A DNA stretch of 64,000 nucleotides from Rhodopseudomonas sp. BR0M22 (GTDB lineage: Bacteria > Pseudomonadota > Alphaproteobacteria > Rhizobiales > Xanthobacteraceae): the NCBI RefSeq assembly GCF_010907035.1, contig NZ_QUMK01000025.1, forward strand, positions 1 through 64,000. The letters run 5' to 3'. The position numbers and the translations under genes were made by a program. Below the pieces are notes generated by a model. It made no database searches. It was not told the DNA's origin and saw only the letters and a program-made list of their open reading frames with translations. This document shows, in pieces, positions 1-64,000 of the stretch (its first letter is position 1; each line of letters starts with the position of its first letter).

Positions 1-36
1 CCGTCGTCGGCAGCGTCAGATGTGTATAAGGGACAG
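1..36. other. Sequencing adapter remnant (Nextera read-1 / Tn5 mosaic end)
   Basis: Bases 4-36 reproduce the 33-base Nextera read-1 adapter, ending in the Tn5 mosaic end, with a single A-to-G difference at base 31. It ends exactly where ordinary GC-rich sequence begins. Any protein called from the ATG at base 20 starts with the adapter-derived residues MCIRDS and is an artefact at its N-terminus. Bases 1-3 may be further adapter or index sequence. Confidence 0.96.
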
Positions 37-37
37 T

Positions 38-241
38 GCCAAGCTGCAGCAATCGCCCTCGCGCTTCGTGCCGTACCGGGAAGGTCTCGCCACCTATGAC
101 GGGCCGTTTCAATGGTGCGGCACCTGGCTGCATGAAGTCGGCCAGATGGGCGAGCCGGAGATCATGCGCGACAAGCGCCGGGTGGTCGTTGACCTGCTGA
201 CGCCGCATCTGGAAGCTGCGCGAAACCTGCCACCTCGCTGA
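38..241 (+). CDS. 3' end of an unidentified gene (truncated by contig edge)
   Basis: The reading frame is open from the adapter junction to a TGA at 239-241 and encodes the last 67 residues of a protein. The segment is hydrophilic and contains the stretch YREGLATYDGPFQWCGTWLH. There is no membrane segment, and I recognise no family. The true start lies upstream of the contig, and the ATG at base 20 belongs to the adapter. It reads toward the bacteriophytochrome gene about 90 bases downstream and could share its transcript. Bacteriophytochromes often neighbour a heme oxygenase, but I cannot match this tail to that family. Confidence 0.55.
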   Translation, partial: AKLQQSPSRFVPYREGLATYDGPFQWCGTWLHEVGQMGEPEIMRDKRRVVVDLLTPHLEAARNLPPR

Positions 242-331
242 TCCGGGTCAAAGCGTCCGCCACGGTCCCATCACAAGCTGTGCCGTCAGGCGGATGCCGG
301 AGCGGATGGCGGGAGGCCGAGCGAGGACGTG

Positions 332-2611
332 ATGGGTGAGCCTGATAGCGGCGGCATCGTCACCGCCAGGAACGTCGATCTGTCGAGCTGCGACCGCGAG
401 CTGGTGCAATATCCGGAAGCGATCCAGCCGCACGGCGCAATGCTCACGGTCGACGAGCAATCCGACCGGGTGCTGCACGCGAGCGCCAATTGCGCGGCGT
501 TCATCGGCAAGCCGCCCGAAGCGGTGATCGGCGCCCCGATCGCTTCCGTGCTCGGGCCGGGCTGGCGCGACCTGATCGGCTCGCTGCACCGGATGCCGCT
601 CGACAGCGGACCGGTCAACATCGCGCGGGAGTCCTTCCTCGGCTCGGACCAGGGCTGGCATCTGTTCGCCCACCGCTGCGGCGGGCTGATCATTCTCGAG
701 TTCGAGAAAGCCGAGCCGGAGGCCGCCGGAACGACATCGAACCTGTACTCCGAAGTCCGCGGCGACCTCGCCGCGCTGCAGGCGACCGAGGGCGTGCAGG
801 CGTTCTTCGATCTTGCCGTCGAACGGATCCGCGCCTTCACCGGCTACGACCGGGTGATGGCCTATCGCTTTGCCGAAGACGGCAGCGGCCAGGTGATCGC
901 CGAAGCGAGGCGCGACGACCTCGAACCCTATCTCGGGCTGCATTATCCCGCGACCGACATCCCGGCGCCGGCGCGGAGGCTGTTCGCACTGAGCTGGGTG
1001 CGGCACCTGCCGGATGTCGGCTACACGCCGGTGCCGCTGCTCGCCGCCAACTCACCGCTCGTCACCGGCCCGGTCGACATGAGTTTTGCGAGCCTGCGCA
1101 GCGTCTCGGTGATGTACACCGGCTATCTGAAGAACATGGGCGTGCAGTCGACGCTGGTGATGCCGCTGGTGAAGGAAGGCCGGCTGTGGGGCCTGATCTC
1201 GGCGATGCATCATGCCGCGCCGCGCCACATCTCGCATCAGATGCGGATGGCGGCGGAGTTTCTTGCGCATACGCTGTCGCTGCTGATGTCGGCCAAGGAA
1301 GACGCCGAACAGTTCGAACGGATCAGCGCCCGTAAGGCAGCCGCAGACGAACTCACCCGCCTGCTGACCAACGAGGCCGACGTCGGCGCAACGTTACGCA
1401 CGTCGGGCTCGCTCGACTTGCTGAACGCACTGATCGACGCCGGCGGCATTGTGGTGCTGTCCGGCGGCGACTTAGCAACCCGCGGCGACACACCAGCCCC
1501 CGGGCCGCTGCGCGAACTGACGACCTGGCTGCTCGATCACGCCGCGCCGGTGTTCGCCACTGATCGGCTGCCGGATCTCGCCCCCGCCGCGCAAGCCGTC
1601 GCCAGCCAGGCGAGCGGTGTTTTGGCGGTACGGCCGCTGCCCGAGCAGCCACTGCTGATCGCCTGGCTGCGGCCCGAGCAGATCGAGGACGTGCAATGGG
1701 CCGGCGACCCGCGCAAGCCGGTCGAAATCAGCGAGGCGGACGGGATGCAGCGGCTGCGGCCGCGCAACTCCTTTGCGCTGTGGAAGGAGAGCGTGCAGGG
1801 CCGCGCGGTGCCGTGGCGCGACGACGACAAGGATGCCGCTACGCGGCTGGCAACCGCCATCGCCGAGATCGTCGCGACCCGCAAGGGACGGATCGAGCGG
1901 ATCAACCGGGCGCTCGAAGCATCGCATTCGGAGCTCAGTCACTACACCGACGTCGCCTCCGCCGAACTCAAGGAGCATCTGCGCGGCATCCATCATCTCA
2001 CCACCTCGCTGCGCCGCCGCCAGGGCGAGGCGCTCGACGAGGAAGGCCGCCAGCAGGTCGCCACCATCCTGAAACTGACGCAACGGATGGACGCGCTGGT
2101 CGATGCGCTGCTCGACCGCAGCCGGGGCGGCAGCGAAGCAGCCTCCGAGACGGTCGACCTCGACGCCGTGCTCGATGACGCCCTGGTGCCGTTCGCGCGC
2201 CGGATCGCCGAAGACCGTATCGACGTCCGCCGGCCGATGCGGCTCGGCACGGCGCAGGGCCACCGCGAATGGATCGGCGAAGTCTTCACCAATCTGATCG
2301 GCAATGCGATCCGCTACAACGACAAGTCGGAACGCTGGATCGAGATCGGCGTCGAGGCCGGTCCGCCGCCGCGCTACTATGTGCGCGACAACGGCGTCGG
2401 GATCGCCGACGCCGATCAGCAATTGATCTTCCAGATGTTTCACCGCGTCGACCAGCCGGAGCAACGGGCGGACGGTGCCGGCGCCGGCCTCGCGATGACG
2501 CGCCGGATCGTGGCGCATCACGGCGGGCGGATCTGGGTGCAGTCCCGCCCCGGCGAAGGCTCGACGTTCTACTTCACCCTCGCCCCCGAGGCGGAGCACG
2601 GCGATGCGTAG
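332..2611 (+). CDS. Bacteriophytochrome histidine kinase lacking the H-box histidine
   Basis: Biliverdin-binding red/far-red photoreceptor of 759 residues with the classical PAS-GAF-PHY-HisKA-HATPase order. The chromophore cysteine is Cys20 (LSSCDREL), followed by IQPHG. The GAF pocket motif reads PATDIPAPARR (family: PASDIP), and the PHY tongue contains PRNSF. The C-terminal ATPase lobe has an N-box (NLIGNAIRYND), DNGVGIAD and GAGAGLA. The HisKA segment reads VASAELKEHLRGI where relatives have ASHDLxEPLR, so the phospho-acceptor His is Ala544 and the usual Pro is His. Ordinary autophosphorylation therefore looks lost, though ATP binding looks intact. I chose ATG 332, since GAGGA at 323-327 spaces well; a GTG lies one codon upstream. 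Its end overlaps the K+ channel gene by 8 bases, implying coupled translation. No heme oxygenase is visible in the window. Confidence 0.93.
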   Translation: MGEPDSGGIVTARNVDLSSCDRELVQYPEAIQPHGAMLTVDEQSDRVLHASANCAAFIGKPPEAVIGAPIASVLGPGWRDLIGSLHRMPLDSGPVNIARESFLGSDQGWHLFAHRCGGLIILEFEKAEPEAAGTTSNLYSEVRGDLAALQATEGVQAFFDLAVERIRAFTGYDRVMAYRFAEDGSGQVIAEARRDDLEPYLGLHYPATDIPAPARRLFALSWVRHLPDVGYTPVPLLAANSPLVTGPVDMSFASLRSVSVMYTGYLKNMGVQSTLVMPLVKEGRLWGLISAMHHAAPRHISHQMRMAAEFLAHTLSLLMSAKEDAEQFERISARKAAADELTRLLTNEADVGATLRTSGSLDLLNALIDAGGIVVLSGGDLATRGDTPAPGPLRELTTWLLDHAAPVFATDRLPDLAPAAQAVASQASGVLAVRPLPEQPLLIAWLRPEQIEDVQWAGDPRKPVEISEADGMQRLRPRNSFALWKESVQGRAVPWRDDDKDAATRLATAIAEIVATRKGRIERINRALEASHSELSHYTDVASAELKEHLRGIHHLTTSLRRRQGEALDEEGRQQVATILKLTQRMDALVDALLDRSRGGSEAASETVDLDAVLDDALVPFARRIAEDRIDVRRPMRLGTAQGHREWIGEVFTNLIGNAIRYNDKSERWIEIGVEAGPPPRYYVRDNGVGIADADQQLIFQMFHRVDQPEQRADGAGAGLAMTRRIVAHHGGRIWVQSRPGEGSTFYFTLAPEAEHGDA

Positions 2612-4244
2612 CATCGTCCGCCTCGGTCTGTCGCGGCTGCGCCCGCCGCTGATCCTGCTGGCGCTGGTGTTTACGCTGTCGACGCTCGGCCTAATGCTGA
2701 TCCCGGGGATCGATGCCGATGGACGCCCGTGGCGGATGACGCTGTTCGAGGCGTTCTACTTCGTCACCTACACGGCAACGACGATCGGCTTCGGCGAACT
2801 GCCGCATCCGTTCACCGACCAACAGCGCGTCTTCGTCACCATCATCATCTATCTGTCGGTGATCGGCTGGGCGTGGCTGCTGGGTTCGCTGCTCAGCCTG
2901 GTTCAGGAGAAGGCGTTTCAGCAGGCGCTGGTCGACCGCCGGTTTCGCCGCGCGGTCGAAAAGCTCGATCAGCCGTTCTATCTGGTGTGCGGGCTCGGCG
3001 ACACCGGCATGACCGTGGTGCACGCGCTGCGCCAGCTCGGTTCCCGTCTGGTCGCGATCGACAAGGACGAACGCTCGGTGCAGCAGCTCGAGATCGAGGG
3101 ACTGAACGGCAAAGCGCCGGCGCTGGTCGCCGACGCCCGCTCGCCCGAAACTCTCACCGCCGCCGGCCTGATGAAGCCCGAATGCAGCGGCGTGCTGACG
3201 CTGTGCAACGACGACGAGGTCAACCTCGCGGTCGCGATCGCGGCTTCGATCCTGCGGCCGGGCCTGCCGGTGATCGGCCGCGCCGATACGCAAGCGACCG
3301 CGGCGTCGATGAGTTCGCTCGGCACGCACCGGGTGATCAATCCGTTCCGCGAGTTCGCCGAACACCTGACGCTGGCGATGCGGGCGCCGGACGTCTACCG
3401 GCTGACCGCCTGGCTGACCAGCGCACCCGGCGCCTATCTGTTTCCGAGCGCGCCGGCGCGAATGCCGGCGGCGCCCGGGCATTGGATTGTCTGCGGCTAC
3501 GGCCGGTTCGGCCGCGAGGTCGTGGCCGCCGTGCAGCGCGGCGGCTTCACCGCCGCAGTGATCGACCCGGTCGGCTCACGGGTCGATGGTCGTCATGCCG
3601 TCCACGGCCGCGGCGCCGATGTTGCGGCGCTGCACGAGGCCGGCATCGGCCATGCGTCAGGTATCGTCGCGGGCACCGACGATGACGCCGAGAATCTGGC
3701 GATCGCGCTGGCGGCGCGGCGGTTGAAACCGGAAATCTTCGTGATCGCGCGGCAGAACCAGCGCGCCAGCCGGATGCTGTTCGCCAAGCTCGGCGCCGAC
3801 ATCACCATGGTGCCGAGCGAGATCATCGCCAATCAGTGTCTGGCCGCGCTGCGCACGCCGCTCTTGGCGGACTTCCTCGAAGCCGCACGTCACCAGGATG
3901 CGTTCTGGGCCTTCACGCTGTCGGAGCGGCTGCGCGCCGCGCTCGGCAACGAGACGCCGCAGTTCTGGAGCACGGTGCTCGACGCCGACCATGCACCGAA
4001 CCTCGTGGGCAGCGACGGCGCGCCGAGACAGCCGCCGACGGTGGCCGGCCTGTGCGTCGATCCGGAGCACCACGACGCCGCGCACCCGCTGCGGCAACGT
4101 GCGATCGTGCTGCGGCTGATCCGAGGCGATACCACGATCGAGACCCCCGCAGACGAAGCCGTGCTGCAGCCAGGCGATACGCTGCTGTGCGTCGGCTCCG
4201 CAGCTGTCCGTGCAACACAGCAGCGGCGGCTCGGAGGCCGCTGA
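2604..4244 (+). CDS. Two-TM potassium channel with two RCK (TrkA-N/TrkA-C) domains
   Basis: A 546-residue inner-membrane K+ channel-like protein. TM1 spans about residues 14-34, the pore loop 48-66 and TM2 77-100. The selectivity filter is TIGFG (60-64) followed by Glu, a variant of the usual TVGYGD. Two cytoplasmic nucleotide-binding Rossmann modules follow, with fingerprints CGLGDTG (about 129-135) and CGYGRFG (about 297-303). Each has a central RCK fold, and a TrkA_C-like region lies near the C-terminus. Having both RCK modules in one chain resembles tandem-RCK channels, which are gated by ligands such as Ca2+ or nucleotides. The start ATG lies inside the bacteriophytochrome stop region (8-base overlap), so the two proteins are probably made together. 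A light-linked role is an inference from this arrangement only. Confidence 0.88.
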   Translation: MRSIVRLGLSRLRPPLILLALVFTLSTLGLMLIPGIDADGRPWRMTLFEAFYFVTYTATTIGFGELPHPFTDQQRVFVTIIIYLSVIGWAWLLGSLLSLVQEKAFQQALVDRRFRRAVEKLDQPFYLVCGLGDTGMTVVHALRQLGSRLVAIDKDERSVQQLEIEGLNGKAPALVADARSPETLTAAGLMKPECSGVLTLCNDDEVNLAVAIAASILRPGLPVIGRADTQATAASMSSLGTHRVINPFREFAEHLTLAMRAPDVYRLTAWLTSAPGAYLFPSAPARMPAAPGHWIVCGYGRFGREVVAAVQRGGFTAAVIDPVGSRVDGRHAVHGRGADVAALHEAGIGHASGIVAGTDDDAENLAIALAARRLKPEIFVIARQNQRASRMLFAKLGADITMVPSEIIANQCLAALRTPLLADFLEAARHQDAFWAFTLSERLRAALGNETPQFWSTVLDADHAPNLVGSDGAPRQPPTVAGLCVDPEHHDAAHPLRQRAIVLRLIRGDTTIETPADEAVLQPGDTLLCVGSAAVRATQQRRLGGR

Positions 4245-4250
4245 GACGCG

Positions 4251-5075
4251 TCAGAACGAGACGCGATGCAACGCGACGCTGTCGTGCAGCGAGAACAGCG
4301 GCCCGTCGTACATGAACGAGCACTGGTGGATGACGATACGGTCGGCCTCGACGCTGACATGGGCGTAGTCCGGCGGCTCGTGCGAACCGGGAATGTGGCC
4401 CTCGGCCACCAGATCGAACGCGACCTGATGCGCCAGCCCGCGCTGGATGTGATACGGGATGCCGCGCCACACCCCGGAAATCGGCCGGTGCAGGTGCCCC
4501 ATGAACAGATAGTCCGGCGTGCGGGTGCGGGCGATCACCTCCCACTCGGCGTCCGGATTGGCGAGCCGGATCGTATCCATGTAGCGCAGCCCGGTGTCGA
4601 ACGGCGGGTGATGTTGGAACAGCAGCAGCGGCCGGTCGGCGGGCGCCTCCGCCAGCGCGTGTTCGAGGAACGCCAGCCGCGCGTCGCACAACAGCCCGGA
4701 ATGATCGGGCGCGGCCTCGTTCAGCGTATCCAGCGTGACGATCGTCGCCGCCTCGAACACCTGCATGGTCTGCACGAAGCCGTTCGCATCGCGCGGCACG
4801 CCGGGGAAGAATTTGGCGAAGGCCTCGCGCTTGTCGTGATTGCCCATCATCAGCATGGTCGGCGCGCGCAATCCCGCCAACACCGAAGCCAGATTGTCGT
4901 AGGCCGGCTCCTCGCCCCAATGCGCCAGATCGCCGGTGACGATCACGAACGCGATGTCGGGATGCTCGCGGTTGATCCGGGCCACCGCGGCACTGAGCCG
5001 CTCGGCGGGATCGAGCCCGTAGATGCGGCGGCCGCGGGCGACGAAATGCGTATCGGTGAGAACGACGAACTTCAT
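4251..5075 (-). CDS. Metallophosphoesterase, GpdQ/CpdA-like (second of a tandem pair)
   Basis: A 274-residue cytoplasmic calcineurin-like phosphoesterase; no signal peptide. The dinuclear-metal motifs are all present: DTH near residue 8, GDLAHWG, GNHDKR, a histidine in QHHPP and GHLH. Its start (MKFVVLTDTHF...RRIYG) closely resembles the glycerophosphodiesterase GpdQ, which hydrolyses glycerophosphodiesters; cyclic-nucleotide phosphodiesterase is the main alternative. It is the last gene of the minus-strand transporter operon, and its ATG overlaps the upstream stop in an ATGA. The longer open frame upstream is rejected because it would run deep into the preceding gene. It ends six bases from the convergent K+ channel gene. 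Confidence 0.85.
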   Translation of the reverse strand: MKFVVLTDTHFVARGRRIYGLDPAERLSAAVARINREHPDIAFVIVTGDLAHWGEEPAYDNLASVLAGLRAPTMLMMGNHDKREAFAKFFPGVPRDANGFVQTMQVFEAATIVTLDTLNEAAPDHSGLLCDARLAFLEHALAEAPADRPLLLFQHHPPFDTGLRYMDTIRLANPDAEWEVIARTRTPDYLFMGHLHRPISGVWRGIPYHIQRGLAHQVAFDLVAEGHIPGSHEPPDYAHVSVEADRIVIHQCSFMYDGPLFSLHDSVALHRVSF

Positions 5076-5896
5076 CGCAGCATGGTCTCCCTGTTCCAGG
5101 CGTTGTAGTCGGGCGAGCCCTCGACCCGGACCTCGCCGGTGTAGCCGAACTCGACCATGTGAACGGTGACGTAGTCGTCGCCGAAGAACACCACGCCGTA
5201 GGATTCCGGCAGGTCGGAAGCGCTCAGCATCCGGCGCTCTGAGAACAGCGGATAGCTGGCATGGTTGGTGCCGCGCAGCGAGCTGACCGGCACGCCGGCC
5301 ACCGAGCCGGCCAGCGGCAGATGGCAATGGCCGAAGAAGATATGGCGGATGCGGTCGCGATGCCGGCCGACGATCTGGCGGAACGCGCTATCGTCGAGCA
5401 GCCGGATCTGATCCATCGGGGCCAGATGCGTCGGCATCGGATTGTGATGCATGAACAGCAGGAACGGCCCGGGATGTTCGGCGAGCTGCCGGCTCAGCCA
5501 CGCCCTGCGCGTCTCGCAATAGCGCCCCGCATGGGTGCCGGCCTCGGCGGTGTCGAGCAGCAGGCAGCGACCGGCCGGCGTGTCGACCACGCCCTGCGCC
5601 AGGCCGTGCTCGTCGGCATAGTCCGGAAACACGCTCAGGAACGTCTCGCGGGAATCGTGATTGCCGATGCACAGCCGCACCGGAATCGGAAACGCGTCGA
5701 TCTGCGCTTTCAGCCAGCGATAGTCGTCGGCGTCGCCCCAGTCCGACAGGTCGCCGGTGATCACCATCAGCTCGGCATCGTGATGGTCGCGCAGGATATG
5801 GGTCAGCGCCCGCTCGAAATTCAGCCGTGGATTGCGTCCGCCGATCGTCGCGCCCGGCGTGGTGAGGTGGATGTCGCTGAGATGGATCAGTTTCAT
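5072..5896 (-). CDS. Metallophosphoesterase, GpdQ/CpdA-like (first of a tandem pair)
   Basis: A 274-residue calcineurin-like phosphoesterase with DIH (LSDIHL), GDLSDWG, GNHDSRE, MHHNP and GHCH, so a complete two-metal site. It is paralogous to the next gene, sharing motif spacing and a GNHDxREx(F) block. No signal peptide is seen, so it should act in the cytoplasm on whatever the adjacent importer brings in; glycerophosphodiesters are the best guess. The start MKLIHLSD is chosen over a frame four codons longer because GGAG sits about 7 bases upstream. It lies 64 bases downstream of the binding-protein gene, with a strong hairpin in the gap. Confidence 0.85.
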   Translation of the reverse strand: MKLIHLSDIHLTTPGATIGGRNPRLNFERALTHILRDHHDAELMVITGDLSDWGDADDYRWLKAQIDAFPIPVRLCIGNHDSRETFLSVFPDYADEHGLAQGVVDTPAGRCLLLDTAEAGTHAGRYCETRRAWLSRQLAEHPGPFLLFMHHNPMPTHLAPMDQIRLLDDSAFRQIVGRHRDRIRHIFFGHCHLPLAGSVAGVPVSSLRGTNHASYPLFSERRMLSASDLPESYGVVFFGDDYVTVHMVEFGYTGEVRVEGSPDYNAWNRETMLR

Positions 5897-5915
5897 GGCC
5901 CGCTCCAAAACGAGA

Positions 5916-5946
5916 CGCGACGGAGCGCAGGATGCACTCCGTCGCG
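5916..5946 (-). terminator. Intra-operon stem-loop between binding protein and phosphoesterases
   Basis: A perfect 10-bp inverted repeat, CGCGACGGAG / CTCCGTCGCG, surrounds an 11-base loop that can itself pair partly. Read on the minus strand it follows the binding-protein stop by 14 bases and is soon followed by TTTT. It may be an attenuator, or a 3'-protective hairpin that keeps binding-protein mRNA more abundant than the downstream messages, as is common in ABC importer operons. Confidence 0.6.
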
Positions 5947-5960
5947 AGTTTGTCCGCGCG

Positions 5961-7241
5961 TTACTTGGCGGCGCCGACGGTCTTCGGCAGCAGGGCCTGG
6001 ACGTCGCGGCTCATGTCCGCCAGCACCGCGTCCGGCTCCTTGGCGCGCGCGCCGGAGACGATCGAGTTGAGGTGGTCCTTGATCACGTCGGTGATCTTCA
6101 GGCCGTTGTCGCCGGGGAACGCGTACCACTTGGTCAGCAGGCCGAGCTGGCTGACCGCGGTGTAGTTGTTCGGGTTCTTCTCGTAGAAGTCCTTCAGATA
6201 GACGTCGTTGGCGACCTTGTTGGGCGGCATGTAGCCGGTGGTCTCGGCCATGATCGCCGCGCCCTTCGGGCCGGTCCAGAACTTCACCACTTCCCAGGCA
6301 GCGTCGCGCTTGGCCTTGTCCTTGGCGGTGATCAGCACGACGTTGCCGCCGGCCGGCAGCCGGCCGTTCGGCTTGACCACGTCGGGGAACGCGATGGTCT
6401 TCAACGCGAACTTGCCGCCGATCATGTCGGTGGTCTTCTTCAGGTCCGAAGTCGAGGTGATGTGGATGCCGGTCTTGCCGGCCGCGAAGGTGGCGCGCAT
6501 CGACGGCTGGTCGAGATTCGGCATGCCGCCTTCGGTGACCAGGCGGGCGATGGTGCGCATCGCGAACTGGCCTTCGGGGCCGTCGAACGCCACCTTGGTT
6601 TCATCGGCGTTGAGCATGGTGCCGCCGCGCGAGAACACCGGCGCCTGCCACAGCCAGTTGCCGGTGATGTCCCAGGCATAGGTGATGCCGTTGGTGTCGG
6701 GGCCGAGCGCCTTCACTTTCTTGGCCAGATCCAACAGGCCGTCCCAGGTGGTCGGCAGGTTGTTCACGTCGCCGCCGGCCTGCTTCACCAGGTCGAGATT
6801 GACGTAGACGATCGGCAGCGAGATCGCGAACGGCAGCGCATAGACTTTGCCGCTGGCGGTGCCGATGTCGTACATCGCCTGATGGAAGCCCTGCTTGTCG
6901 AAATCCTTCTCGGCCGCGATGTAGCCGTCGAGCGGCGCCGGGATATTCTTGTCGACCAGAACGCGGATGCGGTTCAGGCCCTGGAAGGTGACGTCCGGCA
7001 GCTGATTGGTCACCGCCTCGCGCAGCACCTTCTGGGTGGCCTCTTCATACGACTCGTAAGGTGCACGGAACGTCACCTTGATCTCCGGATGCACCTTGGC
7101 GAACTCTTCGGCGATCCGCTTGTGGGTCTCGGTGAACAGCTCCGGATACGGGAACTGCAGCACCACTTCGGTCTGCTGCTGGGCGTGGGCGATACCCGCA
7201 ACCAGCGTCATCGCGGCTGCGGCGATCCATCTCTTCAGCAT
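5961..7241 (-). CDS. ABC importer periplasmic binding protein, UgpB/CUT1-like
   Basis: A 426-residue extracellular solute-binding protein family 1 member. A Sec signal peptide (MLKRWIAAAAM..., cleavage after AHA near residue 20) precedes the mature protein. It delivers substrate to the two permeases encoded immediately upstream in the operon. Family resemblance is to glycerol-3-phosphate and sugar binders (UgpB type); the ligand cannot be read from sequence, but the two phosphodiesterases downstream favour a glycerophospho-compound. AGGAGA lies 5 bases before the ATG. A hairpin follows the stop. Confidence 0.88.
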   Translation of the reverse strand: MLKRWIAAAAMTLVAGIAHAQQQTEVVLQFPYPELFTETHKRIAEEFAKVHPEIKVTFRAPYESYEEATQKVLREAVTNQLPDVTFQGLNRIRVLVDKNIPAPLDGYIAAEKDFDKQGFHQAMYDIGTASGKVYALPFAISLPIVYVNLDLVKQAGGDVNNLPTTWDGLLDLAKKVKALGPDTNGITYAWDITGNWLWQAPVFSRGGTMLNADETKVAFDGPEGQFAMRTIARLVTEGGMPNLDQPSMRATFAAGKTGIHITSTSDLKKTTDMIGGKFALKTIAFPDVVKPNGRLPAGGNVVLITAKDKAKRDAAWEVVKFWTGPKGAAIMAETTGYMPPNKVANDVYLKDFYEKNPNNYTAVSQLGLLTKWYAFPGDNGLKITDVIKDHLNSIVSGARAKEPDAVLADMSRDVQALLPKTVGAAK

Positions 7242-7263
7242 ATCGGTCTCCTGTTGGGTTGGA

Positions 7264-8100
7264 TTACTTGAGTCCGGTCAAAGTGATGCCTTCGATGAAG
7301 CGGCGCTGCGCGAGCAGGAAGGCGACGACGAGCGGGGTGATGATCACGATCGCGGCCGCCATCAGCGGGCCGTAGCTGGTGCCCGCCTCGGCGTTGCGGA
7401 AATGCGCGACCGCGAGCGGCGGCGTGTAATACTGCTGGCTGTTGAGTACGATCAGCGGCCAGAAATAATCGTTCCAATGCGCCACCACCGAGAAGATGCC
7501 GAACGCCGTGACGGCCGGGATCGCGGTCGGCAGCATCACCCGCCAGACGATCGCGAACTCCGACATCCCGTCCATCCGCGCGGCGTCGAGCAGATCGTCC
7601 GGCACGGTCATGAAGAACTGCCGCATCAGGAAGATGCCGAACACCGAGATGGTGAACGGCAACACCAGTGCCGCGTAGCTGTCGAGCGCGCCGAGCTGAT
7701 ACAGCAGCAGGAACACCGGGATCGCGGTCGCCTGCGGCGGGATCAGGATGCCGAACAGCACCAGCGCGAACAGCGCCTTGCGCCCGAGGAAGCGCAGCTT
7801 GGCGAGCGCATAGGCGGCCGGCAGTGCGACCAGCACCTGGCAGGTGAAGATCGCCACCGTGACGATCACGCCGTTGAGCAGGAAGCGGCCGAGATCGGCC
7901 TTGCCGAACGCGATGCGCAGATTGTCCCACAGCGCGAAATGATGCGGGATCAGATGAAGGTCGCTGGAATAAATCTCGTCCGGCGGCTTGGAGGCCGTCG
8001 ACAGCATCCAGACGAACGGCGCCAGCATCAGCACGGCTCCACACATCAGAGCGGCGTGGCGGAGGCTGGAGCGGATCAGGCTTCGTCGCGCGGCGCTCAT
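7264..8100 (-). CDS. ABC importer inner-membrane permease, UgpE/MalG-like
   Basis: A 278-residue binding-protein-dependent transport permease. It has an N-terminal membrane segment (about 14-35), a periplasmic loop, then five more hydrophobic helices. The cytoplasmic EAA loop reads DAARMDGMSEFAIVWRVMLPTAIPA (abridged: AARMDG...LP). It pairs with the UgpA-like permease encoded just before it. The start is set by an ATGA overlap with that gene; the longer open frame is rejected. The protein ends 22 bases before the binding-protein gene. Confidence 0.88.
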   Translation of the reverse strand: MSAARRSLIRSSLRHAALMCGAVLMLAPFVWMLSTASKPPDEIYSSDLHLIPHHFALWDNLRIAFGKADLGRFLLNGVIVTVAIFTCQVLVALPAAYALAKLRFLGRKALFALVLFGILIPPQATAIPVFLLLYQLGALDSYAALVLPFTISVFGIFLMRQFFMTVPDDLLDAARMDGMSEFAIVWRVMLPTAIPAVTAFGIFSVVAHWNDYFWPLIVLNSQQYYTPPLAVAHFRNAEAGTSYGPLMAAAIVIITPLVVAFLLAQRRFIEGITLTGLK

Positions 8101-9056
8101 GCGTAGTGCACCTGCTTGGCGGCGAGCCGCGACTTCACCAGGGTCAGCAACAACACGAGGCCGAGGAACACCACGGTCACGGCGGCGGCATAGCCGGAGC
8201 GGAAGAACTCGAAGCCTTCCATGTACATGGTGTGGATCAGCACTTCGGTGGATTTCGACGGGCCGCCCTTGGTGAGGACGTGCACGGTGTCGAACACCTG
8301 GAACGAGCGGATGCCGGTGATCACCACCACGAACAGCGTCACCGGCCCGAGCATCGGCCACGTCACCAGCCGGAACCGCGACCACGCACTCGCCGCGCCG
8401 TCGATCTCGGCGGCGTCATAGAGATGCTTGGGGATCGACATCAGCCCGGCGAGGAACAGCACCATGTTGAAGCCGACCGCCTGCCAGATTCCGATCACGC
8501 ACAGCGCGTACAGCGCGGTGCCGCGATCCTGCAGCCACGGATGCGGCGCGAGGCCGACCATCTTGATCAGCCCGTTCACCAGACCGAACTGCGGATGCAG
8601 CATGAACTCCCACACGATCGCCATCGCGATCAGGGTCGCCATCACCGGCAGGAAGTAGATGGTGCGATAGAAGGCACGGAGATGCGTGCCGCTCTCGATC
8701 AGCATCGCCACGCCGAGGCCGAGGGCGACCGAGCCCGGCACCACGATCACCGCATAGGTCAGCGTATTGGTCAGCGAGATCCAGAACACCCGATCGGCGA
8801 ACAGCTGCTGGTAATTGGCAAGGCCGATCCAGGCGAACGACGGTGCGCCGAGCTGATAATCGGTGAACGACAGCGCGATGACGCCGGCGAGCGGCCCCAG
8901 CAGCATCAACAGCATCAGCGTGAACGCCGGTGCGACCAGACCGTAGGCGACGGTGCTGCGACTACGGCGACGCGGTTTGGCCGACGCGCGCGCCTTGGGC
9001 AGCGCATCGAGATCGCGCAGCGAGACGACAGTGTCAGACATCGCGACCTCAGACAT
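8097..9056 (-). CDS. ABC importer inner-membrane permease, UgpA/MalF-like
   Basis: A 319-residue permease of the CUT1 family. A basic cytoplasmic N-terminus (KPRRRSRS) leads into TM1 at about residues 38-62; several further helices follow, and the EAA-type loop contains DAAEIDGAASAWSRF. It forms the transmembrane heterodimer with the next gene product. The first ATG is used; a second Met six codons in is also possible. It overlaps the ATPase gene by 8 bases and the downstream permease by 4, the tight packing typical of one transcript. Confidence 0.88.
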   Translation of the reverse strand: MSEVAMSDTVVSLRDLDALPKARASAKPRRRSRSTVAYGLVAPAFTLMLLMLLGPLAGVIALSFTDYQLGAPSFAWIGLANYQQLFADRVFWISLTNTLTYAVIVVPGSVALGLGVAMLIESGTHLRAFYRTIYFLPVMATLIAMAIVWEFMLHPQFGLVNGLIKMVGLAPHPWLQDRGTALYALCVIGIWQAVGFNMVLFLAGLMSIPKHLYDAAEIDGAASAWSRFRLVTWPMLGPVTLFVVVITGIRSFQVFDTVHVLTKGGPSKSTEVLIHTMYMEGFEFFRSGYAAAVTVVFLGLVLLLTLVKSRLAAKQVHYA

Positions 9057-10203
9057 GAGCCACCTCGCGGATCATCTCGACCGAGGCTTCGGTGCGGATC
9101 GCAATCCGCTTACCGGCGGCATCGAACAGCCGGATCGCCTCGGGCGCAAAGCCGAACCGCTGGGTGCTGCCGATCGCCGGCAGCCGCAGCGGATCGTCGA
9201 GCCGGATCACCACCGGATCGGTCAGCCCGTCGCAGCCGAGATGCACGAAGGCTTCGGCGCCCATGTTCTCGACGTGCACGACGACGCCGGACAGATCGCC
9301 GCCGCCGAGGCTCAGACGCTCCGGCCGGATCGCAACACGGCAGGGACCGGTGCTCGCCGCGGCGCGGGCCGCCAGCACGCGATCGAGCATCACGATGCGG
9401 CCGTCGGCCTGCACCGCACCCGGCAGCACGTTGATCTTGGGGCTGCCGATGAATTCGGCGACGCGGATATCGCGCGGATTGTCATAGACATCGCTCGGCG
9501 TGCCGACCTGAACCAGCTCGCCGCCGATCATCACGGCGATCCGGCCGGACATCGTCATCGCCTCGGCCTGATCGTGCGTGACGTAGACGAAAGTCGCTTT
9601 GAGCCGGCGATGCAGCTGAGCGATTTCGGCGCGCATATGCACGCGGAGTTTGGCGTCGAGATTGGACAGCGGCTCGTCGAACAGGAAGCCGACCGGCTCG
9701 CGCACCAAAGCGCGTCCGACCGCAACCCGCTGGCGCTGGCCACCTGACAGCTGCCCTGGCTTGCGCGTCAGCAGCGGCGAGATTTCGAGCTGCGACGCGA
9801 CGCGCTCGACATCGGCGCGGATGCCGCGCTCGACGCGGTAGCGGTTCGGCAGCAGCCGGCCCAGCAGTGGCGCCCGCTCCAGCGCCGACAGCCGCTTCAT
9901 CCGCAGCGGCACCGCGATGTTGTCGAACACCGATAGATGCGGATACAGCGCGTAGGATTGAAACACCATCGCGAGATTGCGCGCGCTCGGCCGGACGTGA
10001 TCGACCGCAACGCCGCCGATCTTCACCTCGCCGGAGCTCTGCGGCTCCAAGCCGGCGATCACCCGCAGCAGTGTCGACTTGCCGCATCCGCTCGGGCCGA
10101 CCAGCGACACGAACTCACCGTCGTGGATCGACAGATCGACGCCCTTGAGGACTTCGGTGTCGCCGAACGATTTGCGGATCGCGCTGAGCTCGATCTTCGC
10201 CAT
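9049..10203 (-). CDS. ABC importer ATP-binding subunit, UgpC/MalK-like
   Basis: A 384-residue ATPase that powers the importer. Walker A is GPSGCGKST (about 37-45), the Q-loop FQSYALYPH, the signature LSGGQRQR, Walker B VGFLFDEP with the D-loop SNLDAKLR, and the switch His in YVTHDQ. A C-terminal OB/TOBE extension of about 120 residues is the regulatory part seen in MalK and UgpC. It has about 20 extra residues between the Q-loop and signature (RAPLLGRLLPNRYRVERG) compared with typical UgpC. The start MAKIEL follows family practice; 11 upstream codons are dropped. It is the first gene of the minus-strand operon, divergent from the LysR gene. Confidence 0.9.
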   Translation of the reverse strand: MAKIELSAIRKSFGDTEVLKGVDLSIHDGEFVSLVGPSGCGKSTLLRVIAGLEPQSSGEVKIGGVAVDHVRPSARNLAMVFQSYALYPHLSVFDNIAVPLRMKRLSALERAPLLGRLLPNRYRVERGIRADVERVASQLEISPLLTRKPGQLSGGQRQRVAVGRALVREPVGFLFDEPLSNLDAKLRVHMRAEIAQLHRRLKATFVYVTHDQAEAMTMSGRIAVMIGGELVQVGTPSDVYDNPRDIRVAEFIGSPKINVLPGAVQADGRIVMLDRVLAARAAASTGPCRVAIRPERLSLGGGDLSGVVVHVENMGAEAFVHLGCDGLTDPVVIRLDDPLRLPAIGSTQRFGFAPEAIRLFDAAGKRIAIRTEASVEMIREVAHV

Positions 10204-10293
10204 CACCTGTCCCCTGGCCTCGTTGCAATGCGGCACAGGGTTAAGGGCAGCGTCTGACAGTCACATAACGGTCAGCAGCTTGGCTTATGACCC

Positions 10294-10312
10294 TCACCAG
10301 GTTTCCTGGTGA
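10294..10312. promoter_or_regulatory. Perfect inverted repeat in the divergent LysR/ABC promoter region
   Basis: TCACCAGG-TTT-CCTGGTGA, an 8-3-8 perfect palindrome, ends 18 bases before the LysR start codon inside the 127-base divergent gap (10204-10330). It could be an autoregulatory operator or a hairpin in the 5' leader. Nothing else definite is visible in the gap. Confidence 0.5.
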
Positions 10313-10330
10313 TACGGAGCAGCGAGCGCA

Positions 10331-11209
10331 ATGGCTCTGACGTCGGCGCGGGTGCGCGCCGTCAACGCCGTTTTCGATGCCGGCAGCTTTGCAGCCGCGG
10401 CGCGGCGGATCGGCGTGACGCAATCGGCGGTGGCACAATCGGTGCGCGAACTCGAAGGTGAGTTCGGCGTGACGCTGTTCGAGCGCCATGGCGCCAATCT
10501 GATTCCGACCTCGCTGTGCCGGCAACTCTACGGTGCCACCAGCCGGATGCAGGCGGTGGAGACCGATGCGCTGTCGATCCTGTCGCAACGCGAGGAGCTG
10601 GCCGGCGGCGAACTGCGCGTCGGGCTCGGCAACTCGATGCCCGGCATGGCGCTGATCGCAACCTTCAAGCAGATGTACCCCAAGGTGCAGGTCGCGATCG
10701 AAATCGGAAGCTGGTCGGCGATCGTCGCCGCCGTGGTCGATCAGCGCGTCGATATCGGCGTGCTACCGGACGTGCCGGCCGACCGGCGCTTCCGCCGCGA
10801 GATCTGCTTGGAGCAGCGCGTCGTAGCGCTATGCCATCCGACCCATCCGCTGAAGAAGAAACCGCAGGTGACGATCGCCGAGCTGATGCGCTATCCGCTG
10901 GTGTTCCGCACCCGCGATTCTTCAACACAGCGCGCCGTCGATCGCGCATTCCGCACTGCCGGCCTGCGTCCGGTCCCGTCGATCGTGGTCAACACCCGCG
11001 AGGGCATGCTGGAGGCGGTCGCCAACCATCTCGGCGTCGGCTTCATGTGGGAGCACGGCTCCAGCCGGGTCGACCGCATCGCCAAGGTGCCGATCGCCGA
11101 ACTCGACGCCGAAGCCCCGGAGTGCATCTTCGCGCTGGCCGGCAAGAAAGGGCGGCTGGTCGAGCTGTTCTTCCTCGCGAGCGGCGCGCACTCGCCGCCG
11201 CGCGGATAG
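10331..11209 (+). CDS. LysR-family transcriptional regulator
   Basis: A 292-residue regulator. The N-terminal winged HTH (residues 1-60) reads FDAGSFAAAARRIGVTQSAVAQSVRELEGEFGVTLFER, here noted by its start FDAGSF and end LFER. The effector-binding domain (about 90-285) has the two-lobe periplasmic-binding fold typical of the family. Divergent orientation from the UgpC-like gene across a short gap suggests it controls the importer and phosphoesterase operon, probably in response to the transported compound or its breakdown product. The start follows GGAGCAGCGAGCGC; the spacing is acceptable but not ideal. Confidence 0.88.
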   Translation: MALTSARVRAVNAVFDAGSFAAAARRIGVTQSAVAQSVRELEGEFGVTLFERHGANLIPTSLCRQLYGATSRMQAVETDALSILSQREELAGGELRVGLGNSMPGMALIATFKQMYPKVQVAIEIGSWSAIVAAVVDQRVDIGVLPDVPADRRFRREICLEQRVVALCHPTHPLKKKPQVTIAELMRYPLVFRTRDSSTQRAVDRAFRTAGLRPVPSIVVNTREGMLEAVANHLGVGFMWEHGSSRVDRIAKVPIAELDAEAPECIFALAGKKGRLVELFFLASGAHSPPRG

Positions 11210-11286
11210 CCGGGAAGGAAAGCGATAATCGTTGCGACCCGCTGCGGTCGGCCCGGCTCGGTAACCGGCGCCTAGACGGTCGGCAC

Positions 11287-12996
11287 CTAAAACAGCTCGA
11301 AGTCGCAATCGCTCGCGGCGGGCGCCTGCTGCCTGGTGGTGATCCCGAACGGCAGCAGGAACGTGCGATGCACATCGCGCTCCCGCTCCATCGTGTAGCG
11401 AGCGTAAAGCTCATCGAGCACGGCTTCGTCGTGATCGCCGAAAGTGGGGCGGCCCAGATCACCGCCCGCCTCTTCGAGACTATGTGCCACCGTCGGCAGC
11501 GCCGACGCGCTGGATCCCAGCGACGTCATCTGCTCGCGGGCGCCGTTCATCACCGCATCGAACTTGGCGCCTTCGTCGATCAGGCGGCCGATCAGTCCGC
11601 CGAGCCGGTCGTTACCGGCCTCGACGTCGTGCAGCGTATGGAGAATGGCGGTCTCCATGCTGGTCAGATTGGTCTGGTCGCTGTTGGCGCGCGACTTCCG
11701 CAGATCGTCGCCGACCTTGCCGATCTCCTCCAGGAGTGGCCGCAGCCGGATCGCCGCGCCGGTCATCTGATCCGCGGTCAGCTTCATCTCGTGCGCGATC
11801 ACCACGAAGGCGCGGCCCTTGACGCCGAGATGGCCGGCGCGCAGCCCGGCGTTCATGCCGATCAGCGAGATGTCGACCACGGAGTCGGACAGGTTGGCGA
11901 TCGCGTCGCGAAACTTCTCCAGCGTGCTTTCGACCACGCTCAAGGCTTCGTCGATCGAGCGTCCGCCATCCTCGCACATCGCGATCAGGTTCGACGCCTG
12001 GGCCAAAGTCTGCCGCACCCGCGACAGGAACGAAGCGGACCCGCCCTCGCGGCCGCCGTGCAACGAGCGGCCCTTCTCGACCAGCGTGGCGACCTCGGCG
12101 AGAATCGTCGACAGCGCCCGGACGATGTCGGCGATGCCAGCGTCGAACTCCTGCTGGGCGTCCTGCAACTGTGCGGCTTCGAGATTGACCAGCAGCCGGG
12201 GCAACGGCTGGACTTCGACGATGTCCGGCACCAGCGTCGGCTCCGGATCAGCGGCGCGCCGCAGCCCTTCGCAGACGTGCTCGAGCCGCTGACGGGTGCT
12301 GTCGCCGGCCTGCAGCGACACGATCGATCGTCCGACCGCCTCACTGATGGTTCGCGCGCTGCTGCCCGCCAGTTCGGCAACGCCGACGCTGTCGCTGCGC
12401 TGCCGGCCGAGATCGGAGAACGCCGACATCAGTTCGCCGCCGGAAGCGCCGAGCTGCGGCCGATAGCGCCGTTCGAACTCGCTCTGATGGCCCCAGGTGG
12501 TTTCCACCGCGGCGGCGAGCAACTGCTGATCCCTGACGCAGGCTTCGATCGACGATTGCACCGTTCTGCCGAGATCGTAGGCCTCACGGGTGAAGGCGAT
12601 GAAGCCCTCGCGGTCACCTTCGAGCGAGGCCGACTCGATCCTGGCGCTGCGGGCGATGGTGGTGATCATCTCGACATGCTTGAGGAGCTGCTTCAGCAAA
12701 GTCCCCGCTTCGGCGACATTGCCGCGAAGCTGGTCGAGCAGCGCACTTTCGGCCGGCAGCGTGTCGGCGAGACTTTTCAGCCGGCCGGCGATGTCGCGCA
12801 GCGCACCCGATGCGCCCTCGATCTGCGCGGACGAGAGTTCGCGGGCGAGGTCGGTCAGCGCCTCGTTGAGCCCCTGGAAGATGCCGTGACCTTCGCCGAG
12901 CTGGCCGCCGACCTGAGCGAAAGTGGTCTCGATCCGGGACGCGACCAGTTCGATCGACGCAACGGCGTCGGCGATCGGATGTTTCAATGAGGACAC
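11287..12996 (-). CDS. Soluble MCP-like protein with two degenerate hairpin-tip segments
   Basis: A 569-residue, largely helical protein with no membrane segment. Two segments resemble the highly conserved MCP signalling tip (LNAAxEAARAGExGxGFAVVAxEV). The first is at about 114-145 (IARSARIESASLEGDREGF...), the second at about 377-410 (IGMNAGLRAGHLGVKGRAF...). Both are degenerate, each is flanked by coiled-coil-like helices, and no HAMP or sensor domain is seen. It lies four bases after cheB and is the last gene of the che operon. It may be a cytoplasmic receptor, an inhibitor or decoy of CheA-CheW, or a scaffold. The C-terminal 60 residues (YARYTMERERDVHRTF...) are not MCP-like and I do not recognise them. 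Confidence 0.7.
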   Translation of the reverse strand: MSSLKHPIADAVASIELVASRIETTFAQVGGQLGEGHGIFQGLNEALTDLARELSSAQIEGASGALRDIAGRLKSLADTLPAESALLDQLRGNVAEAGTLLKQLLKHVEMITTIARSARIESASLEGDREGFIAFTREAYDLGRTVQSSIEACVRDQQLLAAAVETTWGHQSEFERRYRPQLGASGGELMSAFSDLGRQRSDSVGVAELAGSSARTISEAVGRSIVSLQAGDSTRQRLEHVCEGLRRAADPEPTLVPDIVEVQPLPRLLVNLEAAQLQDAQQEFDAGIADIVRALSTILAEVATLVEKGRSLHGGREGGSASFLSRVRQTLAQASNLIAMCEDGGRSIDEALSVVESTLEKFRDAIANLSDSVVDISLIGMNAGLRAGHLGVKGRAFVVIAHEMKLTADQMTGAAIRLRPLLEEIGKVGDDLRKSRANSDQTNLTSMETAILHTLHDVEAGNDRLGGLIGRLIDEGAKFDAVMNGAREQMTSLGSSASALPTVAHSLEEAGGDLGRPTFGDHDEAVLDELYARYTMERERDVHRTFLLPFGITTRQQAPAASDCDFELF

Positions 12997-13000
12997 GCGA

Positions 13001-14092
13001 TCAATCCGCCGAGGCTGGTTGCTGCGCTTGTTGCCAAGCCATGATCTCGCGCGGAATCTGGTTCAACGGCACCACCTTCTCGACCGCCCCGCAGGCGATC
13101 GCTTCCTTCGGCATGCCGAACACCACGCAGCTCTCTTCGTCCTGCGCGCAGGTGTAGGCGCCGAGCTTACGCATCTCGAGCAGGCCGCGCGCGCCGTCGT
13201 CGCCCATGCCGGTCATGATGATGCCGAGTGCATTGGCGCCGGCATATTGGGCGGCGGAGCGAAACAGAACGTCCGCCGACGGCCGATGCCGCGACACCGG
13301 CGGGCCGTCCTTGATGGCGATCTGATAGCGCAGGCCGCTGCGGACCAGCAGCATGTGGCGGGCGCCCGGCGCGATATAGGCCCAGCCGGGCAGCACCGGA
13401 TCGCCATCCTCGGCTTCCTTCACATTGATCCGGCATCCGGCGTTGAGCCGCTTGGCGAACGCCGCGGTGAATCCCTGCGGCATGTGCTGAACGATCAGGA
13501 TGCCGGGACAATTCGGCGGCAGCACTTCCAGCACGTCGTAGAGCGCCTCGGTGCCGCCGGTCGACACGCCGATGCACACGATCCGCTCGGTGGTCGGGCG
13601 CGAGCGGCCGGCCACCGGCGGCGGGATGATGGCGTCCGCCGTCAGCTTCTGCTCGATCACCTTGCGTGCCGCGCGCGGACGGACCCGGGCGCGTGCGGCG
13701 GACTTGATCGCCTCGCGCAGCCGGCCGGAACTCTCCATCAGCGCCTGCCGGGTATCGACCCGTGGCTTGGGCACGATATCGACGGCGCCGGCCTCGAACG
13801 CCTCGAACATCAGGTCCGAGCCCTCGGGCGTCAGCGACGAGCAGATCACCACCGGAATCGGATGCTGCGCCATGATCTTGCGCAGAAACGTAATGCCGTC
13901 CATCCGCGGCATCTCGATGTCGAGCAGGATGACATCGGGCAACTCGTTCTGCAGCCGCTTCGCTGCGACGAAGGGGTCGGACGCGGTGCCGATCACCTCG
14001 ATCTCGGGATCTTCGCCGAGGATGCTACCAAGGACCTGTCGCACCGAGGCGGAGTCGTCGACGATGAGGACCCTGACCTTCTGCTTCGGCAT
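13001..14092 (-). CDS. cheB: CheB chemotaxis protein-glutamate methylesterase
   Basis: A 363-residue response-regulator methylesterase that removes methyl groups from receptor glutamates, and deamidates glutamines, when phosphorylated by CheA. The receiver domain (1-125) has the acidic pair in VDDS and phospho-acceptor Asp58 ([11 protein letters not shown]). The CheB_methylest domain (about 170-355) has catalytic Ser177 (GVSTGG), His203 (QHMP) and Asp298 or 299 (GMGDDG). ATG 14092 is preferred because GGAG lies 8 bases upstream; an ATG six codons earlier (14110) lacks a good site. It lies between cheR and the MCP-like gene, and the receptor it acts on is probably the MCP of this operon. Confidence 0.93.
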
Positions 14093-14112
14093 CTGATGCG
14101 CTCCAATCATCC

Positions 14113-14955
14113 CTAGAGTTTAAAGACGGTTGGTTGAACCTGCCTTAACTTCGGCAGAGCGCTGTGAATCATCGACTCGGAGTGGCCGACCAGCAGATAG
14201 CCGCCCGGCCGCAGATGCGAGCATAATTGCTCGACCACTTTGCGCTGAGTCTCGCGATCGAAATAGATCAGGACGTTACGACAGAAAATGATGTCGACAT
14301 CGCGGTCCACCGGATAGGACGAATCCATCAGGTTCATCCGCGAGAAGTTCGTCAGGCGGCGCAGCTCCGGCACCACCCGCACCTCTTGCCTGGCTCGGTC
14401 CCGCGAGGTCAGGAAGTAACGCTCGATGAACGGCGCCGGCACAGGCGCGATCACGTCGCGATTGTAGATCGCGGCCGTCGCGACGCGCAGCACCGCGGTC
14501 GAGATATCGGTTCCGAGGATCCGAAACTGAAACCGGCGGCCGGCCTGCACCATGTCGTCCAGCACCATGGCGATGGTGTAGGCCTCCATGCCGGTCGAAC
14601 ACGCAGAGCTCCAGATCTTCAGATCGTTGGATTTGCGGTCGGGCAGCTTGAGAAGCTCCGGTACAGCCACCGTTCTGAGAAATTCGAAGTGCTGCGGCTC
14701 ACGGAAAAAGTCGGTCTTGTTGGTGGTGACGACATCGATCAGATGCGTCAGCTCTTCGTCGAGCACCGCTTTGTCGAACAGGTTGTCGACATATTCGCTG
14801 ACGCCCGAATAGTTCAGCGCCCGCACGCGCTTGTGGAGACGCCCCTCCAGCATCAGACGCTTGGCGGTCGGCATCTTGATGCCGACCTGCCCTTCGATCA
14901 GCTCAGCCAGCGAACGAAACTGCCTGTCCGACAATTGACGATTAGCTTGGACCAT
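14113..14955 (-). CDS. cheR: CheR chemotaxis protein methyltransferase
   Basis: A 280-residue SAM-dependent glutamate O-methyltransferase for MCPs. An N-terminal helical domain (about 1-75) precedes the methyltransferase fold with the SAM site [13 protein letters not shown] (family: ACSTGEEPY, with Glu-Pro replaced by Met-Glu), GTDIS and the late motif [10 protein letters not shown]. The start [10 protein letters not shown] is chosen; 40 further upstream codons run into the stem-loop region and look non-coding. The MCP of the operon lacks a C-terminal NWETF-like pentapeptide, so CheR probably binds its substrate without that tether. Confidence 0.92.
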
Positions 14956-15047
14956 AGGGGATACTCGAACTATCGGTCCAACGACCGCTCGTCTCGCAAC
15001 GTGCAACCAGTGCCGTCGATGGCGCGACGGCCATCCGGCGCGTGGGG

Positions 15048-15078
15048 AAGGTGAACGCCCGGTCGGGGCGTTCACCTT
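15048..15078. terminator. 13-bp stem-loop between mcp and cheR
   Basis: AAGGTGAACGCCC and its exact reverse complement flank a 5-base loop. It lies 48 bases after the mcp stop and about 90 bases before cheR on the minus strand. T-runs are weak on both sides, so partial termination, mRNA processing or a 3'-stabilising hairpin are all possible. The 171-base gap otherwise shows nothing I can name. Confidence 0.6.
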
Positions 15079-15126
15079 TGTCAGGTTCGGACCGGCGGGC
15101 GCACTGTCCCGCCTTCCGCCTTCCGC

Positions 15127-17325
15127 TCAGCGCTGGAAGTCGGCGTCGCGGTCGTCTTCGCCGTCACCCAGCGCGAAGGCGAAGCCACCGCCGCCAGCGG
15201 CTTTGAGCTGACGCTGCGGCTTCACAGCCGGCTGCTTCTTAGGGCCGCGATCGACGGCTGCCATGTGGGCGGCCTTGGCGCGAAGCTGCGTGACCGCCTT
15301 GTCGAGCGGAGCGCTGTGCGACATGGACGCGCCCTGCTCGATGCGGAAGAACGCGATGGTCGACTGCAGTTGCTCGGCCTGCGAGGCAAGCTCTTCGGAG
15401 GTCGAGGAGACCTGCTCGGAGGCGCTGGCGTTCTGCTGGCCGACCTTGTCGAGCTGCTGGATCGCCTGGTTGATCTGCGACGACCCGACGTCCTGTTCGC
15501 GGCAGGCCGACGAGATTTCCTGCACCAGCTCGGAGGTCTTCTTGATGTCCGGCACCAGCTTCGCGAGCATGTCGCCGGCTTCCTGCGCGACCCGCACGGT
15601 TTCGCCGGAGAGTTCGCCGATCTCGGTGGCGGACGCCTGGCTGCGTTCGGCGAGCTTGCGGACTTCCGAGGCGACCACCGCGAAGCCCTTGCCGTGCTCG
15701 CCGGCGCGGGCCGCTTCGACCGCGGCGTTGAGCGCCAGAAGATCGGTCTGCCGTGCGATCTCCTGCACGATGGTGATCTTCTCGGCGATCGTCTGCATCG
15801 CCTGAACCGCACGGCCCACCGCGGTGCCGCTGGCCTCGGCGTCCTTGGCGGACTGCGCGGCGATCTTTTCGGTCTGGCTGGCGTTCTCGGCGTTCTGCTT
15901 GATGTTGGCAGCCATCTCTTCCATCGACGAGGAGGCTTCCTCGGCCGACGACGCCTGCTCGGTGGCACCCTGCGAGAGCTGCTCGGCACTGGCCGAGAGT
16001 TCCTGGCTGCCGGCGGAGACGTTCTGAGCCGCGGTGAGCGCTTCCGACACGATCTGACGCAGCTTCTCGACCATCTGCTCCAGCGCGATGCCGAGCGTGT
16101 CCTTCTCGGACAGCCGCTTGGCCTCGATGGTGAGATTGCCGCGGGCGATCTCGTCGGCCACGCCGGCGGTGGCATTGAGGTTGGCGGTCATCGCGTTCAG
16201 CGACTTCACCAGATCGCCGATTTCGTCGTTGCTCGAGACATCGATCTTCTGGCTGAGATCGCCGATCGCCACGGCGTCGGCAAGGCCCACCGCACGGGCG
16301 AGGCCGCGGCTGATGTTGAGCGCGATCCAGAAGGCCGAAGCGACCGCCGCGAGCAGCGACGCGATCACGATGCTGATCAGCAGCAGCTTGGCGCTGGCAG
16401 CGTCGGCCGCCGCCTGCTCGCTCATTTCAGCCATCGCCTTCTTTACATAGTTCACATAGTCGGTCGTCGCCTGGATCGCGGCATTCGTGGCCGCAACGCC
16501 TTCGGTCGACGCGAGCGCCGCGGCGCGGATATTGCCGCCTTCCTTCACGATGTCGGACACCCGGCCGGCGATCTTGACGACGCGTTCGGCCTGGCCGACG
16601 ATCGCCGACGACGACAGTCCTGCGGCGGACAGCGCGGTGACACTCTGCTGCGCGTCCGAGCGCAACCGGTCGGTCGCGTCCCCCAATGCCTTGATGGTGG
16701 AGGCGAGATCCTCGAGAGTGGATGCGTAAAACGAGAAACCGAGGTTCTTTTGAACGGCCTCACCTTCGGCACGAAGTGACAGGACCGAGATCAGCGCATT
16801 CGCACGCTCCGCCGACACCGGCAGCTTACGAGCCTCGGCCAGCGTGGTGTTGATCGCCTCATTCCAATCCTTGACGATCGGCGCGCCTTCTGAGGCCCAG
16901 AGCTGAGCGCCCCGGTTGTTGGAATTGAGCATCGCGAACTTGATGATCTGATCCTCGGTCGCCTCCAGTCGTTCATAGGAGGCGGAGAACTTCTCCATCA
17001 GCCGCTTGCCGGCCTCGGTGGCCGACGCCGTGATCTCGTCGCGGGTCCGAATAGCATCCTTACGATACTGCTTCACCTCGTCGGTGACCTTCCGCAGTTC
17101 GGAATCGGTCGAGGCGATGATGACGTCCCGCTGGGCGCGGGCTTGGTAGAGGATCTGGTTCTGCAATTCGCCGGCCTTGTCGATCCGCGCCGAGCGTTGC
17201 ACCAGCCCTTCGGACGTTTCAGCGAGGTGCGTCAGCTTGACGTAGGCGATTCCGCCGGTGATGGCGGACAGCAGGATCACGACGCCGAAGGCGCCGGCCA
17301 GCTTTGCTTTGACAGTCAGTCTCAT
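15127..17325 (-). CDS. Methyl-accepting chemotaxis protein
   Basis: A 732-residue transmembrane receptor. TM1 is at about 9-30, then a large, mostly helical periplasmic sensor (about 31-305), TM2 at about 308-333, a HAMP domain with adjacent linker and a long cytoplasmic coiled coil. The signalling tip is near 520-560 and reads [20 protein letters not shown] followed by [18 protein letters not shown]. The C-terminus (about 680-732) is an Ala/Lys-rich tail ending DRDADFQR, without a CheR/CheB-binding pentapeptide. The helical periplasmic domain suggests a four-helix-bundle sensor; the ligand is unknown. It lies between the cheW pair and cheR, and probably signals through the CheA and CheW proteins of this operon. 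Confidence 0.93.
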
Positions 17326-17391
17326 TTCGAGATTCCTTGAGGTCGAAGATTTGGGCCAAACTCACGCAACAACAGATCCGGACCTGGCGGC

Positions 17392-17880
17392 TCACGCCGC
17401 CAGGTCGTTCGACGGGTTCGCGGCAGCGTCGGCGGACACGTCGGTGCCGGCCATCAGGCGCGCCAGATCGAAGATGATGACGAAGCGATCGCCTTTGCGA
17501 CCGATGCCGGCGATGTAGTCCGACTTCCACTTGCCGCCGACGTCGGGGATCTGCTCGAGCGAGCTCTCCTCGATATCGGTCACTTCGTAGACACAGTCGG
17601 CGACGAAGCCGATGCCGACGACGCGGCCGGCGACCGGCACGTCGAGAATGATGATCCGGGTCGCCTCGGTGGGCGGCACTGGCGGCAGATCGAGCTTCAG
17701 CCGCAGATCGAGGATCGGATAGCCGGTGCCGCGCACGTCGATCATGCCCAGCATGAATTCGGGCGCATGCGGCAGCCGCGAGATCGGCCGCATGTCGAGG
17801 ATTTCACGCACGTTGCGGATCGCCATGCCGAACGTCTCGCCGGCAAGTCCGAGCGTCAGATATTGCGCCGTTTCGGCCAT
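17392..17880 (-). CDS. cheW: CheW coupling protein (second copy)
   Basis: A 162-residue scaffold with a single CheW/SH3-like beta-barrel domain (about 5-145) that links the receptor tip to the CheA P5 domain. Typical segments are EILDMRPISRLPHAPEFMLG (core of the receptor-binding face), IDVRGTGYPILDLR and FVADCVYEVTDIEE. It is paralogous to the neighbouring 156-residue CheW. The extra copy may serve the separate MCP-like protein or a different array stoichiometry. The C-terminal Ala/Asn-rich tail is unstructured. Confidence 0.93.
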   Translation of the reverse strand: MAETAQYLTLGLAGETFGMAIRNVREILDMRPISRLPHAPEFMLGMIDVRGTGYPILDLRLKLDLPPVPPTEATRIIILDVPVAGRVVGIGFVADCVYEVTDIEESSLEQIPDVGGKWKSDYIAGIGRKGDRFVIIFDLARLMAGTDVSADAAANPSNDLAA

Positions 17881-17940
17881 GTCTTCCTCACTTCAGCGTA
17901 GGTTGGCGGCAGGCACTGCCGGATGTCGGGCCGAGGGCGT

Positions 17941-18411
17941 TCAATTCAGAATCCGTTCCATGTTCGGGACGACCACGAACTCGTCGCGCCACTTGGTGAT
18001 GAAGCGGATGTATTCCGGCCTCCAATGCATGCCGACGCGGGGCGTCTGCTGCACGTCTGTGCGAGAAATCTCGGTGACCTCGTAGACGCGATCGGCACTG
18101 ACGCCGACCAGCACCGGCTCGTTGTCGATGCGGACTTCGATCACCACGATGCGGCTGTCGGCGGTGTGGCTCAGCACAGGCATGCCGAAGCGGATGCGCA
18201 GATCCGCGAACGGGATGACGTTGCCCCGGACGTTGATCACGCCGGGCACGAACGCCTTGGCGCCGGCGACCTTGGTGGCCGGAATCGGATCGATGATTTC
18301 GCGGACCGTCCCGGCGTCGAGCGCGAACTTCTCGTCGCCGAGCCCGATCATCACCACCTGCATCGCGTCGGCATCGCCGTCGGCTGCGCTTCGAACTCTG
18401 TCGCTATTCAT
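17941..18411 (-). CDS. cheW: CheW coupling protein (first copy)
   Basis: A 156-residue CheW-domain protein with an N-terminal extension of about 15 residues. Core motifs are EIIDPIPATKVAGAKAFVPG, INVRGNVIPFADLR and VSADRVYEVTEIS. Its ATG overlaps the cheA stop by one base (TGATG or similar junction at 18411), so it is translated with CheA. It has diverged clearly from the second CheW downstream, suggesting the two are not recent duplicates. Confidence 0.92.
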   Translation of the reverse strand: MNSDRVRSAADGDADAMQVVMIGLGDEKFALDAGTVREIIDPIPATKVAGAKAFVPGVINVRGNVIPFADLRIRFGMPVLSHTADSRIVVIEVRIDNEPVLVGVSADRVYEVTEISRTDVQQTPRVGMHWRPEYIRFITKWRDEFVVVPNMERILN

Positions 18412-20471
18412 CAGGCTGCCTCGCTCATCTGCTTCTCCGCCTGCGCCTGGGCGAGGGCGACGAGCTGCACCACGTCGAGGATCAGCGCGGCGGTCCCGTC
18501 ACCCAGGATGGTGGCGCCGGAGAAAATCGTGACGTTGGAGTGCAGCTTCGACAGCGACTTGATCACGGTCTGGTGGTTGCCGATGATCTGATCGGCCACC
18601 AAGCCGACGCGGGTCTCGCCGGTCGAAATGATGATCGTCTTCTGGTGCTGATCCGGCTCGCCGTCGGCATCGAAGACGTCGCGCAGGCGCAGGAACGGCA
18701 CGAGATTGCCGCGGACGTTCAGGAAGTTTCGGCTGCGCGAGCGTTCGTCCTCGGCGGTGAGTTCGACGCACTCTTCCACCGCGGACAGGGGAATGATGTA
18801 ACGGCCGCTGCCGACACGGATCAGCAGACCTTCGATGATCGCCAGCGTCAGCGGCAGGCGCAGCGTGATGGTGGTGCTCTCGCCGGTCACGGTGGAGAGA
18901 TCGATCGAGCCGCGCATGTTTTCGATGGTGCGCTTGACCACATCCATGCCGACGCCGCGCCCCGACAGAGCCGAGATGGTCTGTGCGGTCGAGAAGCCGG
19001 GGTGGAACAGGAACTGATGGATCTCCTGGTCGGTCGCCGAAGCGCCCGGAGCGATCAGGCCCTGTTCTTCGGCCTTGGCGCGGATCCGTGCGGTGTTCAG
19101 ACCGCCGCCATTGTCCTTCACGGTCACGAGGACCTGCGCGCCGGCGTGCACGGCGGCGAGTTCGATCCGGCCCTGCTCCGGCTTGCCGGCGGCGGCCCGC
19201 GCGGCCGGCGGCTCGATGCCGTGATCGATCGCGTTGCGGATCAGATGGACGAGCGGATCAGCCAGGCACTCGATCATCGTCTTGTCGAGCTCGGTATCCT
19301 CGCCCGAAGTGACGAACTCGACCGGCTTGCTGAGGTCGCGCGACAGGTCGTGCACCAGGCGGCGGAAGCGGCCGAACAGCGAGCCGATCGGGACCATCCG
19401 GGCCCCCATGGTGGTGTCGCGCAGGCTGGAGGCCAGACGCTCGATCTCCTCGGCGATCAGCTTGATCGAAATGTCGTTGCCGGAGGCCGCAAGCTGGCTC
19501 AGACGCGCCTGCGCGATCACCAGTTCGCCGACCCGGTCCATCAATTCGTCGAGCCGCTCGGCCTGAACCCGGACAGTGGCGATGCCGCGATCGTCGGCGC
19601 GGCGCGGCTCGCCGCTGCGACGCTCCACCGCCGGCGCGGCGGCCGCGGCCGGCTGCGGCGCAGGCGTTGTCGGCTCGGCAACCTGCGGCGGCTCGGGCGG
19701 CACAATCGAGACCTCGGGCAGGTCGAGCATCGGCACCGGCTGCGGAGCCTCGCCCTCGAACAGCGGCTCCAGAACGAGCTGCATCTCGTCCACAACGAAC
19801 ATGAAGACGTCGTCGATCGCGGCCTTGTCGCAGTCCGAATGCAGCGAGACGTCCCACTTCAGATAGCAATCCTCGGGCACCAGTTCGTCGAGGAACGGGA
19901 TGCCGTCGGTCAGCGGCGTCGCGAAGCAGGAGCCGAGCTTGCTGAGGTCGTCGAGCAGATCCAGCGGATTGGATCCGTTGCGCAGGATCTGGGCGTCGAA
20001 TTCGAAGCGCAGATGCCAACCGACCTGGCGGCGCTCCGACATCGGAGTCGAGGCCGGCGATGAAACGGGCGACGACACCGCGGCTTCGACGGCTTCGGCG
20101 GGCGAAACGAACCGGCTGAGATCGGCCAGGATCGCGTCGCCGATGATCGTGTCGGTCTCGTCGGGCGTTTCGATCAGTGCGCGGATGTAATCCTTGGCGG
20201 CGAGCGCGACCGAAACCAGATCCTGCGTCGGCTTGATCTCACCCTTGCGGACGCGCTCGAACGCGGTCTCGAATTCGTGGGTGAAGCTGGCGACCTTGTC
20301 GAACCCGAACATCGCGCCCGACCCTTTGATGGTGTGTAGGGCGCGGAAAGCGGAATCGACCAGCTCGCGGTCGTCGGGGTTCTGGCCGAGATCGAGCAGC
20401 GCCGCTTCCAGCACTTCGAACAGCTCGGCCGCCTCTTGGCGAAAGACTGCTGCCGGATCGATCGTGGTCAT
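18411..20471 (-). CDS. cheA: CheA chemotaxis histidine kinase
   Basis: A 686-residue soluble kinase. P1/HPt domain: phospho-acceptor His46 in RALHTIKGSGAMFGF. A P2-like region lies at about 145-240, then a Pro/Ala-rich linker. P3 dimerisation helices contain ERLDELMDRVGELVIAQARL. The P4 ATPase has HLIRNAIDHGIEPP, KDNGGGLN and GRGVGMDVVKR. P5 is a CheW-like regulatory domain (about 545-675). It receives receptor signals through the two CheW proteins and phosphorylates CheY and CheB. It overlaps cheY by 4 bases. All catalytic motifs look intact, unlike the phytochrome kinase at the left end of the window. Confidence 0.95.
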   Translation of the reverse strand: MTTIDPAAVFRQEAAELFEVLEAALLDLGQNPDDRELVDSAFRALHTIKGSGAMFGFDKVASFTHEFETAFERVRKGEIKPTQDLVSVALAAKDYIRALIETPDETDTIIGDAILADLSRFVSPAEAVEAAVSSPVSSPASTPMSERRQVGWHLRFEFDAQILRNGSNPLDLLDDLSKLGSCFATPLTDGIPFLDELVPEDCYLKWDVSLHSDCDKAAIDDVFMFVVDEMQLVLEPLFEGEAPQPVPMLDLPEVSIVPPEPPQVAEPTTPAPQPAAAAAPAVERRSGEPRRADDRGIATVRVQAERLDELMDRVGELVIAQARLSQLAASGNDISIKLIAEEIERLASSLRDTTMGARMVPIGSLFGRFRRLVHDLSRDLSKPVEFVTSGEDTELDKTMIECLADPLVHLIRNAIDHGIEPPAARAAAGKPEQGRIELAAVHAGAQVLVTVKDNGGGLNTARIRAKAEEQGLIAPGASATDQEIHQFLFHPGFSTAQTISALSGRGVGMDVVKRTIENMRGSIDLSTVTGESTTITLRLPLTLAIIEGLLIRVGSGRYIIPLSAVEECVELTAEDERSRSRNFLNVRGNLVPFLRLRDVFDADGEPDQHQKTIIISTGETRVGLVADQIIGNHQTVIKSLSKLHSNVTIFSGATILGDGTAALILDVVQLVALAQAQAEKQMSEAA

Positions 20472-20833
20472 GACCGCACCAGCTTGCTCACCACGGAAAG
20501 CAGTTGCTCCGGCTTGAACGGCTTGGTGATCCAGCCGGTGGCGCCGCAGCTCTTGGCCTCCTGCTTGACCGCGTCATTGGACTCGGTGGTGAGGAACACG
20601 ATCGGCAGGCCGACCAGGTTGGGCTGCTTGCGCAGCGCCTTGATCAGCTCGAGGCCGTTCATCACCGGCATATTGAGGTCGGTGATGACGAGGTCGACCT
20701 TGGTGGCCTGCGCCTTCGACAGGCCCTGGGCGCCGTCGCCGGCTTCGAGGACGCTGTGGCCGGCCGGCTCGAGCGTCACCTTGATCATTTGGCGAATGCT
20801 GGGCGAATCGTCGACGGTCAGGATCGTGGCCAT
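20468..20833 (-). CDS. cheY: CheY-like single-domain response regulator
   Basis: A 121-residue receiver domain. The acidic pair is Asp8-Asp9 (LTVDDS), the phospho-acceptor Asp52 (VITDLNMPVMNG), with Thr in FLTTES and Lys in WITKPF. There is no output domain, so it acts by binding a target such as a flagellar switch or another protein. The gene overlaps STAS upstream (16 bases) and cheA downstream (4 bases). Confidence 0.93.
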   Translation of the reverse strand: MATILTVDDSPSIRQMIKVTLEPAGHSVLEAGDGAQGLSKAQATKVDLVITDLNMPVMNGLELIKALRKQPNLVGLPIVFLTTESNDAVKQEAKSCGATGWITKPFKPEQLLSVVSKLVRS

Positions 20834-21156
20834 TGCGAGCCACCTTTCTTCTGCGGGAAATGCTGGTCGATCATCGCGCCGTCGGTGAAGCCGGCGCGCT
20901 CAATGGTGTTACGGAGGACTTCGGAGAGCTCGGTCAGCACCACCGGGCGCCCTTGGGCCGCCCCGGTCTTCGCAGTCGAAAGCAGGAGCTGGATCGAGGT
21001 GAGGTCGGCTCGATTGACTTCCGAACAGTCGATCTCGAGCGCTCCCAGGCGACCGAGCGCTTCCTGAATGCTCTCGTGAATACTTCGGATAGACGAGATA
21101 CTACAATCGGAAGGCAGCCGAAGCGCGCCTCCCGCTTCGGTGGGTTCTAACGTCAT
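20818..21156 (-). CDS. STAS-domain protein (anti-sigma-factor-antagonist-like), first gene of che operon
   Basis: A 112-residue single STAS domain. The phospho-switch helix reads CSEVNRADLTSIQLLLS, in the position where SpoIIAA-type proteins carry a phosphorylated Ser/Thr. Start MTLEPTEAG is chosen; 25 more upstream codons in frame are basic and look non-coding. It overlaps cheY by 16 bases. STAS plus a complete che set, next to an HD-GYP regulator, is more typical of chemosensory systems controlling cellular outputs other than simple flagellar taxis, but flagellar control cannot be excluded. Confidence 0.8.
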   Translation of the reverse strand: MTLEPTEAGGALRLPSDCSISSIRSIHESIQEALGRLGALEIDCSEVNRADLTSIQLLLSTAKTGAAQGRPVVLTELSEVLRNTIERAGFTDGAMIDQHFPQKKGGSQWPRS

Positions 21157-21437
21157 TGCACGCCCCAGCCGCGAGGCGACTCGCGGTCGCCGCACGATTA
21201 CTTTGTCGATACCGCTGAACGTGACGCGCAATTATTAATTTAGTGTACTACACCGCTGGTGCGCAAAGCCCCGAGGCGCCAACGCATGGCTCAAACGTCG
21301 ACACTACGGATAACTACTAGGTAATTCCCCGTTCGGCTATTTGATCAAACGATACACAGGCGGCAGACGCTTAGTTCGCACTTAAGAGGTAACTGATAGA
21401 GTCAGTTTCGGCGCACGTATATTTCAGGTTGAATAAA
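21157..21437. promoter_or_regulatory. Divergent intergenic region, che operon / HD-GYP gene
   Basis: The 281-base gap is visibly richer in A+T than the flanking genes. It must hold the promoters of both the STAS-che operon and the REC/HD-GYP gene. I see no clear sigma-70 box pair or palindrome that I would name. Confidence 0.5.
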
Positions 21438-22550
21438 ATGCTCATTCAAGCACTGGTTGTCGACGACAGTCGGTCGGCACTTGAGTATCTGACGCGGACG
21501 ATCGAGGCGGACGGACAGGTCCATGTGTTCGCCTTTACAGACCCGTTGCAGGCGCTTGCTTCGGCCCGCAACATCGACATCGACATCGTCTTTGCCGATT
21601 ATGAAATGCCGAAGATGGACGGCATCAGCCTGATCCGGCGGCTGCGATCCCTTCCCAAATTCGCCGACATTCCGATCGTGATGATCACTTCGATCGAAAG
21701 CGACGAGGTGCGGCTGCATGCGCTCGACGCGGGTGCGACCGACTTCCTCCCGAAGCGGCCGAAGAATCTCGAGACCCAGGTCCGGCTCCGCAACATGATC
21801 CGGCTCGGCTATGCGGTCCGCAAGCTGAACGACCGAGCCGCGCTGCTCGCCAGCGAAGTGGCGCGCGCCACCCGTGCGCTGCAGGAGCGCGAGGAAGAGA
21901 TCATCCTGCGGCTGGCGCTCTCGGTCGAGTACCGCGACAACGACACCGGCGATCACACCCTGAGGGTCGCAAAATACAGCAGGATGATTGCAGAAGGACT
22001 GGGACTGCCGGAACGGCTGTGCCGCGACATTTACCTGGCCGCCCCGCTGCACGATGTCGGCAAGGTCGCCACCCCCGACCATATCCTCCTGAAGCCGGGT
22101 AAGCTGACGCCGGACGAGATCGCCGTGATGCAGACTCACACCACGATCGGCGCTTCGATCCTGGCCGGCAGCCGATGCGAACTGATTCAGCTCGCCGCCG
22201 ACATCGCCATCGGCCATCACGAGCGCTGGGACGGCAAAGGTTATCCGAACCGGCTCAAGGCCGAGGAGATTCCGATCGCGGCGCGCATCGTCGCGGTCGC
22301 GGACGTGTTCGACGCGCTGGCGACCGCCCGCCCGTACAAGGAGGCGATGCCGCTTCCGGTGGCGCGGCAGCACCTCGAAAACGGCCGTGGACAGCACTTC
22401 GATCCGACCTGCGTCGACGTCTTCCTGGCACGCTGGGACGAAGTCGTCGGGATCGCGACGGACCGACTGCAGCTTCATCCGAAAGACGAAGCCTCGCTCC
22501 AGCCTGCGCTGAACTCGGACGTTGCAGAGCACAGCCCATCGGCAGCCTGA
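21438..22550 (+). CDS. Response regulator with HD-GYP c-di-GMP phosphodiesterase domain
   Basis: A 370-residue two-domain protein. The receiver domain (1-125) has Asp9-Asp10 and phospho-acceptor Asp54 (VFADYEMPKMDG). A helical linker leads to an HD-GYP domain (about 155-350). Metal-binding His205-Asp206 lie in HDVGKVATPD, and HHERWDGKGYPNRL (about 260-273) contains the GYP signature. It should degrade c-di-GMP when phosphorylated, perhaps by the adjacent CheA. ATG 21438 is chosen over a TTG three codons earlier. The last 20 residues are variable. Confidence 0.9.
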   Translation: MLIQALVVDDSRSALEYLTRTIEADGQVHVFAFTDPLQALASARNIDIDIVFADYEMPKMDGISLIRRLRSLPKFADIPIVMITSIESDEVRLHALDAGATDFLPKRPKNLETQVRLRNMIRLGYAVRKLNDRAALLASEVARATRALQEREEEIILRLALSVEYRDNDTGDHTLRVAKYSRMIAEGLGLPERLCRDIYLAAPLHDVGKVATPDHILLKPGKLTPDEIAVMQTHTTIGASILAGSRCELIQLAADIAIGHHERWDGKGYPNRLKAEEIPIAARIVAVADVFDALATARPYKEAMPLPVARQHLENGRGQHFDPTCVDVFLARWDEVVGIATDRLQLHPKDEASLQPALNSDVAEHSPSAA

Positions 22551-22616
22551 CCGGCCCGGCAGCCCCGGACATCGCGGAGAGACCCCACCGCGCCTCGCGC
22601 AGCGCCGGACGATCGA

Positions 22617-23306
22617 TTACACGTCTGGGTCCTCGGTCAACGAATAGCCGAGACTGTGAACCGTGATGATCTGCAGCGCGCTCCCGGCGATGCGCTTGCG
22701 GATTCGGGACACGAGCACGTCACCTGTGCGGTCGCCATAAACCCACTCCCGTCCCCCGATGGCCCTGCTGATGTCGCTGCGGCTTTGAGGGATGTCGATG
22801 TTCTGCATGAAATGAGCCAGAAGGCGGCACTCTGCCGGCGAAAGGCACTCGGTTCGTCCCGCCACGCTGAGCCGGCGGGTCACCGGATTGAGATGGAACG
22901 TCTTGCCGATCGACAATGTGGCTGGGGCGGGCGCGTCGCGCCGCGTCGCAAGGTGCCTTTCCATGCGGGCCTTCAAAACGGCCGGCTCGACCGGCTTGGC
23001 GACGTAGTCGAGAGCCCCGAGACCGAGCCCCAGCAACTCATCGTTCGGCGTCGCCAGACTCGAAAGAACGATGAAGGACGATCGCGGGTCGGCCTGTATG
23101 TCCTGAGCAAGGAGCAGACCGTCGGTGTCGGGAAGACGCCTGTCGAGAATGACGAGATCGAAATGATCGTCCTTGAGTGCGGCTCGTCCACCGGCTCCGT
23201 CGGCCACGCAGGTGATCGAGTGTCCCATCTGCCTCGTGATGTCTTCGATCATGTAGTGAATCACCACATCGTCGTCGACCAGGAGAATTTTCGCAGGAGA
23301 ACTCAT
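22617..23306 (-). CDS. OmpR-family response regulator, DorR/TorR-like
   Basis: A 229-residue regulator: receiver domain with VDDD and the phospho-acceptor in VILDRRLPDTDG, then a winged-helix DNA-binding domain (about 135-225) ending HSLGYSLTEDP. It overlaps the sensor kinase gene by ATGA, so the two form a pair. The pair is divergent from the DMSO reductase genes, as in the dor/tor systems of other proteobacteria, and probably activates them. The start MSSPAKILLVDDD is chosen over a frame 30 codons longer that would run into the kinase gene. Confidence 0.87.
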   Translation of the reverse strand: MSSPAKILLVDDDVVIHYMIEDITRQMGHSITCVADGAGGRAALKDDHFDLVILDRRLPDTDGLLLAQDIQADPRSSFIVLSSLATPNDELLGLGLGALDYVAKPVEPAVLKARMERHLATRRDAPAPATLSIGKTFHLNPVTRRLSVAGRTECLSPAECRLLAHFMQNIDIPQSRSDISRAIGGREWVYGDRTGDVLVSRIRKRIAGSALQIITVHSLGYSLTEDPDV

Positions 23307-25621
23307 GGTGATCGCTTCGTCAGCTCGGCTTCCAGACGTTCTTCGGGGATCACATAGGCGAGTAGACGGCCAATGATCGGCCCCGTGACCGACCAAGGCG
23401 CCCGCTCCACGCCGGCTTGCTCGAGTTGACGCAACATTGTGGCAAGATCGTCGAGTCCGAAGATCGCCGAACCGCTCGCCAGCTTGTGGGCCTGCGCAGT
23501 GAGCGCAATATCGGGATACCCTGGCTTGATCTCGCTCAACATCGATCGAAATTCCACCCAGCTCTGCAAGAATGCCTCGGCCATCCGGGTCCGCGCGGCG
23601 ACGGATAATCCACCGAGCATGTCGGCGGGCCGCGGCGAGAGCCCATAGACTGCCTTTGACAGAGCTTCGGCATCGAGCGGCTTCTGAAGCAGGGCGGTGA
23701 ACAGGCCGGACTGCTCCGCCGACTCGCGCACGACATCCACATTCGCGCTCAGCAGAAACAGCGGTGTGGCGCTGTAGGCCGGATCACGCCGGAGTTCCTG
23801 CGCGAACTGGACACCCGTCCCGTCGGGAAGGCGATAGTCGACGATGAAGACGTCATAATGATCCGATGCGGCATGGCGCAGCATATTGGCCTCCGCCAGG
23901 GTCTGCGCATGATCGACCGCCAGACCGGCCCGCTCCAGCATCGCGGTCGTGACCCATGCGTTGATGTCGTCGTCATCGATCAGCAGGCAGCTCAGACCGA
24001 GCACCTTTTGGACGACACCGCCGCTGTCGACGATCGCTCCCGGATCCGGAAGGACGAGAGGCAAACGGAGTTCGAGGACGGCGCCGTCGCGCTCCTCGAC
24101 CGCAGCGAGGCTTCCGCCGAGCGCGAGCGTCATCCGCTGCGCGATCGCCAGACCGAGACCCGAACCGGTTCGGTGCGTGACCCGCGGCCGCAGCTCGCTC
24201 GGCGGATGCTTGAGCATCTCGGCGATTTCTTCGGGCAGACCGGGGCCGTGGTCGGACACGCTGAAGACGAGCCAGCTTCCATCGAGCCGGGCACCGACCT
24301 CGACCCCGCGGCCATCATCGTAGCGTAATGCGTTCTGGATCAGATTGCCGAGGATCTGTTCGAACATCGACCAATCGAGCTTGACCTCATCGGGCACTCC
24401 CTCGGCAATATCGAGCCGCAGCGGAATCGCTCGCTGCCGCGCGAACACGCCCTTCAGGCGGATGACGTCGTTGAGAGCTTTGCTCAAGACCACCTTCTCG
24501 CGTCGCGGCACCGGCGCCTGGTGCTCGAAGCGCGAGAAATTCATGACGTTGCCGAGCGTCGAATTCAGCGACCGCGCCGAGACTTCGAGAAGGTCGACGA
24601 GTTCGCGCTGCTGGGAGCCGTCCGCTCCCTTCATCAGGCCCACGATCCCCAGGATGCTGTGAAGCGGACCACGAATTTCGTGGGACATCGCCGCCAGAAA
24701 TGCCGACATCATGCGCTCGGATTCGCGCGCCTTGGAAATTGCCGCCCGATGCTCCGTGACATCATGCAGCAGCAGGATCAGCGATGCCTCGAGTTTGTTG
24801 GCCGTATCCTCCATGCGCCGCAACCGAATATCGAAGCATCGGCTGCCACGACTGGTCGGCATCCAGATGGCGTCCCATTCGCTCCCGGCTACGCCGACGA
24901 TCTGATCGACGACAGCCTGCAGATCATGGCGATGGGGTTGCAGAGCCAGGCGATAATTCAGCCCGCCCGGCTCCGAGACGCCCGCAAACGTCTGGAGCGC
25001 CGCCTGATTGGCGGTGATCAGCTTGCCGCCTTCGGCGACGATCAGGACAGGGTTACGTAAGCTCTCGAAAGCGGCGAAGTATTGGTCGCGCTCACGCGCG
25101 AGGCGTCTCTGAGCCTCGGAGAACGCGCTTTCTTTGTGTTCGGTCGTCGCCCAAGGGGCCAACATGGCGAGCTCGGCCTCGCCGAAAAAATCGTCGAGCC
25201 TTCGCATGAATTCTTCGGGCTGCGAGAGCCGCAGCGCGAGTTCGTCTTCGGCAGACGCCGAAGCCAGAAGCCCCGTGAAGTGTTCGCGGTAGGCCTGATG
25301 GTAGACCTTGAAGAGGCCATTGTGCAGTTCGAGCGGGATACCGAGGTCGTGGTGAGCCTGCGCGGCTTGGCGTAGCCGGGTGAACCGACTGTCGACGCGG
25401 TAGTCGTAGCGCCCGTTGTGTCCGCCACCGCGCATCGAATCGGCCAGATAGGCGACCAGCCCGTCGTTCAGGCTCTCGATCGATTCGGTCCATGCCGCGC
25501 GCAGCGAGCTCGTTCTGTCGGAATAGCCTCGGTCCTGTGCGAGCTTGATCGTCTCGTCGACCAACTGCTCCTGCTCTCGCAACATCAACGGGCGAGTCAA
25601 CTCCGCGGGCCAAGTCGTCAC
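23303..25621 (-). CDS. Unorthodox hybrid sensor kinase (HK-REC-HPt), DorS/TorS-like but soluble
   Basis: A 772-residue sensor. Residues 1-160 form an unrecognised helical domain, perhaps distantly globin- or RsbR-N-like. A PAS-like domain follows (about 195-290), then HisKA (AAMSHEIRGPLHSI), the HATPase domain (NLIQNALRYDD, SDHGPGLPEE, GSGLGLAI), a receiver (LLIDDDD...FIVDYRLPDGTG) and a C-terminal HPt domain with its His in QAHKLASGSAIFG. No membrane segment is visible, whereas TorS and DorS of other bacteria are membrane-anchored. The start is GTG 25621, preceded by GAAGGAG with 5-base spacing; the longer TTG frame is rejected. It probably feeds phosphate to the adjacent DorR-like regulator. 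Confidence 0.85.
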   Translation of the reverse strand: MTTWPAELTRPLMLREQEQLVDETIKLAQDRGYSDRTSSLRAAWTESIESLNDGLVAYLADSMRGGGHNGRYDYRVDSRFTRLRQAAQAHHDLGIPLELHNGLFKVYHQAYREHFTGLLASASAEDELALRLSQPEEFMRRLDDFFGEAELAMLAPWATTEHKESAFSEAQRRLARERDQYFAAFESLRNPVLIVAEGGKLITANQAALQTFAGVSEPGGLNYRLALQPHRHDLQAVVDQIVGVAGSEWDAIWMPTSRGSRCFDIRLRRMEDTANKLEASLILLLHDVTEHRAAISKARESERMMSAFLAAMSHEIRGPLHSILGIVGLMKGADGSQQRELVDLLEVSARSLNSTLGNVMNFSRFEHQAPVPRREKVVLSKALNDVIRLKGVFARQRAIPLRLDIAEGVPDEVKLDWSMFEQILGNLIQNALRYDDGRGVEVGARLDGSWLVFSVSDHGPGLPEEIAEMLKHPPSELRPRVTHRTGSGLGLAIAQRMTLALGGSLAAVEERDGAVLELRLPLVLPDPGAIVDSGGVVQKVLGLSCLLIDDDDINAWVTTAMLERAGLAVDHAQTLAEANMLRHAASDHYDVFIVDYRLPDGTGVQFAQELRRDPAYSATPLFLLSANVDVVRESAEQSGLFTALLQKPLDAEALSKAVYGLSPRPADMLGGLSVAARTRMAEAFLQSWVEFRSMLSEIKPGYPDIALTAQAHKLASGSAIFGLDDLATMLRQLEQAGVERAPWSVTGPIIGRLLAYVIPEERLEAELTKRSP

Positions 25622-25700
25622 TGCTGCTCCTTCAACCAACCGTCATCGCGCGTTTTGCGCGGGCGCACGAGCGGGCCCACGACATCGGTCGTCGCCCCGG

Positions 25701-25721
25701 CTGTTTACAAGCCATTTACAT
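25701..25721. promoter_or_regulatory. Direct repeats, candidate response-regulator box
   Basis: CTGTTTACAA and GCCATTTACA are adjacent, so the core TTTACA repeats at 25704 and 25715, an 11-base (one helical turn) period. The first resembles the E. coli TorR box CTGTTCATAT as I recall it. The repeats lie midway in the divergent dorS/dorC gap, about 90 bases before the cytochrome start. A TAGGATAAT stretch near 25763 could be a -10 element. Confidence 0.45.
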
Positions 25722-25812
25722 CCCCCTCACAACACGAGAGCCCAACCCGACCGCCACCCTACTAGGATAATCCTGATCCACTGGACGCTTTCCAATGCCA
25801 GGAGGCAAGCAC

Positions 25813-27438
25813 ATGCGACTGCGCCACAAAAAGCTCTATCTCCTGGCTGGGACCTGTTTGCTCCTTGGTTCGGTCGGCTTCGCGGTTTTGACCTCTCCCT
25901 GGACATGGTCTGCCACCCATCCGTCGCGCGAGGCGATCGATCTCGCAGGGGCGGATCTCGCCAACGGCCGGAAGGTGTTCGTTGCATCGGATTGCGCGAC
26001 CTGTCACATGACGCCGGGTCAGGAAGACGACACGAAGCTCGGAGGCGGCGGGACACTTCAGACCCAATTCGGTGTGTTTCACATGCCGAACATTTCGCCC
26101 GACCGCGAGACCGGTCTGGGTGGATGGACGCTCGCCGAGTTCGACCGCGCATTGCGCGAGGGCGTCGGACCGGACCAAGTCTGGCCGGACGGCAAGAACC
26201 TCTATCCGGCATTCCCCTACACCTCCTATCAGAGACTGAAGGGGAACGATGTCCGGGATTTGTTCGCGTATCTCAAAACGCTTCAGCCGATCCGCAACGT
26301 CGTGTCCGACCACGAGCTGAAATTCCCCTATAACATCCGCCGTGGCGTGGGCGCCTGGCGACTTCTGTTCCTCGACGGCGTCCGCAAGGAAGTGCCCGTC
26401 CCCGCAGGCGTCGATGTCGCGAAGTTCAAGCGCGGCGAATACCTCGTGGAAGGCGCCGGGCATTGCGCAGAATGCCATTCGCCCCGCGGCATCATGGGCA
26501 ACGTCATCGCCGACAAGCGCTATTCCGGCGGCCCCGCGCCCGACGGCGTCGACTACTTTCCGAACATTACGCCCGACGAAACCGGCATCGGCTTCTGGTC
26601 GCCCGCGGCAATCGCGAACTATCTGGCCACAGGGGTGAATCCGATCGGCCGCACCGCCGCCGGCGACATGGCCGAAGTGATCAAGAACACCTCACAGCTT
26701 CCCCGCGAGGATCTGGAAGCGATGGCGCTCTACTTGAAGCACGTCCCGGCGGTCGACAAGCCCGCGCCCGGAGTGCCGGAGCCGAACCGCACCGACAAGG
26801 TGGTGATGCTGAAGAACGCCGTGCGGGTCGCGCCCTCGCTGCCGGTTTCGCCCGAAACCGCGATCGTGCAAGGCGCAGACGTATGGGTCGCCGGGACCAA
26901 GTCGGTGTGGATGTCTCAAGACGGCGCCGGCAGCGCCGCGCCGGAGCAGGGCAAGCTGCTCGGCGGCGCGCATGCGAAGGTCGGACAACGTGTCGGCGCC
27001 AAGGTTCAGCTCACCGTGAAGGGCTGGCAGATGGCCGACGTGCCTTCGATCATCTACCAGGCCAAGGGCCACCGGATCATGGTGGCGGTCCTCGACAAGG
27101 AGGCCGTCGCCGCCGTCGAGCGCGGCACCGTCGAAAAGGACACCGAGACGGGTCAGTCGTGGCTGCCGGTTCAGGTCACGTTCTGGAGCGACGAGAAGAA
27201 CCTCAATACGGACCGCCAGGCACTGTGGAGCTACAGCGCGACGACCTTCCAGAAGTCGTGCTCGGCCTGCCACGTCCTGCCGCAGAAGACTCACTTCACG
27301 GCAAACCAATGGATCGGCACGCTGAAGGCGATGAAGCGCTTCACGTCCTTCAGTGACGATCAATACCGGCTGATCCTGGCCTACCTTCAGAACCATTCCA
27401 AGGATCTGAACGAGGCGAGCGGGGGGACGAAGCATTGA
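25813..27438 (+). CDS. Triheme c-type cytochrome, DorC/TorC functional analogue
   Basis: A 541-residue protein with an N-terminal membrane anchor or signal (about 8-28) and three heme motifs: CATCH (61-65), CAECH (218-222) and CSACH (483-487). The first two are in domains like the cytochrome c subunits of alcohol/fructose dehydrogenases (MPNISPD, PNITPDETGIG). The last 200 residues resemble the C-terminal monoheme domain of TorC/DorC (HFTANQW...MKR). It probably passes quinol electrons to the DMSO reductase, but the usual NrfH-like pentaheme part is missing and replaced by the diheme module. ATG 25813 follows AGGAGG with good spacing. Its stop overlaps the dorD start. Confidence 0.82.
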   Translation: MRLRHKKLYLLAGTCLLLGSVGFAVLTSPWTWSATHPSREAIDLAGADLANGRKVFVASDCATCHMTPGQEDDTKLGGGGTLQTQFGVFHMPNISPDRETGLGGWTLAEFDRALREGVGPDQVWPDGKNLYPAFPYTSYQRLKGNDVRDLFAYLKTLQPIRNVVSDHELKFPYNIRRGVGAWRLLFLDGVRKEVPVPAGVDVAKFKRGEYLVEGAGHCAECHSPRGIMGNVIADKRYSGGPAPDGVDYFPNITPDETGIGFWSPAAIANYLATGVNPIGRTAAGDMAEVIKNTSQLPREDLEAMALYLKHVPAVDKPAPGVPEPNRTDKVVMLKNAVRVAPSLPVSPETAIVQGADVWVAGTKSVWMSQDGAGSAAPEQGKLLGGAHAKVGQRVGAKVQLTVKGWQMADVPSIIYQAKGHRIMVAVLDKEAVAAVERGTVEKDTETGQSWLPVQVTFWSDEKNLNTDRQALWSYSATTFQKSCSACHVLPQKTHFTANQWIGTLKAMKRFTSFSDDQYRLILAYLQNHSKDLNEASGGTKH

Positions 27439-28109
27439 GCAACCAGATGTGCTCTTTCGACCCCGACGGCGCCGACATGATTCTGGCGTGCGAGTGGCTG
27501 GCGAAGCAGTTTCTCGCTCCACCGGACGACGATCAGGTCCGGTCGATCCGCAGCCTTCGGGGCCAGATCGCCCTGCGCGAGATCGGAGCGTCGCTGAATC
27601 AGCAACAGGCCGCCGACACGATCTGTCAGATCATGAATGCGGATTCGAGCGAGACCGTCGCCGAAACGCTGCAGCGCCGGCATGTGGCGCTGTTCGAGGG
27701 CATGTTTCGCCAGCGCTGCGTTCTCCCTTATGCGAGCGTCTGGGACGGAACCGATCGGCTCGGCGGTCCCGCCGTGACCCGCATCAAGCGTCTGATGCGC
27801 GATCTCGACATCCACCTCGACAGCACATGCACGGAGATGCCGGATCATCTCGGTATCTGTCTCGCCGTGCTCGCCGAAGCGCTGCGACAGCAGCGCGAGG
27901 ATGTCGCATCCATCCTGCTGAGCGACATGCGCGGCTGGGTACCCCGCTTCGGCGAAGCGCTCATTCGGGCGGATGGAACGAACTACTACGGAAATCTGGC
28001 GCGCCTCCTGATGCCGTTGCTCGACCGCATCGGCGAAGGCCTGTGCAGCGAAACAGGCCACGAGCAGAACAATGCCAGGGACTATGAAAGGGCAGGTTAT
28101 GAGCAATAA
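27435..28109 (+). CDS. dorD: TorD-family molybdoenzyme chaperone
   Basis: A 224-residue cytoplasmic, mostly helical protein assigned to the TorD/DmsD family. Members bind the signal peptide and apo-form of their reductase until the molybdenum cofactor is inserted. Evidence is both sequence character and position between the cytochrome and the reductase. The start is a TTG that overlaps the cytochrome stop (TTGA); an ATG four codons later (27447) is also possible. The end overlaps the reductase gene by 11 bases, supporting co-translation. Confidence 0.82.
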   Translation: MSNQMCSFDPDGADMILACEWLAKQFLAPPDDDQVRSIRSLRGQIALREIGASLNQQQAADTICQIMNADSSETVAETLQRRHVALFEGMFRQRCVLPYASVWDGTDRLGGPAVTRIKRLMRDLDIHLDSTCTEMPDHLGICLAVLAEALRQQREDVASILLSDMRGWVPRFGEALIRADGTNYYGNLARLLMPLLDRIGEGLCSETGHEQNNARDYERAGYEQ

Positions 28110-30570
28110 TACGCCGTCAAAGGCTGCACGCAGCCTGTCTTTGTCCAAGCGGGATTTTCTCAAGGGGTCAGCTGCGACGGCCCTCGGCTTGTCCGGCCTC
28201 GGTCTGTTCGGTCGCGGCGCCGAGGCGCAAGGCAAGACCCGGCAGATCCTGTCGGGCTGCCATTGGGGCGTGTTCTACGGCAAGGTGGAAGACGGGCGAG
28301 CCACGGCGTTCGTGCCCTGGGAAGGCGATCCGGCGCCTTCGCCGCAGCTTCCCGGCGTGATGGATTCGATCTATTCGGAATCCCGCATCCGCTATCCGAT
28401 GGTGCGGCGCGCCTGGCTCAAGGATGGTCCGGGCGCCGATCCGGATGGCCGCGGCAGCGGCGATTTCGTGCGCGTGAGCTGGGACAAGGCCATCGAACTC
28501 ATCGCTGGCGAGATCACCCGGGTGCGCGAAAAGTACGGGCAGCAGGCCGTGTTCGCCGGCTCCTACGGCTGGAAGAGCCCCGGCAAGATCCACAATTGCC
28601 AGACGCTGCTGCGGCGCATGATGAACCTGACCGGCAGCTTCACCAACAGTGCGGGCGACTACTCGACCGGCGCTGCCCAGGTCATTCTGCCCTACGTCTC
28701 CGGCTCGATCGAAGTCTACGAGCAGTGCACGACCTGGAAGAATCTGGCCGAGAACTGCAAGCTGATGGTGTTCTGGGGCTGCAATCCCCTCAACAACTCG
28801 CAGATTTCCTGGCAGGTCGCCGATCACGGCGCTTTCCCCGGCGTCCAGGCCCTGAAGGCCGCGGGCACCAAGGTCATCTGTATCGACCCGATCCGGACGG
28901 AAACCTGCAAGGAATTGAACGGCGAATGGATCTCGCCGCGGCCGCAGACCGATGTGGCGCTGATGCTCGGGATCGCCCACACGCTCTACGTCGAGAAGCT
29001 GCACGATGCGGAGTTCCTGGCGCGCTACGCGACCGGCTTCGACAAATTCCTGCCGTACCTGCTGGGTGAGAGCGACAACACCCCGAAGACCGCCGAATGG
29101 GCGTCTCGGATCTGCGGGCTGCCGGCATCCCAAATTCAAGATCTTGCACGTCGTTTCGCGTCCAACAGAACAATGTTGGCGCTGGGCTACTCGACGCAGC
29201 GCCAGCATCACGGCGAACAGATTCACTGGATGCTGATCACCCTGGCGGCGATGCTCGGGCAGATCGGCCTGCCGGGAGGCGGCTACGGCCTGAGCTATCA
29301 CTACGCGTCCGGCGGCGCGCCGACGCATACGACGCCGATTCTCAAGGCGATCGACGATGCTTCGGGACAGAAGGTCGACGGCGCGGCGTGGCTCGCCCAG
29401 AGCGGCGGAGTCTCCATCCCGGTGTCCCGGCTGGTCGAGACCTTGCTCAATCCCGGCAAGACCATGCAGTTCAACGGGCACGACATCAAACTCCCGCTGA
29501 TCAAGCTCGCTTATTGGGCCGGCGGGAATCCGTTTTCGCATCAGCAGGACCGCAACGAGATGCTGCGGGCTTGGCGGCAGCTCGACACCTTCATCGTCCA
29601 CGACTTCCAATGGACGGCGTCGGCGCGGCACGCCGATATCGTGCTTCCGGCGACCACCAGCTACGAGCGCAACGACATCGAGCAGGTCGGCGACTACGCA
29701 TTGAGCCACATCGTGCCGATGAAGAAGATCGTCGAGCCGATGTTCGAGTCGCGCAACGACTTCGACATCTTCGCTGCGATCGCCGCCAAGCTCGGCAAAG
29801 GCTTCGAGTTCACCAAAGGCCTCAGCGAGATGGACTGGATCCGCGGCATCTACGAGGCCGCCAAGGTCGAAGCACGCGCCAAGGGCATGGAATTGCCGGT
29901 GTTCGACGTGTTCTGGGAGAGCAACAAACCGCTCGAATTCCCGCTCAGCGACGAGCAGGTGAACTTCGTGCGTCATGCCGATTTCCGCGCCGATCCGCTT
30001 CTGAATGCGCTCGGCACCGCATCGGGCAAGTTCGAGTTGTACTCCACGGCGATCGAGAAATACGGCTACGACGATTGTCCTCCGCACGCGACCTGGATGG
30101 AGCCGATCGAACGGCTCGATGGGCCGACGACGCGATACCCGCTGCACATCGCGTCCAACCATCCTCAGATGCGGCTGCATTCCCAGCTTTGCGGCACCTC
30201 GAACCGGCGCAGCTATGCGGTGGCCGATCGTGAGCCGTGCTGGATGCATCCGCAAGACGCGAAGGCTCGCGGGCTGTCCGACGGGGACGTGGTCCGCGTC
30301 TTCAACGACCGCGGCCAGATTCTGGCGGGCCTGAAGATCACCGACGACATTCGTCCCGGTGTCATCCGCATCAACGAGGGTGGCTGGTTCGACCCAGTCA
30401 ATCCGCGCGAGATCGGTAGCCTGTGCCGATATGGCGACGTCAACGCTCTCACGACAGGCGTCGCGACGTCGCGACTGGCGCAGGGCAATTGCGGCCAGAC
30501 CGGCGTGGCGCAGGTCGAGCGATACACCGGCCCCGTTCCGGCCGTGACGGTGTTCTCGCAACCAGCCTGA
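28099..30570 (+). CDS. dorA: DMSO/TMAO reductase, molybdopterin enzyme (DorA type)
   Basis: An 823-residue periplasmic bis-MGD molybdoenzyme of the DorA/TorA family, reducing DMSO and related N-/S-oxides with electrons from the upstream cytochrome. The Tat-type signal reads LSKRDFLKGSAA near residues 15-26, with Lys-Arg instead of Arg-Arg. The catalytic region contains GSYGWKSPG (Tyr156, Trp158) and GDYSTGAAQ with Mo ligand Ser189. These match R. capsulatus DorA Tyr114, Trp116 and Ser147 in spacing; the Tyr is typical of DMSO reductases and absent from E. coli TorA. Later motifs include CIDPIRTET and GLPGGGYGLSYHY. There is no iron-sulfur Cys cluster. ATG 28099 is preferred; in-frame ATGs at 28072 and 28084 are alternatives. 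It faces modE tail to tail. Confidence 0.93.
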   Translation: MSNNTPSKAARSLSLSKRDFLKGSAATALGLSGLGLFGRGAEAQGKTRQILSGCHWGVFYGKVEDGRATAFVPWEGDPAPSPQLPGVMDSIYSESRIRYPMVRRAWLKDGPGADPDGRGSGDFVRVSWDKAIELIAGEITRVREKYGQQAVFAGSYGWKSPGKIHNCQTLLRRMMNLTGSFTNSAGDYSTGAAQVILPYVSGSIEVYEQCTTWKNLAENCKLMVFWGCNPLNNSQISWQVADHGAFPGVQALKAAGTKVICIDPIRTETCKELNGEWISPRPQTDVALMLGIAHTLYVEKLHDAEFLARYATGFDKFLPYLLGESDNTPKTAEWASRICGLPASQIQDLARRFASNRTMLALGYSTQRQHHGEQIHWMLITLAAMLGQIGLPGGGYGLSYHYASGGAPTHTTPILKAIDDASGQKVDGAAWLAQSGGVSIPVSRLVETLLNPGKTMQFNGHDIKLPLIKLAYWAGGNPFSHQQDRNEMLRAWRQLDTFIVHDFQWTASARHADIVLPATTSYERNDIEQVGDYALSHIVPMKKIVEPMFESRNDFDIFAAIAAKLGKGFEFTKGLSEMDWIRGIYEAAKVEARAKGMELPVFDVFWESNKPLEFPLSDEQVNFVRHADFRADPLLNALGTASGKFELYSTAIEKYGYDDCPPHATWMEPIERLDGPTTRYPLHIASNHPQMRLHSQLCGTSNRRSYAVADREPCWMHPQDAKARGLSDGDVVRVFNDRGQILAGLKITDDIRPGVIRINEGGWFDPVNPREIGSLCRYGDVNALTTGVATSRLAQGNCGQTGVAQVERYTGPVPAVTVFSQPA

Positions 30571-30622
30571 CGCCACGCTGGGGGCAGATGCGGAACGCGG
30601 GTGGGCGCTGACAGGCGCCCGC

Positions 30623-31414
30623 TCAGTGCACCGCGATGATGACGTGATCGGCTTCGAAGGTGACGGCCGCCTCGCCGTTCTCCACGATTCCGAGATCTTC
30701 GGCATCTTGGCGCGGGACCACCGCAACGATGGTCTTGCCGCCGCCGATGTCGAGGTTCACTTCCGAGTGGACTTCGGCGTCGACCCTGCGCTTGACGATG
30801 CCGCGAAACACATTGCGGCGCAGCCTCGACGCTTCATCGGGTGCGACGAGGCGCACGAACGGCGCCTTGATCAACGCGAGCGCCTTGCGGCCGGGGGCGA
30901 GATCGAGCTGTTCGGCGGCGGCGTTGGTGATCGTCGCATGGATGGTGTGGTCGTCGGACACTTTGAGCTCGACTTCGACATCGACCGGCCAGCGCCGGAC
31001 GTTGACGACCTCGACGATGAACTTGTTGCGTGCCGAGACCTTGAAGCCGCTCGCCCACAGCAGCGCGTCGCCGATTTCCTCCAACCCTTCTTCGGCGATC
31101 AGCGTCGAGATCTTCGTCAGATGTTCTTCGAGCCGGTGGAAGACGGTGATCAGCCGCCGCCCCTCCGGGGTGATGTCTGCAGCGCCGCCGACGCGGCCGC
31201 TCGTCCGCGTCAGGAACGCGGGCGTCGGCAGCAGATTGTTGATGGCGTCGACGGCTTCCCAGGCGGTTTTGTAGCTCAGGCCCATCGCTTTGGCGGCCTT
31301 GCTGATGCTGCCGTGTTCGGCGACGGCCTCGAGCAGGTGGATGCGGTCGCGGCCGGCCAGAAGACGCCCGCCGCTCCGCAACACCAGATATGCGTCGATC
31401 TTGTTGTTTGTCAT
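30623..31414 (-). CDS. modE: ModE molybdate-responsive transcriptional regulator
   Basis: A 263-residue ModE: an N-terminal winged HTH (about 15-115, with HGSISKAAKAMGLSYKTAWE) and two C-terminal TOBE/Mop domains (about 122-190 and 195-262; SARNKF, NVFRGIV) that bind molybdate. Molybdate-bound ModE represses uptake genes and can activate molybdoenzyme genes. It is the last gene of a co-directional run that includes an ABC importer, and faces dorA. ATG 31414 is used; a GTG four codons upstream is possible. A GGGCGC/GCGCCC hairpin lies in the 52-base gap with dorA. Confidence 0.92.
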   Translation of the reverse strand: MTNNKIDAYLVLRSGGRLLAGRDRIHLLEAVAEHGSISKAAKAMGLSYKTAWEAVDAINNLLPTPAFLTRTSGRVGGAADITPEGRRLITVFHRLEEHLTKISTLIAEEGLEEIGDALLWASGFKVSARNKFIVEVVNVRRWPVDVEVELKVSDDHTIHATITNAAAEQLDLAPGRKALALIKAPFVRLVAPDEASRLRRNVFRGIVKRRVDAEVHSEVNLDIGGGKTIVAVVPRQDAEDLGIVENGEAAVTFEADHVIIAVH

Positions 31415-31530
31415 CGCTCGTGCCACGGGTCGCTAGCCGCCGGCTAACCTAGGCGATCCGGTCTCGATACGAAAGCGCACGGGGGACAGAGCCAAAGCCA
31501 GTCATGCCGATCGCATCACCGGCATCGCAA

Positions 31531-32067
31531 TCAGGCGGCGGCGGACTGGCGCTGTGCGGCGAGTGCGATGAACCAGGCAACGACAGCGTCGGCAGTGGCA
31601 GGTAGCATCGTCCAGTCTTCGGCCGCGAACGCGATCCAGCCCGGCAGCATGCTGCGCTCCACAGCAACCAGTGCCGGAACGTCTTGCGCGAGGGCCAGTC
31701 CAATCTCTTCGCGGATGCCGCGCCCGGCGATCTCTTCCTTGGCGAATCGGCCGAAGAACACCAGGTCGGGCCGGCCGGCGATCGCTTCGGCCAGACGCAC
31801 CCGCGCGGCCGCGAGGCCATCCGCGCTCAGGATGCACGAGGTCGAACCCGATCCGAGATCCAGAGACAACGCGACCGAATCGCCGCGAGCGATATCGTCG
31901 AGCCAAAGCGAGGCGCGGCCGTTGGAGTGGCGCGGTCCGAGCCGCGGCACCAGCCCGGCGATACGAACGTCCGGCAACTCGACAAGGCGATCGCGCGCGG
32001 CGGCCAAAATCTGCTCGAGCGAATCGCCGGCCTGGTAGACCATCACGGCGAGAGGAAGCGGGGCCAT
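31531..32067 (-). CDS. DUF2478-family protein, molybdenum-linked
   Basis: A 178-residue protein that I assign to DUF2478 from its start (PLPLAVMVYQAGDSLEQIL) and its pattern of conserved segments (LDLGSGSTSCILSADGLA, FGRFAKEEIAGRG). Such proteins are often annotated as molybdenum-related and sit beside molybdate transport genes; the biochemical role is unknown. A classical Walker A is not evident. Start MAPLPLAVMVY is chosen. It lies 23 bases after the importer ATPase gene and 116 bases before modE, all on the minus strand. Confidence 0.7.
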   Translation of the reverse strand: MAPLPLAVMVYQAGDSLEQILAAARDRLVELPDVRIAGLVPRLGPRHSNGRASLWLDDIARGDSVALSLDLGSGSTSCILSADGLAAARVRLAEAIAGRPDLVFFGRFAKEEIAGRGIREEIGLALAQDVPALVAVERSMLPGWIAFAAEDWTMLPATADAVVAWFIALAAQRQSAAA

Positions 32068-32090
32068 TGGTCGGGTCTCCTTGAGCTGAG

Positions 32091-32879
32091 TTACCGGGGC
32101 GGCGGCTGATCGCATCGCGTGACGACGCGCCGTCCCATCGCGGTCGTCTCGATCGCGAGGTCGAGGCCATACAGCTTGCGCAGCCGTTCCGCGGTCAGAA
32201 CCTCGTCGACCGGCCCGACCTCGACGCGCTGCTCGTGGCCGAGAATCATAACACGATCGGCGATCGCAAACGCGTGCTCGGGTTCGTGGGTCGACACCAG
32301 CAGCGACAGGCCGCGCGCCGACAGCGCCCGAATCTGGTCGAGCAAGCCGAAGCGGTTGCCGAGATCCAGACTGGCGGTGGGCTCGTCCATGATGATCAGT
32401 TCGGTATCCTGCGTCAGGGCGCGGGCGATCAGCATCAATTGCCGCTGACCGCCGGAGATGCGGTCGGCGGATCGGTCGGCGATGTCAGCGATACCAAGCG
32501 CCTCCAGGGCGCGCCAGGCCGCAGCATAATCGTCGCGGCCGGGCGACGCGAACAGACCGAGCCGCGCGGTTCGGCCCATCACCACGATATCAAGCACGGT
32601 ATGGGTGGGATCGCCCTGGTAGGCTTGCGGAACATGCGCGATGCGGCGCGCGATCTGCTCCGGGCGGAGCGTCGAGATATCGTGACCGCCGATGACGATC
32701 CGGCCGCGCAGCGGTGGCAGAATCCCCAGCACGGTCTTGAACAGCGTGGTCTTGCCGACACCGTTCGGCCCCATCAGGCAAGTGATGCTGCTGCCCGACA
32801 GAGCAAGGTCGATTCCTTCGGCGAGCGGCTGGCCGTCATAGCCGATCGCGACGCCGTGGAGCACGAGGCGTTTGGTCAC
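32091..32879 (-). CDS. ABC importer ATPase, FecE/BtuD type (candidate molybdate/tungstate)
   Basis: A 262-residue ATPase: Walker A GPNGVGKTT, Q-loop in HVPQAYQG, signature ISGGQRQLM, Walker B IIMDEPTASLDLG and switch His in VSTHEPEHA. It powers the adjacent FecCD-type permease. Start GTG 32879 is set by a GTGA overlap with the permease stop; the longer open frame is an artefact. Importers of this type carry siderophores, cobalamin or, as in H. influenzae MolABC, molybdate and tungstate. The modE and DUF2478 neighbours favour the last. Confidence 0.87.
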   Translation of the reverse strand: MTKRLVLHGVAIGYDGQPLAEGIDLALSGSSITCLMGPNGVGKTTLFKTVLGILPPLRGRIVIGGHDISTLRPEQIARRIAHVPQAYQGDPTHTVLDIVVMGRTARLGLFASPGRDDYAAAWRALEALGIADIADRSADRISGGQRQLMLIARALTQDTELIIMDEPTASLDLGNRFGLLDQIRALSARGLSLLVSTHEPEHAFAIADRVMILGHEQRVEVGPVDEVLTAERLRKLYGLDLAIETTAMGRRVVTRCDQPPPR

Positions 32880-33898
32880 TCGCGCCTCCACAGCGAACGA
32901 GATCCCCGCCGCGTCATCAGCCAGACGAACAGACCGCCGCCCACCAGGGCGGTCAGCACGCCGATCGGAATCTCGATCGTTGCGGCGGTGCGGGCGATGG
33001 TGTCGACCACCACCATGAAGGCCGCGCCGATCAGAATCGACACCGGCAGCAACCGGTCGAAGCGCGGCCCGACCAGGAGCCGGGCGAGATGTGGCACCAT
33101 CAGGCCGACCCAGCCGATGATGCCGGAGATCGCGACGACGCTCGCGGTGATCAACGTCGCCGCGACGATGACGATCTGCCGGGTGCGGCGGACATCGACG
33201 CCGAGTGCACGCGCGTCGTCGTCGCCGCAGGACAGCACGCTGATGCGCCAGCGCAGCAGGAACAGCGGGATCATGCCGACCGCGACCGTCGGCGCGACGA
33301 CTGCGATGTCGTCGGGCCGGATGCTGGCCAGGCTGCCGAGCAGCCAATAGGTGATCATCGGCAGTTGCGCGTAAGGGTCGGCGACGATCTTCACCAGCGA
33401 AATCGCCGCGGCCGCGAGCGCGCCGACGACGATGCCGGACAGCACCAGCATCAGGATATCGCCGCGCTGTCGCAGCGACCACGCCAGCGTCACGACCAGG
33501 ATCACCGTCAGCGATCCGCTCACGAAGCCGAGCGCTTCGATCATCACCACCGGCAGCCCGAACAGAATGCCGATGACGGCGCCGAAGCCCGCGCCCTGCG
33601 AAACGCCGAGGATGTCCGGAGACACCAGCGGATTGCGGAACAGACTTTGATAAGCCGCGCCGGCGGCCGACAACGCTGCGCCGACGCAGATCGCCGCGGC
33701 AATGCGCGGCAGCCGCACCTGAAACAGCACCGCCGCGATCTGCTGGTCGATGTGGCCACCCCCGATCCTCGCCATGATCGCCGCAACAACGTCGCCCGGC
33801 GCAATGCGATACGGCCCGATCCCGGCGGCGATCACCACGACGACCAGCAGCAGCATGGCAAGGCCGGCGACGACCGGCGTGACGCGCAGGATCGGCAC
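32876..33898 (-). CDS. ABC importer permease, FecCD/BtuC type
   Basis: A 340-residue inner-membrane permease with about ten hydrophobic helices. FecCD family hallmarks include QVRLPRIAAAICVGAALSAA, AAYQSLFRNPLVSPDILGVS (core shown) and GWVGLMVPHLARLLVG. It should act as a homodimer with two ATPases. I use GTG 33898, which begins just after the binding-protein stop (TGAGGTG); an ATG 51 bases upstream would overlap that gene and is less likely. It has ATPase overlap of 4 bases downstream. Confidence 0.86.
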   Translation of the reverse strand: MPILRVTPVVAGLAMLLLVVVVIAAGIGPYRIAPGDVVAAIMARIGGGHIDQQIAAVLFQVRLPRIAAAICVGAALSAAGAAYQSLFRNPLVSPDILGVSQGAGFGAVIGILFGLPVVMIEALGFVSGSLTVILVVTLAWSLRQRGDILMLVLSGIVVGALAAAAISLVKIVADPYAQLPMITYWLLGSLASIRPDDIAVVAPTVAVGMIPLFLLRWRISVLSCGDDDARALGVDVRRTRQIVIVAATLITASVVAISGIIGWVGLMVPHLARLLVGPRFDRLLPVSILIGAAFMVVVDTIARTAATIEIPIGVLTALVGGGLFVWLMTRRGSRSLWRRE

Positions 33899-33899
33899 C

Positions 33900-34949
33900 T
33901 CAGCGACGAAGCCCTTCGAGGAGCCTGTCGAGATCGGCGTCCTGCACATCGACCTGATAGAACAGACGATAGAAGTCGCGCAGTTCGGTCTTCAGATCGA
34001 ACGTTGCCTGCGCCGGATAGAGCGCGTGCAGCAGCAGCGGCAGACCGATCAGCCGGTTGAGCGAAGGCGGCAGGTCGATCGTGCCGAACGGCTGGTTCGG
34101 CAGCAGAAATACCCGCTTGTTCCGAACCGCCGGGACCGGCTGCCACTCGGGACGGCTCATGATCAGATCCCGCACGGCGGGATCGATCGTGATGATCGTA
34201 TCCGGCGCCCAGCCGATCACATGCTCGGGCGACACGCGCGCGAGCCCGCCAGCCTCGCGGATGCCTTCGACGACATTGACGGCGCCGACCCGCTCGATGA
34301 TCTCGGTATTGATCGAGCCACGCGATCCCGTTTCGAAGCCGTCATTGCCGCGCGCGAGATAAATGCGCGGACGCGACGCTTCGGGCACAGTCGCAACCAC
34401 ACGGTCGACTTCGGCGAAGATCGCCTCGCTGGCTTTGGCTAACTCCTCACCGCGCGCGCTCACCCCGAGGATCTGCGCGAGCAGCCGGATCGCAGCGGGC
34501 GTGTTTTCGAAGCGACCGTCGATCAGGACGTAGGGAATCCCGGTCTGCGCCTGAATGCGGTCGGCAATCGAGCGATAGGTCTCGTTGACCGATCCGAGAT
34601 CGATGATGAGATCCGGCTTCGCGGCCATCAATCGCTCGGCGCTGATGGTATCGCCGCGCCCGGTCAGCCGGCCGAGTTCGGGAACATCGCGGACCATCGG
34701 CAGCAGGAACGGCTTGTCGATGTCGCGTGGCGCGCGGCCCCAGCCGATCATCTTTTCGGGCGCGACCACATAGAGAAAGATCCCCGCGGGCGGCCCCGCA
34801 GCGAACACGCGGGTAATGGTGTCGGAAACCTCGACGCGGCGGCCCACGGAGTCCGTCACGGTGCGCGCATGCGCGTCAGGCGCGCATGCGGCAAAGATCA
34901 ACATCGTGAGCGCAAGCAGGCCCCCCAGACGTCGGGCAGGTCCGATCAT
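33900..34949 (-). CDS. ABC importer periplasmic binding protein, FecB/BtuF/MolA type
   Basis: A 349-residue protein with an N-terminal hydrophobic segment ([18 protein letters not shown]), which may be a Sec signal cut after AHA or an imperfect lipobox at AAC. The periplasmic-binding fold has two lobes; motifs include [30 protein letters not shown] and [11 protein letters not shown]. Ligand is unknown: metal chelates or oxyanions are usual in the family. The ATG overlaps the TrmO-like stop in an ATGA. Importer order binding protein-permease-ATPase is conserved. Confidence 0.86.
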
Positions 34950-35479
34950 CGCCGCGGCTCGCCGACCTGGAAGTCGCCCGGCTTCGGCGGCGCCAGCGGC
35001 ATGAATTCGGCGCGGTCCGGCTTCAGATCGACCAGCGGCGTGCCGTCCAGACAATCGAGTCCGCGCACGAACAAATTGGCGCCGTCGCGGCGGTCGACAC
35101 GGGCGATCGAGGTGCCGATCGGATTCGGCCGCAGCGGCGAGCGGATCGAAAACGTGCCGCGCGCGTCACCGTCATTGCGCGGACATTGCAGCAGCAGATC
35201 GCGCCGCGACCGATGCAGCCAATAGAACACTTCGAGCAATGTGCCGTCGTCGATGCCGGCGAGAGCCGGCAGCCAGGTCTCGAACACCTCGATTCGACAA
35301 ACCGGACCATCGGCACGGCCGTGGCGGGGGCACTCCTCCAGCCTGTTCCACGGCGTGTGAATGCGGCCGATGAAGACCACGCCGGCGTCGGGGCTTCCCG
35401 ACCAATCTGAGGCGAGTTCGCCAGCTCGGATGTCGTCGGTCGCGCCCATGTCTCGGCTCACATGCCCTTTGCTGCCCAT
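34946..35479 (-). CDS. TrmO/TsaA-domain protein (tRNA methyltransferase-like)
   Basis: A 177-residue protein with the TsaA/TrmO fold: [50 protein letters not shown] and [15 protein letters not shown]. TrmO uses SAM to N6-methylate t6A37 in tRNA. It heads a transport operon for a metal or oxyanion and overlaps the binding-protein gene by ATGA. Stand-alone TsaA-like proteins occur near molybdenum genes, so a role other than tRNA modification is possible. The first ATG is used; a Met ten codons later (35449) may be the real start. Confidence 0.8.
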
Positions 35480-35513
35480 CGAGAGGTCTCGACGAAGGTA
35501 AGAGCATAATCAG

Positions 35514-35527
35514 TTATATGTATATAA
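35514..35527. promoter_or_regulatory. TTATAT-GT-ATATAA palindrome, candidate ModE operator
   Basis: A perfect 6-2-6 inverted repeat in a GC-rich genome, 35 bases before the TrmO-like start and overlapping its likely promoter (minus-strand TATAAC, TATGCT). TATAT-rich half sites are a feature of ModE operators, and modE is in this same operon. Assignment is a hypothesis. Confidence 0.4.
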
Positions 35528-35629
35528 AAGAAACAAGCTCGACCTTCGACTAGCGGGGACGGCCGACGGTCACACGCCCATCCTTCGCTAGCGACGCCAG
35601 CTCGCGATCACGCGATCGCCCCCGACATA

Positions 35630-35645
35630 GTTGCAGAAATGCAAC
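35630..35645. promoter_or_regulatory. GTTGCA-GAAA-TGCAAC palindrome
   Basis: A perfect 6-4-6 inverted repeat in the middle of the divergent gap. It could be an operator for a metal-responsive repressor. I cannot assign it to a known box. Confidence 0.35.
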
Positions 35646-35774
35646 GTATGGCACCAAAAATACCCGCTTCCGGCCGTTTCGGCACACCCAATTACCGAAT
35701 TGCTTAACGTCCAGGCACTTGCGCGCGAACTGACCGATTTTGCCCATTGCGGTCCGCAAAGCGGCCAGCGCAGA

Positions 35775-35799
35775 TATTGTATGTAAATGGTTTATACGA
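35775..35799. promoter_or_regulatory. A+T-rich imperfect palindrome, second candidate ModE-type site
   Basis: On the minus strand the site reads ATCGTATAAACC then ATTTACATACAAT. TATA and TACAT half sites with this layout resemble ModE boxes as I recall them. It lies about 280 bases before the receptor start, so it would fit if transcription begins near 35810. It also shares CCATTTACAT with the dor promoter. Confidence 0.3.
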
Positions 35800-36079
35800 T
35801 TGTGACATCGTGATGGCTTTCCCAGAATTTCTGCCGGCCACGGGAGCGACCTGTCGCTCGGCACGCGGGGATCCGGCGACGCTCCAGATCGGTCTCTTCG
35901 CCCCGACAACCCAGCACGATGACGCGTTTGCCGCGGAATCGTCGCGTCTCGATCGCGCGACGCTCGATCGGATCGGCCGGAGCACCGACATCACGACACC
36001 AGTATCGCCGGCGGCCGACCAAGGACCGCGGCGCTTCTCGTTTTCCGACGCAAAGGGGCGTCGTTCACAGGGGGCAAGA

Positions 36080-38263
36080 ATGAAACGAGTGAGCCAGCTG
36101 AGCATCCTGCTCGCGAGCGCGGCGACGATGACGTCAGTCGACGCGGCACGAGCGGGCAACGAAGGCGTCTATGAATTGGGGACGATTCATGTGACCGCGG
36201 CAGGCGCCAACTCGTCGGAGTTCAACAACTTCGGCGGCAGCACGGTCTCCAACCAGCAGACCGAGCGTTTCGACAAACACACGCTCGACCGGGCGATCGA
36301 CCTCGTTCCGGGCGTGGCCGCAGGCACCACCGGCAGCCAGCGCAACGAGACCAACATCTATATTCACGGCTTCGACCGGCTGCAGGTGCCGCTGTCGATC
36401 GACGGCGTGCGCATTTATCTTCCCGCCGACAACCGGATCGATTTCTCGCGCTTCCTCACCGACGACATCTCCGAGATTCAGATCGCCAAGGGCTACGTCT
36501 CGGTGCTCGACGGTCCGGGCGGCCTCGGCGGCGCCATCAACCTGGTGACGAAGAAGCCGGTGCGGCCGATCGAAGGCGAATGGCGCTCGCAAGCCGAGTT
36601 CGGCAACGGCGGCCGGTTCGACGGCTTCCGCAATTACGGCCGGGTCGGCGGCCGGCAGAACGACTATTACTTCCAGGCGAGCGCGAGCTGGCAGAAGATC
36701 GACGGCTGGGAGCTGCCGTCGAGCTTCACGCCGACCGTGAACGAAGACGGCGGGCGGCGCGACTTTTCGTCGTCGAACGACTGGAGCGTCAACCTGAAAG
36801 CCGGATGGACGCCGAATCCGGAGGACGAATACTCGATCAACTTCATCCGCCAGAACGGCCGGAAGGGCGCGCCCTACAACGTCGAGCCGACGTCGTCGCA
36901 GAAATACTGGTCGTGGCCGTATTGGAACGTGCAGATCCTGTCCGCGGCGACCAAAACGGCGATCGGCGACGACGCCTACGTCAAGACGCGAACCTTCTGG
37001 GAGACGTTCGACAACGCGATCGACATGTGGGACGACGCCGCGCAGACGCTGCGCTATTCGAGCAGCGCGTCCCGCTCGATCTATCAGGACTGGGCGATCG
37101 GCAACACGATCGAGGTCGGCAAGGATTTCGGCCAACTCGACACGCTGAAATTCGCCACCCATGTGCGGCGCGACAATCACTCCGAGTGGAACGAACTCTA
37201 TACCGACAGCTACGGCCTGAACGGCACGACGACACCGAAAAGCAAGACCTGCGCCACCACCAAGACGGCCAACTTCAATTGCTTCGACGAACCGGCCCAG
37301 ACCTCGACCGAAGACACTTATTCGGTCGCGACCGAGAACACCGTCCATTTCGGACCCCAGATCGACTGGGTGCAGGGCATCAGTTACGATTGGCGCCACA
37401 TCAGTAAGGCCGAGGAGTATGTGCTCGGGCAAGTCAGCAAGTCGGTTTACTACCAGCCGTACTGGATCAATTACCCGCTGAGCGATTCCTCGGCGCTGAA
37501 TTGGCAGACCGCGGCGGTCTGGCGCTATTCGGAGACCGCCAAGGTATTTGCGAACATCTCCGACCGCACCCGCTTCCCGACGCTGTTCGAACGGTTCAGC
37601 TCACGGTTCGGCACCGGCGCCTCGAATCCCGGCCTGGCGCCGGAGCGCGCCATCAACTACCAGATCGGCTGGACCAACGCATTCGCGCCGAAGAGCCAGA
37701 TTTCGATCCTCGGCTATTACGCCACGGTCGAGAACATGATGCAGTCGGTCGCCACCGGCCGGAGCTACACCGACCCGATCTCCGGCAAGGTCTCGGCGAT
37801 CACGCAATACCAGAACGTCGGCGACGGCTACCGCTACGGCGTCGATTTCGCCGTCGATTACGCCTTCACCCCAACACTGATTGCGGGCGGCAACATTTCC
37901 TACATTCACAACACGCTCACCAATCCGATCGACCCGTCGATCCAGCAGACCGGCATTCCGACCGTGAAGGGCATGCTCTATGCGAGCTACAGCCCGGTCG
38001 AAGGACTGACTCTGACGCCGAACGTGACCTACGCGGACGAACGCTGGTCGCAGAAGACGGAGGTCATCAGCAACAAATCGGTCTCCAGCTACGTCAAGAC
38101 CGGCGCCTATGTGCTGGCCAACTTCGCCGCTGATTACAAGGTGCGCGAGAATTTCACCGTGTCGGGCGGCGTGAAGAACATCTTCGACAGGGATTACCAG
38201 CTCGCCTGGGGTTATCCGGAGCCCGGCCGCACGTTTTACGTCGGCTTCAAGGGCACCTTCTGA
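36080..38263 (+). CDS. TonB-dependent outer-membrane receptor
   Basis: A 727-residue beta-barrel receptor. A signal peptide (MKRVSQLSILLASAATM...ARA) is followed by a TonB-box-like segment (GTIHVTA), a plug domain (about 45-160, with DRAIDLVPGVAAG and GGLGGAINLVTKKP) and a barrel ending in Phe (YVGFKGTF), the usual outer-membrane signature. No N-terminal STN signalling domain is present. The substrate is unknown: it imports something scarce and large or tightly bound, such as a metal chelate. Dedicated ExbB, ExbD and TonB genes follow at once, and the divergent operon contains modE. ATG 36080 follows a purine-rich GGGGGCAAGA. Confidence 0.9.
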   Translation: MKRVSQLSILLASAATMTSVDAARAGNEGVYELGTIHVTAAGANSSEFNNFGGSTVSNQQTERFDKHTLDRAIDLVPGVAAGTTGSQRNETNIYIHGFDRLQVPLSIDGVRIYLPADNRIDFSRFLTDDISEIQIAKGYVSVLDGPGGLGGAINLVTKKPVRPIEGEWRSQAEFGNGGRFDGFRNYGRVGGRQNDYYFQASASWQKIDGWELPSSFTPTVNEDGGRRDFSSSNDWSVNLKAGWTPNPEDEYSINFIRQNGRKGAPYNVEPTSSQKYWSWPYWNVQILSAATKTAIGDDAYVKTRTFWETFDNAIDMWDDAAQTLRYSSSASRSIYQDWAIGNTIEVGKDFGQLDTLKFATHVRRDNHSEWNELYTDSYGLNGTTTPKSKTCATTKTANFNCFDEPAQTSTEDTYSVATENTVHFGPQIDWVQGISYDWRHISKAEEYVLGQVSKSVYYQPYWINYPLSDSSALNWQTAAVWRYSETAKVFANISDRTRFPTLFERFSSRFGTGASNPGLAPERAINYQIGWTNAFAPKSQISILGYYATVENMMQSVATGRSYTDPISGKVSAITQYQNVGDGYRYGVDFAVDYAFTPTLIAGGNISYIHNTLTNPIDPSIQQTGIPTVKGMLYASYSPVEGLTLTPNVTYADERWSQKTEVISNKSVSSYVKTGAYVLANFAADYKVRENFTVSGGVKNIFDRDYQLAWGYPEPGRTFYVGFKGTF

Positions 38264-38316
38264 CCGTGTGAACGCAAGCAGGCCCTGCTCCGGCGGGGCC
38301 TGCGACGGAGAATTCG

Positions 38317-38955
38317 ATGCACGACGTCTCGCTGACGCCCACCGCGGTGTTCGCCCAGGCCGGGCCGGTCGTCAAAACCGTGCTGATCCTGTTGCTCGCG
38401 GCATCGATCCTGACCTGGGTCTGGATCGTGGAAGCGGTGGTGGCGTTCATGCGGCTGTCGGCTGCACTCCGCCGCAGCCGCGACGGCGACGACGCCACCA
38501 TCCTCGCCGCTGTCTCGGCCGCAGGTGCGGCGGCACGCGAGGCGTCGCCGCGCGGCACGAGCGAAGCCGACCGCCGGGCAAAAATCGTCGACGCAATGAC
38601 CCGAGCTGCACGCGACCTGGTCCTGAAGGCCGAAGGCGGGCTACCCAATCTGGCGATCGTGTCCTCGGTCGCGCCGTTCGTCGGCCTGTTCGGGACGGTG
38701 TGGGGAATCATGACGAGCTTCGCCGGCATTGCCGAAGCCCGAGACACCAGCCTGGCCGTGGTCGCTCCCGGTATCGCCGAGGCGCTCGCGGCGACCGCGT
38801 GGGGACTTGCGGCCGCGATTCCGGCGTCGATCGGGTACAACCGCATCGGCGCACTGTTCAACAGGACCGCAATCGCGCTCGACGATTTCGTGCAGGCAGA
38901 GGCCGAGCGCCTGACCGGAGCGGAGCTCGAGCGCCCCTCCGCGAGATCCCGGTAG
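38317..38955 (+). CDS. exbB: ExbB-like proton-channel subunit
   Basis: A 212-residue MotA/TolQ/ExbB-family protein. A hydrophobic helix is near 18-42, followed by a cytoplasmic domain, then helices near 105-135 (VSSVAPFVGLFGTVWGIMTSF) and 140-170 (EALAATAWGLAAAIPAS). It forms the inner-membrane motor with ExbD that energises TonB. It starts 53 bases after the receptor gene and is followed by exbD after 12 bases. Confidence 0.9.
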   Translation: MHDVSLTPTAVFAQAGPVVKTVLILLLAASILTWVWIVEAVVAFMRLSAALRRSRDGDDATILAAVSAAGAAAREASPRGTSEADRRAKIVDAMTRAARDLVLKAEGGLPNLAIVSSVAPFVGLFGTVWGIMTSFAGIAEARDTSLAVVAPGIAEALAATAWGLAAAIPASIGYNRIGALFNRTAIALDDFVQAEAERLTGAELERPSARSR

Positions 38956-38967
38956 GAGCGCCGCCTC

Positions 38968-39435
38968 ATGGGCGTTCTCGAAGCGATGCGTTCTCGGGGC
39001 AGCGAGCTGCGCCCGCAGGCGGACATCAACGTCACGCCGCTGGTCGACGTGATGCTCGTGCTCCTCATCGTCTTCATGGTGACCGCGCCGATGCTGACCG
39101 CCGGCCTGCCGGTCGATCTGCCGAAAGCCGCAACTGCACCTCCGCTCGAGCGATCCGAGCCGATCGTCGTCACGCTCGATCGCGACGGCAACGTCCAGCT
39201 CGGCGACACCGGCGTCGCAGTGGACGGGCTCGGCGATGCCATCCTGACGCTAACCGCCGGCGACCGAACGCGCGCCGTCCATATCCGCGCCGATCGCGAA
39301 TGTCGGCACGGAGCGGTGGTGGCGGTGCTCGACCAACTCGGCGCCCACGGCCTGTCCCGCGTGGCGATCCTGACCGAGCGCGCCCCTGGCGGCCGCGCGC
39401 CGCGTCACGACGACAAACCGCGCGATCCGAGATGA
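38968..39435 (+). CDS. exbD: ExbD-like motor subunit
   Basis: A 155-residue ExbD/TolR protein: short cytoplasmic N-terminus, one TM helix (about 24-44) carrying the proton-path Asp27 (TPLVDVMLVLLIVFMV), and a periplasmic domain. The C-terminus (ERAPGGRAPRHDDKPRDPR, abridged) is basic. It shares an ATGA overlap with the tonB gene that follows. Together with ExbB it uses the proton gradient to move TonB. Confidence 0.9.
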   Translation: MGVLEAMRSRGSELRPQADINVTPLVDVMLVLLIVFMVTAPMLTAGLPVDLPKAATAPPLERSEPIVVTLDRDGNVQLGDTGVAVDGLGDAILTLTAGDRTRAVHIRADRECRHGAVVAVLDQLGAHGLSRVAILTERAPGGRAPRHDDKPRDPR

Positions 39436-40238
39436 CGGAGCCGACTCCGGCGCTGACACCCGGCGGACGGCTTGTGCTGCTCGGCGCGGTCGCCGCCTGT
39501 CACGCGATGATATTCCTGCATTGGGCGGCGACGCCGTCGGCGCTGGCGACTGAGACGCCGATGGAGGTGACGATCATCGCGGCCGGCGAAGCGGCGATCG
39601 ATATCCCCAAGGCCGTCGCGGCGCCGGCGCGGCGTTCGCAGCCCGAACCGCCCGAAAGCTCTCCAACGCTCAACGAACCGGCGCACACCAACGATCAGCC
39701 GCCCTCCCCCGAACCTTCCCCGGCCATTGTCGAAACACCGCAATCCCCCATCCGGGTCGAGACCTCGGCGAAGCCGAACCGGCCGCAGCCATCGCGACCG
39801 GATAAGCGTCACGACAAGAGAGACCACAAGCACATCGCCGCACCGGCTCGCCCGGCCTCGCGCCCCGCAGCCGCGACCTCCGACGACACCGGCGATTCCG
39901 AGATATCACGCGTCCGGACGCGCATGGGTGCGGACACCGGACAGCAGACATCGACCGCCACGTCCCGGGCGAGCTACGCAGCGCTGGTGGTCGCCGAATT
40001 CAATCGCCGCAAGGTGTATCCGGAATCCGCGCGCCAGACCCGCCAGCAGGGTACGGCTTCACTGTCGTTCGCGATCGGGGCGTCCGGCAAAGTGATCAGC
40101 TACAAAATCACCCGCTCGACCGGCAACGAAGCGCTCGACCGCGCAATCGATTCGATGATGAAAACCGCCCAACCACCCCCGCCGCCGGACGGGCTGTTTC
40201 GCGGCCATTTCGTCGTGCGCTTCTCGCTGAACGATTGA
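39432..40238 (+). CDS. tonB: TonB-family energy-transducing protein
   Basis: A 268-residue protein: N-terminal anchor (about 12-38), a Pro/Ala/Glu-rich then Lys/His-rich periplasmic linker (about 60-150), and a C-terminal TonB domain with RKVYPESARQTRQQGTASLS and FRGHFVVRFSL. It spans the periplasm to touch the TonB box of the receptor two genes upstream. A dedicated tonB with exbBD argues that the receptor is a specialised system rather than one served by the global TonB. The start is ATG 39432, overlapping exbD. Confidence 0.88.
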   Translation: MTEPTPALTPGGRLVLLGAVAACHAMIFLHWAATPSALATETPMEVTIIAAGEAAIDIPKAVAAPARRSQPEPPESSPTLNEPAHTNDQPPSPEPSPAIVETPQSPIRVETSAKPNRPQPSRPDKRHDKRDHKHIAAPARPASRPAAATSDDTGDSEISRVRTRMGADTGQQTSTATSRASYAALVVAEFNRRKVYPESARQTRQQGTASLSFAIGASGKVISYKITRSTGNEALDRAIDSMMKTAQPPPPPDGLFRGHFVVRFSLND

Positions 40239-40339
40239 GTTGGGCTGTCATCCGGCGTGGCCGCAGCTTGCACCCCGGCGAAGCGAAAGGCACAGCGGAG
40301 CTCAGAGTCACTCGAACAGAACAGCAGTCTGCAGGCTAA

Positions 40340-40429
40340 TGGCGGAGAGGGAGGGATTCGAACCCCCGATAGGCTTGCACCTATGCCGCATTTCGAGTGC
40401 GGTGCATTCAACCACTCTGCCACCTCTCC
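40340..40429 (-). tRNA. tRNA-Ser (anticodon CGA)
   Basis: Reading the minus strand gives a class II (long variable arm) tRNA. The acceptor stem GGAGAGG pairs with CCTCTCC, with discriminator G and an encoded CCA. The anticodon loop CTCGAAA gives CGA (serine codon UCG), and the T arm contains GGTTCGAATCC. It marks the right-hand end of the TonB block; I see no integrase or attachment duplicate nearby. Confidence 0.93.
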
Positions 40430-40583
40430 TTCGGTGCCAAAGCGGGCGATTCTCGCCCGGTGGTCGGGGCGTGTTCTAGGCGAGGAGAGACGGATAGACA
40501 AGGCGCACGAAAGCGGTTTTCTCGCCAGAATTGACCGGCGAGCGCCAGATCGCCGGTCCCGCTGGGCCGGCAGCCGCGGAGGA

Positions 40584-41759
40584 TCAGGCCTTCTCCTTGC
40601 TATCCTTGTCTTTTTTCCCCTTCTCCTTGTCTTTCTCCTTGTCCTTGTCTTTCTCCTTGTCCTTGTCTTTCTCCCGCTCCTTCTTCGCCTTGTCCTTGTC
40701 GCGGCGATTGGTGAAGCGGGCGTTGCCGAGGCCGGTGCCGATCGTCAACACGCCCCAGCGCTCGAACTCCTGCATGAACGGAACCTCGCTCAGCCCCTGG
40801 GCGACGCCGTCATTGTGCATCAGGATCGCGGTGTCGTGCTTGCCGATCATCGGGATGCCTTCGACCAGGCTGCGCGGCAGATGGAATTTGCTGCTCTCCC
40901 AATTGCCGGGCAGGTTCTGTGCGCCCTTCTCGATCGCCCCATCGGCGTTGATCACACCCGGGCAGGAGATGCCGATAAAGGGCGCCAGCTTGAAGCCTTC
41001 GTCCTCGGCGTCCGAGATCAGATCCTTCAGCATCCGGGTCAGCCGCTTGACCGCCGCTTCGCGTGTCGGCTCGTCGTCCGCATGCCGCCACAGATCGGAC
41101 TTCCACACCGAGGCCTTCGACAGGTCCGGCGCCTTCTTCCAGGCCGTCTCGACCACGCCGCAGCGGATGTTCGAGCCGCCGATATCGACCGCCAGAATGC
41201 TGTCGTGCGCTTCGAAGATCCAGGACGGCGCCAGATGCAGGCATCCGATCAGCCCGGCCTCGTCGGGGTGAAATCGGATCGGCACCAATTCGATCTTATG
41301 TCCTTCGGATCGCAGCAGGATTTCGGTCCGCGCGATGGCGATTTCACCGAGCCGGCTCTGCCGGAAGCCGCCGCCGACCACGATGCACTCGGTATCGGCC
41401 CAGGCCTTGGTCTTGAGGAAGCGCTTGGTGACGTAGGCCAGCTCCTGGGCGAAATCTTCAATCGCACCGTGCACCAGCGCCGCGGCGCTGGCGTCGTCTC
41501 CGGTCAGCACCTTGTCGAGCATGCTCTTGGAGATATCCTCGGTCGCGGTGTCGCCGAACGGATCGGTGCCGGACTTGCGGAGCGGCTTGCGCCAGGAATC
41601 GAGGATACGCTGGAAGGCCCCCTTGCTGGCGCGATCGCCGAGAAAGCCGTCGTCGTCCTTCAGTTCGATATTGTAGGTATCGATGTCCACCGACGGCAGC
41701 CGCGCCGCACCGTGAACGGCGATGCCCGCGGTCGTCGTGGTCAGCGTATCCTCAGCCAT
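40584..41759 (-). CDS. ROK/hexokinase-like protein with Lys/Asp/Glu low-complexity tail
   Basis: A 391-residue protein with an actin-like ATPase fold. Motifs are AVDIGGSNIRCGVV (phosphate 1), GISCPGVINADGAIEKGAQN, LMHNDGVAQGLS (catalytic-Asp position) and TIGTGLGNA. It is probably a sugar or sugar-like kinase, but the substrate is unknown. Two things are odd. About 150 residues of unfamiliar sequence precede the DIGG motif. The last 41 residues are almost only Lys, Asp, Glu and Arg (KDKEKDKDKEKDKEKGKK), encoded by a short tandem repeat. Start MAEDTL is chosen over a frame 11 codons longer. It is monocistronic. Confidence 0.75.
   Translation of the reverse strand: MAEDTLTTTTAGIAVHGAARLPSVDIDTYNIELKDDDGFLGDRASKGAFQRILDSWRKPLRKSGTDPFGDTATEDISKSMLDKVLTGDDASAAALVHGAIEDFAQELAYVTKRFLKTKAWADTECIVVGGGFRQSRLGEIAIARTEILLRSEGHKIELVPIRFHPDEAGLIGCLHLAPSWIFEAHDSILAVDIGGSNIRCGVVETAWKKAPDLSKASVWKSDLWRHADDEPTREAAVKRLTRMLKDLISDAEDEGFKLAPFIGISCPGVINADGAIEKGAQNLPGNWESSKFHLPRSLVEGIPMIGKHDTAILMHNDGVAQGLSEVPFMQEFERWGVLTIGTGLGNARFTNRRDKDKAKKEREKDKDKEKDKDKEKDKEKGKKDKDSKEKA
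40621..40672. repeat. 18-bp tandem repeat inside the kinase tail
   Basis: On the plus strand CTTTCTCCTTGTCCTTGT occurs head to tail at 40631-40648 and 40649-40666, with degenerate flanking copies. It encodes the KDKEKDK tail. Copy number is likely to vary between strains by slippage. Confidence 0.75.
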
Positions 41760-41913
41760 AGCCGCTTCCCCCGCATGAAAACCGGATGACAACGATCCGG
41801 GAACCGGTTGGTTGCATGCACGGGACGGTGGGGGACGACTTGGCCGACGACTTGGCCGTCGGCCCGGCCGCCCTCGGACCGGCTGGTGCGAGTCGAGTTC
41901 GGCCGGCTTTGTC

Positions 41914-41941
41914 TTGACTTGACGTTGCCGGCCGATATAAG
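41914..41941 (+). promoter_or_regulatory. Sigma-70-type promoter for rplU-rpmA
   Basis: TTGACT and TATAAG are separated by 16 bases. Transcription would start near 41948, leaving a leader of about 175 bases before rplU that may contain an autoregulatory L21 structure. The rest of the 364-base gap 41760-42123 shows no gene I can support. Confidence 0.65.
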
Positions 41942-42123
41942 TCCCGCAGCGGCGCGGGCAAGTCTCGCGCCGAATCCTTTTGTGCGGCCAGAGGCGCTTT
42001 CGCCCGGCTCAAGTCCAACCGCACGGAAACCCGCGGCGTTTTCGCCGCAAGTCCGCAACAGACTGACCAAAAAGCCGGCCCGGGTCACCCGAGGACGGGA
42101 TCGAACACGAAGGAAGAAAAACG

Positions 42124-42504
42124 ATGTTCGCAGTCATCAAAACCGGCGGCCGGCAGTACCGTGTCGTTCCGGAAGATGTGCTCGAAGTAGGCAAGCTCGA
42201 CGGCGACGTCGGCACCATTATCCAGCTCGGCGAAGTGCTGGTGCTGGGCGGCGACACCCCGGTTCTCGGCGCGCCCACCGTGGCCGGCGCCACCGTGGCG
42301 GCCGAAGTGCTGGATCACAAGCGCGGCCCGAAGGTGATCGCGTTCAAGAAGCGCCGCCGCAAGCACTCCAAGCGCAAGCGTGGCTATCGCGACGAAATCA
42401 CCGTGCTGCGGATCACCGAGATCCTCGCCGACGGCAAGCAGCCCTCGGTCGGCCCCCGGCCCAAGCGCGCCAAGGCGGCCCCGGCTGCGGAAGCTGCCGA
42501 GTAA
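42124..42504 (+). CDS. rplU: 50S ribosomal protein L21
   Basis: A 126-residue ribosomal protein. It begins MFAVIKTGGRQYRV, has the family segment KVIAFKKRRRKHSKRKRGYR, and ends with a short Ala-rich tail (about 100-126) that is a common alpha-proteobacterial extension. It binds 23S rRNA in the large subunit. rpmA and obgE follow in the near-universal order, although here a few other genes intervene before obgE. Confidence 0.98.
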   Translation: MFAVIKTGGRQYRVVPEDVLEVGKLDGDVGTIIQLGEVLVLGGDTPVLGAPTVAGATVAAEVLDHKRGPKVIAFKKRRRKHSKRKRGYRDEITVLRITEILADGKQPSVGPRPKRAKAAPAAEAAE

Positions 42505-42593
42505 GTCGCAGCGCGCAGCAGGCGTGTCAAAAAAGCGGGATGATTCCGTAACGGGATTCATCTAAAAGGTATTTCGGATTTTGGAGACGAGCC

Positions 42594-42866
42594 ATGGCTC
42601 ATAAAAAGGCGGGCGGTTCCTCGCGCAACGGACGTGATTCCGCAGGCAAACGCCTCGGCGTCAAAGCGTTTGGCGGCGAGCATGTGATTCCCGGCAACAT
42701 CATTGCGCGTCAGCGCGGCACTCAGTGGCATCCCGGCCTCAACGTCGGCATGGGCACTGATCACACCTTGTTCGCCAAGGTGGAAGGTCGCGTCGAATTC
42801 CGCGCCAAAGCCAACGGCCGCACCTACGTATCGGTACTCCCGATTGCGATGCAGGCGGCCGAATAG
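42594..42866 (+). CDS. rpmA: 50S ribosomal protein L27
   Basis: A 90-residue protein starting [16 protein letters not shown], whose N-terminal tail reaches the peptidyl-transferase centre. The rest is typical, including [20 protein letters not shown]. The upstream site GGAGACGAGCC gives a suitable Shine-Dalgarno sequence. A strong terminator lies about 65 bases downstream, so rplU-rpmA forms one unit. Confidence 0.98.
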
Positions 42867-42931
42867 ACGGTGGACCGAAATATGTGTCCGCCGGGTCCTG
42901 TCAAACCGGCGGAGCACACCTAAGGGCTCCA

Positions 42932-42966
42932 GGGGAGGCGGGATAACCGACCTCCCTTTTTCTTTG
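42932..42966 (+). terminator. Intrinsic terminator of rplU-rpmA
   Basis: The stem GGGAGGCGG / CCG-A-CCTCCC with loop GATAA and one bulged A is followed by TTTTTCTTT. It stands between rpmA and the GNAT gene. Confidence 0.85.
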
Positions 42967-43000
42967 CGTACTTTCTACGGCGCATCTTCAGGAGCCCGCC

Positions 43001-43600
43001 ATGTTGCAGGAGATCCCGACCACCACGCCCTCGTTGCGCGAGGCGAGACCTTGCGTCCTCGAGACCGAGCGGCTGACGCTGCGCAAACCGGTTCTCGCCG
43101 ACGTTCAGGCCATCGCCTCGCTCGCCAACGATCGCCGCGTCGTCGAGATGACCCGGCGGATGCCCTTCCCCTATACGCGCGACGACGCCGCGCGCTTCGT
43201 CACTGCGCTGACCCAGGGCCATGACAGCGTGTTTTTGATCGAGGCCGAGGATCTGGAGCCGATCGGTCTGGTCGGCGTCGATTGGAGCGAGCGCGACGCG
43301 CCCGAACTCGGCTATTGGCTCGGCGTCCAGCACTGGGGCAACGGCTACGCCACTGAAGCTGCACGAGCGGTGATCGACTTCACGTTCGACGTGCACGGCG
43401 CCAAGCAGATGATCTCCGGTGCCCGCGTCATCAATCCGGCGTCGCGCAACGTGCTGGAGAAGTGCGGCTTCCAATGGACCGGTGTCGAGCTGCACCGCTT
43501 CGAGTCGATCGGATCGTCGACCCCCGTCGACTGTTTCCGCCTGACCCGCGGGGTGTGGTCGTCGCTGAAGAAGTGGGGCACCACCAAGCGGCGGTGCTGA
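43001..43600 (+). CDS. GNAT-family N-acetyltransferase
   Basis: A 199-residue acetyltransferase of the RimJ/RimL-like group: LETERLTLRKPVLADVQAIA at the start of the fold, YWLGVQHWGNGYATEAARAV (acetyl-CoA-binding A motif, consensus Q/RxxGxG/A) near 110-130, and NPASRNVLEKCGF in the B motif. It could acetylate a protein N-terminus, an antibiotic or a small amine; nothing nearby settles this. The first ATG of the frame is used, 135 bases after rpmA, with AGGAG 7 bases upstream. Confidence 0.88.
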   Translation: MLQEIPTTTPSLREARPCVLETERLTLRKPVLADVQAIASLANDRRVVEMTRRMPFPYTRDDAARFVTALTQGHDSVFLIEAEDLEPIGLVGVDWSERDAPELGYWLGVQHWGNGYATEAARAVIDFTFDVHGAKQMISGARVINPASRNVLEKCGFQWTGVELHRFESIGSSTPVDCFRLTRGVWSSLKKWGTTKRRC

Positions 43601-43635
43601 CCAGCGCCTCGACGCGCCATCATTAAACTGAACGG

Positions 43636-43661
43636 ATCGGCCGGGCTGCGACCCGGCCGAT
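43636..43661 (+). terminator. Stem-loop after the GNAT gene
   Basis: ATCGGCCGGG and CCCGGCCGAT flank the loop CTGCGA, a perfect 10-bp stem followed by GCTGTTTCG. It lies 35 bases after the GNAT stop and is a plausible terminator despite the short T-run. Confidence 0.6.
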
Positions 43662-43811
43662 GCTGTTTCGAGACAGTCGTATCAAGCCGCACCTGCGCTG
43701 TTACCCGCCGCTTAACCACGGCCACACGACCAGCCGCCAGCCTCGGTCAGAACCGAGTTCAGCTCAATCCGCAGGCTGCGTAGGACGGACTTCCAACCAC
43801 GGAGGTTCGAA

Positions 43812-44003
43812 ATGCCCGCTCATCGCTACATCCAAGCCATCCTCGCCCGCGAGCTCGCCGAAGAGATCCAGCCGCTGGCGCCGGCGACGATCGATCAGAT
43901 TGAACGCGCCGCCGAACGTGCTGCGGAAGCGGAAAAGCATCGCGAACGCACCGAGCAAATCGGTTTCCGTTTCGTCGATCTCGACCGCCGTTTCGGCATC
44001 TGA
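43812..44003 (+). CDS. Small conserved-looking protein, paralogue 1
   Basis: A 63-residue, charged, helical protein (MPAHRYIQAILARELAEEIQ... to DRRFGI). GGAGG stands 5 bases before the ATG, a strong sign of real translation. It has no signal or membrane segment. Its second half (RERTEQIGFRFVDLDRRFGI) aligns without gaps with the end of the next small gene (RERARQLGERFSGLTLRVGE), matching in 9 of 20 positions by eye. No function is known to me. Confidence 0.6.
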   Translation: MPAHRYIQAILARELAEEIQPLAPATIDQIERAAERAAEAEKHRERTEQIGFRFVDLDRRFGI

Positions 44004-44133
44004 TTGCGATCGGCACAGCGCGGTCCATCGGCGCTTAACTATCGCCGATCGATCGCGCCGCATCGACCTTCGCACATACGCGATCTTCATCAACGCCGTG
44101 TAGTTAGGCGTGAGTTCGACCAGGGAGGCCGAG

Positions 44134-44307
44134 ATGCCCGATTCGCCCGACCAGACCGTCCCCGTCCGTGACGTGCGCGACGAATTCCGAGCCGACCTCG
44201 ACGCTTTCGAGGCGACCGAACGCAAGTTGCTGACCGAAGAACGCCGCGAACGCGCGCGCCAGCTCGGCGAACGCTTCAGCGGGCTGACGCTGCGGGTCGG
44301 CGAGTAA
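44134..44307 (+). CDS. Small conserved-looking protein, paralogue 2
   Basis: A 57-residue, highly charged, helical protein beginning MPDSPDQTVP. GGGAGG stands 5 bases before the ATG. The last 20 residues align with the previous small protein (see that entry). An in-frame GTG at 44110 is less likely. Its stop directly abuts the stop of the convergent EamA gene (no bases between). Function unknown. Confidence 0.6.
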   Translation: MPDSPDQTVPVRDVRDEFRADLDAFEATERKLLTEERRERARQLGERFSGLTLRVGE

Positions 44308-45213
44308 TCAGCTGCGATCCGCCGCCCTCGATGCGCCGCGTTCGCGCCAGCCGAGATACAGCCCGGCCGCGATGATGATCGCGACCCCGGCCACCGTCGC
44401 CCGCGACGGCACATCGCCGAACAGCAGCCAGCCGAACGCGGCGGCGAAGATGATCATCGTGTACTGATACGGCACCACGACGCTCGCCGGCGCCAGCCGC
44501 AAGGAACGGTTGACGCATAGCAATCCAACCGCCGACACCGCGCCCGAAATCGCGAACCACACCAGATCGGTCGCCGACGGCGTGATCCAGCCCGACGGTG
44601 CCAGCACCAGCCCCAGCAACAGCGTGCCGACGAACTGCTGCGACGCCAGCACCATGTCGGGAGTCTGGCGCAGGAATCGCGTCAGCAACAGCAGACCGGC
44701 GAACAGCACACTGGCCAGGATCGCGATCAGCGCCGGCCAGCTCATCGTCTGGGCCGACGGCTGCAGCGCGATCAGCACGCCGACAAAACCGGTGACGATC
44801 GCAATTCCGCGCGGCCGGTCGATGGTCTCGCCGAGGAACAACGCGGCGCCGACCGACACGAACAGCGACGACGCCAGATAGAAGGTGATGACGTCGGCGA
44901 GCGGCAGATAAACGGTGGCCAGATAGAACACTGCGACTTCGCAGGCCGCGATCAGTGTCCGCGCCAATTGCAGACCCGGCCGCTCCAGCCGCAGGAACGC
45001 CGAGCGCTGGCGCCAGATCAGCGGCGACAGCACGAACAGCCCGGCCAGCGCCCGCAGCACCAGGAGCTGCCCGACCGAATAGATCGCGACCACTGTTTTG
45101 CCGGCCGCATCGGCGAACGAAAACGCCAGCATCGCCAGCAGCATCAGCAGGATGCCGGCGATACGGGACGTGCGCGGGTCGGACCCGGTGGTGATTTTGG
45201 CGAACAGCCCCAT
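44308..45213 (-). CDS. EamA/DMT-family transporter
   Basis: A 301-residue inner-membrane protein with about ten TM helices in two EamA repeats. The N-terminal repeat covers about 15-140, the C-terminal one about 155-290. The substrate is unknown; relatives export amino acids or metabolites. A cytoplasmic C-terminus (LGWRERGASRAADRS) is basic. It is monocistronic: obgE starts divergently 151 bases away, and the small gene 44134-44307 converges on it. Confidence 0.88.
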   Translation of the reverse strand: MGLFAKITTGSDPRTSRIAGILLMLLAMLAFSFADAAGKTVVAIYSVGQLLVLRALAGLFVLSPLIWRQRSAFLRLERPGLQLARTLIAACEVAVFYLATVYLPLADVITFYLASSLFVSVGAALFLGETIDRPRGIAIVTGFVGVLIALQPSAQTMSWPALIAILASVLFAGLLLLTRFLRQTPDMVLASQQFVGTLLLGLVLAPSGWITPSATDLVWFAISGAVSAVGLLCVNRSLRLAPASVVVPYQYTMIIFAAAFGWLLFGDVPSRATVAGVAIIIAAGLYLGWRERGASRAADRS

Positions 45214-45361
45214 ATTGGCCCGGATGGTTGTGACCGCCGCTTATCGCCCCGGGGCGCTGGCCGGAGCAAGGCGGCCGAGGGTCGCTTCGACTTTCAGACC
45301 GTCTCGGCCGTCCAGACTGATCGAAGTGTTGCCGCGCCCCCCGACCTTACGATACGGATGA

Positions 45362-46426
<1,065 letters not shown>

Positions 46427-46566
46427 ACCCTCGCAGTTGGCCGGATGACGGCAGATCTGCCGGTCCGTTCGCACGGCTTGCGTAGGCCGGCCCGGTGCTG
46501 CAGAACGGGCCTCTTCCTGCCAGTCGCCCCGCTTTGCGGGCCGTGACCTCGTGATCGATACTCCCC

Positions 46567-47697
46567 ATGACCAGCCCCAAGCTCCACGATTTCCGCCGTA
46601 TCGTCGTCAAGGTCGGCTCGTCGCTGCTGATCGACTCCGCCGCCGGTGAGGTGCGAGCCGGGTGGCTGACGGCGCTCGCCGCCGACATTGCCGAGCTGCA
46701 TCGCGGCGGCCGTGATGTGATGGTGGTGTCGTCCGGCTCGATTGCGCTGGGACGAAGCCGGCTGAAGCTGCCGCGCGGGCCGCTGAAGCTCGAGGAGAGC
46801 CAGGCCGCCGCCGCGGTCGGCCAGATCGAGCTGGCGCGAACCTGGTCGGAAGTGCTCGGCGCTCACGGCATCGGCGCCGGACAGATCCTGGTGACGTTCC
46901 AGGACACCGAGGAACGCCGGCGCTATCTCAACGCCCGCTCGACCATCGGCAAGCTGCTGGAATGGCACGCCGTGCCGGTGATCAACGAGAACGACACCGT
47001 CGCCACCACCGAGATCCGTTACGGCGACAATGACCGGCTCGCGGCGCGGGTCGCCACGATGGCGAGCGCCGATCTGCTGATTCTGCTGTCCGATATCGAC
47101 GGATTGTACACCGCACCGCCCGGCAGCAATCCTGACGCCACGTTGATCCCGGTGGTCGACTCGATCACCGCCGAGATCGAAGGCATGGCCGGTGCGGCCG
47201 GCTCGGAGCTGTCGCGCGGCGGCATGCGGACCAAGATCGAGGCGGCCAAGATCGCGACCTCGGCCGGAACGCATATGCTGATCGCCTCAGGCAAGATCGA
47301 TCATCCGCTCAAGGCGATCGCCGAGGGCGGCAAATGCACCTGGTTCCTGACGCCCGCCAACCCGGTCACCGCGCGAAAGCGCTGGATCGCCGGCTCGCTT
47401 GAGCCGAAGGGCACGCTGACGATCGACGCCGGCGCGGTCAGTGCGCTGCGCGCTGGCAAAAGCCTGCTGCCGGCCGGGGTGATCCGTGTCGACGGCCAGT
47501 TCTGCCGCGGCGACGCGGTGATCGTCCGCGGTCCCGACACCGACGAGATCGGTCGCGGTCTGGTCGCTTACGACGCCGAGGACGCCGACAAGATCAAAGG
47601 ACGGTCGTCGCCCGACGTGATGATGATCCTCGGCATCACCGGCCGCGCCGAGATGATCCATCGCGACGATCTTGTGGTCGGGACAGCGCCGGCCTGA
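46567..47697 (+). CDS. proB: Glutamate 5-kinase
   Basis: A 376-residue first enzyme of proline synthesis, phosphorylating glutamate with ATP. The amino-acid-kinase domain (about 8-260) contains [33 protein letters not shown] and [19 protein letters not shown]-terminal PUA domain (about 280-370) is present, as in most bacterial ProB. Proline feedback inhibition is usual in the family. The next gene of the pathway, proA, is co-directional but separated by the opposite-strand parDE pair. Confidence 0.96.
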
Positions 47698-47699
47698 AT

Positions 47700-47996
47700 T
47701 CATCTGAAATCTTCAGGGGTGATGTCCTGTCGTCCGTGCAGGACACGGATAACAGCCACACCATCTTTCAAGGGAACATAGTACAGCACGTAGCTTCCCG
47801 ACGGGAAGCTACGTAGTTCCGGTAAGAGCTCCGAGCGCGTCCGTCCCAGCAAAGGCGATTGCGCCAGGATGTCGAACACTTTTTCAATCTGTTCCAGTAA
47901 CCGATCCGCAGCTTTGATATTGTCGTCGGCAACGAAACGCCAGATCGCGGCAATGTCGCGCTCGGCCTGCGGACTTTTACGCGCTCTATTGGTCAC
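47700..47996 (-). CDS. parE: ParE-family toxin
   Basis: A 98-residue RelE/ParE-superfamily toxin, recognised by the segment SPQAERDIAAIWRFVADDN, LLEQIEKVFDILAQSPLLGR, and the end YYVPLKDGVAVIRVLHGRQD. ParE toxins poison DNA gyrase. Start GTG 47996 is chosen because it overlaps the antitoxin stop by 11 bases; the longer frame runs through the antitoxin gene. Its stop is two bases from the proB stop (convergent). Confidence 0.85.
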   Translation of the reverse strand: MTNRARKSPQAERDIAAIWRFVADDNIKAADRLLEQIEKVFDILAQSPLLGRTRSELLPELRSFPSGSYVLYYVPLKDGVAVIRVLHGRQDITPEDFR

Positions 47997-48243
47997 GTTC
48001 CGCAGCCAGCCGCTTGCGGCCTTCGGCTTTGATGCGCTCAAACATATCGCCGACTTCTTCCATCGGCCCGCTGTCCAGCCCCTTCTGGATCTCAGTGCGC
48101 AGTGCTTCGAGCTTGGCCTCGCGCGCCTGCATCTGGCGCAGGCTTTCCCGCACGACATCGCCGGCGGTCTCGTAGCGTCCGCTTTCGACCAGACTGTCGA
48201 CGAACGCCGCAGAGTGCTCGTCGAGGGTGTAGCTGCCGGCCAT
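47986..48243 (-). CDS. parD: ParD-family antitoxin
   Basis: An 85-residue type II antitoxin. The N-terminal ribbon-helix-helix (about 1-50: YTLDEHSAAFVDSLVESGRY, TAGDVVRESLRQM) binds the operon's promoter, and the C-terminal part neutralises ParE. The pair is translated together, antitoxin first. It lies between proB and proA on the opposite strand. The ATG is preceded by AAGGAG. Confidence 0.87.
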   Translation of the reverse strand: MAGSYTLDEHSAAFVDSLVESGRYETAGDVVRESLRQMQAREAKLEALRTEIQKGLDSGPMEEVGDMFERIKAEGRKRLAAERDQ

Positions 48244-48366
48244 GGGAGCCTCCTTGAGCAGATTTCAAAAGGATAGGGATCACCCGGTGTCCCTGCAACC
48301 GGCTTGGCGTACCGGCGTTTTCCGCCTATTTACATGACGCACCACGGATTTTTCAGGCTTACCCCT

Positions 48367-49659
48367 ATGACCGCCTCGCTCAAAGCCATCGACGGCAGCG
48401 CCGAACTGACGACGCTGATGACCGACCTGGGTCGGCAGGCCCGCGCTGCTGCGCGGATCCTGGCACTGGCGCCGCCGGAGCAGAAGAACCGCGCGCTCGA
48501 AGCGATGGAGCGCGCGATCCGGGCCGGTGCCGACAAAATTCTGGCGGCAAATGCCGAGGATGTCGCCGATGCGAAAGCGGCCGGCACCACGTCGGCATTC
48601 TTGGACAGACTAACGCTGACGCCGGCGCGCGTCGAAGCGATGGCCGAAGGCATCGCGGTGGTGCGCGGCATTGCCGACCCGGTCGGCACCGTGACCGAAA
48701 GCTGGCAGCGGCCGAATGGAATGACCATCGAGCGCGTCCGCGTGCCGCTCGGGGTCGTGGCGGTGATTTTCGAAAGCCGGCCCAATGTGGCCGCCGACGC
48801 CGGCGTGCTGTGTTTGAAGTCCGGCAACGCCGTGATCCTGCGCGGCGGCTCGGAGAGCTTCCGCTCCTGCCGCGCGATCCACGATTGCCTGGTGCAGGGG
48901 CTACGTGAAGCCGGACTGCCGGATGCGGCGATTACTTTGGTGCCGACTCGCGACCGGACCGCGGTGGGGCTGCTGCTCGGCGGGCTCGACGGCGCGGTCG
49001 ATGTCATCGTGCCGCGCGGCGGCAAGAGCCTGGTGGCCCGCGTCGAAAGCGAAGCGCGGGTGCCGGTGTTCGCGCATCTGGAAGGCGTCAATCACGTCTA
49101 TGTCGATCGCAGCGCTGATCTCGAGATGGCCAAGTCGATCGTGCTGAATGCCAAGATGCGCCGCACGGGCGTCTGCGGCGCAGCCGAAACGCTGCTGATC
49201 GATCGCGCGGCCGCTGCAACGCATCTCGCGCCGCTGGTGACGATGCTGATCGATTCCGGGTGCGAAGTGCGCGGCGACCAAGCTGTGCAACAGGCCGACC
49301 CGCGCGTGAAGTCGGCGAGCGATGAGGACTGGGACACCGAGTATCTCGACGCGGTGATCGCGGCCAAGACCGTGGACGGCGTCGATGCGGCGATCGCGCA
49401 TATCCACGACCACGGCTCGCACCACACCGATGCCATCGTCGCCGAGGACGCGCAGGCCGCCGCGAAATTTCTCAGCGAGGTCGACTCCGCGATCGTACTG
49501 CACAACGCCTCGACGCAGTTCGCCGACGGCGGCGAATTCGGCTTCGGCGCCGAGATCGGAATTGCGACGGGCAAATTCCACGCGCGCGGACCGGTCGGCG
49601 CCGAACAGCTCACGACGTTCAAGTATCGCATCCATGGCAGCGGTCAGACCCGGCCGTGA
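48367..49659 (+). CDS. proA: Gamma-glutamyl phosphate reductase
   Basis: A 430-residue NADPH-dependent enzyme of proline synthesis, an aldehyde-dehydrogenase-superfamily member. Key segments are [47 protein letters not shown] (catalytic Cys) and [22 protein letters not shown]. Start [10 protein letters not shown] is chosen; 21 upstream codons are open but contain a probable parDE promoter region. It follows parD after 123 bases and is 24 bases before nadD. Confidence 0.95.
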
Positions 49660-49683
49660 TGCAGCCCTGTCGCCGAGGCTGAG

Positions 49684-50316
49684 GTGACGACGGACTTCGC
49701 GGCAGCCCGCCGCGCGATTCCGCCGTTCACCCCCGGAATGCGGATCGGCCTGCTCGGGGGCTCGTTCAATCCGCCGCATCTGGCGCATCGCGCGATCAGT
49801 CAGTTCGCAATCAAGAAATTGAAGCTCGACCGGGTGTGGTGGCTGGTGTCGCCGGGTAACCCGCTGAAGGATATCTCGAGCCTGCGCGAGATCGATGCCC
49901 GCGTTGCCGCCGCGCAGGCGATCGCGGACGATCCGCGGATCCAGGTCAGTCGTCTCGAAGCCGTCATCGGCACCCGCTACACTGCCGACACTCTCCGCTA
50001 TCTGCGCCGGCATTGTGCCGGCGCTCGCTTCGTCTGGATCATGGGCGCCGATAATTTGGCTCAGTTCCATCGCTGGCAGCAGTGGCAGCAGATCGCGGCC
50101 GAGGTCCCGATCGCGGTGATCGACCGGCCGCCGACCAGCCTTCGCGCGTTGGCATCTCCCGCCGCGCAGCGCCTGATCCGCGCACGACTTCCTGCTAACG
50201 AGGCAGCCAAGCTGGCAGATTGCGATCCGCCGGCTTGGGTGTTTCTGACGGGGCTGAAATCGCCGGTGTCCTCGACCGCGTTGCGGAACCCCGATGGAAG
50301 CTGGAAGACATGCTGA
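49684..50316 (+). CDS. nadD: Nicotinate-nucleotide adenylyltransferase
   Basis: A 210-residue enzyme joining nicotinate mononucleotide and ATP into deamido-NAD. The nucleotidyl-transferase motif is [15 protein letters not shown] (H/xxH pattern), and the C-terminal SSTALR equals the usual ISSTxIR. The N-terminus carries about 18 extra residues before [11 protein letters not shown] 49684 is used since GAGG lies just upstream, but the internal ATG 49738 is possible. nadD-rsfS-rlmH is a widespread order. Confidence 0.93.
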
Positions 50317-50511
50317 TCGCGGGCGCTGGACTCTCGTCGCGCAGCACCCCACATCGGACCTGTGACTTTTGCGAGACGGCACCGCAGCCTCGTGGACTCG
50401 CCAAGGCCACCTGGATTCCACTTGGCTGGAAATTGCTTTAGAATGAACTGGGCGCGCCGAGAGTCGGTGCGCACGATACAGTGAAAGGAAAGGTCCCTGA
50501 CCACTTCTGTA

Positions 50512-50979
50512 TTGTCCTCGTCGGCTTTGCCGAAATCGGTCGCGGCAAAGGTAACGCGGTCCGCGTCAAACAGGACTGCGCCGGTACCGTCCCCCGAAGC
50601 GATCGCGCCGGTTGCTCCGCAGTTGAAAACTGCGCCTGATGCCGAGGCGACGCTGCAACTGATCCTCTCCCGCCTCGACGACATGAAGGCGGAAGAGACG
50701 GTAACCATCGACCTCCGCGGCAAATCAGCGATGTTCGACTACGTGGTCGTCACCAGCGGGCGGGCTAACCGCCATGTCGGTGCGATTGCCGAGAACGTCG
50801 TCAAGGCGCTGAAGCAGGCCGGCATCGCCGCCCCGCACGTCGAAGGCTTGCCGAATTGCGATTGGGTGCTGATCGACAGCGGCGACGTGGTGTTGCACGT
50901 CTTCCGCCCCGAGGTCCGCGAGTTCTACAACCTCGAACGGTTGTGGACCCAGGGACCGTCGCCGGCAAAGACGCTGTAG
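50512..50979 (+). CDS. rsfS: Ribosome silencing factor RsfS
   Basis: A 155-residue RsfS/Iojap protein that binds L14 and blocks subunit joining in starvation. The conserved domain (about 45-150) has DLRGKSAMFDYVVVTSGRAN, NCDWVLIDSGDVVLHVF and EVREFYNLERLW. About 45 residues of Ala/Pro-rich sequence precede it. The start is uncertain: TTG 50512 is used here, but AAAGGAAAGG sits just before CTG 50497, five codons upstream. A later start nearer the domain is possible. The 195-base gap from nadD shows no other gene. Confidence 0.88.
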   Translation: MSSSALPKSVAAKVTRSASNRTAPVPSPEAIAPVAPQLKTAPDAEATLQLILSRLDDMKAEETVTIDLRGKSAMFDYVVVTSGRANRHVGAIAENVVKALKQAGIAAPHVEGLPNCDWVLIDSGDVVLHVFRPEVREFYNLERLWTQGPSPAKTL

Positions 50980-51063
50980 CCGCAGCGCTGGGCGTCGTCG
51001 CGCCCGAACGGCGCGAGACCGAATGATGATTGGCGCGGTTGCGCGCGAAGGGCGCGTCAGCCG

Positions 51064-51546
51064 ATGCGATTGACTGTTGTTGCTGTCGGCAAGTTGAAGC
51101 AGGGACCGGAGCGCGAGCTTGCCGAGCGGTATCGTTCGCGGTTCGACGATCTCGGCCGCAAACTCGGCTTCCGCGGGCTCGATGTTCATGAAATCGCCGA
51201 AAGCCGCGCCCGCGAGGCGCCGGCACGGATGGCGGAGGAAGCAGCCGCAATCGCCGCCCAGGTGCCGGACGGAGCGATGCTGGTCACGCTCGACGAGCGC
51301 GGCCAAAGCCTCGGCAGCGTCGCCTTCGCCAACCAGCTCGGGCGCTGGCGAGACGAGCAGGTGAGCGGTACTATTTTCGTGATCGGCGGTGCCGACGGAC
51401 TTTCGCCTGAATTGCGGCGCAAGGGAAAGTTGAGCCTGTCGTTCGGTGCGGCGACCTGGCCGCATCAGATGGTCCGCGTCCTGCTGCTGGAGCAGATTTA
51501 TCGGGCCGCGACGATCTTGGCAGGACATCCTTATCATCGTGCGTAA
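51064..51546 (+). CDS. rlmH: 23S rRNA (pseudouridine1915-N3)-methyltransferase
   Basis: A 160-residue SPOUT-class enzyme methylating pseudouridine 1915 of 23S rRNA in assembled 70S ribosomes. The knot region contains FVIGGADGLSPELRRKGKLS, SFGAATWPHQMVRVLLLEQI and YRAATILAGHPYHRA. MRLTVVAVGKLK is the classical start. The start follows GGGCGCGTCAGCCG, only a weak ribosome site. It ends 20 bases before the EnvC-like gene, so these are probably co-transcribed. Confidence 0.97.
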   Translation: MRLTVVAVGKLKQGPERELAERYRSRFDDLGRKLGFRGLDVHEIAESRAREAPARMAEEAAAIAAQVPDGAMLVTLDERGQSLGSVAFANQLGRWRDEQVSGTIFVIGGADGLSPELRRKGKLSLSFGAATWPHQMVRVLLLEQIYRAATILAGHPYHRA

Positions 51547-51565
51547 CCGACGCCGTAGTGACCCG

Positions 51566-52951
51566 ATGCATGCACCGCGCGCCTCCGCTGCGAGTGACGA
51601 AGCGACCGCCTCGTTCTGGCGGCCCGCAGCGCTGTTGTCCGCCGGCATCGCCGTCGGCGGCCTGCTCGGCGGCGATCTTGGGCACGCGCTGATCGCTCCG
51701 GCAGCGGCCCAGACCGCACCGGCCAAGACCACGGCGGCGCCGTCGATGGCCGATCTGATCAAGCAGCACGAGCAGGAACTGGAGGCGGCTCGGGCGCAGC
51801 AAAAGAGCGCCGCGGAGCAGCAGGACAAGCTCAAGGCCGATCTGGCCGCGATCGGCGCCGACCGGACCAAACTCAACCAGGAACTGATCGACGTCGCCGC
51901 CAAGGTGCGGACGGTGGAAACCCGCATCAGCGACGCTGAAGCCCGTCTTCGCCCGCTCGACGCCCGCGAGACCGAAATCCGGAGCTCTCTGGATCAGCGT
52001 CGCGACGAGATCGGCGAGGTTTTGGCGGCCCTGCAACGCGCCGGCCGCCGCGCTCCGCCGGCGCTGCTGGTGCGCCCGGAAGATGCACTGGAGTCGCTGC
52101 GCACCGCGATCCTGCCCGGCGCGGTGGTGCCCGAGCTGCGCACCCGAGCCGAGCGGCTTGCAACCGACCTCGGCGAACTGATCGCCGTGCGCCAGAAGAT
52201 CGCCACCGAGCGCGACCAGCTCGCCGCGGACCGGAGCCGCATGACCACGGACCAGACCCGGCTGACGGCGCTGGTCGAGGAACGTCAGCGACAACAGAGT
52301 GCGGTCGAGAAGGACATTGAATCCGAGCGCGGCCGGGCGCTGACGCTGTCGCGTCAGGTCGACAGCCTGCAGGGCCTGATCGCCAAGATGGAGCAGGACC
52401 TCAAGAGCGCCGCGAAAGCCGCCGCAGCCGCCGATCAAAAGGGCGCGCCGGCTTCGGGCAAACCCAATCTGGCTGCGCTGAAGGATCCCGGCCGGCTCAG
52501 CCCGGCGATCGCCTTTGCCTCCGCCAAGGGGATGCTGCGGCTGCCGGTCAACGGCACCAAGATCCGCGAATTCGGCCGCCCCGACGGGGTCGGCGGCGTC
52601 GAGCGCGGGATCTCACTGGCGACGCGCGCCGGAGCCCAGATTACGACACCTTGCGATGGTTGGGTGGTGTATGCAGGGCCTTTCCGCTCCTATGGACAAC
52701 TCTTGATCCTCAACGCCGGTGGCGGATATCATGTCCTGATCGCCGGGATGGAGCGCATTTCAGTCAATATCGGCCAGTTCGTGCTCACGGGAGAGCCGGT
52801 CGCGACGATGGGGTCGACGTCGCGGGTCGCCTCGATCCTCGCGGCCAACGCCAGTCAGCCCGTGCTCTACGTCGAGTTCCGTAAAGACGGCACTCCCATC
52901 GATCCTGGCCCATGGTGGGCCGCAAATGAAGGCGAAAAGGTTCGCGGATGA
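51566..52951 (+). CDS. EnvC-like murein hydrolase activator (degenerate LytM domain)
   Basis: A 461-residue envelope protein: signal or TM segment (about 22-48), long coiled coil (about 58-290) and a C-terminal LytM/M23 domain (about 330-455). In active M23 peptidases the metal ligands come from HxxxD and HxH; here the segment reads ERGISLATRAG and later YHVLIAGM, so ligands are missing and catalysis is unlikely. This matches EnvC, which activates cell-separation amidases. Start ATG 51566 is used; 40 earlier open codons overlap rlmH. It overlaps ctpA by ATGA. Confidence 0.87.
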   Translation: MHAPRASAASDEATASFWRPAALLSAGIAVGGLLGGDLGHALIAPAAAQTAPAKTTAAPSMADLIKQHEQELEAARAQQKSAAEQQDKLKADLAAIGADRTKLNQELIDVAAKVRTVETRISDAEARLRPLDARETEIRSSLDQRRDEIGEVLAALQRAGRRAPPALLVRPEDALESLRTAILPGAVVPELRTRAERLATDLGELIAVRQKIATERDQLAADRSRMTTDQTRLTALVEERQRQQSAVEKDIESERGRALTLSRQVDSLQGLIAKMEQDLKSAAKAAAAADQKGAPASGKPNLAALKDPGRLSPAIAFASAKGMLRLPVNGTKIREFGRPDGVGGVERGISLATRAGAQITTPCDGWVVYAGPFRSYGQLLILNAGGGYHVLIAGMERISVNIGQFVLTGEPVATMGSTSRVASILAANASQPVLYVEFRKDGTPIDPGPWWAANEGEKVRG

Positions 52952-54327
52952 TGCGCAAGACTTCGGTAATCCTCCTCAGCGCCGTCACCGGCGCCGCGCT
53001 TACACTTTTCGTCACTCAGCCGCGCACGATGCTGATGGGCGCCAGCGCGCGGGCTGCCACGTCCGACACCTATCGCCAGCTCAATCTGTTCGGCGACGTG
53101 TTCGAGCGCGTCCGCAGCGATTATGTCGAGAAGCCTGACGACTCCAAGCTGATCGAATCCGCCATCAGCGGCATGTTGACCGGCCTCGATCCGCATTCGA
53201 GCTACATGGACGCCAAGAGCTTCCGCGACATGCAGGTGCAGACCCGCGGCGAATTCGGCGGGCTCGGCATCGAAGTCACGATGGAAGACGGCCTGATCAA
53301 GGTGGTGTCGCCGATCGACGACACCCCGGCATCGAAGGCCGGCATTCTCGCCAACGACATCATCACCAATCTCGACGACGAAGCCGTGCAGGGGCTGACC
53401 CTGAACCAGGCCGTCGAGAAGATGCGGGGTCCGGTCAACACCAAGATCAAGCTGAAGATCATCCGCAAGGGCCAGGACAACCCGATCGAAGTCACGCTGG
53501 TGCGGGACAACATCCGGGTCCGCTCGGTGCGTGCGCGTGTCGAAGGCGGCGACATCGGCTACATCCGCATCACCACCTTCAACGAGCAGACCACCGAAGG
53601 GCTCAAGAAGGAGATCACCAATCTGACTAATCAGATCGGTGCCGACAAGCTGAAGGGCTTCATCCTCGACTTGCGCAACAATCCGGGCGGTCTGCTCGAG
53701 GAGGCCGTGACGGTTTCGGACGCGTTCCTGGATCGTGGCGAGATCGTCTCGACCCGCGGCCGCAACGCCGAGGAGACTCAGCGCCGGACCGCTCATCCGG
53801 GCGACCTCACCAAGGGCAAGCCGCTCATCGTGCTGATCAACGGCGGCTCGGCGTCGGCATCGGAGATCGTCGCCGGCGCGCTGCAGGATCACAAGCGCGC
53901 CACGGTGGTCGGCACCCGTTCGTTCGGCAAGGGGTCGGTGCAGACCATCATTCCGCTCGGCTCGGGCAACGGCGCGCTGCGACTGACCACTGCACGCTAC
54001 TACACGCCATCGGGCAAGTCGATCCAGGCCAAGGGCATCACTCCGGACATCGAGGTGATGCAGGACGTGCCGGCCGACCTCAAGGCGCGGACCGACACCA
54101 AGGGTGAGGCTTCGCTCCGCGGCCATCTGAAGGGGTCTGACGGCGACGAAAAGACCGGCTCGCAATCCTACGTGCCGCCGGACGCCAAGGACGACAAGGC
54201 GCTCAAGGCCGCCGACGATCTGTTGCATGGCATCAAGGTCGACGCGACGGCCCCTGCGGCCGACAAGGCTGTCACCGGCGACAAGGCCGCGATCGACAAG
54301 CCGGCCGGCAACAAGGCGGCGAACTGA
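52948..54327 (+). CDS. ctpA: Carboxy-terminal processing protease (S41)
   Basis: A 459-residue periplasmic serine protease. A signal segment (about 5-25) precedes a PDZ domain (about 90-175, with GEFGGLGIEV and PIDDTPASKAGI), then the S41 catalytic core with Ser in INGGSASASEIVAGAL and Lys in GTRSFGKGSVQ. The C-terminal 70 residues are charged and Ala-rich, probably disordered. It trims periplasmic and cell-wall proteins. Coupling to the EnvC-like gene (ATGA) suggests a shared role in cell-wall remodelling. An intrinsic terminator follows. Confidence 0.95.
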   Translation: MMRKTSVILLSAVTGAALTLFVTQPRTMLMGASARAATSDTYRQLNLFGDVFERVRSDYVEKPDDSKLIESAISGMLTGLDPHSSYMDAKSFRDMQVQTRGEFGGLGIEVTMEDGLIKVVSPIDDTPASKAGILANDIITNLDDEAVQGLTLNQAVEKMRGPVNTKIKLKIIRKGQDNPIEVTLVRDNIRVRSVRARVEGGDIGYIRITTFNEQTTEGLKKEITNLTNQIGADKLKGFILDLRNNPGGLLEEAVTVSDAFLDRGEIVSTRGRNAEETQRRTAHPGDLTKGKPLIVLINGGSASASEIVAGALQDHKRATVVGTRSFGKGSVQTIIPLGSGNGALRLTTARYYTPSGKSIQAKGITPDIEVMQDVPADLKARTDTKGEASLRGHLKGSDGDEKTGSQSYVPPDAKDDKALKAADDLLHGIKVDATAPAADKAVTGDKAAIDKPAGNKAAN

Positions 54328-54359
54328 TCGTTCGTCTCTGGCGGATCGATGTGTTGCGG

Positions 54360-54386
54360 AAGGGCGGCCTGCGAGCCGCCCTTTTT
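54360..54386 (+). terminator. Intrinsic terminator after ctpA
   Basis: AAGGGCGGC-CTGCGA-GCCGCCCTT, a perfect 9-bp stem followed by TTTGCTG (TTTTT across the junction). It stands 32 bases after the ctpA stop. Confidence 0.88.
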
Positions 54387-54470
54387 GCTGCGCGGCAGCC
54401 TGAGACCGGCGACGCGGCGTCGGCCGCTGCAGCATCGTGCTATCGTCGCAGCGGCTGATTCGGGAGATCG

Positions 54471-55709
54471 TTGGCAGTGTCGGCGGACGAACTGAGTACC
54501 CCGCTGGGTCAAAAGCAGAGCCGTTGGCAGCGGCTGCGCCGTTATCGGCTGCCGATCACCACGACGCAGGTGATTGCGACTGCGCTGGGCCTGTTCGTGC
54601 TGGGCTTCCTCGGTTTCGCGGTGTTCGGCAACAATCCGTTCGGCGGCGAGCCGATCGTCCATGTCGAGATCAAGCCTGCCCCCGACGAGCCGAAGCAGGC
54701 CGCTGCGCAGACCGGCAAGCAGGATGGCGGCAACGCTGAAGGTGCGCCGGGCGCAGCAGCGGTTCAGCACGGCAGCAAGGACGCGGCGCCGGGCCAGAAG
54801 ACCATCACCATCATCGACGGCTCGAAAGGCACCCGTCAGGACGTGGTGGTCGGGACCGATGGAGCGAGCCAGGCAGAACTTCCGGCCAGCCAACTGACGG
54901 CCGATGGGATTGATCCGAAGCTGCTGGAGCAGTCGCGCTACGGCATGATCCCGGTGATGGCCGGTGGGTTGAAGCCGTTCTCCGCCTACGCGATGACCAG
55001 CGACGGCGATCGCGCCAAGGCGGAGCGGATGCCGACGGTGACGATCGTGGTCAGCGGCCTCGGCATCGGGGCGACCCGAACCAACGACGCGGTGATGAAT
55101 CTTCCGGCGGCGGTGACGCTGGCATTCACGCCCTATGGTTCAGATCCTGGGAAGCTGGCGACCGAAGCGCGCCAGCGGCGCCACGAAGTGGTGCTGCAGA
55201 TCCCGATGGAGCCGTTCGACTACCCCGACAACGATCCTGGACCTCAGACCCTGCTGACCTCCAGCGCGCCGGAGCAGAACCTCGACCGGCTGAACTGGCA
55301 TTTAAGCCGGATCCAAGGCTATGTCGGGCTGTCGAATTTCATGGGCGCACGGTTCGTCGCCACCGAACCGGCGATGCAGGCGGTCATCCGCGATGCCGCC
55401 AAGCGCGGCCTCGGCTACCTTGACGACGGCACCGTGCCGCGGAGCGTCGCCGGCACCCTCGCCAAGTCTCTGGCGATGCCCTATGCGCGAGCCGATCTGA
55501 CGATCGATGCGGCGCCCACGGGAACCGATATCGACAAAGCCCTGGCACGGCTGGAGAGCATCGCCAAAGAGCGCGGCAGCGCGATCGGCATGGCTTCTGC
55601 GCTGCCCGTGACGATTGAACGAATTGTCAACTGGAGCAAGAGCTTGGAAAGCCGAGGCATCCTGCTGGTGCCATTGACAACGGCGATGCTGAAATCAAAA
55701 TCGAGTTGA
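54471..55709 (+). CDS. Divergent polysaccharide deacetylase family protein (YibQ-like)
   Basis: A 412-residue protein with a membrane anchor (about 32-54), a disordered Ala/Gln-rich linker (about 60-130) and a polysaccharide deacetylase 2/YibQ-type domain (about 180-405; [38 protein letters not shown]). The domain often lies beside envC and ctpA, as here, and its substrate is unknown. Start TTG 54471 follows GGGAG with 5-base spacing; a GTG two codons later is also possible. rppH follows in 37 bases. Confidence 0.85.
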
Positions 55710-55746
55710 GTCCCTCGTACCGAGGGACGTGGAAGGCACTAACGGA

Positions 55747-56253
55747 ATGGCTCGCTACGAAGACCTGCCCTATCGAACCTGTGTCGGCGTGATGCTGATC
55801 AACCTGGAGGGTCTGGTGTTCATCGGGCGCCGCGCCGGTGGCATCGAACACGTCGACGACACCCACGTCTGGCAAATGCCGCAGGGCGGCGTCGATCCCG
55901 GCGAAGACACCTGGGACGCCGCCAAGCGCGAGCTCTACGAAGAGACCAGCGTGCGCTCGGTCGAGAAACTCGGCGAAGTCCCGGACTGGCTGATCTACGA
56001 CATCCCCCGCACGGTGGCCGGACGGGCCTGGAAGGGCCGCTATCGCGGTCAGCGCCAGAAATGGTTCGCGGCCCGCTTCACCGGCGCCGACTCCGAGATC
56101 AACGTCGTCCACCCCGGCGGCGGTCACAAGGCGGAGTTCACGAGCTGGCGCTGGGAGCCGATGCACAATCTCCCGGAGCTGATCGTGCCGTTCAAGCGGC
56201 CGGTCTATGAGCGCGTCGTCAAGGAATTCTCGCAGCTCGCCGCGGCGGTGTGA
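55747..56253 (+). CDS. rppH: RNA pyrophosphohydrolase (RppH-type Nudix), copy 1
   Basis: A 168-residue Nudix hydrolase that removes pyrophosphate from the 5' end of mRNA and starts its decay. It has the RppH hallmarks YRTCVGVML near the start, WQMPQGG, and the Nudix box [20 protein letters not shown] followed by TSV, with YRGQRQKWF. Start [10 protein letters not shown] is used; six earlier codons from a GTG are open. A second RppH-like gene lies 2.4 kb downstream. The 165-base gap after it holds nothing I can name. Confidence 0.92.
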
Positions 56254-56418
56254 GACGACCGATCCTGACGTCACCGATCCTTACGTCATTGCGTGCGCAG
56301 CCAAGCACCCCAATGGCTCGGTGAACTGAGCCCTGGATTGCGTGGTCGCGACGCTCCTTGCAACGACGCGGGAATTCCCTGACCAATCTTGCCGCCTCGT
56401 CGGGCGGTGGCGGGGCGA

Positions 56419-57489
56419 TCACCGCGCCGCCATCGCGGCCTGCAGGATGTGATCGCAATGCGCCTTCACGGTATGGTGGGCGAAGACGTGGTCGCGGGCC
56501 GCGAGGGCCATGGTGCGCAGCTTGTCTTTGTCGGCCAGCGCCGAGGTGACGGCGCGTTCCAGCCCGCCCGGCTCGATGTCGTAGTACACCCCGTGCTGCC
56601 CCGACAGCAGCGGCGCGTAGCGCAGGATGGTCGGGTTGTTCATCAACGGCACGGACTGCACGATCGGCGCCTCGTAGTGGCGGTAGCAATCCCAGCCCAT
56701 GCCCTCCGGCGACCACGCCAGCCAGGAATGCGACATCCGCTCCATGAAGGCGTCGTAGGGCAGCCGCTCGGTCGGTTGATCGATCCGCACGCCCATCGCG
56801 CGGAGCCGCTCGAGCTCCGGCAGGCCGTCGCGGCGAACCGTTGAATTGCCGTCGACCGAACCGATGAAGAAGATGTCGTGGGTCTTTTCGGGGAATGGCG
56901 CATCGCGCCAGCGCGCGTCGAAGCGGAATTGCGGCAGCGAGATCGGCCGCAGCTTATCGATCCGTTGTAGCCACTTGTCGCTGCGGCGATAGCGTAGCGT
57001 CGGCAGATGCGGGTGCACCGTGCCGGCCAGCGCCTGCCATTTGTCGCAAGGCAGTTCGCGCTTGAAATACGCCTCGGCCTTGTCGAGCAGAAACACGCTG
57101 CTCTTGGAGATCGCGAAGTGATCGTCCATCTCGACAGCGACCAGCGGCACCGGCGACTTCACCCAGCGAAACACGCTCGGGCCGAACTGCCGGGTCAGCG
57201 CAGCCCACGGATGGGTCGGGGTGTAGAAGATGCCGCGGGCCCAGTAGCGCGGATGCCACGGCGAATAGCGCAGGCTGTTGACCACCACGACGTCGTATTC
57301 GCCGCGGCCGGCGGCGCGCAGCTCGCGCAGCACGCGGTCCGGCGTCGAGAACCCGTCGAGTTCGCCGAAATCGTCCGTCAGCTTGGTCCAGGTCCACAGG
57401 CAGGTAGTGCGCTCTGGATACTGTAGTTTGAAATAGCCGCCGCCGATTTCGAGAATGCGGAGCTGCGAGGTATCGACGGGCGTGGTCAT
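56419..57489 (-). CDS. Glycosyltransferase-like protein
   Basis: A 356-residue protein. A middle segment (FIGSVDGNSTVRRDGLPELE) and the C-terminal third (SWLAWSPEGMGWDCYRHYEA, VQSVPLMNN, YYDIEPGGLERAV) resemble the donor-binding half of GT-B glycosyltransferases or CgeB/exostosin-like enzymes. No TM helix is seen. The acceptor is unknown; divergence from a UDP-xylose synthase gene suggests cell-surface polysaccharide. Start MTTPVDTSQL is chosen over a frame 35 codons longer that enters the divergent promoter region. It faces rppH tail to tail. Confidence 0.6.
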   Translation of the reverse strand: MTTPVDTSQLRILEIGGGYFKLQYPERTTCLWTWTKLTDDFGELDGFSTPDRVLRELRAAGRGEYDVVVVNSLRYSPWHPRYWARGIFYTPTHPWAALTRQFGPSVFRWVKSPVPLVAVEMDDHFAISKSSVFLLDKAEAYFKRELPCDKWQALAGTVHPHLPTLRYRRSDKWLQRIDKLRPISLPQFRFDARWRDAPFPEKTHDIFFIGSVDGNSTVRRDGLPELERLRAMGVRIDQPTERLPYDAFMERMSHSWLAWSPEGMGWDCYRHYEAPIVQSVPLMNNPTILRYAPLLSGQHGVYYDIEPGGLERAVTSALADKDKLRTMALAARDHVFAHHTVKAHCDHILQAAMAAR

Positions 57490-57709
57490 GGAGAGAAATC
57501 GCCTGGCGTGAGATCGCATGCAGGCGCGGGTCGCGCCCGTGGCGTCGGCGCTGGGCCGGTTTCGACACTTGCCTAGCATGGGGTTTCTTGCCATTCAATG
57601 CGGCGGAAAACGGCTGCCGCGACCGCAGTCGGCCGTCCGTTTCGAGCCAAAGGGCACCCGTTCCCGCGACTGCGGCGCGTTCGAACCCGCCCTTGTCCAG
57701 GACCCAGTG

Positions 57710-58657
57710 ATGCGATTGTCCCGACGAATTCTCGTGAGCGGCGGCGCCGGCTTCATCGGCTCGCACTTGTGCGACAAGCTGCTCGCCGAGGGCCATGAAG
57801 TGCTGTGCGTCGACAATTATTTCACCGGCTGGCGCCGCAACATCGAACATCTGGTTGGCACTCCGCGCTTCGAGGTGATGCGCCACGACGTCACCTTCCC
57901 GCTCTATGTCGAAGTCGACGACATCTACAATCTGGCCTGCCCGGCCTCGCCGGTGCACTATCAGCATGATCCGGTGCAGACGCTGAAGACCAGCGTGCAC
58001 GGCGCGATCAACATGCTGGGTCTCGCCAAGCGCACCCGCGCCAAGATCTTCCAGGCCTCGACCAGCGAGGTGTACGGCGACCCGAACGTGCATCCGCAGC
58101 CGGAGAGCTATTGGGGCCACGTCAATCCGCTCGGGATTCGCGCCTGCTACGACGAAGGCAAGCGCGCCGCCGAAACGCTGTTCTTCGATTATCACCGCCA
58201 GCACAAGGTGAAGATCAAGGTCGCGCGGATCTTCAACACCTACGGGCCGCGGATGCATCCGAACGACGGCCGGGTGGTGTCGAATTTCATCGTCCAGGCG
58301 CTGTCCGGCAACGACATCACCATCTATGGCGACGGCAGCCAGACGCGTTCGTTCTGCTACGTCACCGATTTGCTCGACGGTTTCGCTAAGCTGATGGCGA
58401 CCGGCGACGAGTTCATCGGTCCGGTCAATCTCGGCAATCCGGTGGAATTCACCATCCGCCAGCTCGCCGAGATGGTGATCGAGATGACGGATTCCAAGTC
58501 GAAGCTGGTGCTGATGCCGCTGCCGTCGGACGATCCGCGGCAGCGTCAGCCCGACATCTCGCTGGCGCGGCGCGAGCTCGGCTGGGAGCCGAAAGTGCCG
58601 CTCGCGGACGGGCTGAAGGAAACCATCGGTTACTTCCGCACGCTGATGGCGTCGTGA
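57710..58657 (+). CDS. UDP-glucuronate decarboxylase / NAD-dependent epimerase (UXS-like)
   Basis: A 315-residue short-chain dehydrogenase-type enzyme that most likely converts UDP-glucuronate to UDP-xylose. NAD motif GGAGFIGSH (about 10-18), catalytic Thr-Ser region [10 protein letters not shown] and the YxxxK pair in [22 protein letters not shown] and [20 protein letters not shown] are typical of UXS. The product would feed xylose-containing polysaccharide. ATG 57710 is used; upstream codons belong to the gap. The stop overlaps the next gene in a GTGA. Confidence 0.87.
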
Positions 58658-59163
58658 CTGCGCATCCGCCCGTCGAGTCGCTTCCCTATCGCCGCAACGT
58701 CGGCATCGCGCTGTTCGGCGGCGATGGCCGCGTCCTGATCGGGCGGCGGTTTCGTGACGACGGGCCGGAGATCATCCTGCCGGGATTGGAATGGCAGATG
58801 CCGCAAGGCGGCATCGACGAGGGCGAAGAGCCGCGCGTCGCGGTGATGCGGGAATTGTGGGAAGAGACCGGCGTCACCAACGCCGAGATCCTCGGCGAGA
58901 CCGATTGGGTCAGCTACGACTTCCCGCCTTACGACGGTCCGGCCCACCGCCTCGCGGTGTTTCGCGGCCAGCGCCAGAAATGGTTCGCGCTGCGCTTCAC
59001 CGGCACCGAGGCGGAGATCGATCCGCTCGCCGTCCGCAACGACATGCCGCCGGAATTCGACGCCTGGCGCTGGGAGCGCCTCGACCGTGTCGCCGACCTG
59101 GTCGTGCCGTTCCGCCGCGAAGTCTATCGGGAAGTTGCCCAGCAATTTGCTCGGTTCGTGTAG
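58654..59163 (+). CDS. RppH-like Nudix hydrolase, copy 2
   Basis: A 169-residue Nudix protein very like Rpp[13 protein letters not shown] near the start, [20 protein letters not shown] with RELWEETGV completing the Nudix box, and [13 protein letters not shown]. It may be an RNA pyrophosphohydrolase or act on dinucleoside polyphosphates. GTG 58654 overlaps the UXS stop (GTGA), so it is translated with a sugar-nucleotide enzyme, not with copy 1. A palindromic repeat follows. Confidence 0.85.
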
Positions 59164-59174
59164 TCGCCTCCACG

Positions 59175-59288
59175 GTCATTCCGGGGCGCTTGCGGAGCAA
59201 GCGAACCCGGGATCCAGAGGTGGTGGAATGAAGATCCAACAACGTCGAGATTCCGGGTTCGCGGGCTTCACCCGCGCCCCGGAATGAC
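59175..59288. repeat. Extragenic palindromic repeat (family A)
   Basis: The outer arms GTCATTCCGGGGCGC... and ...GCGCCCCGGAATGAC are inverted, with inner blocks GAACCCGGGATCC and GATTCCGGGTTCG. Similar elements are common between genes in Bradyrhizobiaceae. It fills the gap between the Nudix gene and atpC. Confidence 0.8.
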
Positions 59289-59361
59289 TGCGGAGACTTA
59301 AAAAGCAGATGGCCGGGACGATGCCCGGCCATTCGATTCGTCAGCACACCTGTTCGCGGCG

Positions 59362-59769
59362 TCAGTGCATCGCGGTGGTGTTGAGCTCGTGCTGGATGCT
59401 CTTGAAATGATCGAGGCGCTCGATCGCGCTGTCCAGCTCGTCGCCGACCTTGCTGGGAAGCTGCTGCTCCATGGTCTGGATCGTCGCGGCGAACTCTTCG
59501 AGATCGACGTCCGGAGCCGCCGTGGCGACGTCGGCCAGCACGGTCAGGCCCTTGTCGGACACTTCGGCGATGCCGCCGAGAACCACGATCTTCTGCGTGT
59601 TGGCGCCCGCCGTCACGGTCAGGATGCCGGGACGGATCACCGCCACCACCGGCGCGTGGCCGGCGAGAACGCCGAAGTCACCCTCGGCGCCCGGAATGTC
59701 GACCTGATCGACTTCGCCGGAGAAGGCGATCTTTTCGGGCGAAACCAGATCGAAGTGGAAGGTGGACAT
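59362..59769 (-). CDS. atpC: ATP synthase F1 epsilon subunit
   Basis: A 135-residue epsilon subunit of the F1 central stalk. N-terminal beta-sandwich ([35 protein letters not shown]), then a two-helix C-terminal segment (about 90-135) that can inhibit ATP hydrolysis. Start MSTFHFDL is chosen over a frame four codons longer. It is the last gene of the atpHAGDC operon; a palindromic repeat separates it from atpD. Confidence 0.95.
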
Positions 59770-59788
59770 ATCTCGTCTCATCCGCTGC

Positions 59789-59888
59789 CCTCATCCTGAG
59801 GAGCGCGCGATTGCGCGCGTCTCGAAGGATGAGATGATGGTCGACACCCTTCGAGACGCCGGCCTGCGGCCGGCTCCTCAGGGTGAGG
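59789..59888. repeat. Extragenic palindromic repeat (family B)
   Basis: Inverted arms start CCTCATCCTGAGGAGC and end GGCTCCTCAGGGTGAGG, with inner blocks GTCTCGAAGGATGAG and CCTTCGAGACGCC. It is unlike the repeat after the Nudix gene and sits between atpD and atpC. Confidence 0.82.
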
Positions 59889-59897
59889 TTCGTTTGG

Positions 59898-62277
<2,380 letters not shown>

Positions 62278-62331
62278 TCTCAGTCCACCCCGGCGATCTG
62301 ACCTGTGATCCGACCGCAAACCTCACATTCG

Positions 62332-62416
62332 TCATGCCCGGGCTCGTCCCGGGCATCCACGATGTCGAATAGCCACGTCGAGGACGTGGATGGCCGGGGA
62401 AGACCCCGGCCATGAT
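62332..62416. repeat. Extragenic palindromic repeat (family C)
   Basis: CGTCATGCCCGGGCTC and ...GGCCATGA with internal pairs GCCCGGG-CTCGT-CCCGGGC, CCACG...CGTGG and GGCCGGGG-AAGA-CCCCGGCC. Two hairpins in tandem lie between atpA and atpG. It is a third type, unlike families A and B. Confidence 0.78.
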
Positions 62417-62421
62417 AGTTA

Positions 62422-64000
<1,579 letters not shown>

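Follow-up and report, generated by a model that had tools for sequence, protein, structure and literature searches.

A ModE-linked TonB-dependent receptor and MolA-type importer in Rhodopseudomonas: a candidate molybdenum or tungsten uptake system

Molybdate is usually taken to enter Gram-negative cells via porins. Among the closest described systems, MolBC-A of Haemophilus influenzae (HI1470-1472) is a FecBCD-like ABC importer with a binding protein of the MolA group, which imports molybdate with low affinity and for which the available passages of the source describe no dedicated outer-membrane receptor (PMC4031551). In the gammaproteobacterium Azotobacter chroococcum, Achr_39300 was annotated as a TonB receptor 'potentially for molybdate'; it is accompanied by an ABC transporter and adjoins modG, modE and modABC, but the available text gives this as an annotation remark, with no substrate evidence (PMC4465626). 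The proposal of a TonB receptor for molybdate has been in print since that 2015 paper, whose passing mention was the only one of a TonB-dependent molybdate system found among the openly licensed papers searched. A dedicated outer-membrane route for molybdate was also proposed for the T6SS-ModA-IcmP system of Pseudomonas aeruginosa, which relies on secreted ModA and an outer-membrane metalloproteinase, without a TonB-dependent receptor (TBDR) in the molybdenum passages of the source (PMC8602904). Other metals have TBDRs of their own, as in the zinc regulon of Caulobacter, governed by the metal-sensing repressor Zur (PMC4176598), and in the copper transporter OprC.

The window analysed here, the whole stretch of 64,000 nucleotides from the purple photosynthetic bacterium Rhodopseudomonas sp. 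BR0M22, contains a ModE/DUF2478/FecBCD-type importer operon lying back to back with a TBDR gene, which is followed by ExbB, ExbD and TonB (Table 1). It resembles MolBC-A in its importer and MolA-group binding protein, but differs in linking these to a TBDR, ModE, DUF2478 and a TrmO-like gene. It shares with Achr_39300 the association of a TBDR with an ABC transporter. Unlike the zinc and copper receptors, its TBDR is linked to ModE as regulator, and molybdenum or tungsten is proposed as the metal. The initial annotation had placed ModE and DUF2478 in one operon with the importer and a TonB receptor with ExbB-ExbD-TonB divergent from it, and domain matches confirm the named genes at these positions. 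The receptor start is corrected to ATG 36080. The initial annotation overlooked a TrmO_N-domain gene (34946-35479), which overlaps the start of the binding-protein gene and is part of the operon.

Table 1. Features of the cluster, with positions in the window
Feature	Coordinates	Strand	Basis or content
ModE paralog, receptor-linked subfamily	30623..31426	-	HTH_1 + two TOBE/Mop domains
DUF2478 protein	31531..32115	-	PF10649
ABC ATPase, FecE-type	32091..32879	-	PF00005
FecCD-type permease	32876..33949	-	PF01032
Periplasmic binding protein, MolA/4pag group	33900..34949	-	PF01497 (Peripla_BP_2); profile and fold matches
TrmO-like (YaeB/UPF0066) stand-alone SAM-methyltransferase domain	34946..35479	-	PF01980
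Divergent promoter region	35480..36079	.	TATATGTA-type elements; degenerate ModE-box-like dyad
TonB-dependent outer-membrane receptor (TBDR) of 727 aa, putatively for Mo/W as chelate or oxyanion	36080..38263	+	Pfam Plug and barrel; start ATG 36080
ExbB-type energiser	38317..38955	+	PF01618
ExbD-type energiser	38968..39435	+	PF02472
TonB protein	39432..40238	+	PF03544

Judged from sequence comparisons, the cluster is probably an uptake system for molybdenum, or possibly tungsten, that spans both membranes. Gene content, gene linkage, the clade structure and the ModE boxes of relatives are observed; the substrate and direction, the control of the window's own genes and the accessory roles we infer from them. 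The TBDR, driven by its own ExbB-ExbD-TonB, would bring a molybdenum or tungsten species, most likely a chelate, through the outer membrane, and the MolA-type binding protein would supply the FecCD permease and its ATPase with this species or with the oxyanion freed from it. The local ModE paralog would detect cytoplasmic molybdate and, when molybdenum is sufficient, repress both divergent transcription units, and the DUF2478 and TrmO-like proteins may play an accessory role in the handling, release or modification of the molybdenum species.

The receptor has the plug and barrel domains of a TonB-dependent transporter and partner ExbB, ExbD and TonB proteins, all assigned from domain and fold matches, and its nearest solved fold is OprC, at about 15% identity. 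It scores 80 bits against the BtuB equivalog, below the cut-off of 599.7, and 110 bits against the siderophore-receptor subfamily TIGR01783 (cut-off 223.5). The best-scoring generic models for the cluster proteins are mostly iron and B12 types, all below cut-off. Along with the FecBCD/BtuCDF-like families and the iron binders closely related to the binding protein, they would fit ordinary uptake of a siderophore or corrinoid, with ModE and DUF2478 adjacent by accident. Such a coincidence is very unlikely, as ModE adjoins the receptor even at loci without an importer of the MolA-type family nearby, and ModE boxes precede receptor relatives of several families, in the Rhodobacterales as well as the Hyphomicrobiales. 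Furthermore, neither the window nor any of the 7 relatives searched had a reported cobalamin riboswitch, which argues against a corrinoid, and crude patterns for iron regulators gave poor matches in the intergenic region, the best reaching 7/12 positions for Irr and 10/18 for Fur (the latter pattern from published passages).

In the receptor tree, the window TBDR falls into one clade of 35, separate from the 27 other TBDRs of the genome. ModE directly adjoins the receptor in 5 of the 15 orthologous loci, another 3 have it within the same cluster, and in L160 the importer, ModD (TIGR01334 above cut-off), two DUF2478 genes, DUF364, the receptor and ModE form a single stretch. Among the matches listed, a TBDR was found in 16 of 85 loci (window included), with that of L054 outside the clade and that of L068 a fragment off the tree; the L170 receptor contains a stop codon. 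A class-wide receptor search at E 1e-100 gave 3/385, including the window's genome, at a threshold too strict for measuring spread. Some box-bearing receptors (L167-L169, L171 and L214 on pCMU01) lie near a di-haem peroxidase, with no importer of the MolA-type family nearby. This arrangement could indicate that the receptor imports a molybdenum-linked organic molecule, such as a pterin or a molybdenum-bearing natural ligand complex, rather than molybdenum itself, with the MauG-like peroxidase processing the molecule. We regard this as very unlikely, since the window, its sister loci and those Rhodobacterales receptor loci that were compared have a MolA-type importer beside the receptor.

Of the 34 relatives outside Rhodopseudomonas, 24 have an E. 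coli-type ModE box (consensus from passages of PMC545781, a match being 12 or more of 14 positions) ahead of the receptor or its operon; under the same rule, none of the genome's 27 other TBDRs has one (0/27). Search regions were up to 600 bp for the clade and up to 1000 bp for the controls, the latter ending at the plug domain and being shorter at contig edges. A leave-one-out PWM gives the same picture for N8 boxes, while an N9 spacer was allowed after Rhodovulum had been seen, with the controls treated alike. The 40 promoters scored include six of receptors not on the tree (L087, L170, L210, L215, L218, L220); L161-L163 were scored at the first operon gene, and identifiers naming one contig (L051/L158 and L066/L160) were scored once each in the promoter comparison. 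No box at 12/14 was found in the other 10 of the 34 relatives (L090, L105, L212, L213, L217, L220, L215, L218 and the L161 and L162 operons), L215 and L218 reaching 11/14 each. A ModE-box pattern search returned five sites, C69 and C92 among them, and the reversed control pattern returned one. Ahead of the importer operon, boxes occur at 15 of 83 loci among the matches listed, compared with 7 of 307 control regions, which come from the same loci and could contain real boxes of other molybdenum genes.

In Rhodopseudomonas itself, the canonical ModE box CGNTATATA-N6-TATATANCG is absent from all 7 promoters (window and 6 sisters). The divergent promoter carries TATATGTA-type elements at 35513-35527 and 35775-35798, which recur with variation in most sister loci, as judged by eye (L209 is not clear). 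A dyad at 35623-35646, with a PWM score of 15.2 unmatched in 300 block shuffles, was rejected as a ModE box because it is unconserved in the sisters and scores only 10/14 positions, like the best controls. The window ModE combines a LysR-type HTH and tandem Mop domains with the SARN and KAP motifs, which it has in common with E. coli ModE and which we take to be molybdate-binding motifs. It scores above cut-off for the Mop domain model (105 bits, cut-off 55) but falls short of the cut-offs for ModE_repress (84.5 bits, cut-off 98.5) and for the E. coli equivalog (147 bits, cut-off 369). Its identity to the genome's own modABC-linked ModE is 40-41%. Those receptor-linked ModEs that were compared constitute a subfamily with 55-83% mutual identity and 40-45% identity to the modABC-linked ModE. 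The window ModE belongs to a divergent subfamily and has an altered wing; this might account for a changed operator.

The importer has the make-up of the MolBCA type, with a FecCD permease, an ATPase and a binding protein of the MolA group, a group that also includes iron binders. The profile of the binding protein matches MolA (E 1e-30) well above BtuF (2e-11), and its score against the BtuF equivalog is 33.9, for a cut-off of 234. Proteins labelled as iron binders match as well, by profile (4hn9, E 4e-25; YiuA, 2e-22) and by fold (Z 28.8 and 25.5, compared with 27.7 for MolA). Because some of these match nearly as well as MolA, neither profile nor fold is decisive. The iron binders near the binding protein count against the Mo/W reading, as do the promoters lacking a canonical box in the genus, the receptor relatives elsewhere without a box, the modEABC genes and second ModAB-like set that the genome already possesses, a copper transporter as the nearest solved fold of the receptor, the importer loci with neither molybdenum marker nor TBDR, and the lack of conservation of the neighbouring molybdoenzyme and the private TonB set.

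A Mo/W marker (ModA, TupA-like, Mop, MOT1, HTH-PBP, ModE, DUF2478 or a molybdopterin-oxidoreductase cluster member) lies within 10 kb in 42 of 84 other importer loci among the matches listed, a count without matched background, and 33 of the 84 have neither a scored molybdenum marker nor a TBDR. The sample took 80 of 468 confirmed relatives, loci end at contig ends, and locus genes are mechanical ORFs grouped by single linkage, with one representative giving each cluster its label. These markers argue against a ModE-controlled system whose substrate is another metal or metallophore needed under molybdenum shortage, for example vanadium or iron for alternative nitrogenases. An AnfG/VnfG gene is present in the window's genome and, in the family sample, in 4 of 16 receptor-bearing genomes compared with 3 of 133 without the receptor; within the genus no link is seen, the gene being present in 3 of the 7 receptor-bearing genomes and in 5 of the 9 others. 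The link to alternative nitrogenases was dropped as weak, and another metal seems rather unlikely. The boxes on receptor relatives, the ModE genes adjoining receptors with no importer of the MolA-type family near and the Mo/W genes around the importer family lend support to the Mo/W assignment of the initial annotation. The genome has at least 3 further DUF2478 copies, which adjoin mod genes or ModE boxes.

Of 16 Rhodopseudomonas genomes, the same 7 have orthologues of the binding protein, the second TrmO copy and the receptor, hence their association is not due to chance. The ExbB-ExbD-TonB set claimed as private to the receptor is present behind it in the window, but was matched in only 3 of the 7 Rhodopseudomonas loci. 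Likewise, an S/N-oxide reductase of the TorA/BisC type does stand beside the cluster, accompanied by a TorC-like cytochrome and a chaperone-type (PF02613) gene, but this molybdoenzyme next to ModE was not found in the sister loci reaching far enough (L158, L207, L208, L209) and was dropped as support for a molybdenum function. The TrmO-like protein is nearly identical to PDB 3okx (RPA0152) and scores 90.1 bits against the TrmO equivalog TIGR00104 (cut-off 93.25). Its family occurs, among the matches listed, in 35 of the 85 loci that were compared, counting the window, and all 16 genomes of the genus carry another TrmO_N copy. Three near-invariant cysteines of the molybdenum-linked copies were considered as a special metal site and discarded, since 14 of the genus's 16 other TrmO_N copies also have two of the three.

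As regards the form of the metal, scavenging at very low levels had been offered as one option. It is weakened because the genome also carries modEABC and a second ModAB-like set, and because the homologous MolBC-A is described as a low-affinity system (PMC4031551); chelated molybdenum is the more natural substrate. A bolder version, which we put forward tentatively and consider doubtful as a whole, is that a widespread ModE-controlled TBDR clade of the Alphaproteobacteria takes up molybdenum bound to chelators that the cell itself or neighbouring cells produce ('xenomolybdophores'). In this version a ModE subfamily is dedicated to the system, its operator and DNA-binding wing having changed together in Rhodopseudomonas, and the TrmO-like methyltransferase modifies the ligand, not tRNA.

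If the Mo/W reading is true, the ModE-linked TBDR clade of the Hyphomicrobiales and Rhodobacterales would make the entry of molybdenum through the outer membrane both powered and regulated in many bacteria of soil and water, nitrogen fixers among them, and molybdenum could be held or traded as chelates. The position of the receptor-clade relatives, often just behind a ModE site, suggests a little-known microbial means of scavenging scarce molybdenum. The question of a molybdophore receptor becomes directly testable, as one gene of the cluster has a nearly identical counterpart in R. palustris that has already been named.

The initial annotation placed ModE and DUF2478 in one operon with a FecBCD-type importer and put a TonB-dependent receptor (TBDR) divergent from it. 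Both statements were borne out in the window, part of a 5.29 Mb genome, where a 600-bp gap separates the two divergent units. In 7/7 Rhodopseudomonas loci the genes run ModE, DUF2478, ATPase, permease, binding protein and TrmO, followed by the divergent receptor; at L159, ModE and DUF2478 are separated by an acyltransferase-type gene. Two further elements belong to the window more than to the genus: ExbB-ExbD-TonB stands behind the receptor as described, but was matched 3′ of it in just three of the seven loci, and the neighboring molybdoenzyme is present, but was seen in no other of the seven (less firmly for L159 and L210, which end too soon past ModE). Seven of the 16 genus genomes hold the orthologous binding protein (at least 72% identity), and these same seven are the ones with the receptor and with a second copy of TrmO; hence, the cluster is a unit. 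Another TrmO_N copy is found in every genus genome (16/16), and the window TrmO protein is nearly identical to RPA0152 (PDB 3okx). Among the matches listed, the closest named locus is that of Rhodopseudomonas pseudopalustris DSM 123 (binding protein, 75% identity). A tRNA gene lies just past the TonB end; beside a cluster found in 7/16 genus genomes, it possibly marks an island boundary.

Coordinates of the cluster, of canonical ModE boxes in the same genome and of two related loci
Feature (genes in order as transcribed for the window)	Sequence	Position	Strand
TrmO_N protein, Peripla_BP_2 binding protein, FecCD permease, ABC ATPase, DUF2478, ModE	window	35479 down to 30623	minus
TBDR, ExbB, ExbD, TonB	window	from 36080	plus
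tRNA gene	window	40343-40429	
Canonical ModE box	contig C94	13378	
Canonical ModE box	contig C95	35004	
Canonical ModE box	contig C87	5623	
Densely packed Mo genes on a contig equal in length to that of L066: importer, ModD, ModE-HTH, DUF2478 twice, DUF364 with a putative role in heavy-metal chelation, receptor, ModE	L160	167-11430	
Two tandem clade receptors, ModE after	L163	8485-13195	

A receptor relative occurs in 16 of the 149 genomes of the family, the window's own included, and the other 15 loci were retrieved for gene-neighbor comparison. ModE or its HTH part directly adjoins the receptor in five (L160-L163, L170) and shares its cluster in three more (L158, L159, L166); at L161-L163 it adjoins the receptor though no importer of the binding-protein family is near. 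In a tree of 63 receptors (36 candidates and the genome's 27 other TBDRs), one clade takes in 35/36 candidates (SH-aLRT 100), separate from the 27. This receptor clade is linked to ModE. The remaining candidate, L054, is unrelated on the tree. At L163, an SBP_bac_6-type binding protein with a ModE-like box of spacer 9 (N9) precedes the receptors, and on a plasmid of Bartonella sp. HY328 (L216) a FecBCD-type importer is divergent from a clade receptor with an N9 ModE-like box (13/14). The family has a second arrangement, in which the receptor adjoins a di-haem (MauG/CCP-like) peroxidase or di-haem oxidoreductase, not an importer (L167, L168, L169, L171, L213, L214 on pCMU01, L217, L220); ModE boxes occur at L167-L169, L171 and L214, and none at 12/14 at L213, L217 and L220.

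Promoters were scored by matches to the 14-position E. coli ModE consensus with spacers of 8 (N8) and 9. Among 40 promoters, six of them from Rhodopseudomonas sisters and 34 from beyond the genus, 24 reached at least 12/14, and all 24 lie outside Rhodopseudomonas; a leave-one-out position weight matrix agrees with the consensus count for N8 boxes. Upstream of the 27 other TBDRs, no match to this consensus exceeded 10/14. Ten of the 34 promoters outside the genus fell below 12/14 (L090, L105, L212, L213, L217, L220, L215 and L218, the last two at 11, and the L161 and L162 operons, which have weaker N9 dyads).

No canonical ModE box was found within the window in a genome scan that located them at other Mo genes, adjoining DUF2478, modEABC, a ModD/NadC-like QRPTase and a ModAB-like set; an additional N9 box lies 5′ of modE. 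By eye, a TATATGTA-type element is present at one or both promoters of most sisters (not clear at L209), and L159 and L210 keep a dyad with the outer CG changed to CA/TG. The local ModE shares 40-41% identity with the modABC-linked one and 55-80% with the six other receptor-linked ModEs compared, and the wing reads TSGRVGGAA in the three Rhodopseudomonas proteins and GGR(K/T)GGGA or GGKAGGGA in the others compared. Regulator and operator may have changed together in Rhodopseudomonas; ModE signals differing between lineages are on record, in a report on Desulfovibrio (PMC545781). Three more DUF2478 genes lie beside modEABC or ModE boxes on C95 and C87 (L131, L156), and one of them has both an ArsC-family gene and a ModD/NadC-like QRPTase nearby; DUF2478 would appear to belong to the Mo regulon generally.

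A binding-protein relative occurs in 38/297 genomes of the order. Importer loci comprised 80 of 468 confirmed relatives from a named genome collection, with flanks up to 10 kb, and four plasmid loci; all ORFs were clustered without prior labels and partner clusters counted (85 loci with the window). Apart from permease and ATPase, the commonest partners in the listed loci were TrmO_N (35/85), SBP_bac_11 (21; representative above an NCBIfam molybdate-binding-protein cut-off), TBDR (16), single TOBE/Mop (15), PBP_like_2 (13; best match TupA, below its cut-off), MOT1, a molybdate transporter family (11), an HTH+PBP_like protein (9) and molybdopterin oxidoreductases (7, window counted). Two of these oxidoreductases were examined; one lies above the formate dehydrogenase alpha cut-off, whereas the second, FDH/nitrate-reductase-like, passes no cut-off. 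Permeases, a LysR regulator and an aldehyde dehydrogenase made up a few further partner clusters about as large, and some others carried no label. At least one Mo/W marker was present in 42/84 listed loci other than the window, a raw count without matched background, and 33/84 had neither marker nor TBDR. ModE boxes were more frequent 5′ of the importer operon (15/83) than in control regions taken upstream of genes elsewhere at these loci (7/307). Judged by gene context, this is a putative Mo/W importer family.

The binding-protein model (mean pLDDT 90.9) best matches 4pag (Z 36.9), followed at close scores by 4ovk (29.2), iron-labelled 4hn9 (28.8), MolA (3psa, 27.7) and YiuA, an iron binder (25.5), which is consistent with, and no demonstration of, molybdate as ligand. 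The receptor model (mean pLDDT 81.3) matches OprC first and siderophore receptors next, at about 15% identity.

The proposed system would belong to a known kind, TonB-dependent metal uptake, and a putative TonB receptor for molybdate appears in a 2015 annotation remark on Azotobacter chroococcum (PMC4465626). Within the literature searched, what is new is the comparative evidence, which joins one receptor clade to a subfamily of ModE and to ModE boxes found in several families. Because of the TupA-like and formate-dehydrogenase-like neighbors, tungstate is possibly a substrate. Since the genome also carries modEABC and a second ModAB-like set, and the affinity of the characterized H. influenzae importer MolBC-A for molybdate is described as low (PMC4031551), uptake of chelated Mo would most easily account for a third importer linked to an energized receptor.
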